From Tubiluchus corallicola (taxonomy: Eukaryota; Priapulida; Priapulimorpha; Priapulimorphida; Tubiluchidae): DNA of 64,000 nt. The notes beneath the pieces were generated by a model, which was not told the DNA's origin, did no database searches, and was given only the letters and a program-made list of their open reading frames with translations. How positions within the stretch are numbered: position 1 is the stretch's first letter; each line of letters opens with the position of its first letter. A program made the position numbers and the translations under genes. The stretch is taken from contig JAQGDQ010000124.1 of NCBI GenBank assembly GCA_030141605.1, positions 129,001 to 193,000 of the forward strand. The letters run 5' to 3'. Shown piece after piece: positions 1 through 64,000 of this stretch.

Positions 1-349
1 ACCTATGTACTCAAATGTTCATTTTGATGACTAATAAATAAGTTTAGTTTATACAAATATTATGAGATATTGCTCTAATTGTCAGTGCGTGCTTTGTTAG
101 TAATTCCAATTTCCAAACTCAGTGATTGTTGTGGTGATTCAGCATTGTGATTCTGTTGTTGGCTTGCTACTGTTCTCACCTTATCATTTTCGTATATGAA
201 AACAGCATGTAAGACGTATAAATCACAGTACGTACAACATTGTAGCATCATTACTTTCATTTCCTGACGTTATGTCATTTATTTTTATGTTCAAAAGCTT
301 TGACTGTGCCAGTATTAATGATAAATGTTGTTATTATCATGCCTAGTCA

Positions 350-759
350 CAGGGTTCCCACGGTCAGGGAAAATCTGTGAAAATACAGGCTATCCTGGAA
401 AGTCATTGAAAAGTCGGGGGAAAAAAATCTGGTAAAAAGTCGAGGAAAATAATGAAAAGTCAGGAAAATTGGAAAGGGTTGCAAAAGTAATCACTGTGAT
501 CGATATTTTTCCAAACATATTTTTCAGCGATTCTTGTTCAAATAAAATTTTTCTATGACAGGCTCCCAGTTTCGATTTCTGTTCCAAAAATAATGATTGG
601 CCGACACATTATATATTAGTATATGTATGAATGTCCTACACAAAAATGTATGAATATGTATACTGGTAATGTAATTTCTGCTTATCTTGGTCATGGAAAA
701 TCAATATTTGACCAGGGAAAAGTCAAGAAAATTTATTTTAAGATTCTGTGGGAACCCTG
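350..759. mobile_element. MITE with hAT-like ends
   Basis: A 410-bp unit bounded by inverted CAGGGTTCCCAC termini (350-361 and 748-759), filled with repeated AAAAGTCAGGGAAAA-like motifs on both strands. Non-coding. CAGGGTTCCCA-type ends are typical of hAT-derived MITEs. The 8-bp flanks do not match, so the insertion is either old or wrongly bounded. Confidence 0.7.
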
Positions 760-1108
760 CATTCATCATTGTAGTACGGGGTTATTCTTGGTTTTTCCTC
801 CAGTTCTCATTAGTTAGAGAATCAACTAGCTCATTTATAAGCAAAGTTATTATTACTGTCAACCTGATGCAGCAATAGTACAACTCTCTTTAATAACTTT
901 TATTCTGCTCAAATTTTTTTGTTAAAGTACAAGTTGTTGTTTTTTATGAACGTTATTGCTTTCCATGCAGCAATTATCAAGTTTGTAAAATTAAGAAATT
1001 TCTAAGTGGCTTTTGCTTGTACACTTGCTGAGCATTTTAAGCTATTTGAAATTTATTTGTTGTCTGTTTTTTTTTTCTTGCATGGTTTACTTACTTTTGC
1101 ATGGATAG

Positions 1109-1129
1109 GATGGCGTGGAATATGAAAAG
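1109..1129 (+). CDS. PIEZO: candidate Piezo microexon (21 nt)
   Basis: A 21-nt open stretch encoding DGVEYEK sits between a pyrimidine-rich acceptor ending in GGATAG and a donor AAG|GTTTGT. Its phase is 0/0, matching the phase-0 start of the exon at 5353. This part of Piezo is a weakly conserved, often alternatively spliced cytosolic linker, so homology cannot confirm it. If it is not real, the upstream exon joins directly to 5353. Confidence 0.3.
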
Positions 1130-2785
1130 GTTTGTAAATTTGTTTATTTTACATTGACTTTAGTCGTTTTTTATTATCACCCTTTGTCTTGTACAGCATC
1201 ATTATTTTTTTGCTGTATGCTAAGTATTACACCAGCACTTAAAACATAATATATTTATATATATATATTTATATTTCACATTTTGTGAAAACTTTCTCAA
1301 CTGTGGTAATGTATTACAAATAGATGCTGATAATTTATTGAATACGTACATTAAAATGTAAAATTTGTTGTGTTGCTAGTAATAATTCTGCAATACTTTT
1401 GGTAAGATTTATATAGTGTAAAGGTGTAAGTTGCACACCCATCTTTATTGTCAGGCATTTTAAGGAAAATGTGTTTAATGATATTTTATGCTTTGCACAA
1501 CGTTTTCAAGTTATTATTTTTCCTTAAGAAAAATAAAAACATTGAGATTTGAATACAATAAATAATTATGGATTTCAGTTTAAACGAATAAAATATTATG
1601 CAAATTATTACAGTGATGAGACACAGGAAGCAAATGTGTGTGGGTTCTGGCCCCGGGCACATGCTATTCAAAGAAAATGTCTGGAATAACTGTTTGTAAA
1701 TTTTCATTATGGGCTCGGCAAAGCAGGGCTGATAAGTGCAACTAGTGCATTACAAGCATTCCCAACCTTCTTAGTGATCTAATCACAACCCATCAGCCTG
1801 TTTTTCTTATGAATATGCGCTGTTAGCTTAGAGGTTTTCGTTCTGCTATGCAAGGCTAAAAACTAGTGTGTGGTATAAGTCCACATAACTATATTTCCAT
1901 GCAACACATTGCTCTGCTCAGTTAATTTTGAAAACTTCAGCATATAGGTTTTCACAAAAGGGTTTTTTTAACTGATAGGGGCCGTTTTCCTCAAATTAGT
2001 TTGCTGATTTTACCTCGAGGTTTTTAGTCTTTTTTGGAACTTAGTAAGTAACCACATTCCACTAAACAAAAAAGTTTTTTCTCAAGCTACCAGTTTACAA
2101 TGAATGAAACTATTGCAAAACTTGCATGAGAAAACAATAATGCATGCAGGATAGTCATATGTTAAGCAATTGTAGTACAATTTTATTATAAAAAAGCAAA
2201 AAAGTCATGTACTGCAGTTTCTAAGAAAAAGTTCCTCATTTTCTGCATTCATTTCAGAAGTGTCAGATTCAAGTTCACTTCTCTGCAAATTTATCTAATT
2301 TTGTTAATCAAGCTTGTTCTCTAATCAAATCATCTTGTAAAAACAGTCTGCAGATAATAACAGCTGAGTTCTAGTTACCGTTTAACGATGCTACTTTTCA
2401 TGGGATGGGTATTTCTTTGCAAAATAAAACATGCCGTAATGTGATTGCATGCGAACGAAAAGGTTAGCCATGGCTCCCTGGGATTCATATTTATATCTCA
2501 GATATTTTGATGTAATAAGAGTTAGTTTAGTTAAATTTCACGCTGTTTGGTTTACTGCTATTGTAAACTTTGCGGTATTAATGGTAAATGTATGACTCCA
2601 AGAGTTGTGTGCAAAGCAAATACACCTATCCCAAACAAATAAAAATGATCGTTAATCCATTTGCTTATAACATTTTTCTATAGCATCAAAACATATTAAT
2701 AAAAAAATTAGTAAGTGAAGCTTAGATCACCTTGAGTGTAGGCTACGTACCCTGACATGGTTTAATTGTGGATATTAGCACTTCA

Positions 2786-3280
2786 ACCTGAAATCTCAAC
2801 GCACAAGAAAATCCTTTAACTTACAATCTAAAAAGTTGTCGTGAAATTTTGTATCACCTACGCACTGCCTGATTGCAGCTGGGCTTGCATTGTTTTATCA
2901 CTCTTGTAAATTTGAACTTCCACAATGACTGTTAGGCATAGCTATTTCAATGGCGAGTCATTTTGAAACAAGTTTATATAATATTGTTCAAAGTTTTAAA
3001 ATATTATCAGAGCATTTGTAGCCACACTCTTCACTAACTAAGCAAAAGCATAAGTTATTGAATCTTGTCAATTAAATTAAAACTATGTTTTGGTGAGTCA
3101 ATTATGCATACTGGGAAGGTGAGTCAGTGACATTTCACCAGCTGGCATCAATGTTTTAAATTACTAAAAATCTAGTTATGTAAGTCTTTCGAGTAGGTAA
3201 GTGCAGTACTAAGTAATATAACCTTACATAAAAATTTTTTGGCTTATACTTTAAAATTACGTTTTCTTATCCTTTAATTT
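2786..3280. repeat. dispersed non-coding repeat E, copy 1
   Basis: About 490 bp similar along its length, in the same orientation, to 40116-40576. Shared strings include GCACAAGAAAA, TTGAAACAAGTTTA and GGAAGGTGAGT. No inverted ends or coding capacity seen. Confidence 0.75.
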
Positions 3281-3540
3281 AAGAACGTTTTCTCTACCCA
3301 CTTGCTTTTAATTTGTTGTCCATCACTTGAACTGTACCTTGGCTCTCTTAGTGAAAGAAAGATTAGCTTGTAAAGTACACACGAGCCTGGAATAATAATA
3401 ATAATAATAGGAATTTTTGGACCAATACAGGTGACTGCTGACTAGTTATGAGAAACTTCCGAAGAAAAACTGTTTCTTCTGTAAACTTAAATGTTGCTGT
3501 TCTTATCCCAGAATTGACCCACCATTGCTTAACTTTAGAA

Positions 3541-3690
3541 AAGGTTTTAAGCTCGGCCAGTATGCAATCATCACTAAATGTAATTTGGTTTTTGTTTTAT
3601 AAAACTGTTCGCCCCAAAGTTTTAAGCTAGGCCAGTATGCAATCGTCACTAAATGAAATTTGGTTTTTTGTTTTATAAAACTACTCGCCC
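3541..3690. repeat. tandem duplication, 2 x 75 bp
   Basis: Two adjacent 75-bp units starting at 3541 and 3616, differing at a few positions. The core is GCCAGTATGCAATC followed by TCACTAAATG. Confidence 0.85.
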
Positions 3691-5352
3691 TTCTCCAAGA
3701 AAACTTAAAAGGTTCATTTAATAATTTGTATTGTGTCTTCTTCCATTGTTTTTTATCAAATTTTTGTGTTTAACTGAATTTTCTTTTTATTTCTTTTATC
3801 ATATAATCTGGATCTGGAATTCCCACCATATTATGTTTAGAAGGTATGAGATTCTTTGCATTTACTCACTGTTCCTGAGATAGACTGCATGTTTACTTTC
3901 TAAATACTTTTTTTAAAAAGCTGTAAAGAAATAGCATTTTCAAATATTCATCTGCATGGTTTGCTTCCATGTTTCCAAGTTTTACGTTAATAATGCTTTG
4001 TGATAGTTTCTTATTTGTTCTGCATCTTATTTTCTACACTAATGAATGTATTTACAGCCTTTCCGTGTGTTCAGAGCACTTGATTCACTTCAGATTTTTT
4101 AATGTGCGAAAAAATGAAGAAAGTTAGTGTGAATAAAGAAACGCATGTTAAGAACAATCTGTGTAGCTTGGCACAATTGTGCTTTTTGATAGCCTTGTTT
4201 TTAAAGGAATAAAACCGTTTAAACACTTTTTCATTTTCTGAAAGTGAATTGATTTGGTAAAGTCTATTTCAGGAATAAAGAGGTGCGCTTTTTCTCCTTG
4301 AACTGCCTTGTGCTTTTTTGCCCCTCTTTTCTGGCAAGCATGCACTTGCACGTTTTTCACTCTTCTAAATTAAAATTCTAGTTTATACCAAGTACTGCTG
4401 ATAAAAATGCTGTTTCATGTTTTGCAATACCTAGCAGCAATTGTATAACGTGAATTCTTGAGATAAACTGCTAGTTGTTTTAAGTGAGGACCAGTATTAT
4501 CACTGATGCTGATGTTGCTTCCGTGTTGTTATTAGCGGTGATTTAAGATCGGTAGTAGGGCCAGGTATTAACTGTAAACAGTGCTAAGCAGTTATAATAA
4601 TTGTATCACTGTGTATGTGAAGCAGGCAATTACATTGGAGACCCCTGCACTCAAATAAGTGGGCTTGGAAGAATTTTAACATTGCTTAAAACACATCAGT
4701 GAGGTAGACATTTACAAATTTTTTTGCTGGCTGTGTTTTACAGTTAATTTTTTTACCACGAAAAGTTAACTTGTCTTGATTTGCAGTGAACTAAAAGCTG
4801 TATAGTAAAACAAATGACAATGTTTTTTTCATTAATTGTACAATTATTGCAGTTTTTTCTAGTGTATCTACCAGGATCAGTAGCAGTGTTAACTACGTAA
4901 TATTCTACTACATTAAACAACATTAATATTGATTACCACTCAGTAGTAGCACTGTTAAAAGTTCTGCTACACCGCTCATCATTCAGCTCTAACTTTATTA
5001 CTTTACTACTGTTATTCAACTCTGCAGCCTCACCTAAGCTTTGAAACTACAACTTACTATACTGTTGTACTTTTCACCACTCACTTTTGCAATTGTAACA
5101 TTTTACTGTCTTATTTTGTTTGTCAGTACATTGAATTTCATAATATGATTGCCGGTACAATGAGTTGTTAGTGGGAATAATATTAAACTATTACACTAAG
5201 TTTGACTATGCAATTTTAAGCTTATATCTTAAAGAGCATCATTTCTCTGATATTCTGATTTATCTTAAATGTAGACAAGCTAATAATTTTCCTAAGAATA
5301 AATTACTTTAGTCTTCATTTTTGGTTACATTTTGTTTATTTGGTTATTTTAG

Positions 5353-7680
5353 CTAATTGATAGTGAAAGACCAGGGAAACAATATCAGTCTGTTGCACGG
5401 TCAAGCCCGGGGGCAGATGCTGAAACTGAGCCAACGTCACAGGCACCGGATGATGTTCGAAGTGGTGAGTAAACCATATCGTGCAGGTTACTAGAAAGGA
5501 GCTAGAGGTACATACGCGTGTACGCTGGATCTCGAGATTCATGTAATACCCAGCCGAAATTTTACATTGTCTTGATCGTAGTGTCCTGGAGGGTGACTAG
5601 TAGATATTCGTTTTTCGAAAAAAATGTTTCTGTCCAAGATGTGATCGTGTTTTTCAACGTCTACGTATTATTTGAATGGAAAATCTTTTGAGCAGCGTGA
5701 GTGCATGACGCCAGCAGCATATGTACTGTACTGTAGAATGTAGTGTAGCACTGCATTCTAATTGTATCCATTTGCTTGTTAAAGATAAATGAAACAGAAA
5801 AAAGCTATTTTCAGGAATAGTGTGAGTGAGAGAGAGAGAGAGAGAGAGAGACGTGGCGAACGAAAGAGAGAAGGAAAGACGAGAGTTTGTGAGTGGGAGA
5901 AAGAGAAAAAAATTTGCTGTGTTTCCTGGTAACTGTTATTTAGCTTAAAGAAATTCTTTCACTATCAACTAAGCAGTAATGTTATACCAAACTCAAATTA
6001 GCAACCAGTTATTTATTGCCATTCTGGGTTTGGTTCATTAGTCCTACTGCAGTATAATTAATATCTTCGACTCTGCTACATTATTACTCTGGAAGCTCGC
6101 ATCAACAATTTTGCAATTATTTTTGTTGGTAAAGAATAGCAGTATTGCTTATATTCTTCATGTACCGTAGAAACAAACATGTCGACTTCAATTAACTCTG
6201 TGTTTCTCTTCTAGGTCAAGAAAAAGAAGAGGCTGGAATACGTTCTGCCCTTTCTTCCATACTTCTCTTTTTAACTAGACAAAGTTATATAGCCACTTTG
6301 ATATTAATGATGGTACATACGTTTTTTACATTTTTTTATTGTTACTTTTATAAGAAGAATTGTAGTTGTTGATATTCACAGTTGAGAAATTTGGGAAAAG
6401 GAATGTGAGAAATTTGCAAGGGCAAAGGGTTAAAGACATTTTGACTTTACAGTTTCGTACAAGTTTACTGAAAGGTGAAAAACAAGTGAAAAAAACTATT
6501 TAAATGAAGCTGATTAGGGCGATAATTTCTAAAAGATGTGGTTTATTTTACTTCTAAAAAAATGGGTTTTGGTTTATATATGATGATAGCATAGGACCTT
6601 GTAATCAAACTTGATCAAGAATTTGAGTTTGATCAATAATATTTATGTCAACTGTCTTGTTCAAACTTGACTAACTGCCATTGATGAGTATGTAAACATA
6701 GAGAGCCAAGATCTTGGAAAAAACAAGACGTGTTGGTAAGATCTTTATAGAAGTTGTCACAATTTGCACAATTTAATTGTCTTAGTAAGACAGTAAATTT
6801 CGCAAGTTATTTATCTGACTATTTTAGCAAAATTAAAAGCCGTTTGCTCATTTTTTACTTCACATAGAAGAAAATGGAAATAAAATTGTTTGTATCAATG
6901 GTAAACGAGATGTGAACTTCAATTTTAGCTGCATTTACTCTTTTATTGAACTCTTGTATTGTAATTATGTATTTTGTTTTAGGTATGGAGTATAACTTAC
7001 CACAGTTGGTTGGCGTTTGTCTTGCTTTTGTGGGCTTGTTTTATCTGGTTTACGCCAAACTCCCGCAAGTGGTGCTTAAGAATGTCTCCAGGCATTGTGC
7101 TTTATGCTGAAGCTTTATTAATTATACAGGTCAGTCTATTACACAGATTGAAGCATCATTCAATATTCAGAGACAAAATTCACTGTTTAATGCTTATTCT
7201 TTCATGTTAAGACAAGTCAAAATAGTACTTTTGCAGAAAAAAATGATCATTTTCTGGTTGTGCTTTTTGAACAAAAGTAATGCTGGTTTATTGGAAGATG
7301 AGAAAGTACATTTTCTTATTTTTGAAGAAATAAGGTAAAAACGAAAAACAAACTTTCTTGTCAAAAATAAACAGATATATAAGCAGTAACAAAGTTTATT
7401 AAATTAACTATTTCTATTTCATGGTTTCATTAATTCAAGCTTTCATTTTTAATTAGCTATTTTTATTTCATGGTTTCATTAATTCAAGCTTTCATTTTTT
7501 CTGTATCGTTCATATTAAGTTATTTTATTTGATCTGACTGATAATTCTTTGGTTTCTGTCTAGTTTATTTACGGCTTGAATTTGAACGATGATGAGTTAC
7601 CACTGGAGAAGGGAGAGGTTAGCCTGCGGGAAATTGGCTTTGAGAAATATCAGTATCCCTGCTTGGTGTTGTTTGTAAAG
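5353..7680 (+). CDS. PIEZO: Piezo exons: linker and first blade repeat in window
   Basis: Exons 5353-5464, 6215-6312, 6983-7129 and 7564-7680. The first is hydrophilic (Ser/Pro/Glu-rich linker). The second ends in a helix with [14 protein letters not shown], matching the conserved RQSYVCALIAMM position of Piezos. The third gives [20 protein letters not shown], one of the most conserved blade segments. The fourth ends in [14 protein letters not shown]. They correspond to roughly residues 400-530 of vertebrate PIEZO1. The linker length is peculiar to this species and cannot be checked by homology. Confidence 0.93.
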
Positions 7681-10600
7681 GTTAGCCAATGTTGTTTACA
7701 TTTGTAACCAGTTTACTAGAGCTTGCTGTGACAATGAACAATAATTCAGTGCACAATGGAGGGCTTCGCACTATCAAATTGTTCTGTTTTTATTACGCGT
7801 GTTGTCAATAATGCATAATTTGTTTCTTTGATTTCTTAATTAAATGGTAACTTGTAAATTTCATAATATTCTGCAAATGAAATTGTCATTACGGATTACT
7901 AATTGCTAATGAAATTGTTTTGACGTCTCTTATTAAGAATTTATCTAGTTTTAAAGTTAAATGCAAGCATGTGTGTACCACTCATTTGGTTTGTGATATA
8001 TTTATTTTTCTGTTTGTTGTCAGAAGCCATTTGGAATATTGTAAACTAATTTATTTTGCTGATACTTTCCTGATTAATAATAAACTAAGTAAGAATAAAT
8101 GTAAATAACATACTGTGGACTTTAATCATTACTGAAAAAATAAATCTTAATTTTGTTATTGGTTTTCTCACTAAGTCTGTTTTGTCGTGAGATGCATGTT
8201 TGTATATTCTAGGCTTTTCGACCGTACACCGATCATCTCCAAGAAGTGGGTTAAGGCAATAAAACAAATTCTGTTTAGGTCTTCTCAATGAAATAGGTTA
8301 TTTGTCAGTAAAACAAATAGCAACAGATTTGTGTTAAGGTGTGTGGCATATACCACATCTGTCAAACGACACTGTAAAAAGTAGTGCGAAATAGTTATCA
8401 AAAGAAAATCGAGGTAATAATGTACCACCTACACGGTTTTTAATTTTGTTAGCTAGTTAGCCACGTTAGTAATAGCTGTGTGGCTGTGGCCTTTCCACCA
8501 TTGGTCACCCTGCAAAAAACACATTCCTGACTTTATACTGACCCAATGAGCTAGATTAGCTTAAAATCATATTCTGACGATCGGCACTTTTATTTTTAGA
8601 TACTTATCACTCTGATGTTCTGTGCAACAATGAGACAGTATATGCGGGAATCCAAGTTTGAGAGGCACAGAAAAAGTATGGCAGACCTGCATGCTGTAGA
8701 TATAGCTTTGACAGTTGGCAGTAGGAACAGAGGCACTTTCGGTGAGCACTTAGCTGGTCAAACAGAAGTTGTAATTTTCTTATTAAAAAGTCTAGTACAC
8801 TCATATCTCTGTTTGCCGGATCTCGCTTTTACAGATATCGGAAAAATCGGACAAAATCCTGGACCGTTAGAAAGTCCGGCATATTACAGACACAGTCCAT
8901 TGTTTCACATGCTGACAGCTATTTTGCGGGCTGTCACTTTGTTTACATCATTATATCAGTGTTATAAAGCAGTGTGTAACGACGAATATATAATATTATA
9001 GTGCACAAAAGCGAAGTAAGATGACATTAAGTTTTCATGTTTTAAAGTACTATTTTCGTAAAAGCTCATTGGTCACGCAAAAGTATCTTATTTAAGCATG
9101 TGCAGCAAAAATATAGAGTCAATTATGCGAAGTTGTTTGCGTCAGTAAGCCTTTTCACAGTTCCAGCGACTGATGATGATGGTGGTGAAAAGGTCAAAGG
9201 TTACGTGAACAAGACAGTGCATTTGTGTGGTCTTGCAGCCCATGTTGTAATAGTAACAGTTTAAACAGCTAACTTTAACCTTACCTAGTTCAGTTTGTCT
9301 TGTTCCCAAGCAAGATCCTGCTAGTAAATCACTCTACTCACTGACTAGTGCGTAATTAAGTAAAGTCCTTGTAAAACAACTGAAGTTATTGAACTGGTGC
9401 GAAAGATGGTTTGCTTTACCCACACGTCACGTGACGATTGTAGTTAAAACAATGTTGCTTTTCTACACTTAACCTTTGATCTACAGCAACTGCGCTTGCA
9501 GTCAACGAAACTGTTAAAAGGCTTATTGCTGACGGTTTTTATATACTTCTGCATAGGAACGGTCCGTACTAGATGTTTGTGAGACAATTAAGCGATTGAT
9601 TCTGCATTATCGTGAGTCTAATACACATATCATGAGTTTACTGTATTAGCTTAGTATCGGTAAATACGGACAAATCTGCAAATTCGCACTGATGTCGCCT
9701 CGCTTTTGTCTGTCAAACCGAGATGTGAGTGTATAACGTTTCACGTTGATATGATTAGTAAAGGAGCCCCGTGATTATAATGCTGTAAACTTGACTACCA
9801 TGCAAGGACGCTTAACTTGTACACACATTGTATATTCATGGAAAATATTGCAAGGAAGAGACAAAATATTATGTTTTTTTAATTGCTTCACTCAGAATTT
9901 GCAGATGTCAAGTTTTTAATTCAGGAACTGTTAGTCAGATGTGAAATTTGTCATGATTACTTATAGCAGCAGATTGTTTGAAACAACAATTTATTGTTAT
10001 AATATAGGTTACTTACTAAATTACGAATCGATTAAGTTAGTGAATTCTGATCCGCTGCAGTGATTGCTGGTTTACCATTTCTCGAGGCAAATTCATTGCT
10101 AGGGTTTTTGTTTGGCAAACTCTGGATAAAATACATGTGTAAGAGAGGTAGGCTGTGCTTGTCTTTCTGTCATATTAAGATGAACGGATTTTACTTTGAA
10201 TACTGATTGCTTGTGTACTATTAACCACAGTAACAAATATTGTAACAAATCCAACAGTGTTTATTAGCTGTAGTCAAGAATATGTTTTTTTCATTGAAAT
10301 TTTAGATCATATTCTTCTCAAAATGCCACATATTAATACATTTTTGGCTCCTTTAGCTGAAGTAGAAGATGAACTGCTTGGCACTACAGACAACCTGTCA
10401 GTGACTCGGCTGGGATATTTCCTGCTGTACTTAATTACCAAGTACTGGATATTTGTCTGCATGGCCATGCTTCTACTCATGAGTATCAACAGATATGTAG
10501 TTCTCTACCGCATAGTTTACATGATACTTTTCCTCATATTTATCTTGACTTTCCAGGTAACAACTTACATTATATTTAAACTCTATTGATTTCCTCTAAA

Positions 10601-13600
10601 CAAAATTTGGCTAAAGTTTACAATTTCCCACACACAAGAAATTAGTTTGTGAAGCAGATTAGGATTAGTATTAGGATTGGGGTTGGGGTTGTATTAGGGT
10701 TAGGGTTAATGTTGGAGTTAGCGTTACCGTTAGGGTTAGTGTATTTAAATTGGTGGGGAATTGTAAACTTCTTCCCAAAATTTTTGTCAAAGCTGAATTG
10801 TTGAGTATAGTAGACACAGTGCTTAACGCTTATAAAACGTAACAGCCTCTGAAATTCTTCACAGCAGAGATTAATAATAATAAGCAAATATTTTTGGATT
10901 ATTGATCTCACACATGCGCATGCAATTAAAACAGAAAAGATACAAATTTAGTTAGCAGTAAGAATTTGTGGTTTACTATTATATTTATTAGTTAATATTT
11001 CATTAATGTAAATTGTTTTGTGGGAAGTTGAGTGATGATTCGTTTGTTATTTTTAGATTTCATTCCGTATTTGGAAAGCTGTGATGCTGGCATTCTGGAT
11101 CATTGTTGTTTTTTATTCCATGGTTGTTCTTATTCTCATCTATACCTACCAATTTGACAAATTTCCACAATACTGGCACAACTTCACCGGATGGTCAGAT
11201 GAGCAGTAAGTGGCGAATTATGACTTATTGATTTTTAAGTGGTTCAAAATTTGTTATGACAAGCCTCAGACTTGGAATTGTTAAGGTGTTTTTTTCCCTT
11301 AATTTTTGGGTTATAGATTTCAAAGTACAATGATGTCTAACCATAATTTCCATTTTAATCAACTGTGTCATTTAAAATATGCATAGAAAGGCAAAACTTT
11401 AGTTGCTCGCACAGCAAAGGAATGAAATGGAAGACTGTTTTGTTAACTATCTTATAGCTTTAGCAGAAAGATGTATCCGCACAGATGTTACTCATTGTTT
11501 AAGATTATCCAAGGTCGAGGTCATTCATTTAAAATAGCTATATCTCAGATCTACCAAGCAGGAAGGTATTGCATCTGAACCTTAACCACCCTGGGGGCAA
11601 ATTTCACTATAACATTATATACTCAATTGGCTTTGAGAGGAAGACATGTTAAAATAAACAAGCCATGGTGTGGCTGTGAGTTGCTTAATTAACTTATCAA
11701 AAATAGTGAGATATAACAAAACTGTACAGTACCAAACACGTCAGGATGTCTTCATGTCCATTATACTAAGATCTGTTTATGTATTTCAGAATACGTGATA
11801 TCGGGTTGGAGCATTATGAAACGAAGGAATTATTTCTGAATTTACTTACGCCGACGTCTTTCCTCATTGTCATCATCCTGCAGATACATTTTTTCCACGA
11901 CGCTTTTTGTAAGATAATAACCTCATCGTATAAGCCAAGGTTTGTTGTAGACTTGATTTGTATTGGCAGTTTTAAATAGTTTAACCAGAAAAAGTGCAAA
12001 CTAACTTATTTTTTCGACTCATTCCTACATACATTACCATATAAGAACTAATATAAGCACGCAATTACATGTAGTAGCTAGAGAAGTAAAAAGCTGGTAG
12101 ATTTTTACAGTACTGCTCACATTGCCAGTTGCCTAGCAGACCCAAAAAGGGAAAACTTGGGTAACAATTAACTAATACCAGTATTAACTTGCTACAAATG
12201 TATGTGTGTAAAAAAGTAGGCACTGCTTACCCTTCTAAACCTTTTTGTACCAATTAAAACATTTATTACGTACTTATAAAAATGGATTTTCTGTTTTCTG
12301 ATAGACTGCTTGTTTGCCAACATCATTTAAAGCAAAAGTCTTAATCTGTAGGTCAGTCTTAATCTGTCGGACTCAGTCTTAAACTGTAGGCCAAAACGAT
12401 TTACTCTTTAAAACATTGAAAGGATATTTTCAAAAATGATTCACGTAAAAGAATTATAACCACACAAATACAATTTCACACTTGCGCCACTAGTTCTTTG
12501 CTGTTACATGCATTTCGCCATTCGGGCACTAACACTTGCATTTCGGAAACACGGTGCACAAAAAACAGGTGCTGTACCTCTCGATTCAAATGTGTTAGTT
12601 TCTGACATACTGCTCACGTTCGACATCTCATGCGTGAGCACTGCGGTAAATTCGAAATTTGAATTTTTATCTTAGAACTTATCTAGTTTTAGTATAACAC
12701 ACTGAATCTCTTACAGTGGCACTGTACTTCAATTTTTGCTTTCGCAAACACGTGCAACACGCTCGTAGAATATTTTTGCTGTTGAACATTGTGTTCATTT
12801 GTGTTGTCATCAGTAGTTGAACTGATAAATTAACTAGTTAGCCTGCTGTTAATTAGGTTTTTAGTCTGTTATTTATTATCCGAAACGCTTTTGCAGTATT
12901 AATTACACTTTTTATCGGACTTGAAAATGGGGTAGTATATGAAAAATCATCCTGTCTTTTTTTAATATTGTAGGAAGGTCCGTCAGCGAGCAAGTATGTA
13001 TCCATCTGGAACAAGCCCATCTCATAAGTTGGTTTCAAGTGCCACTGAAGCAGAAGATGGTGAAATAGAAGATACACATCCTGAGGAAAAAGAAGGTATC
13101 ACTATGCAATCTGTTTATAATGTGATTATAGATCTTTACCAAGAATTGGTTTAAATTTTTTACTATTGGTTAAGTATGCTATTCTTTATTAATAAGAAAT
13201 CTTTTTCCAAACTTTTTTACATGTACATTTTTGCTTTCAGGATCTGCCGAAAGCGGTGAGACGTTTACTAAAGATTTAAATGCAGGATGGATGGTATTGC
13301 TAAGAGCCTGGCACTGGACCGTGGATATTGCTTGGAGACTTTTAGAAATACACATGATGAAAATAGTCGTGTTTACGGTGATAATGGTGTCGATGAATGA
13401 GGTACGATATGCTTATCGCCCAGCACATCGCATAAAAGTGATTTGTTGTGAAGTTTGTTATAGGTGAAACAAGTACTGTTGGTTGCGTACAGTACTACTG
13501 AACCATTGACAATTTCAGCCCATTTCAAAATGGGTTTCAAACTTTCAACTTTCAAATTTGCGGCATTGAACGTTCAAGTATTACAGTGTGTTAAAATCAA

Positions 13601-16600
13601 CTCTGTTACAAAGAAAGCTTTTGTCAACGTCTAACCATGTTGAGCTGGTCATGTTAGACATCAGATATTTAGCTACTTTTCTTAAATAAATTTTGAATTA
13701 CGTGTTATATTTCCAGTTTCAGCGCAGTCATAGTGTTTGTGCTACAACTTAGATGCTCATGCCATACTGCAGCCCTATATGCTGCCACACTGCACTATAT
13801 ACATTGTTTTATACATTGCAGTACACAATAGTTCACCATTCAGTGGCAGGGACTAATCAACACAATGTTCCTGGAATGGCCATAGACTGGCTCATTTTCA
13901 AGGATAGTCGTCTAATAGCGACTGCACCTTCTCACTAAAATAAAGATGCTTTAAGCGTAGGGTTTAGAGGCTAGGCAAAAACCTTGCAATGGTTTAACTA
14001 TTACATGATCGTTTAAGGCTTTACCTTAAAACGATTATTTATTGATAAAAACACACAAAAATAGCAATGAAAATCCATATTGCTAAAACCTTTGCACAGT
14101 GGTATTTTCAATTTCAATTTCAATTTATTTATTTCGCATCAATAGTATATCATAGTAACATACATTTAACATCCATATATGTACATCATTGCGTAATTTT
14201 AGTTCAAGTTAACAGGTATAATGATAACAATTATTATAATGATATCTATTGATGATAATACTATTGCAGAAATTCAAGAAGCTTATAATAGCCTGTAAGA
14301 GCGGCTCAATGTGAAATAGAAACAAGGAGAGATTTGCATTTTAGCCATTTGTTTCATAAGCATATACATGGATGATTTGTTAGTAGAGACTGTCAAAGAT
14401 GAATAAAGTTCACAATAGCTGTGCTCAAGTCATTTCATTTTGTGGCTTTATGAGTTTTAAGTGAAATATGTTGTTAAGTTTTCACATTTTCTCAGTTTTT
14501 GCTGAGTGGCATAAAAACTTAAGAGTTTAAAGATTAAATAGTTTATATCAAAATTTACTTTCCTGAGGAGTCGTGCCTGTCAAAGGATGGGACATAGTCC
14601 CAAAATCATCCAAGTGATTGTTTGCTCCATTTACATTTTAAAAAAACTTAAGTTTCAGACAAAGTAAGTTCAGAATTTTTTATTGACGCGTCAAATATTT
14701 ATAGTGGCAAGATGACCATTCACATCGTTATCTCATACAACATCTCTAATATTCTTGCATTCTAAGAGAATTATATCTAATCACATCTGTATCTCTTATC
14801 TGAAACTCTTGCAGGTTGTTGCAGTCAACATTCCTTTTGTCTTTGTTGCCGTGGTTTTTCTCATGTTACGACCTCTGCAGCAGTTTCTCTGTCACTGCTA
14901 TGCGCTATGGATAAGCATTCTTATTATAACCAAGATGATTTTTCAATTGCAACAGATCAACAGTACGGCCATGGATTATAATTGTACGGTAAGTTTGCCA
15001 GATTTCCAACAAACTTGCCGCCATTGCCACACTTACAAGTGCAACTAAACGTCCTGTTAGAAGGCTGGGTAGATTTGCGAATGATGCTTACTTTCCTCTC
15101 TGTTAGTGGATATTGATGATTTATTTTTATTTAGCCATAAATATTAATCTTTAGCTTGTGTCGTTATAGCATTTTGTTCCATTTGTTGATTGTCAGAAAG
15201 TATTTTAGTATTTAAAAAATTTATTTATCTTTGAATACTGCTTGCCGCATTCATGTAATATAAAATGGATCCTACTGCTAAACGAAAAGTACGATTACCG
15301 GGCATTTATGGCAAATACATGCCAACCTAGAGGTTTTGAGTTCGACTCCCCCTCGTTTCAACATTTGTTAGCAATTTATTACTTGAACAGGACTTCTTAG
15401 CCATCTTCATAAACCCGATCAGCCTTAATTGAATACTTGGTCATATCTGGGGGAAGACAGGCAGCAGAACCACAGGGTGGGAAACCGTGCTACTTCTTCA
15501 CCTGTTTATGAAAAGTAAATGCAGCATGTCATTTAACCTGTAAGGCGGGTTCTGTATGTTTAAAACTCTGTTTATAATAGAGATTTTTTGTACTAATAAA
15601 GTTTATAAAAATTTTCTTACATGGTTTTTCTTTTTCAGAGTTCTGCAGTATTTAATGAGACTATAAATATGGGAGAATGGATTGGTCTGGAAAAGACGAA
15701 AGAAATTGACTTTTATTTGAAGGTACATTATATAGCACTTCCTGCAAATTTGCTACAAAATTTTGAAGTCGTGAAAAAACAACAGAACTTGGTGTTAGTC
15801 AGTGGTAATGTAACAGAGAAGAGAAGGGTGATATTTTTATCACATTTGTGTAGCAAACTGAACTTCAAAAGCTAAGAAATTTCAATCTGTGAATCTTATA
15901 CATTTAAATTTTTGCTTGACTTACTAAAAATTGTGGTTCTTGAAGTGCCTTAAATAATTGCCATTAGTAGTGCTTTGATTCAGTCAATTAGGAAGTATAG
16001 ACGGCAACATATAGATGACACTTGTAACTATGAATAACTTTTTTAACTTTTTTGCCAGGGCTACATAGCGTCAATAATTATCCTTTCATTGCAAGCAATT
16101 GTGCGACATAGACAGCATCACATGTTGTACGTGTTAAAGATTCCTTCGTCACCAGAGGGCGTGGTGTTTCGTGATATCACACGTGAGAGAGCTGACGACA
16201 ACTTGGTGTCGTGTGTTAAATACGTAATCAACTATTGCTTCTATAAATTTGGACTTGAGGTATGTACATTTGTGGTTTGGATTTGAAGTAGTTCTCTATT
16301 TTTTCAAACAAAAGTGACGTATTGATGTTTTAAGTAAAGCGTTTCATTATGCCTAATTAAACATCACATTACGTCATAATTGTTATACAAAAGTACACAC
16401 ATCTTTGATTAGCAGTAGTATGGATTGCATCTGCCACCATAGTGAGACCATTTCTTGATTTCTTTGTACAGAGTTGGTCCTGGACATGCTGTGCACGCCG
16501 CGTCTCGGTGACCATGTACTGTGTAATTATCAGCTAATCCCTGAAAAATATTAATCTTTTTGTTTAGAATAAAGAAATGTAATTTTAATCTTTCCATAAT

Positions 16601-19600
16601 ATTGCCCTTTTTGTGTTTTAAGTAAACACCATATTGTGTATTATTAGTTTTTTCTTTTGTAGTAAATGGCCTTTTGTACAGGGTATCTCAGATTAAATTT
16701 TATCATGATACTATTATAGTCACACTTACAATATGATTATAGTACAAATGTGAAAGATACAAATATGTGACTATCAGTAATTTGTATACCAGCTTTAAAC
16801 AAGTTTGGCTTACGTGCAACAAACCGCACTGAATCCAATCTTGAGCTGCTTTGATTGCCATTTGACTAGGAAGCTCCTCCTCAAATTTGCCAGTAAACAC
16901 AATGCCATATGAGTGAGTATTATAGTGATATGTGTGTGAGCCAATTGTATTCCAGCCTCTTCCTTCGTAAATGCGACCATCCCCTCCTACGAGCCAATTA
17001 TATGCTATATCCTGCCATCCTGCAATGGAAAGAACCTTAATTTTGCAACAAAGCGTTGAATAATTTGTGAGGTTTATATTGGCTGTAGAGTGTAGATTGT
17101 GTTGTATAATTGAAAGGTCTGATTATAAAGACAACGTTTATTTACTGTCGCTCATTTGACAGACAACATCAGCACTAATAACTGTTTAGCAACTTACACT
17201 TACATCATTGCAGTAAGGACAATGCACATAAGTAGCAAATAACATGTAGGTATATGTCCTGACGTTGGCAGCCGGTAGAGTCGAACTCAAGACTGCATTG
17301 TTGCAGTCCGAAATCTAGACCACTCGGCCACCCAGCCCAGGACTATCCGGTGGCTTCTGTGCAATAATTTATGCATATACATTTTCTTAAGTTTCCAGTG
17401 AAGTAAAGAGGTGCTTATAACAAGCTTAATTTTTTTATTGAGTTTTAGTAGTTGCTATACACTTCATTTTTTGTTTATTTTTAATCATACACAGCAAAAT
17501 GTTTGAGAAATTGGAACAGATGAACTAAGACTTAAGAATTCTTTTAGTCAAGTTGAATATCTTAAAGGGACAGTTTCACTGGTAGACTTCATCTCATTTC
17601 TGACATGAGCAATTCAAATTCAGTATTTGCGCAGCACTCTCTAATTATTATTTTTTAACTTCATCTTAAGGCCATATTGTTCAAAGTTGTTTGTGTAATC
17701 TCTATCAATCAGATGGCGAAATCTTATATTGTCAAAGTCTTCCACAGGTCATTATATTAATGGTGACCAATTTTTGTACGACATGTTGTAGACTACAATG
17801 TATGTCCAGTCATAGTCTAGAACATGTATTAATGTTTTTGAAAATAAATTACTACTACTGCTGCTACTATTACAGTTAAAACTTAAGCCCCAAAATAATT
17901 CTTAGACTGCTTTTGACTTATAAATAAAATAAATAATAATTTTATTACCTAAAATTCATATAAAATGCTCTATGATGTACAAACACTTAAAATTTGCAAG
18001 AAATCTACAAACAATATTTTATAGACCACAATTACTTATAAATTTCAAAGACTAACTCTACTGCATTATGCAGACACAAACTTGAATAACAAAAAAGTTA
18101 AAAAGCTCCTAAGAATAAAAATGTTTCAATTTGATGTTTAAAAACAGCAATATTTTGGAAGTTTTGCACATACTCATGAGCAATTCTCGTGCCACAGCTT
18201 GCCAAAGTTAGAGAAAAGTCTAAAAAAAATAGACTGCGGTGTGTATGCTGACTTAGAGACTGCATTTATTAGAAATATCTTTGAAGCTAACATTATGCTT
18301 TGAATGGTGTCTTGTCTTGAAAAGATCTTAAGAAGATGAAATAATCACTTGACATACAAATTAGTTCTTTCACTGACCAAGCACAGTCATGTGGTATCGT
18401 TGTATCTCTTGCATGACTGTAGAACACGTACTAGTGTTATAGCAGCTTTTTCCTCCTGTATGATGAATTATAACTTTAGTCACCACTGCATCCAAATTCG
18501 ATACTGATACTGGAGGTTTTCCGCCCCATTCATTTCTTGTAATATAATTGTCACAATTCACGTCACCTAAAACATCACCATTAGAAAAGGGGATTATAAA
18601 CATAAAAGCTATCCACAAAAGCAGTTTTTTTATAGTCATTTTTGCTGCAACATTTAATGTGTATGCCGTGCAGGCTTGATGTTTACATACTAATTGGTAA
18701 TACAGCTTAAAGCGAAGTATGCTTTCTCACCTGTTTGGGTTACACGCTTCCTTATCTCTTCTGCTGTAGCTTTAGAATCTTGTGTACACTAGAGTACAAT
18801 ATGCCAGGGGATACTTATTGTCGCATTATGTTGCTAATTTACTTTAAAATGAGCAAACACTAATTGTATTTAAGCACCACTATTCTTTAGCTGACATCCT
18901 TTCGTGTTAAAAATTCTGCTGATAATATTTAAATTTACTTTCACTGATTTCACCACCGAACCTGATATCTTTTATTTTTTATTTATTAACACTCAGTTGC
19001 AATTTGCAGATAGTGCACAAACATATAACAACACAACACTGTACATTACAACACAATAAAATATTGCTTTAAGAATAAATAAAATTTTTGAGTGTTGGGG
19101 AGACACAAAGAGAAAAACTGCTTTCATATGTCTTTTATGTTTGAGAAAATTATCAAGGTCAACTAAACACAAACTTTTGCGGAATAATTTAACATTTGCT
19201 GCTGTCACAATTGAAGAACCATTCACAGAATTTGGAAGTGAATTCCACATGTGAACAATCCGGTTAGAAAAAAATTGTCCAAACTGCTTTTTATTTGTTC
19301 TTTGTACAAATATTTTTAACAAATGGTTACTCAATTGATATGTCTCATTAATTTATTTTTTATGTTTGTATATTGTAATTTGAAGTAATTAATTAATACT
19401 GAGAAACTAATTGAGAGCTAAACACCAGGAACTGGTATATTTCTGAAAAATTCTTGAAGAAGAGCAAGCGTGTGATGTCTGATTTGTTTTCTTATAAAGA
19501 AGTTAGATACAATTACTTTTTCTTATTATAATTTATTATAATGAATGTCTGGAATTCTGTATGAATTTTAGGACTTTCATTATGTATCATTTTGAGGGAA

Positions 19601-22600
19601 AAATCGTAAGTTTAGAGGGATCTGTGTAATTATTTATTTTCTGTGATATTTTTTTACGCAGATATGCTTTGTAATGACTGCAATAACTGTCACTGTACGT
19701 ATGGATATATACTCTGTTGTCTATCTCATCTGCCTCGGCATATTCCTCTTCGTCAACAGGCCGATCGTGCGAATGTTGTGGCCGATATACGTTATATTCT
19801 TAGGCATTCTGTTACCTATAGAATATTGTCTGTGCGTTGGATTACCAAAGTTCCTTTGCATAGGTAAATGTGTGCTTTAATAACTTTGTAATGTCTTACT
19901 TTCTTGCTTGTTTGTAACTTCTATGTATCTAAATTTGTTTGCTACTATTAAGATTCTAAAATATGTGCAGAATGAGGATCCGTTGACGTCAGGTGAAAGG
20001 GTCAAGGATGCTGCACATCGGGTTGTTTTTTCGATTATAACTCAACTCCTTCTAATTGTATATAAACTTCTTTGTGTCTTTGCTTGTTGTTAATGTCAAT
20101 TTTAGTTTAGAAGAATTTATTTTTCGCTCGCATAACTACTGACTGAGGGGAGCTCTGTGTGCATATTTGCTACAAGTTGAAAACTGTATGGTTGGTTAAT
20201 TCATATATGTATATTACTTTTTATTAGTTTTTATAAACAAGCCATTTAACGAATTCGTATTTTATCTATTAACACTTTTTCAGAATATCCCTGGGCTGAT
20301 AACAGTACGGGCAGTACTATGGAACCAGCTCTGAGGGAGTGGCTGTATTTGCCAGATTATCATGAGCCAATTAGGGCAACTGTACTTATAGGTAAGCACT
20401 GTTTTTTCCATTAATTGCTTCAAACAAGTCATCAGGCATTCCGTGTAATTGGCTTTGCATGGTTAATGGAACAGTAAAGTTTCTGAACTGTGACTCTAAA
20501 TGATTCTTTTGAATTGTCTGGGGTAATTTTGTTTGTAGTTGTGCTTAAATGTCTTGCCCATGTACGCAGTGAATTAAAAGCATTTGTTCTGTCAATCAAG
20601 CATGGCATTTGCACCGCCAACAAAGTAGTCTCATCAGCTTTTAGGGTGTTAAATACAAATCCACTCTCGCATACTTAGTTCTATGCACAGCACTACTAAC
20701 TCTCCAAATAAACTGTTGCTTCTCCAGATAATCTTCCTATACGACATTTTAGAACTTGCAAGTGTGGTTTGGTCGTTTAAGCACTGACTAGATTAGTTCC
20801 AGATGTTGCTTATGTGACTGGGTTCAACATGAATATTAGTAACTTCATTTTAGGTTTAGCAACTTTCTCCATTGATTTTTCAGCCATGTTGTACAACTTG
20901 TGAACTATTTTTTATTAAAACACGAAATGCTGCTATCTGCTTACCATTATCAACTGTACATTATTTATTTTATAACAAATAATTAAAGAACGTGTAATAT
21001 TTAAAGCATTTGAAGCTTATCGTAATGCATGTACAATTAATACAGTATGGTTAAAATATATTTTGACAAACGGTATAAATAAAAAAGCATTTAAATTTGC
21101 TTATTTACAGTAGATTAACAATTCTTCTTTACTATGCTATCAAACTTTGCCAACTGTGTTAAAAGTACTTTATCAAATTGTTTTTTCTCTGAACGTATTT
21201 TATTTAGTTATAATCCTTGGTATACAGTTATACATATACTGATTAATAATACCTTTGGCAGTATTGCAAAGAAAAGAATTACAAAATATGGTGCATGGCT
21301 ATTAAGTGTTAGTAATGTTTAAATAAATATTAATGTTAAATTAGTAATACTACATACGATCAATTGATGAAAAGATTTACTTAAATTTCATATAGTCTTG
21401 GATAGTTTGAAACAATGTAACATTTTGGTCCCGGTTTAGTTGAGAGGATCCGAAAAGAACTTTCGAAATTTTAAGTTGGTTACTCAAGTTATTTAAATTA
21501 AATGGGAAAACATTTTGTTGACATAGCTGGGTTCGTTTTTCCTCAAGGTTCATTCTACTAGCTGTATATAGGAGACACTCGAGCAAGTAATGGTGTCAAC
21601 TAAGCTGCCAGTTTTATCTCCTCTGCATCCGTGCGGGAGGACCACAAGTGCAGTTTGGTTGAACTAAGCTCCCAGTTCTATCTCTGCGTCTGTGTGAGGG
21701 TCCACAAGTGCAGTTTGGCTGTACTAAGCTCCCAGTTCTATCTCTGCATCCATGTGAGGAACCACAAGTGCAGTTTGGCTGAACTAAGCTCCCAGTTCTA
21801 TCTCTGCGTCTGTGTGAGGAACCACAAGTGCAGTTTGGCTGAACTAAGCTCCCAGTTCTATTTCTGCATCCGTGCGAGGAACCACAAGCGCAGTTTGGCT
21901 GAACTAAACTCCCAGTTCTATCTCTGCATCCGTGTGAGGAACCACAAGTACAATTTGGCTGAACTAAGCTCCCAGTTCTATCTGCATCCAGTTGAGATCC
22001 TGATCTAATTGAGAAAAACTGACTCTCACTTGAGTATGTGGAACTGCTCCTAGATGAGAGCCATGTATATAATATGTTGGTTGGTTAAAAAATTTAGATA
22101 CTATTTGTACCTGCTGCAAAATGTGTCGACGGAAGGAGAGTCTTGTAAAATTTGGCAAATTATTCCATTCATTCACGGACACAGGAAAGAACTAGTATTT
22201 AAAATAGTTACATCTGGTACGATACAAAGCAAAATCGTTTCTGTTATGCAATGAATAATCAAGTAGATCACGATTTACAATTGGCAATATTTCAAATAAA
22301 TACAATGGTGTTTATTGATTAACAATTTTATAAAACATTTTGATTCTGTGAAATATACGTCTTTTTCTGTGTTTAATAACATAACCCATTTGTTATTATT
22401 TTTCAGCTGATTTTTTCCAATTTTTGTTTGCTGTTCAGCAATGGGCTGTATTTCGAATTGAAAAAACGTCGACAGCTTATGCCGGTGGTGACAACAGTAA
22501 GATCAGTCATCGACCACAAAATAATCCTACAAATGATTTTGTTGGCACTGGGTAAGTTTTGCCGAATCTTGTTGTAGTGTAGTTCATAGTTTTTATAAAT

Positions 22601-25600
22601 AATGTATTGATCTTGATGTTGTATTTTAATAATTAATTTTCATTTTTAGCTTAAATATTTCAGGAAATACCTGGATTCTTGCAAAGAATTCGTCTTTATG
22701 TACGTTTATTGGATAGTGCTGGCCATACTGTTTCTAGCAGGAACAAGTCGGGTCAGTCTATACTGCATGGGATATGTCCTGTTCTGTTTCTTGTTCCTCT
22801 GGTTTGGCAACGAATTTTTTCTGAAACCGATGCAAATCATACGAAGAATGTGAGTAAATTGTATTTATTGCCTTCATTTTAATTCGACTAATATTTTGGG
22901 CCTTCTTTTTGGTATTTTTTTCAGAACTATTTGTTATGTGTTAAATGAAATTTTTTTTCATAACTGCTTGTTGTGTACTTTCGTATGTGGAAAAATAAGA
23001 AAGTAATTAATATAAACGCAATTATAAGAAATCAAATTTACCTCAAGATGGTACCTGCAGAGAGGCAGAGAATCATTAGCTGTTACAATGCTTCAATAGG
23101 TTTTAGTGTTTAAGACTTCACGACATCTTAGGCTGATGTCCCGCCCATCTGCATTGTGAATTTGTGACTGATTATGTATCGAATAAGTTAAACAATTGCT
23201 TGTGGTGTATTAGTAATACTAGAAACTTAGTCTACATGGTCATAGTTAATTGCGTTAGTTAATATGAACTGCTCTTATATCCAAGTAGGCAGGGTAACTG
23301 CTTGTTGTGTAGTACATTCTGCTTGTTCGTTATATGGCACTTATGTAGCAGTGATTTCAGTAACTGCCTGTGGTGTGTTTTACAATGCTCGTTTTACATA
23401 AATATGAACGGATACACATTTTTTGAGGAGAATAAGAATTTTTTTGAAAATTGTGTGCCTAAAATGTGGCGCCGTCGGCTATAGGTTAATACGCCCCTGT
23501 TGGTGTGATGACCACTTTGCTTTTTTGCAATGACATCTTGTTTCATGATTGAGTAGATTAGGAAGCCTGGAAAAAGCTTTGATGCACTGGAACTCAAATC
23601 TGGGTTTTCTGCCTTTCTGGGAGCTATCCTAACCACTTCAGTTAAAGATTAGTTTCGGTTTGCCAGGCAGCGTCACTCCGTTCATCTTCCAAAGTCTCAC
23701 TGGTCATATAAATAGTTTTTTTAGAAAAATTGTATGTCACATTTTATATGTTATTGGTAGAAAATGCTTGATTGCTTTCTCGTCTTAAAAAAAGCTGATT
23801 GTGAATTGGTAGCATATTTATCATTTATATAGCTCTGATATATATATGTGTATATATATAAATACTTAAAAGATCTTATTTATTTTTAGGTGGAATATAA
23901 TTTTAATTTACAACTTCTGCGTAATGCTAATAAAGACCTGTATGGAGGTACGTACTAATGAAATTTGAAGAACTGCTGACGTATATCTTTGAAAAAGCTT
24001 TTTTTGTTATTAGTTTTTTGTTTTGATCTCATGTTTACTGTACTGTATGTATATGCTAATAAATAAATTTACTGTGTTCACGTTTGTTTAGGTAATTGGA
24101 TGTGTGTACTTCACCAATTTGTACGAGAATTTTTGTTGGCTGGTACAGCTGCTTTCCATCGCTTGCTTGCGCTCTAGCTATGATATTACTGATGGTAAGT
24201 TCTCACATGGGTTCAGTCCGTTATTCAACATTTAATCTGTCACATGTAAATATCACATAGTATTTTACAGTTGTTACAAGTAATATCTTAGGTCTATATT
24301 ACTTTACTTAAGTTGGACAAGTAGCATTTTAGAGTATCTCATCCATAAAGAAATTCATAATGGGACACATGTATATACATGTTTAGTTGTTAGATCAGTT
24401 ACAAAAATGATGTAATTTTAATATATTAATTTGTTTTTCATCGTTTCATTTCTATGCTTTTACAGATCCTGCTATCGCAGCCAAATGTACCGTACCTAAA
24501 CAGCAAGCTGGCTTGATGTGGGATTGCATCTGCTTCGCTTTCCTGCTTTTGCAACGGCGTATCTTTTACAGTTATTATTTTCAACACGTGGTGGCCGAAC
24601 TGAAAGCTCAAACAGCCCTCGCTTCCAGGTAAGTACATTACTATTGTTTTATTAAATTTTTTTATATTCATTACAATTCCATTAAGATCTCTAAGAGTTC
24701 CAGCAATGGATGATGATCCTGAAAAGGTCGAAGGTTATTAATACCACACTAGCAATTGGTTTGTAAACATGGACAATGCCATGCTTCTATTGTTGTGGTA
24801 ATTGAAGGGATGTTTATTTATGAGTACTGCTTCTTCTATTTGTTAGGTTATTTTTTGATCCCACATCAAATCAAATCAATTTATTTTTCTCAGCAATAGT
24901 TATTTATGCAAACATACAAGATAAATAGGTTAAGCAGTGTAAGAAAAAATTAATCGATAACAGCTGGGTAACACCTTGAAAGCGTAGCAAGTTATGTATA
25001 ATATAAGGTTAGTGGACATGATAGAATGGAAAAATAGTAAGATTAGGGACAGTAAGAAAGAAGGAAGAAAGGAAACGACCACGGTGTATGGTGGGTTTAA
25101 ATTACACAGAGTTGTATTCAAACTAGCATGATATTAGAAATAATTGGAAGCTAGCTATTGCGACTGTGATGAGACATGGGAACATATTTGATTATATTAT
25201 AAATATTAAACTAAGATGGTTCTTTTCAAGTACTTTATGAAACTATAGATAGTTTTGTGTATTCATACTTGAACACCTATGTTATTCCAGTTGCTGGCTG
25301 TTGAGAATTTAATAAAGTGTCTGGGACAATTAGTACGACAATAAGGGGCATGACATTCAGTGAACTTTGTACAATCATATTTTGAGTTTGCGGTTTTTGT
25401 AATAAGGGAACTAAGATATTGGACCAAGATATCAATAACTTTTGACCTGTAGCCTTAAACTGCAACTGCATGTGCGCATAGGGAAGAAAAGGATTATTCA
25501 CTGCATTTTCTTTTACAGGGGAGCAGAACTAATCAATGGCATTTTGATTCGCGAGTATGCCGAGCAACAGCAACTTGAATATGAGGTGGTTATTAAAATC

Positions 25601-28600
25601 AAACAGAAGATGGATCGCATACGAAAGTATCAGCTGAAAGTCTCCAAATATAAAGTCGACGAACCAGAAACACACTTTGAAGGTATAAAAATGGGAAGAC
25701 GATAGACCTGTGTACTTTTTTTGTTGTGACAGTGTTTTTTAAGCAATTATTTGTATGATTAATTTGTATTTGTCGGTTAAGATTTTAGGTCACAAAATCC
25801 CACCAGAAATTAAGACAACTTCTTTGTCAAAATTGCGTCTTATGATCATAATAATATCAGAAATTATGGTTATGGTTAATACTCTCATCTTTAAATTTAA
25901 AATGGATTTTGTGTTAAATCCTAAAGTAATGCTTCATCCTTCTCTCCCCTTATGTGCTGTTTTCACAAAAAAATTGCAACTATTTGTGATCACAACAGAA
26001 TTTTTGCTGCTGGTTTTAGCAACAATACAAATGTGGTTAGACTTGAATCTTGAACAAATTCCGTCACATTGCCAATTTCAAAGTTCCTCATTTTCAGACG
26101 CCGATGATTCACGCTCGAAATTCTCTGGACTGAGTCCCCAAAATGGGGATCATGATGGTCTGTGCATAATATGCACTATGTGTATTGTTGCTCTTTAAAG
26201 CATTTATTTGAGTGGCTTCTGAATCTGTACTAATATAACAGTGCACTGGCTTAATAATGATAATTACCATGTGCTACTTGCAGTTTTTGCGCTTATTAAT
26301 GCTCTGTGTTACAGTGCAGTGAAATGATTATATCAGTTTTCTTTTCGTTTGCAAGCAGTACATGTTTGCTTGCTGAAACTGAAAAGTAAAACTTCTTTGT
26401 ACATTTATTTGCATGATTTTCTACAATGTCTACATGTATTTTTGCTCATTTTACCTTCTTACATTACTGTCTTCCAAATGAGGAATAAGCTGCAATTTTA
26501 AAACACCTGAATTGGCCAAACACTTAAAATGTTACTTAAAAATGATGCACAAAACCTCGCAAACAAAAGAAAATAAACAAGACCAGCACACTATGTACTT
26601 AAAAATTCTAAATGTAGCTTGGTTGCATAGACAGAATTATTTCTGCTGTTTTTATTACCAACGTCTAGTTACTATTAAGCTGAAGCAGCGTGTAGTCAGT
26701 TTCTTGACTAGTGTTGAGAATTACAAGCATATTCACATAAATATTAATAATAACAAATAAGTACATTTTTTATAACAAGTCGCCACAATCAGATCTGTGG
26801 CCGCTTGAGACGTGGCTCGACTTTGTTGTAACTTTGCTTGTTAAAAATATTGAAACGTTGTTTAGGTCTTATTTAAAATAAGGCAGGAAGTTGTCGGAAG
26901 TTGAAATAAGTGTTTCAATTGTGTTTATTGGCTCCTCGATATCGCAGTGAGTGCATTTAGTTGCTGTCATTAACATTCTACATATAATAGAATAACACTT
27001 AACAGTAGTTTATAAGAATAATAATTACTAGAATTCTTACTTTGTAACGTGCTAACACTGAAAGGGACTGGTTTGTTTTTAACAATTCATAATTCATTTG
27101 AAATCTTCAACAAAATGTTTCCTATCAGAAAAAAGCTTCAAGCTTTTTTGAGTTTCCATCGCATTAAATTTTAATGAGACGGCTTCTGTTGCACAAAGAA
27201 ACAAGCTTTAGTTTGTATAAAAGCACAACTCTCATTTCATATAAGTACTAATGTATATTTCATTTGTTATGGTTCAGCTAATAATTTCCTTGAGCATTAC
27301 TGGGTGGCGTAATTTTAACATATTAAAACAAATTTAATCTACTCCTGTTGCAAGCAATTTGCAGCCATTAACATGCAAGTAAATGTAACATACTGCAAGT
27401 TCCTTAGCTTTAACTTAGCAGTTTTGAAGTGAGTAACTCCCTCTTGCATTGAGAATAAATAAAATGGCTACCATTGATGTGTTTTAATACTAATGCTTAA
27501 CTTCTTGTTCAGCTATTCGTGCCGGAGACTATTACATGTTCGAAGAAGATGAGGAAATGGACGCAGCTCTCACGGAGCTTGACGAAGGTTCCGAACTGTT
27601 TTCTCCTGCTGCTGAGGTATTTCTGTTTGCTTGTATTACGTCTTTCCATAGCTTACCAGGTTGTATTGGTTTCTAAATTATTTCCACTAAAATTATATTT
27701 CTGAAAAAAATGTCTTCTTATTAGGGGTGAACATTGTCTACCAGAAAGCAAATTCAAATCAAATTATAAACAGTAGGAAGTGTGATTACGTAGCTAATTT
27801 GAGCAAAACCCTGTCAGTGTGCTGATTAACCAAAAAAAAGGCAAATTATTTTCAAGATTGGTAGATTCACAGTGATTATTTATTTATTTGTTTAGACAGA
27901 AATTATTTTTAAAGTCAACAAGTGCTTAGAATCTTAAAGACTTTTTTCTTTTTAAAACAAAAACTTTTGTAATCAGATGCATTTCGTCAATTTTTAAAAT
28001 GTTAGTTTGGCATCATTTATGGACTGGTAGTTTTATTACCAGTCTCAATCCAAACTGTGAACTCCTGATCAAGGAACAGTGGGAAATATATCAAAATTAG
28101 CAAAAGGGCTCACAAGTGTCCCATGCCAATAACTTTTTACAGATAATTGACTGTCAAAAGTGAGTCAGTAGTATCCTCGGTTACAATAATATCTTTAAAA
28201 AAGTAACTATATTACCATTTATGACTTCTTTACCTTTTTTCAGGCCTCTGAACACAAATCAAATGTTCTTATGTTGATTGATCAAGCAATGAAAAGCAGT
28301 AGTTTTCATGATGCTGTACGTAGAGTTAAAGCTGGAAGAACATCTCGTCACGATTCAGCATCTAGCGAACTGTCCCACGTGTCTGCGGCTAGTGATTTGG
28401 CCAAGGTTCGCATCATTTGCAGTAATTTATACTTTTTAATTATATAAAATATAGATATTAAATATTTCAGAACCGTCCGTCGTTATAAAAGACGTCCCGT
28501 CTTTTACAGGAAATGTGGTCAGCTGTATTAGGTGTATTAGTGCACTTCATTACTAAACTTATATATATAGTTCAAGAATTTAGTATGCATAGGAGTATGC

Positions 28601-29414
28601 ATTTGTATCATTAATTTTAAAGTAGATTTGAACACTGTGGAGCATGTACATGTACCACTTCTCTCAGTCTGGTTAGAAAACTTGTTTTATTTTGGACAAG
28701 GAAATCATATCTCTTAGAACATGTTCATTTAATCGCTTTGTGTTTGGTATCGCAGCCTTACCTAATGATTGTACAACTAAAATTGACCCTGTGCCAACAA
28801 TGTTTATTAACAACTGCCGGAAAATTTTAATGGAAATTTTTTGACAAGTTTCTTGAAATTGTGATCTGTGTTGACATAGCCGCACACATGCACACAATTT
28901 TTGTGAATCTATTTCATTGTTTCATGTTGTCATGTTTACATTGTTTCAAATTTTAATGATTTTTTAAGTGCTCAGCTCAGTACAGTGTCAGTGCTCTTAC
29001 GTACCGCTTTTCATGTGCAAATGGTTCTTGATATTTTCTAAAACTGATATATGCATCCACATTTCTTTTAGCTGTGTGTTTTATCTACTTCCTTTTTTTT
29101 ACAGATTGGCAGTCCAAAGACAATACATTTTCCTGAAACTGATCCTGGAGCCGGGCCATCTTCTCACGTGGACCAAAGTCCTGTTTTGCCAGAGGAATCG
29201 CTTAGAAAATCTACGTTAACAGAAGTGGAGTTAGATGATGAAGTGTTTGAGGCAAAACTTGAAAAGCAACGTAATTATAGAATGTAGAATTTCTTGTTAT
29301 TGAATTGGAGTACACTACTTGGATGTTTTCTGTTGCCTGATTTGTTCAAATAATTTTTACTACATTTTTTCTTAGTTTGTTTTTACAAAGTTGTTACATT
29401 ATGACAGTAATATA

Positions 29415-29463
<49 letters not shown>

Positions 29464-32400
29464 GTGATGGTGGTGGTGGTGATGATCACAACGACGACGA
29501 GGACGATGACGGTGACGGTGACAATGACAATGACGATGATTTATAATAGCTCACGATATATGATGTAGCTCATCATATCGTAGTGGTGTTGATGTGCTTT
29601 ACAAATAAAAGTTCTGTAATCAGTTATGATGGTAATTTTATATTACATATTGCAATAATTAAAATTGGATTTTTTTGTTGAATTTGCTTTTCTTTTGATT
29701 TCCAGCTTCTACTTGGTCAAAGTTCCGCAGCATGCTTGAATTCTTCTGGCTATTCCTGTGCGGGATCATGGACAGTGTCTCCGCTGTTCTCAATCACTCT
29801 TCAAAAGACTACAGATATGTAGCTGAAGTTCTGAGACTGGAAAAAATGAAGCTGAAAGAAGTTGTAAGAAATATTTAAGCATAGCTATCGGTTGTGCAAA
29901 CTATTTCACTAAATGTACAAAACAATAACATGTGATATATTGTTGACTCTAGGATGCTACTAAGAGATTAACAAGTACCCTTATGCATTCAATATTTAAT
30001 TATTGTTATGGTCTTAAATTGCTCAAATAAATTTAATTGGTTTACCAAAAACCGGAATTAATAGCTTAGCTCTTCTGGTGATGGTTAGTGGTGATCTAAG
30101 AACACACTAGTGGTGTAGCAAAAAACTATTTGTGGCGTGGGGGGGAACTTCTTTTAATGTGTTTTCATTTGTTTTATGGGTGAAGCCACAAATTGTGCAT
30201 GTTTTTGCGTCCCTGAACACGACTTTCCTTTTTCGATATGATGGGATAAAGATAAACAAAATCTTTGTAAGAATCACCCTGAGTTTCATTTACAGTACTG
30301 CACCAGAATAACTCTAAGCTTTTCTATGAATTCATTATGTGTAGCACGACAGTCCTTAAACATTCAGTTCCAGCATTAAAACAGGCAAAGATTATGAAAG
30401 ATACAGAACATTACAGATTTTCACACTAATACAGTAGGCATTTAGAGAAACGGTAATGCTTATCCCAAAATTATCGAACAGCTAAACCACACGTCACCCT
30501 ACACATGCCATTAAGTAACAACAGTAGCTTTTTTCTAGGCTGTATATAGTAATTAAGTCAGCTACGTTGATCTCTGACTATGCAGTTTTGTTGTAGTTTG
30601 AAAACTTTTGTCAATTGTTTTGTTAATGTCGCATTCGTAATTAATAATTAACAGTCATTGAACTCTGGTAGAATTTTGTACCCTTGCGCCCAGGTGCGAT
30701 TGCCGCCCTGTTGCCCTCACTTTGCTACACCTTTGGAATACACGTGTGGTTAATACTCTTGAATTTCTTGAAACGTCTGTGAGACGTGTAGTGGAGAAGC
30801 TTGAATTTGAGTTCCTATGTCTTCGGATGCAGAATTCTCTATTTTACTGATATTTTGATGAATTAAAATATTTATTTTCGACTTATTATTGTTGTCTCCC
30901 ATTAGTGACAGGTTTGGAACCACTGAACACATTTTAAATCTATTATTACTGGTAGTAAAATAAGTATAAATACTGTAAATAATTTTTTGAAAAAATTACT
31001 AAATCGTTGATAAGGTACCTGCGTTCAAAACAGTACCATCTTAGTTGATCTTTATTTTTTTTCTTACAGCACAGGTTTTCATATTACAATCTTAGTATGG
31101 CTGCTCGTAAATCTATATTAGCGGGAGAATCCATGGATAAAGAAGCTAAAAAGGAGGGCTCTGAGGAACGGTGTGTTTATCATACCTCAGTTTCATTCGT
31201 TTTTATTTAGATTTTGCCAAATGGTAGCAGATTAGTGGCAAATAATGATTCCAAGTGCTACTGTCTTAGGTGACTTAGGCATCACGTTATAATGAGGCTT
31301 TAGCAAAAGAACATTCTCTAAAAGTGCTTTCTGAAGCGAATAGGATAGCTAACTTAATGTTTTGCAATAGAAGAATAAAAATTTTCTCTGTAATGCATTT
31401 AAAACTTATGGGGGCCTTTAATTGAATTTTTATCATCTATGTTGTGTCCAATTTTGTAGGAGATGTAGATACTGTTGAAAACATGTAAAGCTATTTTACA
31501 AAACATTTATATGTATATATATATATATATATATGTGTACATATGTGTATATACATACATATATACACATATATATACATAAAATTTGGGAGTTCAGATA
31601 TTCTCTTGCTTTGAAACGAGAAAGCATTGAATGATTTGGTCTCACAGTATAATTCACAGCGATGTTGATGAAGATCCAGACAAGTTTTTTCTTGATCTAG
31701 AACAAAAAGCTAATTGTGTAAGACTGTACGCTCGTAATTGATTAAAACCTTTGAATGCATTGCAGGCCTCATGATGGTGATGTGATTGTCCACATTGATG
31801 GCAGCGAGCGCCCGGACCCGCCGACATGGCTCGCACTAAAACAAGCGTACGCCTTTTTAATTAACTTTTACGTATTTTACAGTTTATGCCGCTTTTAATG
31901 CATTGAAAACGTATTCATTGCCAATCATTTTCGATTTGAGCCTGTAAGCCAGTCAGGACAGCAAGTGCTGAAAATCTGACATACTAAAGACTAGCCTGCA
32001 ATAAACATATTCTTTTTAAATTTTCCATACCTCTTTTTTCTTATTTCTTGTCACTTGTTCTAGTTTCTAGTTGTAAGGAATGACTGTAACGTTTATTACA
32101 AATCGAAGTTATCAAAACTTACAAACCGCAGCTTGTTAAAATGCAGTGATTCATTTAAAAGTTGTTTCGAAAACTGTGTGTAACATGTTAATTTTAAAGC
32201 TTTATGCCATACGTGTTTTATTATACTGAATTCTATAGTGCCTATCAAATTTTTTTGCACCTGTGTAAAGAAAGCTGTGTTTACTCAAATTTGGACAGTA
32301 CGTGAGCTTAAAATTACTATAAGAACTATTTTTGCAGTTATTTAAGTTATGGTAAAACTTACATTCAAAACTTCAGCTTTTCTAATATATACAACCATTG

Positions 32401-35400
32401 TATGCAATTTCTCATCGTTAAATAAAAAGTGGAAGTTGAGAAATATATTATAATGCCAGTTATTGTAAGTTTCATGAAATATATTTCTAGGTCCATTTCC
32501 ATGCAAGAAGAGCCAGAGCCGTCAGCTATACGTTTACTTCGGGCCATCTACCATGCTCTTATATCCCATTCAGAGCTACTGTGTTATTTTATCATCGTGT
32601 TAAACCAGCTGAGTAATGCAAGCATTATCTCATTGCCGTTGCCTCTTCTTGTGTTCTTTTGGGGCACGCTGTCAGTGCCACGCCCTACCAAGTCTTTTTG
32701 GATAACAGTTATCACTTATGTTGAAGTAAGTTCTTATACGTTTTTTCTTTTGAATGTCAACAGTGTTAAACATTTTTGAACCCGCACAATAAAGTAAATT
32801 ACCTCTGCTGATTCAAGTGATTTTTAGAGGCTTACATTTTTGCTGTAACCATGTTACACTAAACACTGTGGAACAAAATTGCCACATTTCTGATTGCTTG
32901 ATGGCTTGAATGGGGAAATTATAAAAATGAATTTTATCAGTGCAATAATAATAATCGAGTTTTTTTTAGTAATGCTTGTTTTCTCAGTTTTCACATTGTT
33001 TTAATATTTGTGTGTTATATTACTACAAAATATATTTTCACATTTATGTTCACTGCATATGACACGAAGTGTCTTTTTCAGTTAAGATGTATTAACCTTT
33101 ATGACTTATGATATACATATTATCTTCCTCACACCGAAGGGAAAATTTTAGTAACAGCAAAGACTTTACTTTTTAGCATTTTCCATATTTCCATTCAAGA
33201 AAAATATCTCATAAATATTATCAGTTTTACTAGGTTAGCGTGCAAGAAGATGTCTGCTTTAAATTGATATTGTGTATTTTCAGGCCATCGTCGTGGTTAA
33301 GTACATCTTCCAGTTTGGCTTTTACAAGTGGAATGATGATGCTGATTATAGTCCGTTTTGGCCACCACGGATTTTGGGAATTGAAAAACGAGACAACTAT
33401 GCAGTTTGGGACCTAGTGACGTTGTTGGCCCTTTTCTTCCATAGGTCTATACTAAAGGTAAGGACTATACGTTTGGCATCTAATTGTATAATAAGTCAAT
33501 AATGGTTAGGAATAAAATTCTAAGGCATTACTTTAGTTATTAAAAAGGAGAAATGTGAAAAATAAGCTGAAATAAAATGAAATGAAACTTTTATGTTTTG
33601 TTTGTGTATTAGTACAACTGCTCTTTTCTTGAAAGTATGAATTATTCAGCAATTCTTCAGATTTCTACTCAAGAAGTTTTGCATTTATTTTCTTACCTGC
33701 AATGTGTAAATTTGCGTATAATTAAAAAAAATATTTCAGTCACTTGGTTTGTGGAAAAATACAACTGAAGAATCGGCTCCTAAAAGCACTGAGCAGACAA
33801 CAACGGAAGCCTTGGAACACTCCGAAGCTTTGACGACTCCGGATCATGATCCAAACAAGCCTGCTGACGAAACTAAAGCAATTATGGAATCACCTGCTGA
33901 CGAAACTAAAGCCATTGTGGAATCACCTGCTAACGTGGAAAGTGATGGCACTTTCAAAACTGCTAGCGATGAACCACAGCCACCTGAAACTGCTGATAAA
34001 GATGCTCCTCGAGGTAAACACAAAGGTAAATGTTCTCATTGAAAGCTAATTATTGGCTACAGGGTTGTTATGGAACTGACTGGCTGTGTAACTTCACACT
34101 TGAGTTCTTGACAGGGTGCTCACAGGTCGCCAAGATAACTAATGGCAATAGTACCATTTTCTCAACTTCAAAGCTTCTTAATGCAGGAGCTCCTCAAGGG
34201 TGCATCTTATCTCCAATGCTATGCACTTTTTTATATATGACTGTGAAGTATCTTCCCCAAATACTATGATGGTAAAATTCACTGATGATACCACACTGGC
34301 TGGCCTTATTTGCAGTAACATTGAGACTAATTATTTTTTGGAAATTTAAAATTTAATATGATTGTACGAACTGAATAATTTAGAACTGAATGTTTATAAA
34401 ATAAAAAGAAATTATCATAGACTTTAGAAAAGAGCCTGATGGAAAAGCACCTTTGCTTATAGATAATACAGCTGTAGAAATTGTTAAAGATTTCAAATTT
34501 CTGGGAATAAAAATTTCAGATGATCTTAAATGGGAAGCTAATGTGCTCTATTGAGTTAAAACGGCCCCTCAGCATCTGTACTTTTCAAGACAACTCAAAT
34601 TTACCGTTGCCCCTACTGTGATGGAACTTTTATCGTGCACTAATTGAGAGCGTTTTAACAATATCCCTCACTGTTTGGTATGCCGCTACCATGCAGGGAG
34701 ACCACAATGTTCTTGATCAAATTGTTAAATCCACCTCAAAAATTGTAGTAATTCAACAGCAATCTATGGCATATTTGTATGAAAGTGGGTTCGCAAAGAG
34801 AGCGCAAGTTATCATGAAAAATGAATTCCATCCAGGTAATAAATACTTTGAAATGTTCCCCTCTGGTCATAGATTCTGCTCAATTAACGCTAAAACCACA
34901 AGAACTTTAAATTCTTTCTATCCCGTTGCAGTTCACACCATCAGCAGTAAATTTCAGTAAATCTCCAATATTAATTCTTGATGTCACTGTACAACTGATT
35001 GAATTATTTGTGTTAATCTCCTTGTTGTTTCCGTAAGTTAACTGCAGTACGTAAAGCCTCATAAATTTCATTGTATGTATTATGCTGTAATGACAACAAA
35101 TTGCTTACTTGCTTGTTTATGAACCTTTCCTGGAATTCTTTTACTTTTAAAAATCTTTTTTCCATAACACTATGAACTTGAATCAGTTCCTTTTATCATG
35201 GAGGAACTCGGAAATGGATAGAATAAGTTTCTTTTCTTAAATGAGAACTAGGAAGTGGAACTAGTTCGTTTAACTTCTACTGTTTCAATATGACGATTAC
35301 ACCCAAGTGTTGGCATGCTTTTGTGTGATGCGTGATTCTTTAATGTACATTGTATTGTATATTGTATTGTGTTGTTTGTATTGCATATTGTATTGTGTTG

Positions 35401-38400
35401 TTCGTCAATAAACATTATTGTACATAAAAGTGAGGAATTTTTATAGTCCTATTCAGCTGCCATTCGTTTGTTTGGCTTCCTATTTTTAAACTGAAGATGA
35501 AGACACGAACTTGTAATTTGGCTCAATGTTTGGGATTATGTTGTGTGTATGCCTACAGCTTCCTGATCTTGTTTATTTGTTTGTTTAATTTCATTGCGGT
35601 GATCTTCTTTTCATAAAAAGTCTTGCAGACTTACTGGCAATCGGATACATAATTAACAAGTACATGCTCATTTCTTCCCGAGCATCATTTTGTTTCCTAG
35701 AAAAAAATGTGGTGGTTCCTTCATCCCTTCACTCACTCACTCACTCTGTCCTTCACACCTTTCTCAACTCCAAAAGTATTTAACTAATTGAGGTGAAATT
35801 GGTAGGGTGATTATTTAGGATCACCTTGGTTCAAAACAGAAATTTTGTGGCCATCCATTCGTTAATTAGTTAGTTAATTTCAAGCATTTTGAAGATACAT
35901 TTACTTCAGAGCATTAAAGGACAGGACAAGCCATTTATCATATTTGGGTTTATTTTACTGTTGTCACGTAAACTTAAAAAATATAACTAAGAAATTTACG
36001 AAAAACTCTACAAAGCTTAAAGTTCATTTATGTTAGCCCTGTAGAGAAATTTTCGGGCGCGCTGGTTGCCGTCATTTACTTGGAAGTTATGACGTAACTG
36101 GTGGACTTCGTGACTTTTCATAAGGGCATCGAGGCTTTCCAGAAGCTCGAGCTGCTTAAGCTAATCCAAATGTTTACAACTTACCTATGTTCAGGCAGAA
36201 ATATCACAAAACTAGCTATTTTATTTCTTGTAAATCTTTTTTACTTCTGACGGAAATTGGCAGTGTGCTGCTTTTCTTTACGGCGAAATAGATGACATCA
36301 CTGGTTGAAGAATGGGCATTCAAAATGGGTGCACCCAAATGTTAAACAACTGTGACTTTAAACTGATTTTACTAACTACACGAGGTGCTTATCACACTTT
36401 TATTACTGAATTGTTCTAAAAAAATTTGCAATTATTCAAATAATTCTAACTTCCCAGAAGGTTTGGCCTTTAAATGCACGTTTCTAAAATCACCTTGTTA
36501 TTTCTGCTTGTGAAATTGAAAAATAACCAGCCACTAACAGAATTTCAGCCTTGCAGTTCATCATTTTTATGAAGATTAAGCTTTCATGTCAGTCAAGCTA
36601 CTCTATGCTCATTCATGTCATTTTTATTCACCTCATTAATCTCACTGCACCATATTTTATTTTAAGAGTAAGTAATTACGTATATTTTTCTTAAATATCT
36701 TATTGCCATTTTTTCCTACTATCGATTTTTTTAGAATCAGCTTCAAGCGATGTTGGCGATATTGTGGAGCTACAACCTAATGAGAACGGTTCGATGGATC
36801 TCAGGAGTAAGTAGAAATCTTCATTAATTCAACACAGTATGACGTTATACGACGGTATTCTTTAGTTGTTCTGCTGTAGATTTCTTAACTCTCTTATCTT
36901 CTACAATTATTATTATAGACCTGGAAGGTCCAGAAGAAGAAAATTTAGAAGAGGAGGAAGAAGAGGAACCTCCAGAAGAGCCTCCCGGGTAAATTTCCCT
37001 TCGCGTACTAAGTTATCTATATTAAATGTTTCTTCCAGCGTATAAAATTGGAAAAATGCATCAAATTTTATGGCTGATGTACTATGTTTGCATTTATATC
37101 TTACAAAAGTTTAAGATTCTTTTACGATTTCCCTAAAGAGTTTTATGATTTTTTGTCCTGAATTCACGCTTAACAGCAATTTCTTTGCCAGTGTTTGCTA
37201 TTGAGGTTAATCAAAATATTACTTTTTATAAGAACATTCTTTGTCGAGCTTCACTGTTTAGGCTTCGCAATTTGAACAAAAATGATTACACTCATATCTC
37301 GGTTTGCTGGACCTCGCTCTTACGGACATTGGAAAATTTGGACAAAATCTGGTCCATTAAAAAGTCCCGCATACTACGGACAGAGTCCATTATTTCGCTA
37401 GTTGGTGAAAAGCTACACATGCTGTTTGGATGTGAACAATGTGACGGCATGTGTAGCTTGTATGTCAGAATGTTTAGTGGTTTAATCAGCGTGTGTAAAT
37501 AGTTTAGAGTCAATTATGCACAGTTATTTGAGTCAATTTGATGACAGTTTTTATATGCTTTTACATAGGAGTGGACCGTACTAGACGTTTGTGAGACAGT
37601 TAGGCGATTGATCTGCATTATGTGAATCTGATACATGGCACCTACTGTATTAGCTTAATACCAGAAAATACAGATAATCAGCAAATTCGGACCGACGTCG
37701 TCCCCCTTTTGTCCAGCAAACCGAGATATGAGTGTAATACATTTCTTAATCAAAAACCCATAGAGATTTTTGTAGTTGACTTGTGAGCACACTGCTAATA
37801 AGCATAAAGAAGTGTTTGTTTTTACAGGTACACATTATACTTGAAACCATTCAAACAATTCTTTGACCACCTGCTCAGACCTGTGTACCAACTAACAGCT
37901 GACGTGTTTGTCTTTATGTTCTTCTGTGACTTCATCGCTTTTTTGATTGTGGTGTTTGGATATTCTGCTTTTGGAGTAAGTCTTATTTTGTAACAAAATA
38001 AGCTAAAGCAAGATATGGGGCTTGCAGAAAAATTTCATTGCTTTTCTAAAATAATTTTATATGGATGATTTTAAATAAACTAATGCGTGGTGAAATGCCC
38101 AATTTTATTAATTCTGTGATGATTTATCAAAAACTCTTTTATTTTATTCATTGTCCTCAAAAATATGATTATGGGTTTTATCCAAAATTAGCTTCCAGTC
38201 TGCAATTATGTAAGGCGGTAATTACTTTCGATACATAAATTATCTTCTGCATCTGTAAGTATTAGTATAGTACTTGCATTTACCCGACATTCTGCCCCAG
38301 GACCAATTATATTCAATAGCTATTTGCAGTTTGCATCCTCTTTAAGGAGTCTCTGACTCGTTACAAAATAGAACAATGTTAAAACTGATCGACTGGGCAT

Positions 38401-41400
38401 TATTTCATAATTTTGTAAATCCCGCATTTTGCCTTTTTTGACAAATCCTTAAATACTTTGGTCAATACCATGCAGTACTAAGCTCAGTCTGTGACGTCTC
38501 TCTTATTCTTTGCTCTATTTAATGCTGTTCTGGCTAAATACTTAATGCCATTAAATTAATTACTTTATTTACTCGTGTAACTTATAAAACACGTTTGTTG
38601 TTAATATTAATAAAGCAGCTGTGTTATAATGCAGTTTTTGCAGCATAGAGATGTTGACCATTCAGTAATGGATTAATGTAAACATTTGTGATTTATTTGC
38701 ATATTGTTTCAGAGTGCTACAGGCGGTACTGCATCTGATGTAGCTTCATACATCCAGGAAAACAAAGTAAGTTTACAGTTGTGCTCATAAAGGAGTAATT
38801 TAATTAAGTAAAATCTCTTTCACCTAAAATGTGTAGATTGTCGCTTTGAGTGAAAAGAACTAGAAGAAGATGTTCACCTGAGCTCACCTATCCAACTGCT
38901 GACTGTTGTCAAATGTGCTTAACTTCTGTAAACCTGTTGCTGTTCCTGTGGCAAAAGCTAACACAAATGCAGTAGAATTAACCTTTAAAAATATTATTAA
39001 TGTTGCTTAGTAACGGGAATATCAGATGAGAAGTTGCGGCTAAAAGACTCGAGAAAATGTACCAAGTTTTGTTCACAGATAATAGTTTCATTTAAAGCAA
39101 CTGCAGACCCAGTCTTAAACTGTAAGTCAAAGCAATCTATTCTTTAAAATATTGAATGGGAATATACTATTTTTTCAAAAATGACTTATGTGAAAGAATT
39201 ATTACCATACAAACACAATTTCACTAGTTCTTCACAGTTACATGCATTTCGCCATTCGCTAGTTTTGACGGGCACTAGTGCCTCCTCGAGAAAGAAGTGC
39301 TGTGCGTCTCAGTTCAGGTACGTTAGTTTGTGATGAACTACACATGTTCGACAGCTTGAGCACAGTAATAAATTTGAAATTTGAATTTTTATCTTAAAAC
39401 TTGTCTTAGTACAACTCACTGAATATCTTACAGTAGCACAGTACTTCAATTTTCGCTTTCGCAAACGTGTGCAACACACTCATGGAATGTTTTTGATGTT
39501 GAAGATTAAGTTAGTTTATAATGTCATCGCTAGTTGGGCTCGCCCGCCGTTAATTAAGATTTTAATCTGTTAAATAATTATCAGAAATGCTTTTGCAGTA
39601 TTAATTGTGTTAAAATGTATACTTTTTATCAAACTTGAAAATGAGGTCATATATGAAAAATCATCCTGTCTTCATTTAATTTTAAATACTGGGATGAATT
39701 CGCTATTGTATAAAAAACCTTGTGGTTGTACACCTTTACATCTTTTGTCATTCATTTCACATAGTATTGCACTACCTTTACTTGTTGCCTGCTGGCATTT
39801 TTAGATCCACGTTATGCAATTTATGTTTAAAGTTGATTGAAACAAACTTCTGATATTCAAAATTTTTCTTCTAGGTTCCCGTTCCATTTCTCATCATGCT
39901 GATTGCTCAGTTTGCACTGATTATCGTCGACAGAGCCATTTTCCTGCGTAAAAACATCATGGCGAAGTTGATTTTTCAATATATATTAGTGGTTGTTGTC
40001 CATTTATGGATGTTTTTCATTCTACCTGCTGTGACAGACAGGTGAGAAAAAATCAATGTTAAAACATGTACAAGAGAAATTTTTGCTTATTTAATAGTGA
40101 AGTTTTTCTTATGTGACCTGCAGTCCACAAAGCACAAGAAAACTGTTTACTTACAATAAAGCTAGAAAAAATTGTTTTGAAATTTTCTATCACCTACATG
40201 CTGTTTTATTTCATGCAGAGCTTGTATTAACAGGAACTCTGTGTAAAACTTGTAAATTTAAACTTCCATGATGATCTTTAGGCACATCCATTCTAACGGT
40301 ATACCATTTGAAACAAGTTTAGATAACATTGCGTAAAATTTGAAAAAATAGTCAAAGCATTTGTATTGTGCACTTTATTAACAAAGCAAAAGTTTATATT
40401 ACTTTATCTTGTCAGTAAGATTAAAAATGTGTTTTTTGGTAAGTCAATGGTGCACACTAGGAAGGTGAGTAAGTGACATTTTAGCAGTTAGCATGAATAT
40501 TTTAAATTACTAAGAATTTTTTTGGAAAGTTTTTTGGACATACTTTAAGATTGCCCTTTCTTCACCCTTTAAATCTTAATGAGTAAAGTACAGCCATCTT
40601 AAATACCATTTAACTTGCAACTGTTCAATAAAAAGAGATAAATGTCATTATTCTACAGGTTATTTATTGACAATGTGCCGGCTCAGCTTTGGTACTTTGT
40701 TAAGTGTGTATACTTTGTGCTGTCAGCATATCAGATCCGTGCCGGCTATCCCACGCGAATACTGGGCAATTTCTTGACGAAATCCTACAACTACATCAAT
40801 CTTATAGCCTTCAAAATGTGAGTCATTATTATTTTTTTTACTTTGTGTGTTTTGCTAATTTATGATAATTGTGAATAATTTTGGATACCTCTGCATGCTG
40901 TTTTTTCCTGTTCAATTCTACACTCGTAAACTTGAAAATGTAACCATGCTGAAATTAGTACCATAAACTTTTTTTACATTATAATAATATCATTGATATA
41001 AGACTATTCAGTTATGTGCAAGATGTAGTGGATTTACTGTGTGAGTCAGCTGATGTAGTAGCAACTGACTCAGCTTCAGCTGCTAATTATAAGTGATATT
41101 CTAAAGCAGTGGTGCATTGTACAAAAATCTTTGTACCAGACTTGTTAAACCTATTTTTAATAAATTTACCTTGTTTGTGTTAAATGGATTTGTTACTATT
41201 TTAGTTTCCTTCTGATCCCATTTGTGCTGGAGATGCGTGCCCTTATGGACTGGATGTGGACAGATACGACTTTAACCTTGTTCAACTGGCTAAAAATGGA
41301 AGATATTTATTCAAATATCTTTTGTTTGAAGTGTTATAGAAGGGCCGAGGCGGTAAGTATTTTCTGTTTCATTTTGTTCTGCTACTTCAAGCGTTGAAAA

Positions 41401-44400
41401 ATTGCCAGGTGGTGGTTAATTAAGGTCTCTCCTAAGCATCCAGGAAAGAAAACTACGTGCAAAAATATACAATATATTTGGTTTTTAAAAAAGAATTTGA
41501 AACTAAAGTTACTGAATGCATGAAACTTCTTGGTGTAAATTAAGTAATGGGTAACTGACCATACTTTAAGTTAATGGGACAGGTTAAGTTCCTAAGTTTT
41601 TTAGCAACTTGAATCCTGTCTAACGTAACAGTATACTTTTTAAGTGTGTTGTTTATTATTTGTCCAGTGTTGTACTATGTTATTATATATGAAGCAGTCT
41701 CATTTTTTAGCCACTGTAGCTCAGGCGTACTTACAGTAGACGTAATAAATTTCCTTTATAATATTGTCATCAAATTGTAATAAGCAGTTTGTTATCAACA
41801 AAACCTAATACGTTTCTTGCGCTGTCAAAGGCACATTTTCGAAGGTAACCGATAGACCAGTCTGTGCAACCTTAGGAAGACAAGATATTTGCAAATACAT
41901 AATGGAAAGCTATAATATAAAATTACAATCAGGTCAAGTTTATTGCCTAAACCACCTAGCCTTCAGTCGTTCATGTATGTGTGAAAGCTTTGTGTTGCTA
42001 AGGTTGCATTGCTATGAGTTACCTTTCACAGTGCACGAAATATGTCAGGTTGCATTGCTATGAGTTACCTTTCACAGTGCACGAAATACGTCAGGTTGAT
42101 AATGAATTACTTTTTGTAATTTGCCAACTATATTATAATGTTTATATCAAAGAAGTAGTTTTTGAATATAAACAATAAACAGTATTTTGTTAACATTAAC
42201 GTTTTTAGATTTTTGGAATTTTAATGTATGTCTGTACATTAGTATAATTTAGTTCTCATTTAATGATCCATTACATGTTGATAATAAATATACTTAACAA
42301 AAGAATGCCATGGTTTGTTGTACAAAAACCATTTAGTATGTATACATGCTTCTACTGAGGCTGCTTTTGTTTTCAGGCTTATCCCACCCCGCGAGGTGAA
42401 CGTCGGGGTGGAGGACTCAAATATCTGATGGGTGGAGGAATGTTGTTCCTTATCATTTTCTTCATCTGGTTTCCACTGGTTCTGTTTTCTCTTGGCAATG
42501 TGGTTGGTGTACACAGCCCGCCTATTGACTGCACTGTACAAATACAAATTGGTGGTTACGAGGTACACATGTTCTGTATTTTGTAATTAAAAAAGTAGGA
42601 CTGTTGTTGTCGTCATTGTTTTCACCAGTTGTATGCATCAATTCATCTGACTTTGATATAAAAATTGAATATCCATTGTAATTGTTGCATTTTGTGTTGG
42701 TCTTTTTTATTTATTTTTTTTACAAATGATCCAAACAAATGGTACACACTTATTTTAAAGCACTACAATAAGCAGGTGAAGATGAATGATAAAAAAGTTC
42801 AGGGATCTTTAAGTCCAAATGCGAGTCCAAGTCCACCACCCACGAGTCCAAGTCCACCCAAGTCCACCACCCATGAGTCCAAGTCTGTTAACTCCTTCAG
42901 GACAGCACCATTCAAAATAGGTCTTATAAGACCTATAACTGTTCTGCTATTATATGAGTACAGACACAACAATATGATTACAAATTAGGTACTGTTCTAT
43001 TCAGGAGGATATCGGCTATCCAATCATGCTATTTATTTGAACATTTATAAGTGATTTGATTGGATAAAATAAAAAAAGCATGCCCTTTTCAGGCACTCAA
43101 ACTTAGCCTTTTGAGTAGCTTAGTCTGGTGTGCACTTGCATGATCATAGTCACTAATTTATTGATCGCCTACTTGCTGCCAATCTGTGCAGTGTTATGCT
43201 GCTATGCCAGGAAAAACCAACCGATTAGCCAAGGACAAATTAAGGTCTTTCATCTTTTAACAAGAATTTTTTTTAAAAAATAGAGTGGACTTGAAGCGAA
43301 AGTTTGTCAGAGTGTTATGTCTGGATAGTTGAAATTTTCTGCATTAGCCACACAATGTGCACAAGTGATAATGTACATTGTTAATGTGCAAACACTGCAG
43401 TTTCATCAATAATATACTTTTAATTTGCTTAAAAGGTAAACAAATGCATTTCATATGTAATTTTGCATGAAAATCCATTGTGTGAGGAGTAGAAACCTAC
43501 AAGAATTATCAAAGTAATGTAATCATTGCTTAGTGAGAGTAGTTTTTCATGAACCCATGCAAAATGCAGCAAACTCTTGCAGTCCTGAGAAGTTAAGCAA
43601 ATGCAGGAAAATGTAGATAACACATAGGTAGTTAATTTCCATAACAAACCGAGACGCGATTTCAAACTTTTATTCCATCAAAATTTTTACACTAAATTGA
43701 CATTCTGCGCAGTGTTGATCTATGGCTTAGTAAGATATACGTTTCTCGAGTCAGAGTTCTAAGAAAGTTCTGCTTAAGTGCACTACGAGTTAATGACTCA
43801 AGTCTTCACTATTTGGGTGGAGGTATGTTTATATGTCCACAGAAACATTTGCTAGTTCTAGAAGGTATTTATTGATTTACTCTTGAATAATCTTTTAATT
43901 ATAACTAACAAACTTCATTTTGTTTTTCCTAAAAAGCATCTACTTTTTAATACTGTAGCCAATTTTCAAGATGAGTGCACAAGATCAAAATTTGTTTGAA
44001 TTTGATGAATACTCGTATGAGAAGCAGGTGGTTGAACCACTCAGAAAGAGCAAACAAAAGGTAAGTGAAGTAAAAAATCAGTATGTTTTTTCTCTTACTT
44101 GTGTACAAGCTTTATGCCGGTATGTCTGTGAACACTAAAAAACACGTCTGAAGCGAATAAATTCATTAGTGTTTCAATGCATATTTTTTCATTTTGGTAA
44201 GTTAGTATTGCAAAACTTAAACATTATTTTGCTGTTTTGTCATCTCTGGTTACATAACAGAATGAACTTGTAACGTTGTTGCAATTGCTACTATTTTGTG
44301 TTGCTATCCTAATATTGGTTTTAATCTAACCTGCCAGCTGTATGGATTTGTCCAAGTGTCATCATAGCTCTCTATCATAGCTAAAAAATTTAATACTTAA

Positions 44401-47400
44401 TTAAAAGTAACGCTAGCACTTCATTTTTTGGGTCAAACTTGCCTTTTGCTGAACTGTCATGAGAGTAAGTTCATGTGAATAATTTTTGTTCTGCTTTACG
44501 ATAAAAAACTACAAAGCTGCCAAGGATACCAATTATCCATAATCAGCAACTATTTTTACTGCCTTTTTCGTTTTGTTTAATTAATCATATTTAAAAATCT
44601 GTCACTGAGTCAATGCAAATTCGAAACACTTTGTAGCAGTTACTGCTTGTGTAGCTTACTTAATATCCAACTACGTTTTTGCCATCCGTAACTGCAGCTT
44701 TATTGCTGATGCCACCATATTCAATAACTCTATGACACATAGATGAAAACTGACTTAGAACTTCATTGGAAATTAATTTATGTTTTTAGTCAAATTTGAA
44801 TACACTTACGGTACGTTAACATGAAAGTGTTATATTGACTAGTGACTTTTCGTTTACACATCATATTTGCAGCTGCTGCAACACGTAACTGCAGCTTTAT
44901 TGCTGATGCCACCATATTCAATAACTCTATGACACATAGATGAAAACTGACTTAGAACTTCATTGGAAATTAATTTATGTTTTTAGTCAAATTTGAATAC
45001 ACTTACGGTACGTTAACATGAAAGTGTTATATTGACTAGTGACTTTTCGTTTACACATCATAAGTTTTATTAAGGATGTAACATGACAAACTAGGTTTGA
45101 AAAAGCCAGTTTCCAACTGACATGTTCTCCCCCAGTGGGAGCGAAATATTAGACAGTTGCAGAAAAAGAGTGACCACGATGTACAAAAAATTTTGCAATA
45201 AATATGAACAGTAATAAGATGAGCAAATATAGTTAAAATTATTTAAAGCGCTTAGTGTTTGAAATGAAAGACTGCACTAATACAATAATTTGAGTGTTCA
45301 CAGAATTATCTAAGGTAGAGTTCCCATACTGGAATAGATTCATGTGTTCATTTGTTTGCAAAACTGTAAAAATTTGTCTTAAAATCTGACATTAGTGTAG
45401 AGATTTGTCTCTTAATCATGTCTAACCTGATGGCAAAAAGGGCAGCTAATTAAGTAATGACCAACTGTTTCATAAGTAGAACCATATTGACAAGTAGGAG
45501 ACACCAGCGACCCATCGTAATTTTTTACATTTTCTGAGGTATAAGTTATGATTGACAAAAGCCAACTTTCAATCTAGTAAGGTGTACGGATGAATTTCGA
45601 CTGCCACTTGAGAAATACGTAGGGTGCTTATCAAAACACATGTGATTCTTTAGTCGACTAGTGACTTAGAAGTCCCATGAAAGCTATAGCACTGTGATTT
45701 ATGTTTTAGTATGCTCTGTCATTCGTGGAGCAATATGAACCAGTTGATGTGGTTGAGGTTATCATCGATGGCAATTCTACATCAGTCTGGCCATCAAGTC
45801 CACCTAGTAAAGAGGCTTTGATACAAGAGTTGGCTTACAGTGGGAGTAACATGCGTATGCGGTTCACTTACTCGTTTACGAGGTAAATTATCCTGCAATT
45901 ATTAACATCTTGAAAGCTGTTCAATATTGTGGTTCCCTGTCAGTTTAGTTTAGTAAAGATTTTTAATATTTTGGGAGTTCATAATTAGTACAAGACGTAC
46001 GTCACTACTTGAAATGTCAGTGAAAATAATTGGATATTTAACAGGTGTCTTTTGTTTGTGTTTATTGTACATTTCATTGTTGACATTTATTCATTATTCA
46101 CGAAGGGATTAAAGTCTACTTGAATTTGCATCTGTTTTAGTTTATTTAAGAAACAATAGTGTCTGAACTTCTAAATTAAATACGAGTTGCCTGTGCACGT
46201 TATAAAATTAGATGAAAAAAGACAGTTTTTAGGTGAATTAGAAGAAAAAAGGTGAATCCAGGTAAAAAAGCCTAACCCTAACAAATAGGCCCAACCCCAC
46301 CCTAGCCAAAATTGTGACTTTTTTCCTGTGACTTTATTACTTGTTGCCAAAAAGGTTTGTTAGGAAATCGAAAAGAAAAAGACAGAATTATGTTGGTGAA
46401 CTTTTTTGTAGTAATAATTATATTTAAGACTTCATCTGTAGCAAAATGCTATGCACTTCATTAGTTGTTTAGGTCTTATAATATATTTATTGCTTACAGG
46501 TCAATGGAAGGTGGTACTGCTGCACCAGTGGTTCAGTCTGAAAATATTATAAAGTTAGTACCTAACGATACTATAAGAATTGGATTAGCCAACCTATTAA
46601 ACGGGAGTCAAGCTGATCCTGTGTAAGTATTTTAAGTGGTTAAATGCAATTGTTCTTTGTTATTTCTAGATGTCTTTTAATGCTTGAACATTTTTTGATT
46701 GGTTTTTCCAAAATTTTTGTCTTTATCCTTGGCCAACAACTTGTGCGATATATATTTTTGCCTTGAGAAATTTACATGCATATTAAAACATGTTGTTAAT
46801 AGTAGTGCTTGTATACAGTTCAATTTTGCTGATTCCTAAATTGTTCTAATTCTTTATCATTAGAGCATTTTTACAGTTGTTGTAGAATCTATTTCACTTT
46901 TCCTCGTTGTAGAAATTGTTGACTGGCTAAAATTACTCAATAAATTTGCCGTCAATTTTCCATTCAGTTTTGTTCAATTCAAGTTGAACTGTAACTGAAA
47001 TTCTTGAACCTCAAATTGAATACATATTTCTAGTCACAGTTCGTTTGTTAAGGTGTTGGCAAAGTATTCTAACTTTATGAGCCGTATTTTAAACATTTAA
47101 GTGCTGTGTGAAACAGTAGCAATCGGGTTGAACAAGACGTGATAGCAGTTGATTTTTGTTAAGTTCTGCCAACAACTTTAAAACCAATCATTTTTATTAT
47201 AGCTGATTTTCTTATGCTTAAAACTTTAAAAAAGTTTCTTTTTTTAGCTATGTTCCACACATGTATCCCAAGTACCTTCAAGTCATGACTGATAAAGTTC
47301 GTCCAGCATCCCAACTTTTACCAAGTAAGTTGAGTTTGGCATTCTTGAAAATTAAAAATACTTGCTAACAAAATTACGCAAACTGGTGGACTATATGGGA

Positions 47401-50027
47401 AATATTAATCCACGTTCTTTCTTTATTACTCCTACGCAAGAAGAGAGCACACTGCTCTGCATAACCTAAACCACAATAAAGCAGCAGGAACAGACGGCTT
47501 CCCAACTTACTTCTACAATATTGCTAACAATGTCATTGCAGCTATTTTAACTCAACACTTTAATTCCTCACTAGCTGCTTATGTATTCCTGACTTAGTTA
47601 AACTAGTCAAACATTGTTACAAAATTGCATAACAGTTCCTCAAGTAAGATCAATGGGTTTTGACAGTTTACTTGACATTTGCGGTTAGTAAAAATGATAC
47701 ATTTACTTGTTACAAAAGTTAATATCAAACTTTCTTGCAAAGTCTTCACATATAGAAACAATACGTTGTAGAGTTCTTACACTAGGAGCAATGAGTGAAG
47801 TATCATCAGCATAAGCTAATGCACCATTATAAATACATCCAATTTTGCATTCTATTAGCAATTAATTTCTTTAACAAGCCATCAATATAAATACCGAACA
47901 ACAGTGGAGATAATACAGCACCTTGCCTTACCCCATTAGAAATAGTAATATTTCTAGATCTAATATCTGACAATTTCACTCAAGTTTGTTGACGTGTATA
48001 CAAATTTAACAATAACTGGATAACATTGTTGGATCAGTTCTTATTCAAAAGTAATCAAAATGATCGACAATAATTAACTTTGTCAAAAGCTTTAGAAGCG
48101 TCAAGCATTAACAGTATACAGCAGACCAGTTATTAATATAATGGTTAATTAAGGCCTCGTATTTAAATTAACCATAAAACTTTTTTATTGCTAAGCGTAA
48201 TTGATATTTTTTTTAATTTAGGTGGGGAAGCAAATTACACGAGCGTACTTCTGGCCCTCGACTTTGATAACCAGGGCCACGAATGGTGGACAATCAGAGA
48301 AGTGTTGCCTAATAATGACACTTCCGGTCACTTGACACTAATTGCTTTCTTTGACAAGGTGTACCCCAGCACACTAAGCTTTTTGGCTGGTTATGGGTGA
48401 GTTCTGTGTAATATTTAGAATCTGTTCGTTCTGAAGAGATTTTATGTACTTGTTAAACAGTAACAGAAAACAGTTTTGGCATTTTCATGTGGATTTTATA
48501 CATCTTGCTTGCAGGTTTAGTATTGATAATATTGATATTATGAACAACTTTGTTGAATTACCAATGCATCTAAAAGAATTTTTGTGCATCTGCATGTGCA
48601 ATTGTCTACAAAACTAACTTTCAACCAAGAGAACATATGTAAAAGATTGTAAGGAAAATTTGAATGAAAAACTGGTACCTAAAAACCAGGCAAAAGACAT
48701 AGAAAGAGTTTGCTGCAGTATGCTATTACTGCTAAGCGATTCCTAGCTCTCTTGTGTTGCGCATTTGATTTTACAGAATAGCTATTGTTGTCATGTGTAT
48801 CCAAATAAAGTATGTCATGATATCTAAAGTGTATGTAACATTTTTACTATGGTGTTTATAAGCTTTTGTTTTTAATCTGTAGAATCATAGGTCTGTACAT
48901 ATCATTGGTGTTAGTTGTCAGTCGATTCGTCAGGATGTTCATGAGTGGGTTGGCTTACCGAATCATGTTTGAGGAGCTGCCGAATGTTGACAGAGTCTTG
49001 CAACTCTGCCTAGATATATATTTGGTGAGTTATTTTTAACAATAATGAAATTTAACCCGTTCTGGACTACTAGATTTTTAGAGCTTATCATCATAAAACG
49101 TCCTGATTTGTTCTGATTCTTCACAGCCTCTTGAAAGCAGATTAGATTGCGGAAATAAAATTGAAAGTCCTAATAAAACACGAAAATTATATTACGTGCT
49201 AATACACTTTGATAGTGATTATCCTAACTATTCTGTGTAAATGTATGATTTGATGTAACTTCATTCAAAAAAATTTGTGCAAAATTATTTGTAAAATTGT
49301 GTATCCTATTCTTTCTAATTAGAAATGTAATCAAAGACATGAAGCCATGAAGATGTTGTATACTAAACCTATGATCTTGGGAATGTTTAGTGATCAATTC
49401 AGTGAAGGATTTATAAGTTGTAACATTATAACTTTGTCAATCAAGCTGGTTTCTCGATTCTTTTGATAACTTGGTCACCCAGTTTGATCTGACGTTTGCA
49501 AACTAATTATGTTTTCAGTAAACCATAATCATGCCACATTGCCGCACTACACCTAGCCACATCTAGCCACATAATCTAACTACATGTTACAGGAAGCCAT
49601 ATTACCTCAAATGTTGTATGGCAGAAAATTTTCAGTTTTTATGAAAATTAACCAGTTTGTAGAATCAGTGTAATTACATGTTTTGATTAAATTCCTGAAT
49701 GTCTACTGCAAATAAAACATATTTCCCACACAAGTTTTAAAGTATACAAGTGTTTGGGCATCTTTGGAACCCCATCTTTAGAACATAATTCGGTTTTACT
49801 ATCATTTATAACCAGAAAAACAATGCGCATTGTACAAGTATGCAACTTATTGTACTTTCAGTTAGTAGAAATAGCATTTATCTCTAATAGATTTTAATAA
49901 TTCGATTTTCAAATAGGTACGAGAGAGCAAAGAATACCAGCTGGAAGAAGATTTGTTTTCTCGACTTATATTCCTCTACAGATCACCAGAAACGCTCATC
50001 AAGTGGTCAAAACCGAAGACGCGATAG
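5353..50027 (+). CDS. PIEZO: Piezo-type mechanosensitive ion channel (N-terminus off window)
   Basis: Mechanically gated cation channel of the plasma membrane, a homotrimer. Exons read (all GT-AG, phases consistent): 5353-5464, 6215-6312, 6983-7129, 7564-7680, 8600-8741, 10306-10556, 11057-11205, 11790-11939, 12974-13095, 13241-13401, 14815-14988, 15639-15722, 16059-16259, 19662-19863, 20284-20391, 22407-22551, 22664-22849, 23890-23947, 24092-24194, 24466-24628, 25519-25682, 26098-26157, 27513-27616, 28244-28405, 29105-29270, 29706-29863, 31070-31170, 31766-31846, 32491-32725, 33284-33457, 33740-34013, 36735-36806, 36919-36988, 37828-37975, 38713-38766, 39875-40041, 40659-40817, 41205-41352, 42377-42562, 43959-44060, 45710-45882, 46500-46622, 47248-47324, 48222-48396, 48883-49024, 49917-50027. 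They join to about 2,152 codons plus stop with no frameshift. Diagnostic Piezo strings include [22 protein letters not shown] and [10 protein letters not shown]. The first exon aligns near residue 400-430 of vertebrate PIEZO1, so the start codon lies upstream. Family assignment is certain. The exon edges are my reading of splice sites. Confidence 0.96.
5825..5851. repeat. (GA)n microsatellite
   Basis: Uninterrupted GA run with purine-rich flanks extending to about 5912. Confidence 0.9.
7403..7500. repeat. tandem duplication, period 49 bp
   Basis: The string CATGGTTTCATTAATTCAAG is repeated at a 49-base interval (7420 and 7469) with near-identical flanks. Intronic. Confidence 0.8.
8600..13401 (+). 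CDS. PIEZO: Piezo exons: blade transmembrane repeats
   Basis: Exons 8600-8741, 10306-10556, 11057-11205, 11790-11939, 12974-13095 and 13241-13401. Recognisable strings are [40 protein letters not shown] and [13 protein letters not shown], then a hydrophilic acidic loop ([17 protein letters not shown]), then [21 protein letters not shown]. All match the N-terminal blade of Piezo in order. The acceptor of the exon at 12974 directly follows the end of a dispersed repeat (see 12320-12965). Confidence 0.94.
8798..9731. mobile_element. MITE A copy 1 (Tc1/mariner-pogo-like), interrupted
   Basis: Ends are CACTCATATCTC... and ...GAGATGTGAGTG, flanked by TA on both sides. It matches 37289-37734 along its length, apart from a 376-bp insertion (MITE B, 9148-9523). 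Non-coding. TA target choice and the TCTCGGTTTGC-like ends suggest a pogo/Tigger-type element. Confidence 0.85.
9148..9523. mobile_element. MITE B copy 1, inserted inside MITE A
   Basis: 376 bp with inverted AAGCCTTTTnACAGTT ends, flanked by TA duplications. Inner signature GATGATGATGGTGGTGAAAAG, then GTCAAAGGTTA. Non-coding. The sister copy is at 51201-51578, with a fragment at 24692-24745. Confidence 0.85.
10657..10742. repeat. degenerate TTAGGG-like interstitial repeat
   Basis: A run of (T)TAGGG / TTGGGG-like hexamers with substitutions (ATTAGGGTTAGGGTTAATG, CCGTTAGGGTTAGTG). About 85 bp within a Piezo intron. Confidence 0.75.
12320..12965. repeat. dispersed non-coding repeat D, copy 1
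   Basis: About 645 bp similar in the same orientation to 39087-39681 (shared CAGTCTTAAACTGTA, ACATGCATTTCGCCATTCG, AAAAATCATCCTGTCTT). It ends only 8 bases before the Piezo exon at 12974, so it supplies part of that exon's acceptor region. Confidence 0.8.
14105..14150 (-). mobile_element. possible LINE/SINE 3' tail
   Basis: (TTTCAA)n followed by TTTATTTATTTCGCA, which read on the - strand is a typical short-repeat tail of a non-LTR element. The body upstream is not recognisable. Confidence 0.35.
14815..20391 (+). CDS. PIEZO: Piezo exons: blade repeats flanking the PGRP-bearing intron
   Basis: Exons 14815-14988, 15639-15722, 16059-16259, 19662-19863 and 20284-20391. Strings include [53 protein letters not shown] and EYPWADN followed by EWLYLPDY, all in the expected order (around residues 830-1050 of vertebrate PIEZO1). 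The 3.4-kb intron 16260-19661 carries a complete PGRP gene on the other strand. Confidence 0.95.
15280..15560 (+). mobile_element. SINE-like element
   Basis: A pol III B-box-like GAGTTCGACTCC (about 15340) is followed by a non-coding body (GGGGGAAGACAGGCAGCAG, CCACAGGGTGGGAAACCG). The layout resembles tRNA-derived SINEs. The A box is poor. Confidence 0.45.
16409..18639 (-). CDS. PGRP: secreted peptidoglycan recognition protein (nested in Piezo intron)
   Basis: Three exons on the - strand: 18639-18378, 17019-16814, 16540-16409 (262+206+132 nt), joining in frame to 199 residues. Residues 1-21 are a signal peptide (two Lys, hydrophobic core, SNG cleavage region). The mature part is one PGRP / type-2 amidase domain: [15 protein letters not shown], the conserved disulfide pair in [26 protein letters not shown] and [12 protein letters not shown]. 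The residues that bind zinc and catalyse in amidase PGRPs are all present (His in IHHT, Tyr in AYNW, His in GHRD, Thr and Cys in TACPG). This predicts N-acetylmuramoyl-L-alanine amidase activity on bacterial cell wall, outside the cell. The domain ends with an unusual Cys-containing tail (RCNPYYC). No canonical AATAAA is seen between the stop and the neighbouring Piezo exon (150 bases). The start is the only ATG giving a signal peptide. Confidence 0.94.
17264..17340 (-). mobile_element. tRNA-derived sequence (pseudo-tRNA or SINE head)
   Basis: On the - strand, an A box TGGCCGAGTGGTCTA, an anticodon-like hairpin GACTGC/GCAGTC and a B box GAGTTCGACTC lie at tRNA spacing. The acceptor stem is mismatched and the anticodon loop has 6 bases, so it is not a functional tRNA. 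It lies within the first intron of the nested PGRP gene. Confidence 0.6.
18975..19334 (-). mobile_element. LINE 3' fragment (end of reverse transcriptase ORF)
   Basis: The - strand reading frame contains [19 protein letters not shown] and a following FRKSL, the usual C-terminal signature of CR1/jockey-group LINE proteins. The rest of the element is missing. Lies in the same Piezo intron as the PGRP gene, upstream of it. Confidence 0.75.
21377..22310 (-). mobile_element. degenerate LINE C-terminal region with internal minisatellite
   Basis: On the - strand: [29 protein letters not shown], then [15 protein letters not shown] (22300-22150), later a TCTCG / [18 protein letters not shown] region (21650-21500). 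This is the order of a LINE RT C-terminus followed by its terminal Cys/His motif. Stops and shifts show it is dead. The 60-bp tandem array lies in the middle of it. Confidence 0.65.
21600..21990. repeat. 60-bp minisatellite, about 6 copies
   Basis: Exact 60-base periodicity (for example CCAGTTCTATCTCTGC and CACAAGTGCAGTTTGG in each unit), with about 1-5 differences between units. The unit length is a multiple of three without stops, so a 125-codon open frame exists on the + strand by chance. Confidence 0.95.
22407..25682 (+). CDS. PIEZO: Piezo exons: blade repeats and beam helix
   Basis: Exons 22407-22551, 22664-22849, 23890-23947, 24092-24194, 24466-24628 and 25519-25682. They encode [15 protein letters not shown], then TM segments, [21 protein letters not shown], and finally a long charged helix ([28 protein letters not shown]). 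By family position this helix is the intracellular beam that links blade to pore. The beam exon ends in phase 1 at 25682. Confidence 0.94.
23480..23665 (-). mobile_element. possible tRNA-derived SINE
   Basis: The - strand shows TAACTGAAGTGGTTAGGA (A-box-like) and GATTTGAGTTCCAG (B-box-like) about 45 bases apart. Body undefined. Confidence 0.35.
24692..24745. mobile_element. MITE B end fragment
   Basis: About 50 bp matching the terminal part of MITE B (GTTCCAGCAATGGATGATGA, then GAAAAGGTCGAAGGTTA). The rest of the element is not visible. Confidence 0.6.
24860..25100 (-). mobile_element. possible non-LTR 3' end
   Basis: CATCAAATCAAATCAATTTA at the left edge reads on the - strand as a (TTGAT)n tail after an AAATAAATTG-like end. 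No coding part is recognised. Confidence 0.3.
26098..26157 (+). CDS. PIEZO: Piezo exon, variable cytosolic loop (likely)
   Basis: A 60-nt open segment after a TTTTCAG acceptor. Entry phase 1 and exit phase 1 fit exactly between the exons ending at 25682 and starting at 27513. It encodes a hydrophilic Asp/Ser-rich peptide, as expected for the disordered loop after the beam. The donor (GATG|GTCTGT) is weak and the loop is not conserved, so it may be alternatively used. Skipping it would also keep the frame. Confidence 0.6.
27513..31846 (+). CDS. PIEZO: Piezo exons: cytosolic loop after the beam
   Basis: Exons 27513-27616, 28244-28405, 29105-29270, 29706-29863, 31070-31170 and 31766-31846. The first carries the conserved GDYYMFE motif followed by an acidic run. 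The next two are Ser-rich and charged. The exon at 29706 gives [18 protein letters not shown] plus a charged helix, equivalent to the clasp-proximal helix in vertebrates. The last two are hydrophilic and poorly conserved. Splice sites and phases fit throughout. Confidence 0.9.
29415..29540. repeat. (GAT)n / GA-C-rich microsatellite
   Basis: About 126 bp of GAT repeats passing into GGT, GAC and AAT variants. Open in one frame as poly-Asp, but it lies in an intron between exons 29105-29270 and 29706-29863. Confidence 0.95.
31508..31580. repeat. (TA)n / near-palindromic microsatellite
   Basis: A run of TA with interspersed TG/CA. The left and right halves are close to inverse complements around a GTACATATGTGTATATACAT core, so it can form a cruciform. 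Smaller similar runs lie near 1251-1272 and 23839-23860. Confidence 0.85.
31660..31725 (+). CDS. PIEZO: candidate alternative Piezo cassette exon
   Basis: Between the exons ending at 31170 and starting at 31766 lies a third open segment with two possible acceptors (CTCACAG before 31648, TTCACAG before 31660) and a donor CT|GTACGC at 31725. Both versions (78 or 66 nt) are multiples of three, and both enter and leave in phase 2, as the neighbours require. The peptide is acidic ([10 protein letters not shown]). Skipping or including it keeps the frame, which suggests alternative splicing. There is no homology support. Confidence 0.4.
32491..34013 (+). CDS. PIEZO: Piezo exons: last blade repeats and acidic loop
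   Basis: Exons 32491-32725, 33284-33457 and 33740-34013. Strings: [77 protein letters not shown]. These are among the most conserved Piezo segments. The 274-nt exon then encodes a hydrophilic Thr/Glu/Pro-rich loop containing an 11-residue direct repeat ([12 protein letters not shown]), a small in-frame expansion at the DNA level (33-nt unit). Confidence 0.95.
34040..34960 (+). mobile_element. degenerate LINE reverse transcriptase
   Basis: The + strand frames show [16 protein letters not shown], then [11 protein letters not shown] (the catalytic box, with Thr in place of the usual Ala), [20 protein letters not shown] and [12 protein letters not shown], then [20 protein letters not shown] and [17 protein letters not shown]. 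The order matches the C-terminal half of a CR1/L2-like RT. Several frameshifts and stops show it is dead. Lies in the 2.7-kb Piezo intron 34014-36734. Confidence 0.85.
35000..36700. other. Piezo intron, no recognised feature
   Basis: No exon, tRNA or clear transposon signal. There are short TATTGTATTGTGTTG repeats (35345-35405) and a (CACT)n run at 35730-35746. Confidence 0.4.
36735..41352 (+). CDS. PIEZO: Piezo exons: acidic linker, last peripheral TMs and anchor
   Basis: Exons 36735-36806, 36919-36988, 37828-37975, 38713-38766, 39875-40041, 40659-40817 and 41205-41352. The first two are strongly acidic (a run of about 8 Glu). The next give [59 protein letters not shown] and [17 protein letters not shown]. 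The last contains [12 protein letters not shown], a full match to the Piezo PF-x2-E-x6-W anchor signature, then [18 protein letters not shown]. Confidence 0.96.
37289..37734. mobile_element. MITE A copy 2 (uninterrupted)
   Basis: 446 bp with near-perfect inverted ends of about 25 bp (CACTCATATCTCGGTTTGCT), flanked by TA. It shows the structure of copy 1 before MITE B entered. Lies in the Piezo intron before exon 37828. Confidence 0.88.
39087..39681. repeat. dispersed non-coding repeat D, copy 2
   Basis: Second copy of repeat D, in the intron before exon 39875. Diverged by substitutions and small indels. Non-coding. Confidence 0.8.
40116..40576. repeat. dispersed non-coding repeat E, copy 2
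   Basis: Diverged second copy of the repeat at 2786-3280, in the Piezo intron between exons 39875-40041 and 40659-40817. It ends about 80 bases before the next exon. Confidence 0.75.
42002..42097. repeat. tandem duplication, period 46 bp
   Basis: GGTTGCATTGCTATGAGTTA is repeated at 42002 and 42048. The units are almost identical, with a partial third start (CAGGTTG). Confidence 0.88.
42377..50027 (+). CDS. PIEZO: Piezo exons: pore helices, extracellular cap, C-terminus
   Basis: Exons 42377-42562 (outer pore helix: [16 protein letters not shown]), 43959-44060, 45710-45882, 46500-46622, 47248-47324 and 48222-48396 (the cap domain, N-glycosylation sequons NST and NYT visible), 48883-49024 (inner helix, with RFVRMFMSG keeping the Arg at the position of human PIEZO1 R2456, then [10 protein letters not shown]) and 49917-50027 (C-terminal domain ending [12 protein letters not shown] plus a basic tail, stop TAG). 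The order and content match a complete, intact C-terminal third. Confidence 0.96.
42822..42888. repeat. short tandem repeat GAGTCCAAGTCCACC
   Basis: Several units of GAGTCCAAGTCC / CCAAGTCCACCACCCA in an intron. Open in one frame as a Ser-Pro-rich peptide, but with no splice-compatible link to Piezo. Confidence 0.8.
44687..45062. repeat. perfect tandem duplication, 2 x 179 bp
   Basis: 44687-44865 and 44884-45062 appear identical base for base, separated by 18 bases (period 197). Lies in the intron between exons 43959-44060 and 45710-45882. Confidence 0.93.
47463..47599 (+). mobile_element. LINE RT fragment (+ strand)
   Basis: Frame reading [17 protein letters not shown] followed by [10 protein letters not shown], the conserved KxxGxDGxP start of a non-LTR RT domain. 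It ends at a stop after 45 codons. Confidence 0.7.
47690..47940 (-). mobile_element. LINE RT fragment (- strand)
   Basis: Frames with [20 protein letters not shown] and [19 protein letters not shown], i.e. RT motifs including the YADD catalytic box, with a frameshift between them. Orientation is opposite to the fragment at 47463, so they are separate insertions or an inverted remnant. Confidence 0.82.
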
Positions 50028-50620
50028 CAGCGAGTCATTTTCGTTATCTTACTTCCATTTTACATGGCCTGAGGTGTGCTTATGTTAAAATTCTATGATC
50101 CCAGTAAGAAGGTTTCTAGTAAAACTGTATTGCTATAAAACTTTTTCTATTTGCCCAGTTTTCTTGAAGTCTGCACAATATCAGTATTTCAATTTCTGAT
50201 TACTTGGAGTATTCACGTGAAAACAAGGAATAGTGGAAACCTTTTCTTTAGTTAAGTAATGTGGACAATTCCCTAGATAAGAGGAATGAGTATTCTTGCA
50301 AGTTTTGCATATGAATATGTTCTATGCTTGTTTCGTTGTAATCTTGTAGGGACGGTAGATTCATAAAGATACGTAATAGATCATTTTTATTCATGCATTA
50401 AAATTTTCTACTGTCTCTCTCTCTAGTGTATTGTAACTTGTGATTATTGCAAACAAAGCACACTTTATTAAATTATTTCACCTGGACACTATCCTAGCAG
50501 CAACATCATATGTAAAATAATGTGAAAATCATTCTCTTTTTGTGTATTTAAAAATTGACTGCATTGCTGTTGTGCTGCAGTAGTTACCTTTGAATAAATA
50601 TATTATTATATGCTAGAAAT
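50028..50620 (+). other. PIEZO: Piezo 3' UTR
   Basis: No open reading frame of note after the TAG stop. The first canonical polyadenylation signal (AATAAA) is at 50593-50598, about 570 bases after the stop, in an AT-rich context. Later AATAAA hexamers near 50902 and 51198 could give longer transcripts, the last lying right at the edge of a MITE. Confidence 0.5.
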
Positions 50621-51200
50621 ATGTTGATATTTATAGGTTGCTGTACTGCTGCAGTGTTTCTCAGTGTCGTTCAAAGATTCCTCTCTCTTCTGTGATTTTT
50701 TTTAAACTTTATTTTGTCGATAAGTAAACTATTCGCAATTGGTATTATTTAATAAGTTATTCTGTAGAGAAGGGAAGATGTTGAAGGAGAAGGTAGTGCC
50801 GTGTAAGCTTACGTTAGCATTTCCTCATCTGCCTGGAGTTTGAAATTCTTTATTCAATTTATAAATGCTGTTTTATAGCATATTTTAGTGAACGGGTTTT
50901 TAATAAAAAAATTATGGAGTCGCGTAGCATAATGTATGCTAATTTTGTTGTTGTTATTATTGCCAAATGTGCTATTATTTAGGACTGTTTTGTGTGATTG
51001 CATATTTAAGATGGTTTTATTTTATTTTTGAATAACCTACAACAATTTATAGCAGTAGTTCTATACATTACAGATACAGATGAGCTCAGCTCCACAATAT
51101 CCACTTGATACATATAATTGTATTTAAAATTGCAGATGGGAACTCTAATTATTCTATAATTAGAATATTTGTATTCTTCTAGTAAGATGTAGACATAATA

Positions 51201-51578
51201 AACCTTTTCATAGTTTCATTGTGCGTGCGTGCATTTGCTGTAGGTCAAAGGTTAAGTGTACCACAGCAATGCATCTTAATTACGACTGTTACGTGACATG
51301 TGGGTAAAGGAAAGCCGTCTGCCGCATCCGTTCAATAACTTCAGCCGTTTTATGTGGACGTTACTTAATTATTCATTTGTCTGTCTGTAGAGTGACTTGC
51401 TAGCAGGAATTTTGCTTGGGAACAAGAAAAAATGAACTAGGTAAGGCTCTAGCTTGTTGTTAAAACTGTTACTATTAGAATAGAATAGGCATTGTCAAGT
51501 GTACACAAATGCGTTGTCTGGTACGTGAACCTTTGACCTTTTCACGATCATCATCAATTGCTGGAACTTGAAAAGGCG
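51201..51578. mobile_element. MITE B copy 2
   Basis: 378 bp, flanked by TA, with inverted ends CCTTTTCATAGTTTC / CCTTTTCAAGTTCC. Internal TAGGTCAAAGGTT and its inverse CCTTTGACCTTTTCACGATC. Lies just downstream of the Piezo 3' UTR. Confidence 0.82.
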
Positions 51579-52617
51579 TATTGATCATTATTTTACAGCT
51601 TTAGAATAGTTAGTTTCTTATTCGTATTTTATGTGGTTCCGCACAGGTGTGCTATGCCGTTTGTGTCGTATTTTCTCTGCTTAATGGCTAACCTGTGCTG
51701 CTGTACTTTGTAGCTTTAGCTGTTGTATAAAGTGGAAGATGTTTTATTTTAATGTAAAATCAAAATTTTAGTGGACTTATAGCTCATATTGATTACTGCA
51801 GTAAGATTACTCGTAAGTACTTTAGTACTGCACTAGATTACCCTACTAATATTGCTAGATCATCGGATTTATTTGATAAGAAATTCAAAACTGTTAAGGC
51901 ACAGCAAATGTCATTTGTTTGTGAATAAGCCAAGCATACCCATTGGTAAATAAAATCTTGTATCACAAAATCAGATGTAATTTTACTAAATATTTACGTA
52001 TCTCACATCTGCTTGTGTAGAAAAAAGCAAGTATAAAAAAGAAAGGCAAGAAAGAGCATAGCTAAACAATTCATTTGTGCTGTGCCAGACTCTTGAAGAA
52101 AATTAAATAGGTATTTTTACTTTAGCATAATATTATCCAAATAATGTTCTGACTTGATTTTCATCTAACTCAAGCAAATTTCTTGCATTCTGCTGTAATT
52201 TATATAAAGTGTGCATTGTCTTTTACCCTGTTGGACGCCATTATCTGCTTATTTGTAAAAATAAAACAGTAACAATATACACTTTTGTTTGATTCATAAA
52301 TTAAGCAATTGCTTTTGTTATCATTCATATAATAATTTCAATACTGTGAGTATAAAAACTCTCACACAGGATTTATTTTTGTACAATTGAAACAAATTTG
52401 CTTGCATTAAATTAAATCTACACCTAAATCTGCACCATTTAATTATGCTATACAAAATGCATTTGTACTAAAACATATCTCAATGAATTTTCCCTGAGTG
52501 CTTTTGTACAAAATGAAAACTGACAAAATTAACCACATTTAACTCTTGACATGCATCAATAACATCTACTTTCATTATATTTTTTCATGTCATGGTGTTT
52601 TCAAGTCAGCATAATTT
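51579..52617. other. intergenic, no recognised feature
   Basis: AT-rich sequence between the MITE B copy and the hAT MITE. No coding or RNA signal seen. Confidence 0.5.
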
Positions 52618-52625
52618 TTGATACC

Positions 52626-52937
52626 CAGGGCTGGATTACGCTATAGGATGCAGCCTAGGGCCACTCCAGCCTGGGGGGAGGGCGTAAGTTTGAGGGACCC
52701 GCTAAAAGATTGTCATATATAATTTTTTGAAAAATAAGTGAATATTTTAATATTTTGCATTGGTAAATAATCCATTTAGCTTAAAATGAAACTTCAACTT
52801 TAAAAAAGAAGGCCTGGGAGTTTGAAAACCCAATTTTAAAAAAAGTGGCCCTTGTTTGTGGCCCCTTATTTGAGATACTGTGTCGGGACTCCATAATTTC
52901 ATTAGCCTGGAGGCCCCAAAATGTCATCATAACCCTG
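52626..52937. mobile_element. hAT-type MITE with perfect target duplication
   Basis: 312 bp starting CAGGGCTGGATTACG and ending ATCATAACCCTG, flanked on both sides by the same 8 bases TTGATACC (52618-52625 and 52938-52945). CAGGG ends plus an 8-bp duplication are diagnostic of hAT elements. Non-coding. Lies between the convergent ends of Piezo and the sulfotransferase. Confidence 0.9.
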
Positions 52938-53065
52938 TTGATACCCGATTACCGATATCCGATATCAACAATACCGATTAAGGGATTCTTGCAATGCATT
53001 CAGACACAACAATTTATACATATTAACAATAAACCATTCAAACAAACAAACGGACGTATATAAAA

Positions 53066-55135
53066 CTATCTGATAGCAGTGCTAACATTTGGGTGCTGAT
53101 TGTAGCCTGCAGTTCTTATGTATTCATTACACTCTGTGTTGATGACATGTAAATCTGCTGCACTCAAATCTGACGACCAGTTCTCGGAGCGCAGTTTCAT
53201 CTCGGAGTTAGCAACCTCATTTCTCTCTCTCATTTCATAATCTAACCAAACTTTCAGCTGATCTGTTTCTTGGAGACCTGTAAATCGTAGCAGCTTTTTT
53301 CCCGTGCCAACAGGATCCCTGTCTAGTTCCTCATAGCGTAGCAGCATGTAGTTGTTGGGATACTTGCTGGCAATTACTTTGCTTGTTTCCAACTCTTCTA
53401 CCATATATCTGCACAAATCTGAAACGTCTGAAATAAGTTTTGTACTGCCTGCTTTTGCACGACGAAGCCATCCTCGAGGGTCACGGATGAGGTGTACGAC
53501 TCTAACATCTATCAATGGGTCATTAAATAATGGAATCACGTCTATTAGTTTGGCACGTATGGTTTTAATCGCCACGTGTTTGTACATCTGGCATAATTCT
53601 TTATATTCGGTGTGATTCGTCACCAAGGCTTTTGCAACCGGACTCAAACAGACGTTCAAACGTCCGAGTTTTTTCTTCCCTTTCGTTCCACGAGGAGACA
53701 GTGGGCCTGTCAGGTGACAGTATCTCTCTGCATGATTAACATTGATAAGAGAAAGTTGCATTAGAGCCAGCGCCTGTTTGTAATGCAGTGGCAGTGGCCA
53801 GAAACCATTAGGTTTACACTGTACAGCATCAGCGAATATCATAGATTTCACTTCACTCAAAACTGATGCATTAGTTTTTGCTTGATCTATTAGGTCTTTC
53901 ATGTCTCCACCTGTTTTTCTTGCCATTTCGTCTAACCAGGTAAAATCTGGCGCTAGTGTCCTCATATTGAACCCTGCGTGTAAAGGCTCGTATATGTAAG
54001 ACACGTCGCCATGGTTATTGAAGAAGTTCCCGGTAAATGTTGATCCGGAGTGAAATCGACTTAGCACAATTATTCCCTTCTTTCTAGATGTCAGGTGATC
54101 TGAGAGACTCAACTGACCTAGTTCTAAGTGGTATTCTTTATGATTGTTCTCTTTTAACAAAAGGCCTCCTGCTATTTTTGCAATATCTGCAAAGTAAAGT
54201 CCAGACAACTTTAAACAGGCTTTATGGACCGTAATATTTTTATGTAGAACGCTGTTAGAATAAATACTTGTTAAAAAAAGTAAACACCAAAATATTATGA
54301 CAAATTATCATGTCTAGTTGACAGTTTTAGGTTTTATAAGTTGAACTAAATTAAGAATGAAAGACAGCGTAGCAGATATACCACTAAAACATGTTTATTT
54401 ATTAACTCGAAATTATTTTATGCTCTGATTTTCATGCATTTAAAAGTTTAGAATAAGACAAACAATCGTTAGGCAGCAACACTAGAGTGCATAAAATGAT
54501 AACAATCAAAGTTATTTTATTTACAAGGCAATTTGATTTTGTAAGTAAGCCTGAGTAAGGTCTGCTATCCTTATTACAGTTGCCTTTAACAGTTGTGTGA
54601 ATTTTATTCTCATTCCGCGATGTTCTTTTATGCTTTTATAGTTGTGAATATCGATTTTTTATGGCAAATAAAGATTATTATATTATATTATATTATTGTG
54701 AAAACAGCTTATAATAACTATTTTAGCAAACAAAAGTCTAAACACGTTAGTTTTTGCATTGATATGAAAAAATATTAATCCTTCATTTCTTATTATCATT
54801 TTTTACTAAAGTGTTGGACAGAACACGCCAGAAATTACTTGTGGCGTATTAATTGATTATCTAAAACACTCAGTGTGCACTAAAGTAAAGATGTTTTGCA
54901 TGTTTTTATAAGCACGGAATTAAGTCACAAGAAACACGGTTTCTGTTCGTAATAAAAAATAAAATAATTCAATAACTTTCAGCTTACCGTGATTAGAAAT
55001 ATTTTCCTTTATTTCTACTGGAAAATCATAGTACTTGTACACATACAAAGCAAACGAACAGAAGAACAATCCGACGGCAACTCTCACAGTATGATTTTGA
55101 GTGGTAGACATTGACATGACTTGAACATTCTTCAT
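53066..55135 (-). CDS. carbohydrate sulfotransferase, CHST1/3/5/7-like
   Basis: Two coding exons on the - strand: 55135-54988 and 54186-53066 (148+1121 nt), 422 residues. Transfers sulfate from PAPS to sugar hydroxyls in the Golgi. The N-terminus is a short cytosolic tail, a single anchor (VRVAVGLFFCSFALYVYKYY, type II) and a stem. The 5'-phosphosulfate-binding motif is SRFHSGSTFTG, followed by the family's YIYEPLHAG. The 3'-phosphate motif is VVHLIRDPRGWLRRA. Length is usual for the family (about 390-480). Start: the 1,143-base open frame reaching 54208 begins with TTG, not ATG. The TTTGCAG acceptor before 54186 joins in phase 1 to CACG|GTAAGC at 54988. Of three close ATGs I took the first (55135). 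The exact sugar acceptor cannot be read from sequence. Convergent with Piezo. Confidence 0.92.
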
Positions 55136-55182
55136 CAATGTCAAAATTGTACGCGCTTCGCAGTCTACATGGACATTTACGA

Positions 55183-55381
55183 ACTGAACAATATTCTTAT
55201 GAAAATGCGCTAACCGCAACGCAAAGAATAAATAACGCACGTAGCTTGTTTAATGTCATCCAGCAACCACGAGTTTATTATTGTCATTAAGCTCAAGTTC
55301 AACTTACCTGAACGCTGTAATTATATACGCTTTCCGGCTGAGTAGCCGTGACAAATTACCACCCTTAGTAATCTATATAAA
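55183..55381 (-). promoter_or_regulatory. possible sulfotransferase promoter and 5' UTR exon
   Basis: Reading the - strand, a TATA-like TTTATATAG (55373-55381) is followed about 65 bases later by CAG|GTAAGTT (donor at 55308), and then an acceptor TTGTTCAG before 55183. This would give a short non-coding first exon and a 5' UTR that contains a minimal upstream ATG-TAG. These are motif matches only. Confidence 0.3.
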
Positions 55382-55539
55382 TCTCCCCCAAAACCTAGTA
55401 GCTTTAAGAAGAGCAGGTCAGTGGCCTTTTCGAGCTTTGTGCAGACCAAAACTAAGGTAATCAGATAAATAAGCCCATATAAATTAGAAAAAAACACAAT
55501 TTATTGCAGAATTTTACTGTACTCATTAAAAAAGTTCGA

Positions 55540-55582
55540 GCTTGATGATGACGATGATGATCATGACGATGATGATGATAAT
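55540..55582. repeat. (GATGAC/GATGAT)n microsatellite
   Basis: Short run of GATGATGACGATGATGATCA-like repeats upstream of the sulfotransferase. Confidence 0.8.
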
Positions 55583-55902
55583 GATAGCAAATTCAAAAAT
55601 TTAAAGCGAAAAAACATTAGGTGCAAAATTAACATTTTGAGAAGTAGCAATAAAAATTACAAGCGCACTGAGATACTAGGTCTTCAGAAACGTAATAATA
55701 GTATATAAAGCCATTTTTGATGAATTTTAATTTTTGTAGGCGCCGTCCACAATTTTAGTTCACAATATATATATTTAAGCAATAATTTGCATTAAAAAAT
55801 ACTTTGTTATGCCCTTAGTATAACTCAACTAAAATCACAGGAGACCTAAGAAGTGGACTTACGGTAAGCCACCTAAGTATTAAGTGATTAGTTACACATA
55901 TA

Positions 55903-56361
55903 CCGTATTTTCCCGTGTATAAGAGACCCTTGTGTATAAGAGACCCCTTCAATTTTTAGGCAAAAATTCTGGAAAAAAGTTTTTTCAGACGGACATTTTT
56001 AGAGGGTAAAGTACAACTTTTTTCAACTCAGTGCGGTACTGAAAACAAAATAAAACCAGTTAATGTGTTGTAGAAAAAGAGTACTGGTATATATTAAAGT
56101 GCGTACCTGCAAACCTGTAACAGGAAAAGAGAAATGTAACGAGGAGATAATGCCTGTGTCACGATGCTTGTATTGCTTACAACCGCTTCATAGTCGAACG
56201 CGACACGCAAAACAGTTGTAGAGCACTTATTTCTTTAAAATCATTAGTGTCACAATTTATGCATCTTATTGAAAAGACTTACTCCCATGTATAAGAGACC
56301 CCCTATTTTTAAAGTGAAAATTCTGAGCAAAAAAGGGTCTCTTATACACGGGAAAATACGG
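55903..56361. mobile_element. TIR element (MITE), 459 bp
   Basis: Identical 27-bp inverted ends (beginning CCGTATTTTCCCGTGTATAA, ending in GAGACCC) flanked by TA (55901-55902, 56362-56363). The motif TGTATAAGAGACCCC also recurs inside in direct orientation. No open frame, so it is non-autonomous. Confidence 0.9.
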
Positions 56362-56363
56362 TA

Positions 56364-57820
56364 ATTAGTAAAAGAGACTGTTAATATTAAAAATGAAAAA
56401 TATGGGAAATCCAAGTGACAAACAATAAACAGGTTAATGTACGAGAAGAAAAGATTTTAACTGAATTGTAATCAGCAATTACAATAGTTTAAGGTCACGT
56501 AGCAACAATTCCATGTGCTTGCTAACTAAACGTGTGAAAAATGGAATGAATCATAATAAATCCATTACCCTCATTATAACAGCAGTAGCTGGTATAAACA
56601 TAATCGCAATCGTATTATGTAGTATAAGTTTATGTATTGTACATTAACTGTGCTATTTGGAATTATCTAGATGATTGTCAAATATATCCGGGAAAGCTCA
56701 TATGCTTACATATGTGGATAAACTTATCAGCATATTACCACACACTGGTAAGCTTATTGTAATAACGTATGAACACTAAGCGAATTATAAATAGGCACAG
56801 ATCTACTATGCATTATTACGTATTTTTTTCACAAATATTGCGTATTAAATTGTATTGAGCATGCTTCGTGATGTGTTCTTTTACGCGACACAGTTCAATC
56901 AGATACTTGAAATAACACAAAACCACAATTAACAGAAGTCATCAACCCCATTTCTTTCGTATAGCCAAAATCATTTCTGAAGACTGGTTTGTAAAATTCT
57001 AATCATTGCTTGACTACGTGCGATATCTTAAGGTGCTTTGTGAAAAAACATAATGCAAGTTTGGATCAGAGGCATAACATTCATGTAGGTGTTTTTCATT
57101 ATGTAATCGAAGCATTGTCATAATTCATTTATTTTGATTTCTCCATGCTTCATCCCATATAAATCTGTATTATCAGGGCAGGAACCAGGAAGAACATGAT
57201 TTTATCAAAAGTTCGCATTCATACATTGAAAACTGATACAAGGTCTACGTGTAAAATGTTAGAAAAGCATCGCAACTGCATCATTTAAACCCACGCAGGC
57301 ATCAGATCATAATTCTTTTTAATCGCTTGTTTCTTGTTAGTTTCTTTTTGTGTTGGAAAACTATTGGGGCAATAATTGAAAATGGTTAATTAGCGTAAGC
57401 ACCTATCTGTTCGTCCGGTATCTGTAAGACGAACGTATTGCCAGGTTGGTGGGGATCAACCGTGCAGTTTCTTGCTCAACTGAAGTGTCGAAGTTTCTCA
57501 GATATTTCGTCATTGGTATCGGAAACCACACTGATTTCAAAAATCCATCAATGCAAAAATGGGTAAATAATTACTTACTACGTTGGACAATCACATAAAT
57601 TTCTTACTCAAAATGATTAAATAAAAAATGTTATTATAAAATAGTGTATAGGCTAATAATAAATTTCACGAAAATAAGCAAAAAGTAGTAAACGCAAACT
57701 CTACATTTCTCGTAAATTCAGGCTAACACTGCACTCTTATGTGCCGAATCCATTTAACCAATTATAAATTTTCTTAATGCCAAGTGACTTCGCGTACTAA
57801 TTGGTCACAATACTCGTTTT
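56364..57820. other. intergenic, no recognised feature
   Basis: AT-rich, no coding or RNA gene signal. Between the sulfotransferase promoter side and the PDIA6 3' end. Confidence 0.4.
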
Positions 57821-57982
57821 TCTGCTCCTGTTACCCTGTATACCTCTAGATTCAGAACAGTTGCTCATAAATCAGTTTTGCCACGGGTTTCTTATTTGTG
57901 GAATTCCGTACCTGAAAACCACAGTCTCATTCGATTCAAGAAGTTGTTCAACAAATGCCTTCTACCACTGGCAAATTATTAA
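57821..57982 (+). mobile_element. LINE 3' coding fragment
   Basis: Frame reading RFRTVAHKSVLPRVSYLWNS followed by VPENHSLIRFKKLF and a stop. This is the usual last segment of a CR1/jockey-like RT protein (conserved LWNSLP-like core). Confidence 0.7.
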
Positions 57983-59040
57983 TGTGAAGTCTATATTTTT
58001 GGACATGTATTCATATTTATCATTTTCTGTTGAGTCCCTTTTCTGAGTGGTTGATCCACTTGTTTGGGTTATTTGTGCAAAGAAATGTTTGGCACAACAA
58101 CAAATACAATACTTAATGAATGCATGCAAAACCTAACGGCTGGGCGCACTCGTTGTGGCAGGACCGGAATCTGTCTCATGAGCACAGATAATCCATTAGG
58201 ATAATACAGCAGACTAGAGGAGATATAGTTCAGGTATGTAAACATTTTTAATCGCAGATTAATAGCAGCATGCAGCTTAAAAACGCCTCTTCCATTTGGT
58301 AATCCTGGTCATTTTCCTGACAATCACCCATTCACTTACTAATCAGGTCCAGTATTACAGCAAAAGGTCTAAGTTTTAAATTGTCTTGTCAATGACAGAG
58401 ATACATACCATACATTACATCTAGAGCCATTTATTTCATTTTTAAAGCAGTTTTTGTATTTGCAAAAATTTTACACATTATTGCAATATAAAAAGTAAAT
58501 CCAACAGTTTTATTTTATCAAAGTTAAAACTTTTTGCTGTGAGATCTAAAGGCCTGGGTTTAGCTGAGAATCAAATATTTCTTTAGGCCGAGTAATATAC
58601 GATTTCCATTGAAATTTAGATCTTAACTCTAATAAAGATTGCAAATTTGCTGAGCTGGATTAAAAATTCATTTCATTCATTTGTCTCGCTGCAAATACCT
58701 AAAAATGAAGCTGCCCCAATGTTATCTTTAAATAATGATACCCTTGACAATGAATCAGGAAATTGCAGCCCCCCATAAAATTTCACACGTAAGAATATTA
58801 AAGAAACTAATTTTGAGATTGTAATTTTATTAGTTTGGAGCTTTCATACCACAATGCAGAAAATGGTGGAAAAGAGGCAAGGTATTTAATACCTGCCGAG
58901 ATGTTCACTTTCATAGGTCACAGTACATTGAACACGCTGAATATATTAAAGCATGATAATCAGAAAAGTAATTCACAGTTCACAGGAGAGACTACAAATA
59001 GCATTAAAACAACAATCCAGGCAAACTTTATGATTTACAG
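57983..59040. other. intergenic, no recognised feature
   Basis: Possibly the untranslated 3' end of the LINE fragment at the left. Otherwise nothing recognised. Confidence 0.35.
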
Positions 59041-59394
59041 TCCAGTGGTCATCAACATCATTATATTGTGCCTTAATACAGTGAAATCACGGGCCACTTT
59101 TGCATAGATGTAATTGTGGTTTTGTGCAGTCCAGCGGTCATCAACATCATTATATCGTGCCTTAATACAGTGAAATCACGACCACTTTTGCATAGATGTA
59201 ATTGTGGACTTGTGCAGTCCAGCGGTCATCAACATCATTATATTGTGCCTTAATACAGTCAAATCACGGCCACTTTCGCATAGATGTAATTGTGGTCTTG
59301 TGCAGTCCAGTGGTCATCAACATCATTATATTGTGCCTTAATACAGTCAAAGCACGGCCACTTTTGCATAGATGTAATTGTGGTCTTGTGCATT
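59041..59394. repeat. 88-bp minisatellite, 4 copies
   Basis: Four units starting at 59041, 59130, 59218 and 59306 (TCCAGYGGTCATCAACATCA, CTTAATACAG, GCATAGATGTAATTGTGG). They differ by single bases and one 1-bp indel. Confidence 0.95.
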
Positions 59395-60228
59395 ATGATA
59401 TGGGCAGTTCCATTGCTGGTACTGAGTGGTTTGCAAACTTGTGTTTCGTGAGGAAAATGCAGAACGTTTATTTACTGTAAAAATTTATTACAAGAACCAG
59501 AAAACCAACAGATGTACATGTACGCCACTTGTGTGACCGAACAAGTAACTGTATCAGTATGTGTATACAGTAATTAAAGCACACGTGACTAAGTTTATAA
59601 ACTTCCATTACGTGTAGTATGGATCATGTTCAACAGCAGGAAGAAACAAACAAAATTCTATCATATGAAGATACCGTATACAACAAGATCAAAAGATCAG
59701 TGCATTGTTGACAAACAAGCAAGGTTTTACAAAACAAAGTACTAGAAGACGTCATAAACTACTTCTCACATTCTATTGAGCACTCATGTTGATAAAAATG
59801 ATGGCAAAATCAATGATGTTTTATTACTTCTAAATACTTAAGATAATAACCAACGGTGGGAACCATTAGAATTATGAACATCACCACACTATGTAAAATT
59901 TTATACAAATACTGACATTTTATACACTTTGTACAATCGTAGTCATCAACTTATAGTCAACACTGTTTTCAAGATTAGAAAAAGCAATTCTATGAAAAGG
60001 ACTGAAAACCAAGAAATAAAGTTATTACATATTACAAGCATGGCATATCACATCTGCTTACTGACGACCAGAAGGAAACTGTGAAAACTTAGAACTTCCT
60101 CGTATAAACTGTAAGACCAACCGTTGCAACGAATTCATTCAACATTGTTTTTACAAAAATCGTATTAAAGGAACAGTACGTTTATTTCTTTCACACAGGT
60201 GAAGATTTCCTTACACGTGGATATCCTA
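59395..60228. other. intergenic region and PDIA6 3' flank
   Basis: No coding signal. The right end holds the PDIA6 3' UTR, with its AATAAA at 60181-60186. Confidence 0.45.
60181..60186 (-). terminator. PDIA6: PDIA6 polyadenylation signal
   Basis: Canonical AATAAA on the - strand, 43 bases past the TGA stop, in an AT-rich context. Confidence 0.6.
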
Positions 60229-62017
60229 TCAAAGTTCATCCTTTTCCTTTGTGTCGTCCAGATCATCTAGCTCCACATCACTTAGATCAATGTCATCTTC
60301 TGCTGGTAGCTATGAAAATAAAATCGGAATATACTGAAAATTACATCAAACGCATTAGTACAATTAATGGGGCCAGATAGGCAGTCGTAGTGAACTAAAA
60401 CATGGTTACACACTGGCTAAGAGTAAATTATTAACACTGTTTAAATGCAGGAAATGGATTTTTTTATTGAACAACGGTGTCATTCGGAAAACAACAGAAA
60501 GCCACTGTTTAGTATGTTTAACAGTAGTATGGTTTTAGAATGCAAATGCATATAATTCCAGTATCATGTGTATTTCAACTGGCAAGCCTGATTTGTTTCC
60601 AAGAAAATTACAAGAAAACAAAAATTTTATAAATCTGAATTAATGCAAATACAATGTGTTTCTTACCTCACCATCTTTACCATCCCATGGTTCTGTAGAT
60701 TCTATAGTTGGTAACGTTGCTCCTTTAACTGGTGCCGTTGACCCTCGACCGACTGATAATTCTCTGCAAAATCAAATCTAATCATATAAAATGATTTCAC
60801 AACACTGTAAAAGGACAAAGACACCTATTTACAGTCACTGGGACAACAGACAACATTAGCCATAGGCTACTATAAGCTACTCTTAACGAATACAACAACA
60901 CTGAGATGCCACAAATAAATAACAGAGATAACAACTGTTTGCGCCAATGCAGGTGGTAGTGAGATTCGAACTCGGGCTGTAAGCAAAGGTGCACCCACAT
61001 GTTACCTTAACCACTTAACCACCCGTATTTTCTAAAATCAATTTTAAGTGAATTTGGTTTTGAGAAAATTGCTTCAGGGCTAAATACCAATAAAATGAGG
61101 CTGCCTTACACTCAGACATGGCAACAACATTACAAACAAACAAAAAAGACACACAGGACTCTATTACAAGGTAAAATTGGCTGTATCATAATTATAATCG
61201 AAGGGAACATTCAACGACTCTACGCTAAATAAAATCCAATAAGAATTAAGTAACCTACCTTAAGAATTCGTGAATTCCAGTTTCACTAAATGCTCCTTTT
61301 AATATAGCGTATTTCATTTTTCTAGCATTTACAGCAGCCATCGCCTACAAATAAATTACACAGTTATTCGGAACACTACAGCAGACTGACGTTACTAATT
61401 GGATATACACATTAGACATCCAATTTCTCTAACACAAGGCAAGAAAAATAGCGAAATGATCATAGTGCTTGGCTGCAAAGTTAAAACAATGCCAGCTCTG
61501 GTTAGTAAATGGAAAGGTAACCGCCAGAAAAATATCTTCTGTGTAGTTTTAACTGCCGTGTCGCCTCTCCTGTTTATTTCTCTGAGGAGGATATAACACA
61601 TCTGAATGGAGAAAAGACACCTGCAATTTTTCAACATCAGGACTCGAGCACAACTCAATTAATTAATTATACAAAACTAATTATAGTTCACATTTCCTTC
61701 TATTTTTTTTAAACAAATTAATTTTAAATTGCTCTCTGTTTCTATAAATTCATCCGTGAGTGTCACCACAGTTGGTGTGCATACACACACAACGTCTTAC
61801 ATGTAGGATGAACTGCTTGAATATACGGGTCCAACTTGCGTCCAATCAACTCCACCAACTGATTGTGGTTCGTAAGTCTACGCGATTATCTGTATAGTTA
61901 TCAATTAACTTAGTACATCAATTCATTGATCCATTAATACTTACAGGGTAACCAAAGCCTCCAATACCTAGAGCTTCTTCAAGATTTGGTTGTGCAGCTG
62001 CTTCTGCCCAAACCCAC
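60229..62017 (-). CDS. PDIA6: protein disulfide isomerase A6, 3' exons (partial)
   Basis: ER-lumen thiol-disulfide oxidoreductase. Four terminal coding exons on the - strand: 62017-61945, 61344-61259, 60763-60667 and 60309-60229, in frame. They encode [39 protein letters not shown], then [47 protein letters not shown] and a C-terminal KDEL retrieval signal, the characteristic PDIA6/P5 ending. Only the part after the second thioredoxin domain is here. The CxxC active sites and signal peptide lie beyond base 64000. An AATAAA signal (60181-60186) lies 43 bases after the stop. Between the conserved DDL and KDEL there are five extra residues (DDTKE), compared with vertebrate PDIA6 as I recall it. 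Confidence 0.95.
60951..61026 (-). mobile_element. tRNA-derived sequence (SINE head) in PDIA6 intron
   Basis: On the - strand GGTGGTTAAGTGGTTAAGGT (A box) and GAGTTCGAATCTCAC (B box) at tRNA spacing, ending CTACCACC, which pairs partly with the start. The anticodon arm is poor, so it is probably a pseudo-tRNA or SINE head rather than a working tRNA. Confidence 0.6.
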
Positions 62018-62861
62018 CTGTAAAGTTTGAAAAATGCAGTAGTAACTAACATTAAAAGTTATAAATTTGTGTACTTACTGAAGCATTTTCATTAAAAGTT
62101 TTATAACGAATATATCGACAATGCAATATTTTGTCCACACTCATGAGTCCTGCTCATGGCCTATGATAAGCACATCAGCGATCAAATTTTACCATTTAAA
62201 AGTTATCATACTAGACTTAGGTGTTGTCTACACATTCAAAACAACAATAGTATACATATGTTTGTTCAGTTCTGATTTCAGGCTGCTAATGACCAGATCC
62301 TCATACATTATGGCATGTTCAGATTTTCTCTCTGACAGCAAACTCTTTACTGGACACTATTCAAAAGTTGCTGAGAGTTGATTTCTTGTGAGTTACTGCC
62401 TAATGCCTTGGCGAGTTACTCTGAGCATTTCTCACAGTGAATGGCAAAGGGAGAGTCAGCAAACGCTTACTATCTGGAGAGTAACTTGCAGCAAGTTTTG
62501 CTCTCTACCCTAAACACGCAAGTTACTTTGCCAGCTAACTTGACAAGAGAACTCGCGAGTTTGAACTCGTGCCATTATGTTATCAAAACTTGATAATCTT
62601 GATTTGTTATTTGTCTTTATTGTAACAGATTATTCACTGTTTACTTGTAATACTTCATGCACACGACTTGCACAATTTTCGAGTTTTGAAAAATCAAAGT
62701 TCTCTATGTAATGCAACAATTCAATTAGATCTGGGTTTGAGGCAGAGGAAAGAAAATTTCATGCTTTTCCATTTATCTACGCTTACATGCAAAGTTTACA
62801 AATTGAACTTATTTTGCCCCAAGTATGAACCACTACTAAATTTTTAATTCATCTGCTTGCA
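62018..62861 (-). other. PDIA6: PDIA6 intron, no recognised exon
   Basis: The acceptor at 62018-62019 needs an upstream exon ending in phase 1. I found none between here and 64000, so the intron is at least 1.98 kb long. Confidence 0.5.
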
Positions 62862-63870
62862 ATGCAACAGTTTACTGTTTATAACAATCGCATAAGGGAC
62901 TCTTTAATATCATATTTATCACATGAATCATGGATTGACGTTACGGCCATAGATGATGCTAATCTCTCATTTAATATGTTTCAAGATAAATCTATTAATA
63001 ACACTTCTTTTATTTTTGGCTTATATCAACGATATAAAAACAATTTCACTTGTCCAAATATTATTCAGTTTGCTGATGACACCACACTCTTTTTTCAATT
63101 TCAATCAGTTCAGCATTACTAACATGAACAATAGTTTAACAGACATTTCTAACTGGTTTAAAGACAACAAATTATCTCTTAATACCACTAAAACTAAGTA
63201 CATTCTATTTCGATCCAAAAATAAACCAATTCCTTTGAATTGTAGTCTTTATATTGATGGCCTTCCTATAGAACGTGTTCAGTCTACCAGATTTTTAGGC
63301 GTAGTTCTGCATGAACATGTTGACTGGAACTTTCGTATAAAAATTATTAATCTAAAAATAGCTAAAAATATAGGTATTATGCCGCATATTAAAAACAATT
63401 TGTCCAAATCACATTTACTTGCTCTTTATTATTCTTTAGTCTATCCTTATTTAAATTATGCTAGTTCCCTTTGGGGAGCTACATACATGACAAATCTTCA
63501 TTCTTTACGTTGTCTTCAAAGAAAATTTCTTTGCTTATATTTGGGATTAAATAAATTCACTCCAGTATTTAATTATTTCTTTAAACAACGTAATATTTTG
63601 TCTGTTGACAACATAGTGTTTCATAACATTGCGATTTTTGTGTATAAAACAACTAGAAAATTAATGCCCAAGTTATGCTTCACAATACGATTTAATCAAC
63701 ACTTTCTTCCATACGTCCGTATGAATGTTGCTAAGCATTTCATTTCCTTTACAGAGCTATTAATTTGTAACTATCTCCCTAATCATATAAATCAGAACAT
63801 AATATTTTCAAATATAAAAAAGCCTCAAACTCTTCATTATGGACCACAATCCAAACATTTATAACCTGCA
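62862..63870 (+). mobile_element. 5'-truncated, frameshifted LINE reverse transcriptase
   Basis: RT C-terminal half: LLFLAYINDIK in one frame, CPNIIQFADDTTLFF (catalytic FADD box) in another, then a 250-codon run with NWFKDNKLSLN, TKTKYILFRSKN, TRFLGVVLHEHVDW, YPYLNYASSLWG and LQRKFLCLYLG. CR1/jockey-like. At least two frameshifts break it around the catalytic box and the 5' end is missing, so it is not active. Lies in a PDIA6 intron, opposite to the gene. Confidence 0.88.
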
Positions 63871-64000
63871 ATGTTTCATATTACACTCACAGAAAAACAA
63901 GAATGGACTATACTCCATAACAAGAAAACCTAAAAGAAACTTTTTAGGTGGGTGGACATAATATGATTCCATTCACCATTTGCGATTGTATTTGCCTTGC

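What the first reader, a model, noticed from the sequence alone, without database searches (positions are those of the whole stretch)
16260..19661. Complete PGRP immune gene nested antisense inside a Piezo intron
A 3.4-kb Piezo intron holds an entire three-exon secreted PGRP on the other strand, with signal peptide, intact splice phases and a full catalytic set. Seen: both gene structures and their strands. Inferred: opposite transcription may couple or interfere with expression of the two genes.
Basis: partly seen in the sequence, partly recalled or inferred. Interest (0 to 1): 0.65.

Follow-up and report, generated by a model that had tools for sequence, protein, structure and literature searches.

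The report
Immune gene nested inside Piezo intron
In an unidentified invertebrate-type animal genome, a complete gene for a secreted enzyme that cuts bacterial cell wall sits backwards inside one intron of the touch-channel gene Piezo; the arrangement is real in this assembly, but genes nested in introns are common and nothing yet shows that the two genes influence each other.

Summary
The + strand carries the animal's only detected Piezo gene (about 60 kb). Its 3,402-bp intron 16260-19661 joins ...YKFGLE to ICFVMT... in phase 0, and the joined protein aligns continuously to vertebrate Piezo1. On the - strand inside it lies an intact PGRP: coding exons 18639-18378, 17019-16814 and 16540-16409, 199 aa, all GT-AG, introns in phases 1 and 0. 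It has a signal peptide, the complete zinc amidase set (His59, Tyr94, His167, Cys175) and Gly88-Trp89-Arg108, which points to DAP-type peptidoglycan. The locus is single-copy in a 343.5-Mb assembly. At least four related PGRP genes lie on other contigs, about 40-60% identical per exon, so this is an old family member. Two of them keep the signal peptide in a separate exon; the nested gene has it fused to the domain exon. One concrete handle: no AATAAA/ATTAAA lies between the PGRP stop and the Piezo exon 149 bp away, so the mRNAs may overlap, though such a gap is expected by chance. Verdict: real but ordinary nested gene pair, apparently unreported pairing.

The parts
16260..19661 (+). Piezo host intron (phase 0), 3,402 bp, donor GAG|GTATGT, acceptor ACGCAG|ATA
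16059..16259 (+). Piezo exon 5' of the intron ([10 protein letters not shown]...YKFGLE), 67 codons
19662..19863 (+). Piezo exon 3' of the intron ([15 protein letters not shown]...LPKFLCI), followed by DYPW... at ~20286
15639..15721 (+). Next Piezo exon upstream ([28 protein letters not shown]); the nearest canonical poly(A) hexamer for the antisense PGRP lies in it at 15717. Exact first base of this exon not determined
18378..18639 (-). PGRP coding exon 1: signal peptide [21 protein letters not shown] plus start of PGRP domain with zinc ligand His59
16814..17019 (-). PGRP coding exon 2: Trp89, Tyr94, Arg108 (codon of Gly88 is split by intron 1)
16409..16540 (-). PGRP coding exon 3: His167, Cys175, stop codon
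18644..18731 (-). Candidate 5'UTR splice: exon ending at 18731 (ACAG|GTGAGA) and exon beginning at 18644 (TTGCAG|CAAAAATG), five bases before the ATG
   Evidence: consensus only
18566..18571 (-). TTTTAG|GT at the phase-1 position where paralogues C2286, C163 and C466 have the acceptor of their domain exon; here the frame stays open upstream into the signal peptide
18977..19332 (-). Repeat with many copies (LINE 3'-end-like [20 protein letters not shown], judged by eye), about 74-86% identical elsewhere in the genome
17919..18169 (.). Second interspersed repeat, inside PGRP intron 1, ~80% identical copies elsewhere
17127..17344 (.). Third interspersed repeat, inside PGRP intron 1; one end looks tRNA-derived by eye (SINE-like); no tRNA gene or Rfam match called

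Best explanation
This is an intact, independently promoted, secreted N-acetylmuramoyl-L-alanine amidase of the animal PGRP family, nested on the opposite strand in an intron of the single Piezo gene. SHOWN: open spliced frame with correct splice sites and phases, signal peptide, all four catalytic residues, both conserved disulphide pairs (Cys29-Cys152 and Cys66-Cys72), single-copy locus, intact Piezo frame across the intron. INFERRED from family knowledge: the protein is secreted and uses Zn2+ held by His59, His167 and Cys175, with Tyr94, to cut the MurNAc-L-Ala bond, preferring DAP-type peptidoglycan (Gly88-Trp89/Arg108). INFERRED on origin: an old DNA-level duplicate of the PGRP family (it keeps the family's two domain introns, so it is not a retrocopy) that came to lie in the Piezo intron, with transposable elements landing around and inside it. 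INFERRED on regulation: each gene has its own promoter. Piezo transcription crosses the PGRP in antisense, but Piezo splicing removes it. Any mutual effect is incidental interference rather than dedicated coupling.
For: PGRP identity. Splice joins and phases. Catalytic and specificity residues mapped on BbtPGRP3 (His121, Tyr156, His230, Cys238; Gly150-Tyr151/Arg170; disulphides Cys91-Cys214 and Cys128-Cys134) from the phmmer alignment and PMC4610682. Piezo continuity. C77:118984-179012 is the only place over cut-off for both Piezo models. Locus single copy, only three repeats shared. PGRP family on other contigs with the same two domain introns. Signal peptide beyond chance. Opposite-strand nesting is common (PMC3786989 abstract: intronic genes about 6% of the Drosophila complement).
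Against: No expression data, so transcription of the PGRP is not shown. No TATA or kappaB-like site on the PGRP strand in the ~1 kb upstream, which is weak evidence either way. TTTTAG|GT at the paralogues' acceptor position leaves a minor chance that the annotated signal-peptide exon is really intron end.
Confidence: 0.85

Rival explanations
1. Functional coupling: antisense transcription or overlapping mRNA ends link Piezo and PGRP output, for example mechanosensing and barrier defence, and selection keeps the nesting.
For: The PGRP stop codon is only 149 bp from a Piezo exon. The nearest AATAAA/ATTAAA on the PGRP strand is at 15717, beyond that exon, so the mRNAs may overlap by 201 nt or more.
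Against: Gaps this long are expected by chance (P about 0.6 for 149 bp, 0.31 for 350 bp, 0.09 for 691 bp). Variant hexamers exist at 16348 and 16300. Opposite-strand nesting is the ordinary majority case, and mammalian nested pairs show no extra expression divergence.
Confidence: 0.06
2. The PGRP has hidden 5' exons: the true signal-peptide exon lies upstream, perhaps beyond a Piezo exon so that the genes are interleaved, and '[24 protein letters not shown]' is the pyrimidine-rich end of an intron read by accident.
For: Paralogues C2286 and C163 have a separate signal-peptide exon (MLKAFILLLSTLCLVAGF, MLKAIAILLCAVCVTIDF), and three paralogues have a phase-1 acceptor exactly where the nested gene reads TTTTAG|GT.
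Against: Only 2 of 1,736 other AG|G junctions are preceded by such a signal-peptide frame. No convincing upstream signal-peptide exon with a phase-1 donor was found up to 24,000. A good 5'UTR splice pair leads directly into CAAAAATG.
Confidence: 0.12
3. Misassembly: an unrelated PGRP contig was joined into the Piezo intron.
For: The assembly has places elsewhere that need checking (C1820/C1833 bacterial-animal boundary, palindromic C163).
Against: Piezo runs in order on one strand on both sides across 60 kb of a 574-kb contig. There is no N in the window. Intron repeats are ordinary genome repeats, and the block has no second copy.
Confidence: 0.03
4. Pseudogene or retrocopy.
For: None found.
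Against: Introns retained, all frames open, all catalytic residues and cysteine pairs kept despite about 40-60% identity to paralogues.
Confidence: 0.02

Closest known systems
Short catalytic animal PGRPs; nearest solved relative amphioxus BbtPGRP3 PGRP domain (PDB 4Z8I/4ZXM)
   Same: Amidase_2/PGRP domain by sequence, zinc ligands and catalytic tyrosine, two disulphides, Gly-(Trp/Tyr)-Arg DAP-type signature
   Different: No chitin-binding domain; extra C-terminal cysteines (..GGRCNPYYC); signal peptide in the same exon as the domain start
Other PGRP genes of the same genome (C2286, C163, C2229, C466; C548 fragment)
   Same: Homologous domain exons with introns at the same two places
   Different: C2286 and C163 have a separate signal-peptide exon, and C2286 carries two Cys-rich modules between signal peptide and PGRP domain; whether these genes are nested was not determined
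Opposite-strand nested protein-coding gene pairs, e.g. Drosophila 2mit in timeless2 (PMC3786989) and human/mouse nested pairs (PMC8467205)
   Same: Complete internal gene within one intron of a large external gene, opposite strand
   Different: The pairing Piezo/PGRP; no paper in the held library has PGRP, Piezo, nested and intron together

Membership tests
Animal PGRP (catalytic, short/secreted type) | PGRP/Amidase_2 domain | tested here: met
   Pfam PF01510 70.3 bits over cut-off 26; 33 PDB sequences, PGRPs at the top
Animal PGRP (catalytic, short/secreted type) | Zn ligands His, His, Cys and catalytic Tyr | tested here: met
   His59, His167, Cys175, Tyr94 align with His121, His230, Cys238, Tyr156 of BbtPGRP3
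Animal PGRP (catalytic, short/secreted type) | Signal peptide, no transmembrane segment | tested here: met
   [21 protein letters not shown]; simple hydropathy/charge test, 2 of 1,736 other junctions as good; no dedicated predictor was run
Animal PGRP (catalytic, short/secreted type) | Amidase activity on peptidoglycan | not testable with these tools
   Needs recombinant protein
Group II (DAP-type) PGRP | Gly-Tyr/Trp motif and Arg at specificity positions | tested here: met
   Gly88-Trp89 and Arg108 align with Gly150-Tyr151 and Arg170; Trp in place of Tyr, accepted as Group II from general knowledge of insect PGRPs
Nested opposite-strand gene | Internal CDS wholly within one intron of the external gene | tested here: met
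   CDS 16409-18639 inside intron 16260-19661; full transcript ends (UTRs) unknown
Nested opposite-strand gene | Both genes transcribed | not testable with these tools
   No RNA data available
Piezo channel gene (host) | Piezo TM region and cap domain in one gene on the same strand | tested here: met
   PF24871 and PF12166 exons on C77 + strand 118984-179012; local alignment to Piezo1

The most novel reading that the evidence does not exclude
The PGRP mRNA runs antisense across at least one Piezo exon, the nesting is conserved in the lineage, and it makes peptidoglycan-amidase output and mechanosensor output mutually dependent. In addition, the PGRP's signal peptide was captured from what is intron sequence in its paralogues.
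Probability: 0.03. Interest if true: 0.6.

Novelty: new member of a known kind. Interest (0 to 1): 0.22.

Why it matters
It is a clean, annotatable case of an immune effector gene lodged antisense in a mechanosensor gene. It matters mainly for annotation (unstranded RNA-seq would mix the two genes) and as a datable nesting event if relatives are compared. It would matter more only if coupling or conservation were shown.

Tried and rejected
COX1 search to identify the animal found nothing, and the 18S search failed on the server. Genome-size paper searches did not identify the species. No paper has PGRP + Piezo + nested + intron. No tRNA gene (ARAGORN) or Rfam match in the window. kappaB-like and TATA sites on the PGRP strand upstream of the gene: none. 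Retrocopy rejected because the family introns are retained. Recent duplication rejected (about 40-60% identity to paralogues). Structure prediction was not run because the spliced protein is not read letter for letter from the DNA. Whether the paralogues are nested too was not resolved: their flanking open frames were listed but not scanned.

Full report
Setting. The window is C77:129001-193000 of a 343.5-Mb, 2,344-contig animal assembly. It is AT-rich (about 34% GC) and contains no N. I could not name the species: no COX1 match was found, the 18S search failed and paper searches on assembly size did not help. Best protein matches in the PDB are to an amphioxus PGRP and vertebrate Piezo1, but the PDB is too sparse a sample to place the animal.

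Host gene. The exons flanking the claimed intron read [10 protein letters not shown]...[10 protein letters not shown] (16059-16259) and [18 protein letters not shown]...LPKFLCI (19662-19863). Joined with their neighbours they align continuously to Piezo1 across the junction (E 2e-45). The intron is 3,402 bp and in phase 0. The Piezo_TM1-24 and Piezo_cap models find one confident Piezo gene in the genome, on this contig and strand, spanning C77:118984-179012. The three other TM-model hits, on other contigs, are below the curated cut-off.

Nested gene. On the minus strand the coding exons 18639-18378, 17019-16814 and 16540-16409 splice with GT-AG sites in phases 1 and 0 to a 199-aa protein. It matches Amidase_2 and PGRPs of known structure. 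I mapped residues by hand through the alignment to BbtPGRP3, using the residue numbers in PMC4610682. Zn ligands are His59, His167 and Cys175; catalytic Tyr94; disulphides Cys29-Cys152 and Cys66-Cys72; specificity residues Gly88, Trp89 and Arg108, the DAP-type (Group II) pattern. All are present.

Is the signal peptide real? This was the one point worth doubting. Paralogues on C2286, C163 and C466 begin their domain exon at a phase-1 acceptor 8-11 nt before the first domain cysteine codon. C2286 and C163 carry a separate signal-peptide exon (MLKAFILLLSTLCLVAGF, MLKAIAILLCAVCVTIDF); C2286 also has two Cys-rich modules in between. The nested gene reads TTTTAG|GT at that same place (18566), so its signal peptide could have been intron sequence misread. 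I scanned 1,737 AG|G junctions in the window and paralogue loci. Only three, including this one, are preceded in frame by an ATG with a charged n-region and a hydrophobic core. A good splice pair (ACAG|GTGAGA at 18731; TTGCAG|CAAAAATG at 18644) leads straight into this ATG. I found no better upstream signal-peptide exon. I therefore favour a three-coding-exon gene whose signal-peptide intron was lost or absorbed, with a minority chance of hidden upstream exons.

Copy number and age. The intron block occurs once in the assembly. Only three interspersed repeats inside it recur: 17127-17344, 17919-18169 and the LINE-like 18977-19332. PGRP relatives on C2286, C2229, C163, C466 and C548 are about 40-60% identical per exon in most cases, with introns at the same places. 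The nested gene is an old family member that moved or arose at DNA level; it is not a recent copy or a retrocopy.

Relation of the two genes. The PGRP stop codon is 149 bp from a Piezo exon. The nearest AATAAA/ATTAAA on the PGRP strand is at 15717, inside the next Piezo exon upstream, so exon overlap is possible. Variant hexamers at 16348 and 16300 would avoid it. Gaps of this size are not unusual in this window (P 0.09 for 691 bp, 0.60 for 149 bp). Nested genes are frequent and mostly on opposite strands: 74.3% of simple human pairs and 77.8% of mouse pairs (PMC8467205); intronic genes are about 6% of the Drosophila complement (PMC3786989 abstract). Coupling is therefore an untested hypothesis with low prior.

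Conclusion. The arrangement is genuine in this assembly and the PGRP looks functional. It is an ordinary kind of genome architecture with a pairing that I could not find reported. Conservation in relatives and stranded RNA data would decide whether it deserves more.

Noticed in passing
G000:C1820:910000-945000 (L043, L039, L044) and G000:C1833:55000-80000 (L040, L046): Bacterial DNA (FeoAB at up to 62% identity to Bacteroidia, HU-like protein, RNase G-like, Mu-like portal, DUF6046, prophage-type amidase, Mutator/IS256 transposase) lies next to animal retroelement-like ORFs in a 975-kb contig, and the same boundary recurs in a second contig. Either a large lateral transfer from a Bacteroidota associate or a shared misjoin. 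Part of the region is withheld as N.
   Followed up: partly
G000:C11:38000-48000 (L041); C886, C1700, C1191: Further prophage-like amidase matches; C11 is densely coding and bacterial-looking, so the assembly contains bacterial sequence.
   Followed up: partly
G000:C163, L036 region around 7450-8300: A ~63-bp tandem array repeats the acceptor and first codons of a PGRP domain exon (GTAATGGCCAGTGTAACTATGTGACAAGAGCACAATGG), giving many potential micro-exons or decoy acceptors; the contig also carries two PGRP copies in inverted, palindrome-like arrangement.
   Followed up: no
L033:3612 and 5178 (G000:C2286): Two Cys-rich modules (..GWC..C..GLCP..IKCC) between signal-peptide exon and PGRP domain of a paralogue: a probable multi-domain PGRP.
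   Followed up: no
window 21604-22084: Minisatellite-like stretch further along the Piezo gene, open on both strands (repeats of [15 protein letters not shown] on +, [17 protein letters not shown] on -).
   Followed up: no
window 53066-54304, - strand: Single-exon 412-aa frame resembling a carbohydrate sulfotransferase, just 3' of the Piezo gene on the opposite strand (judged by eye).
   Followed up: no
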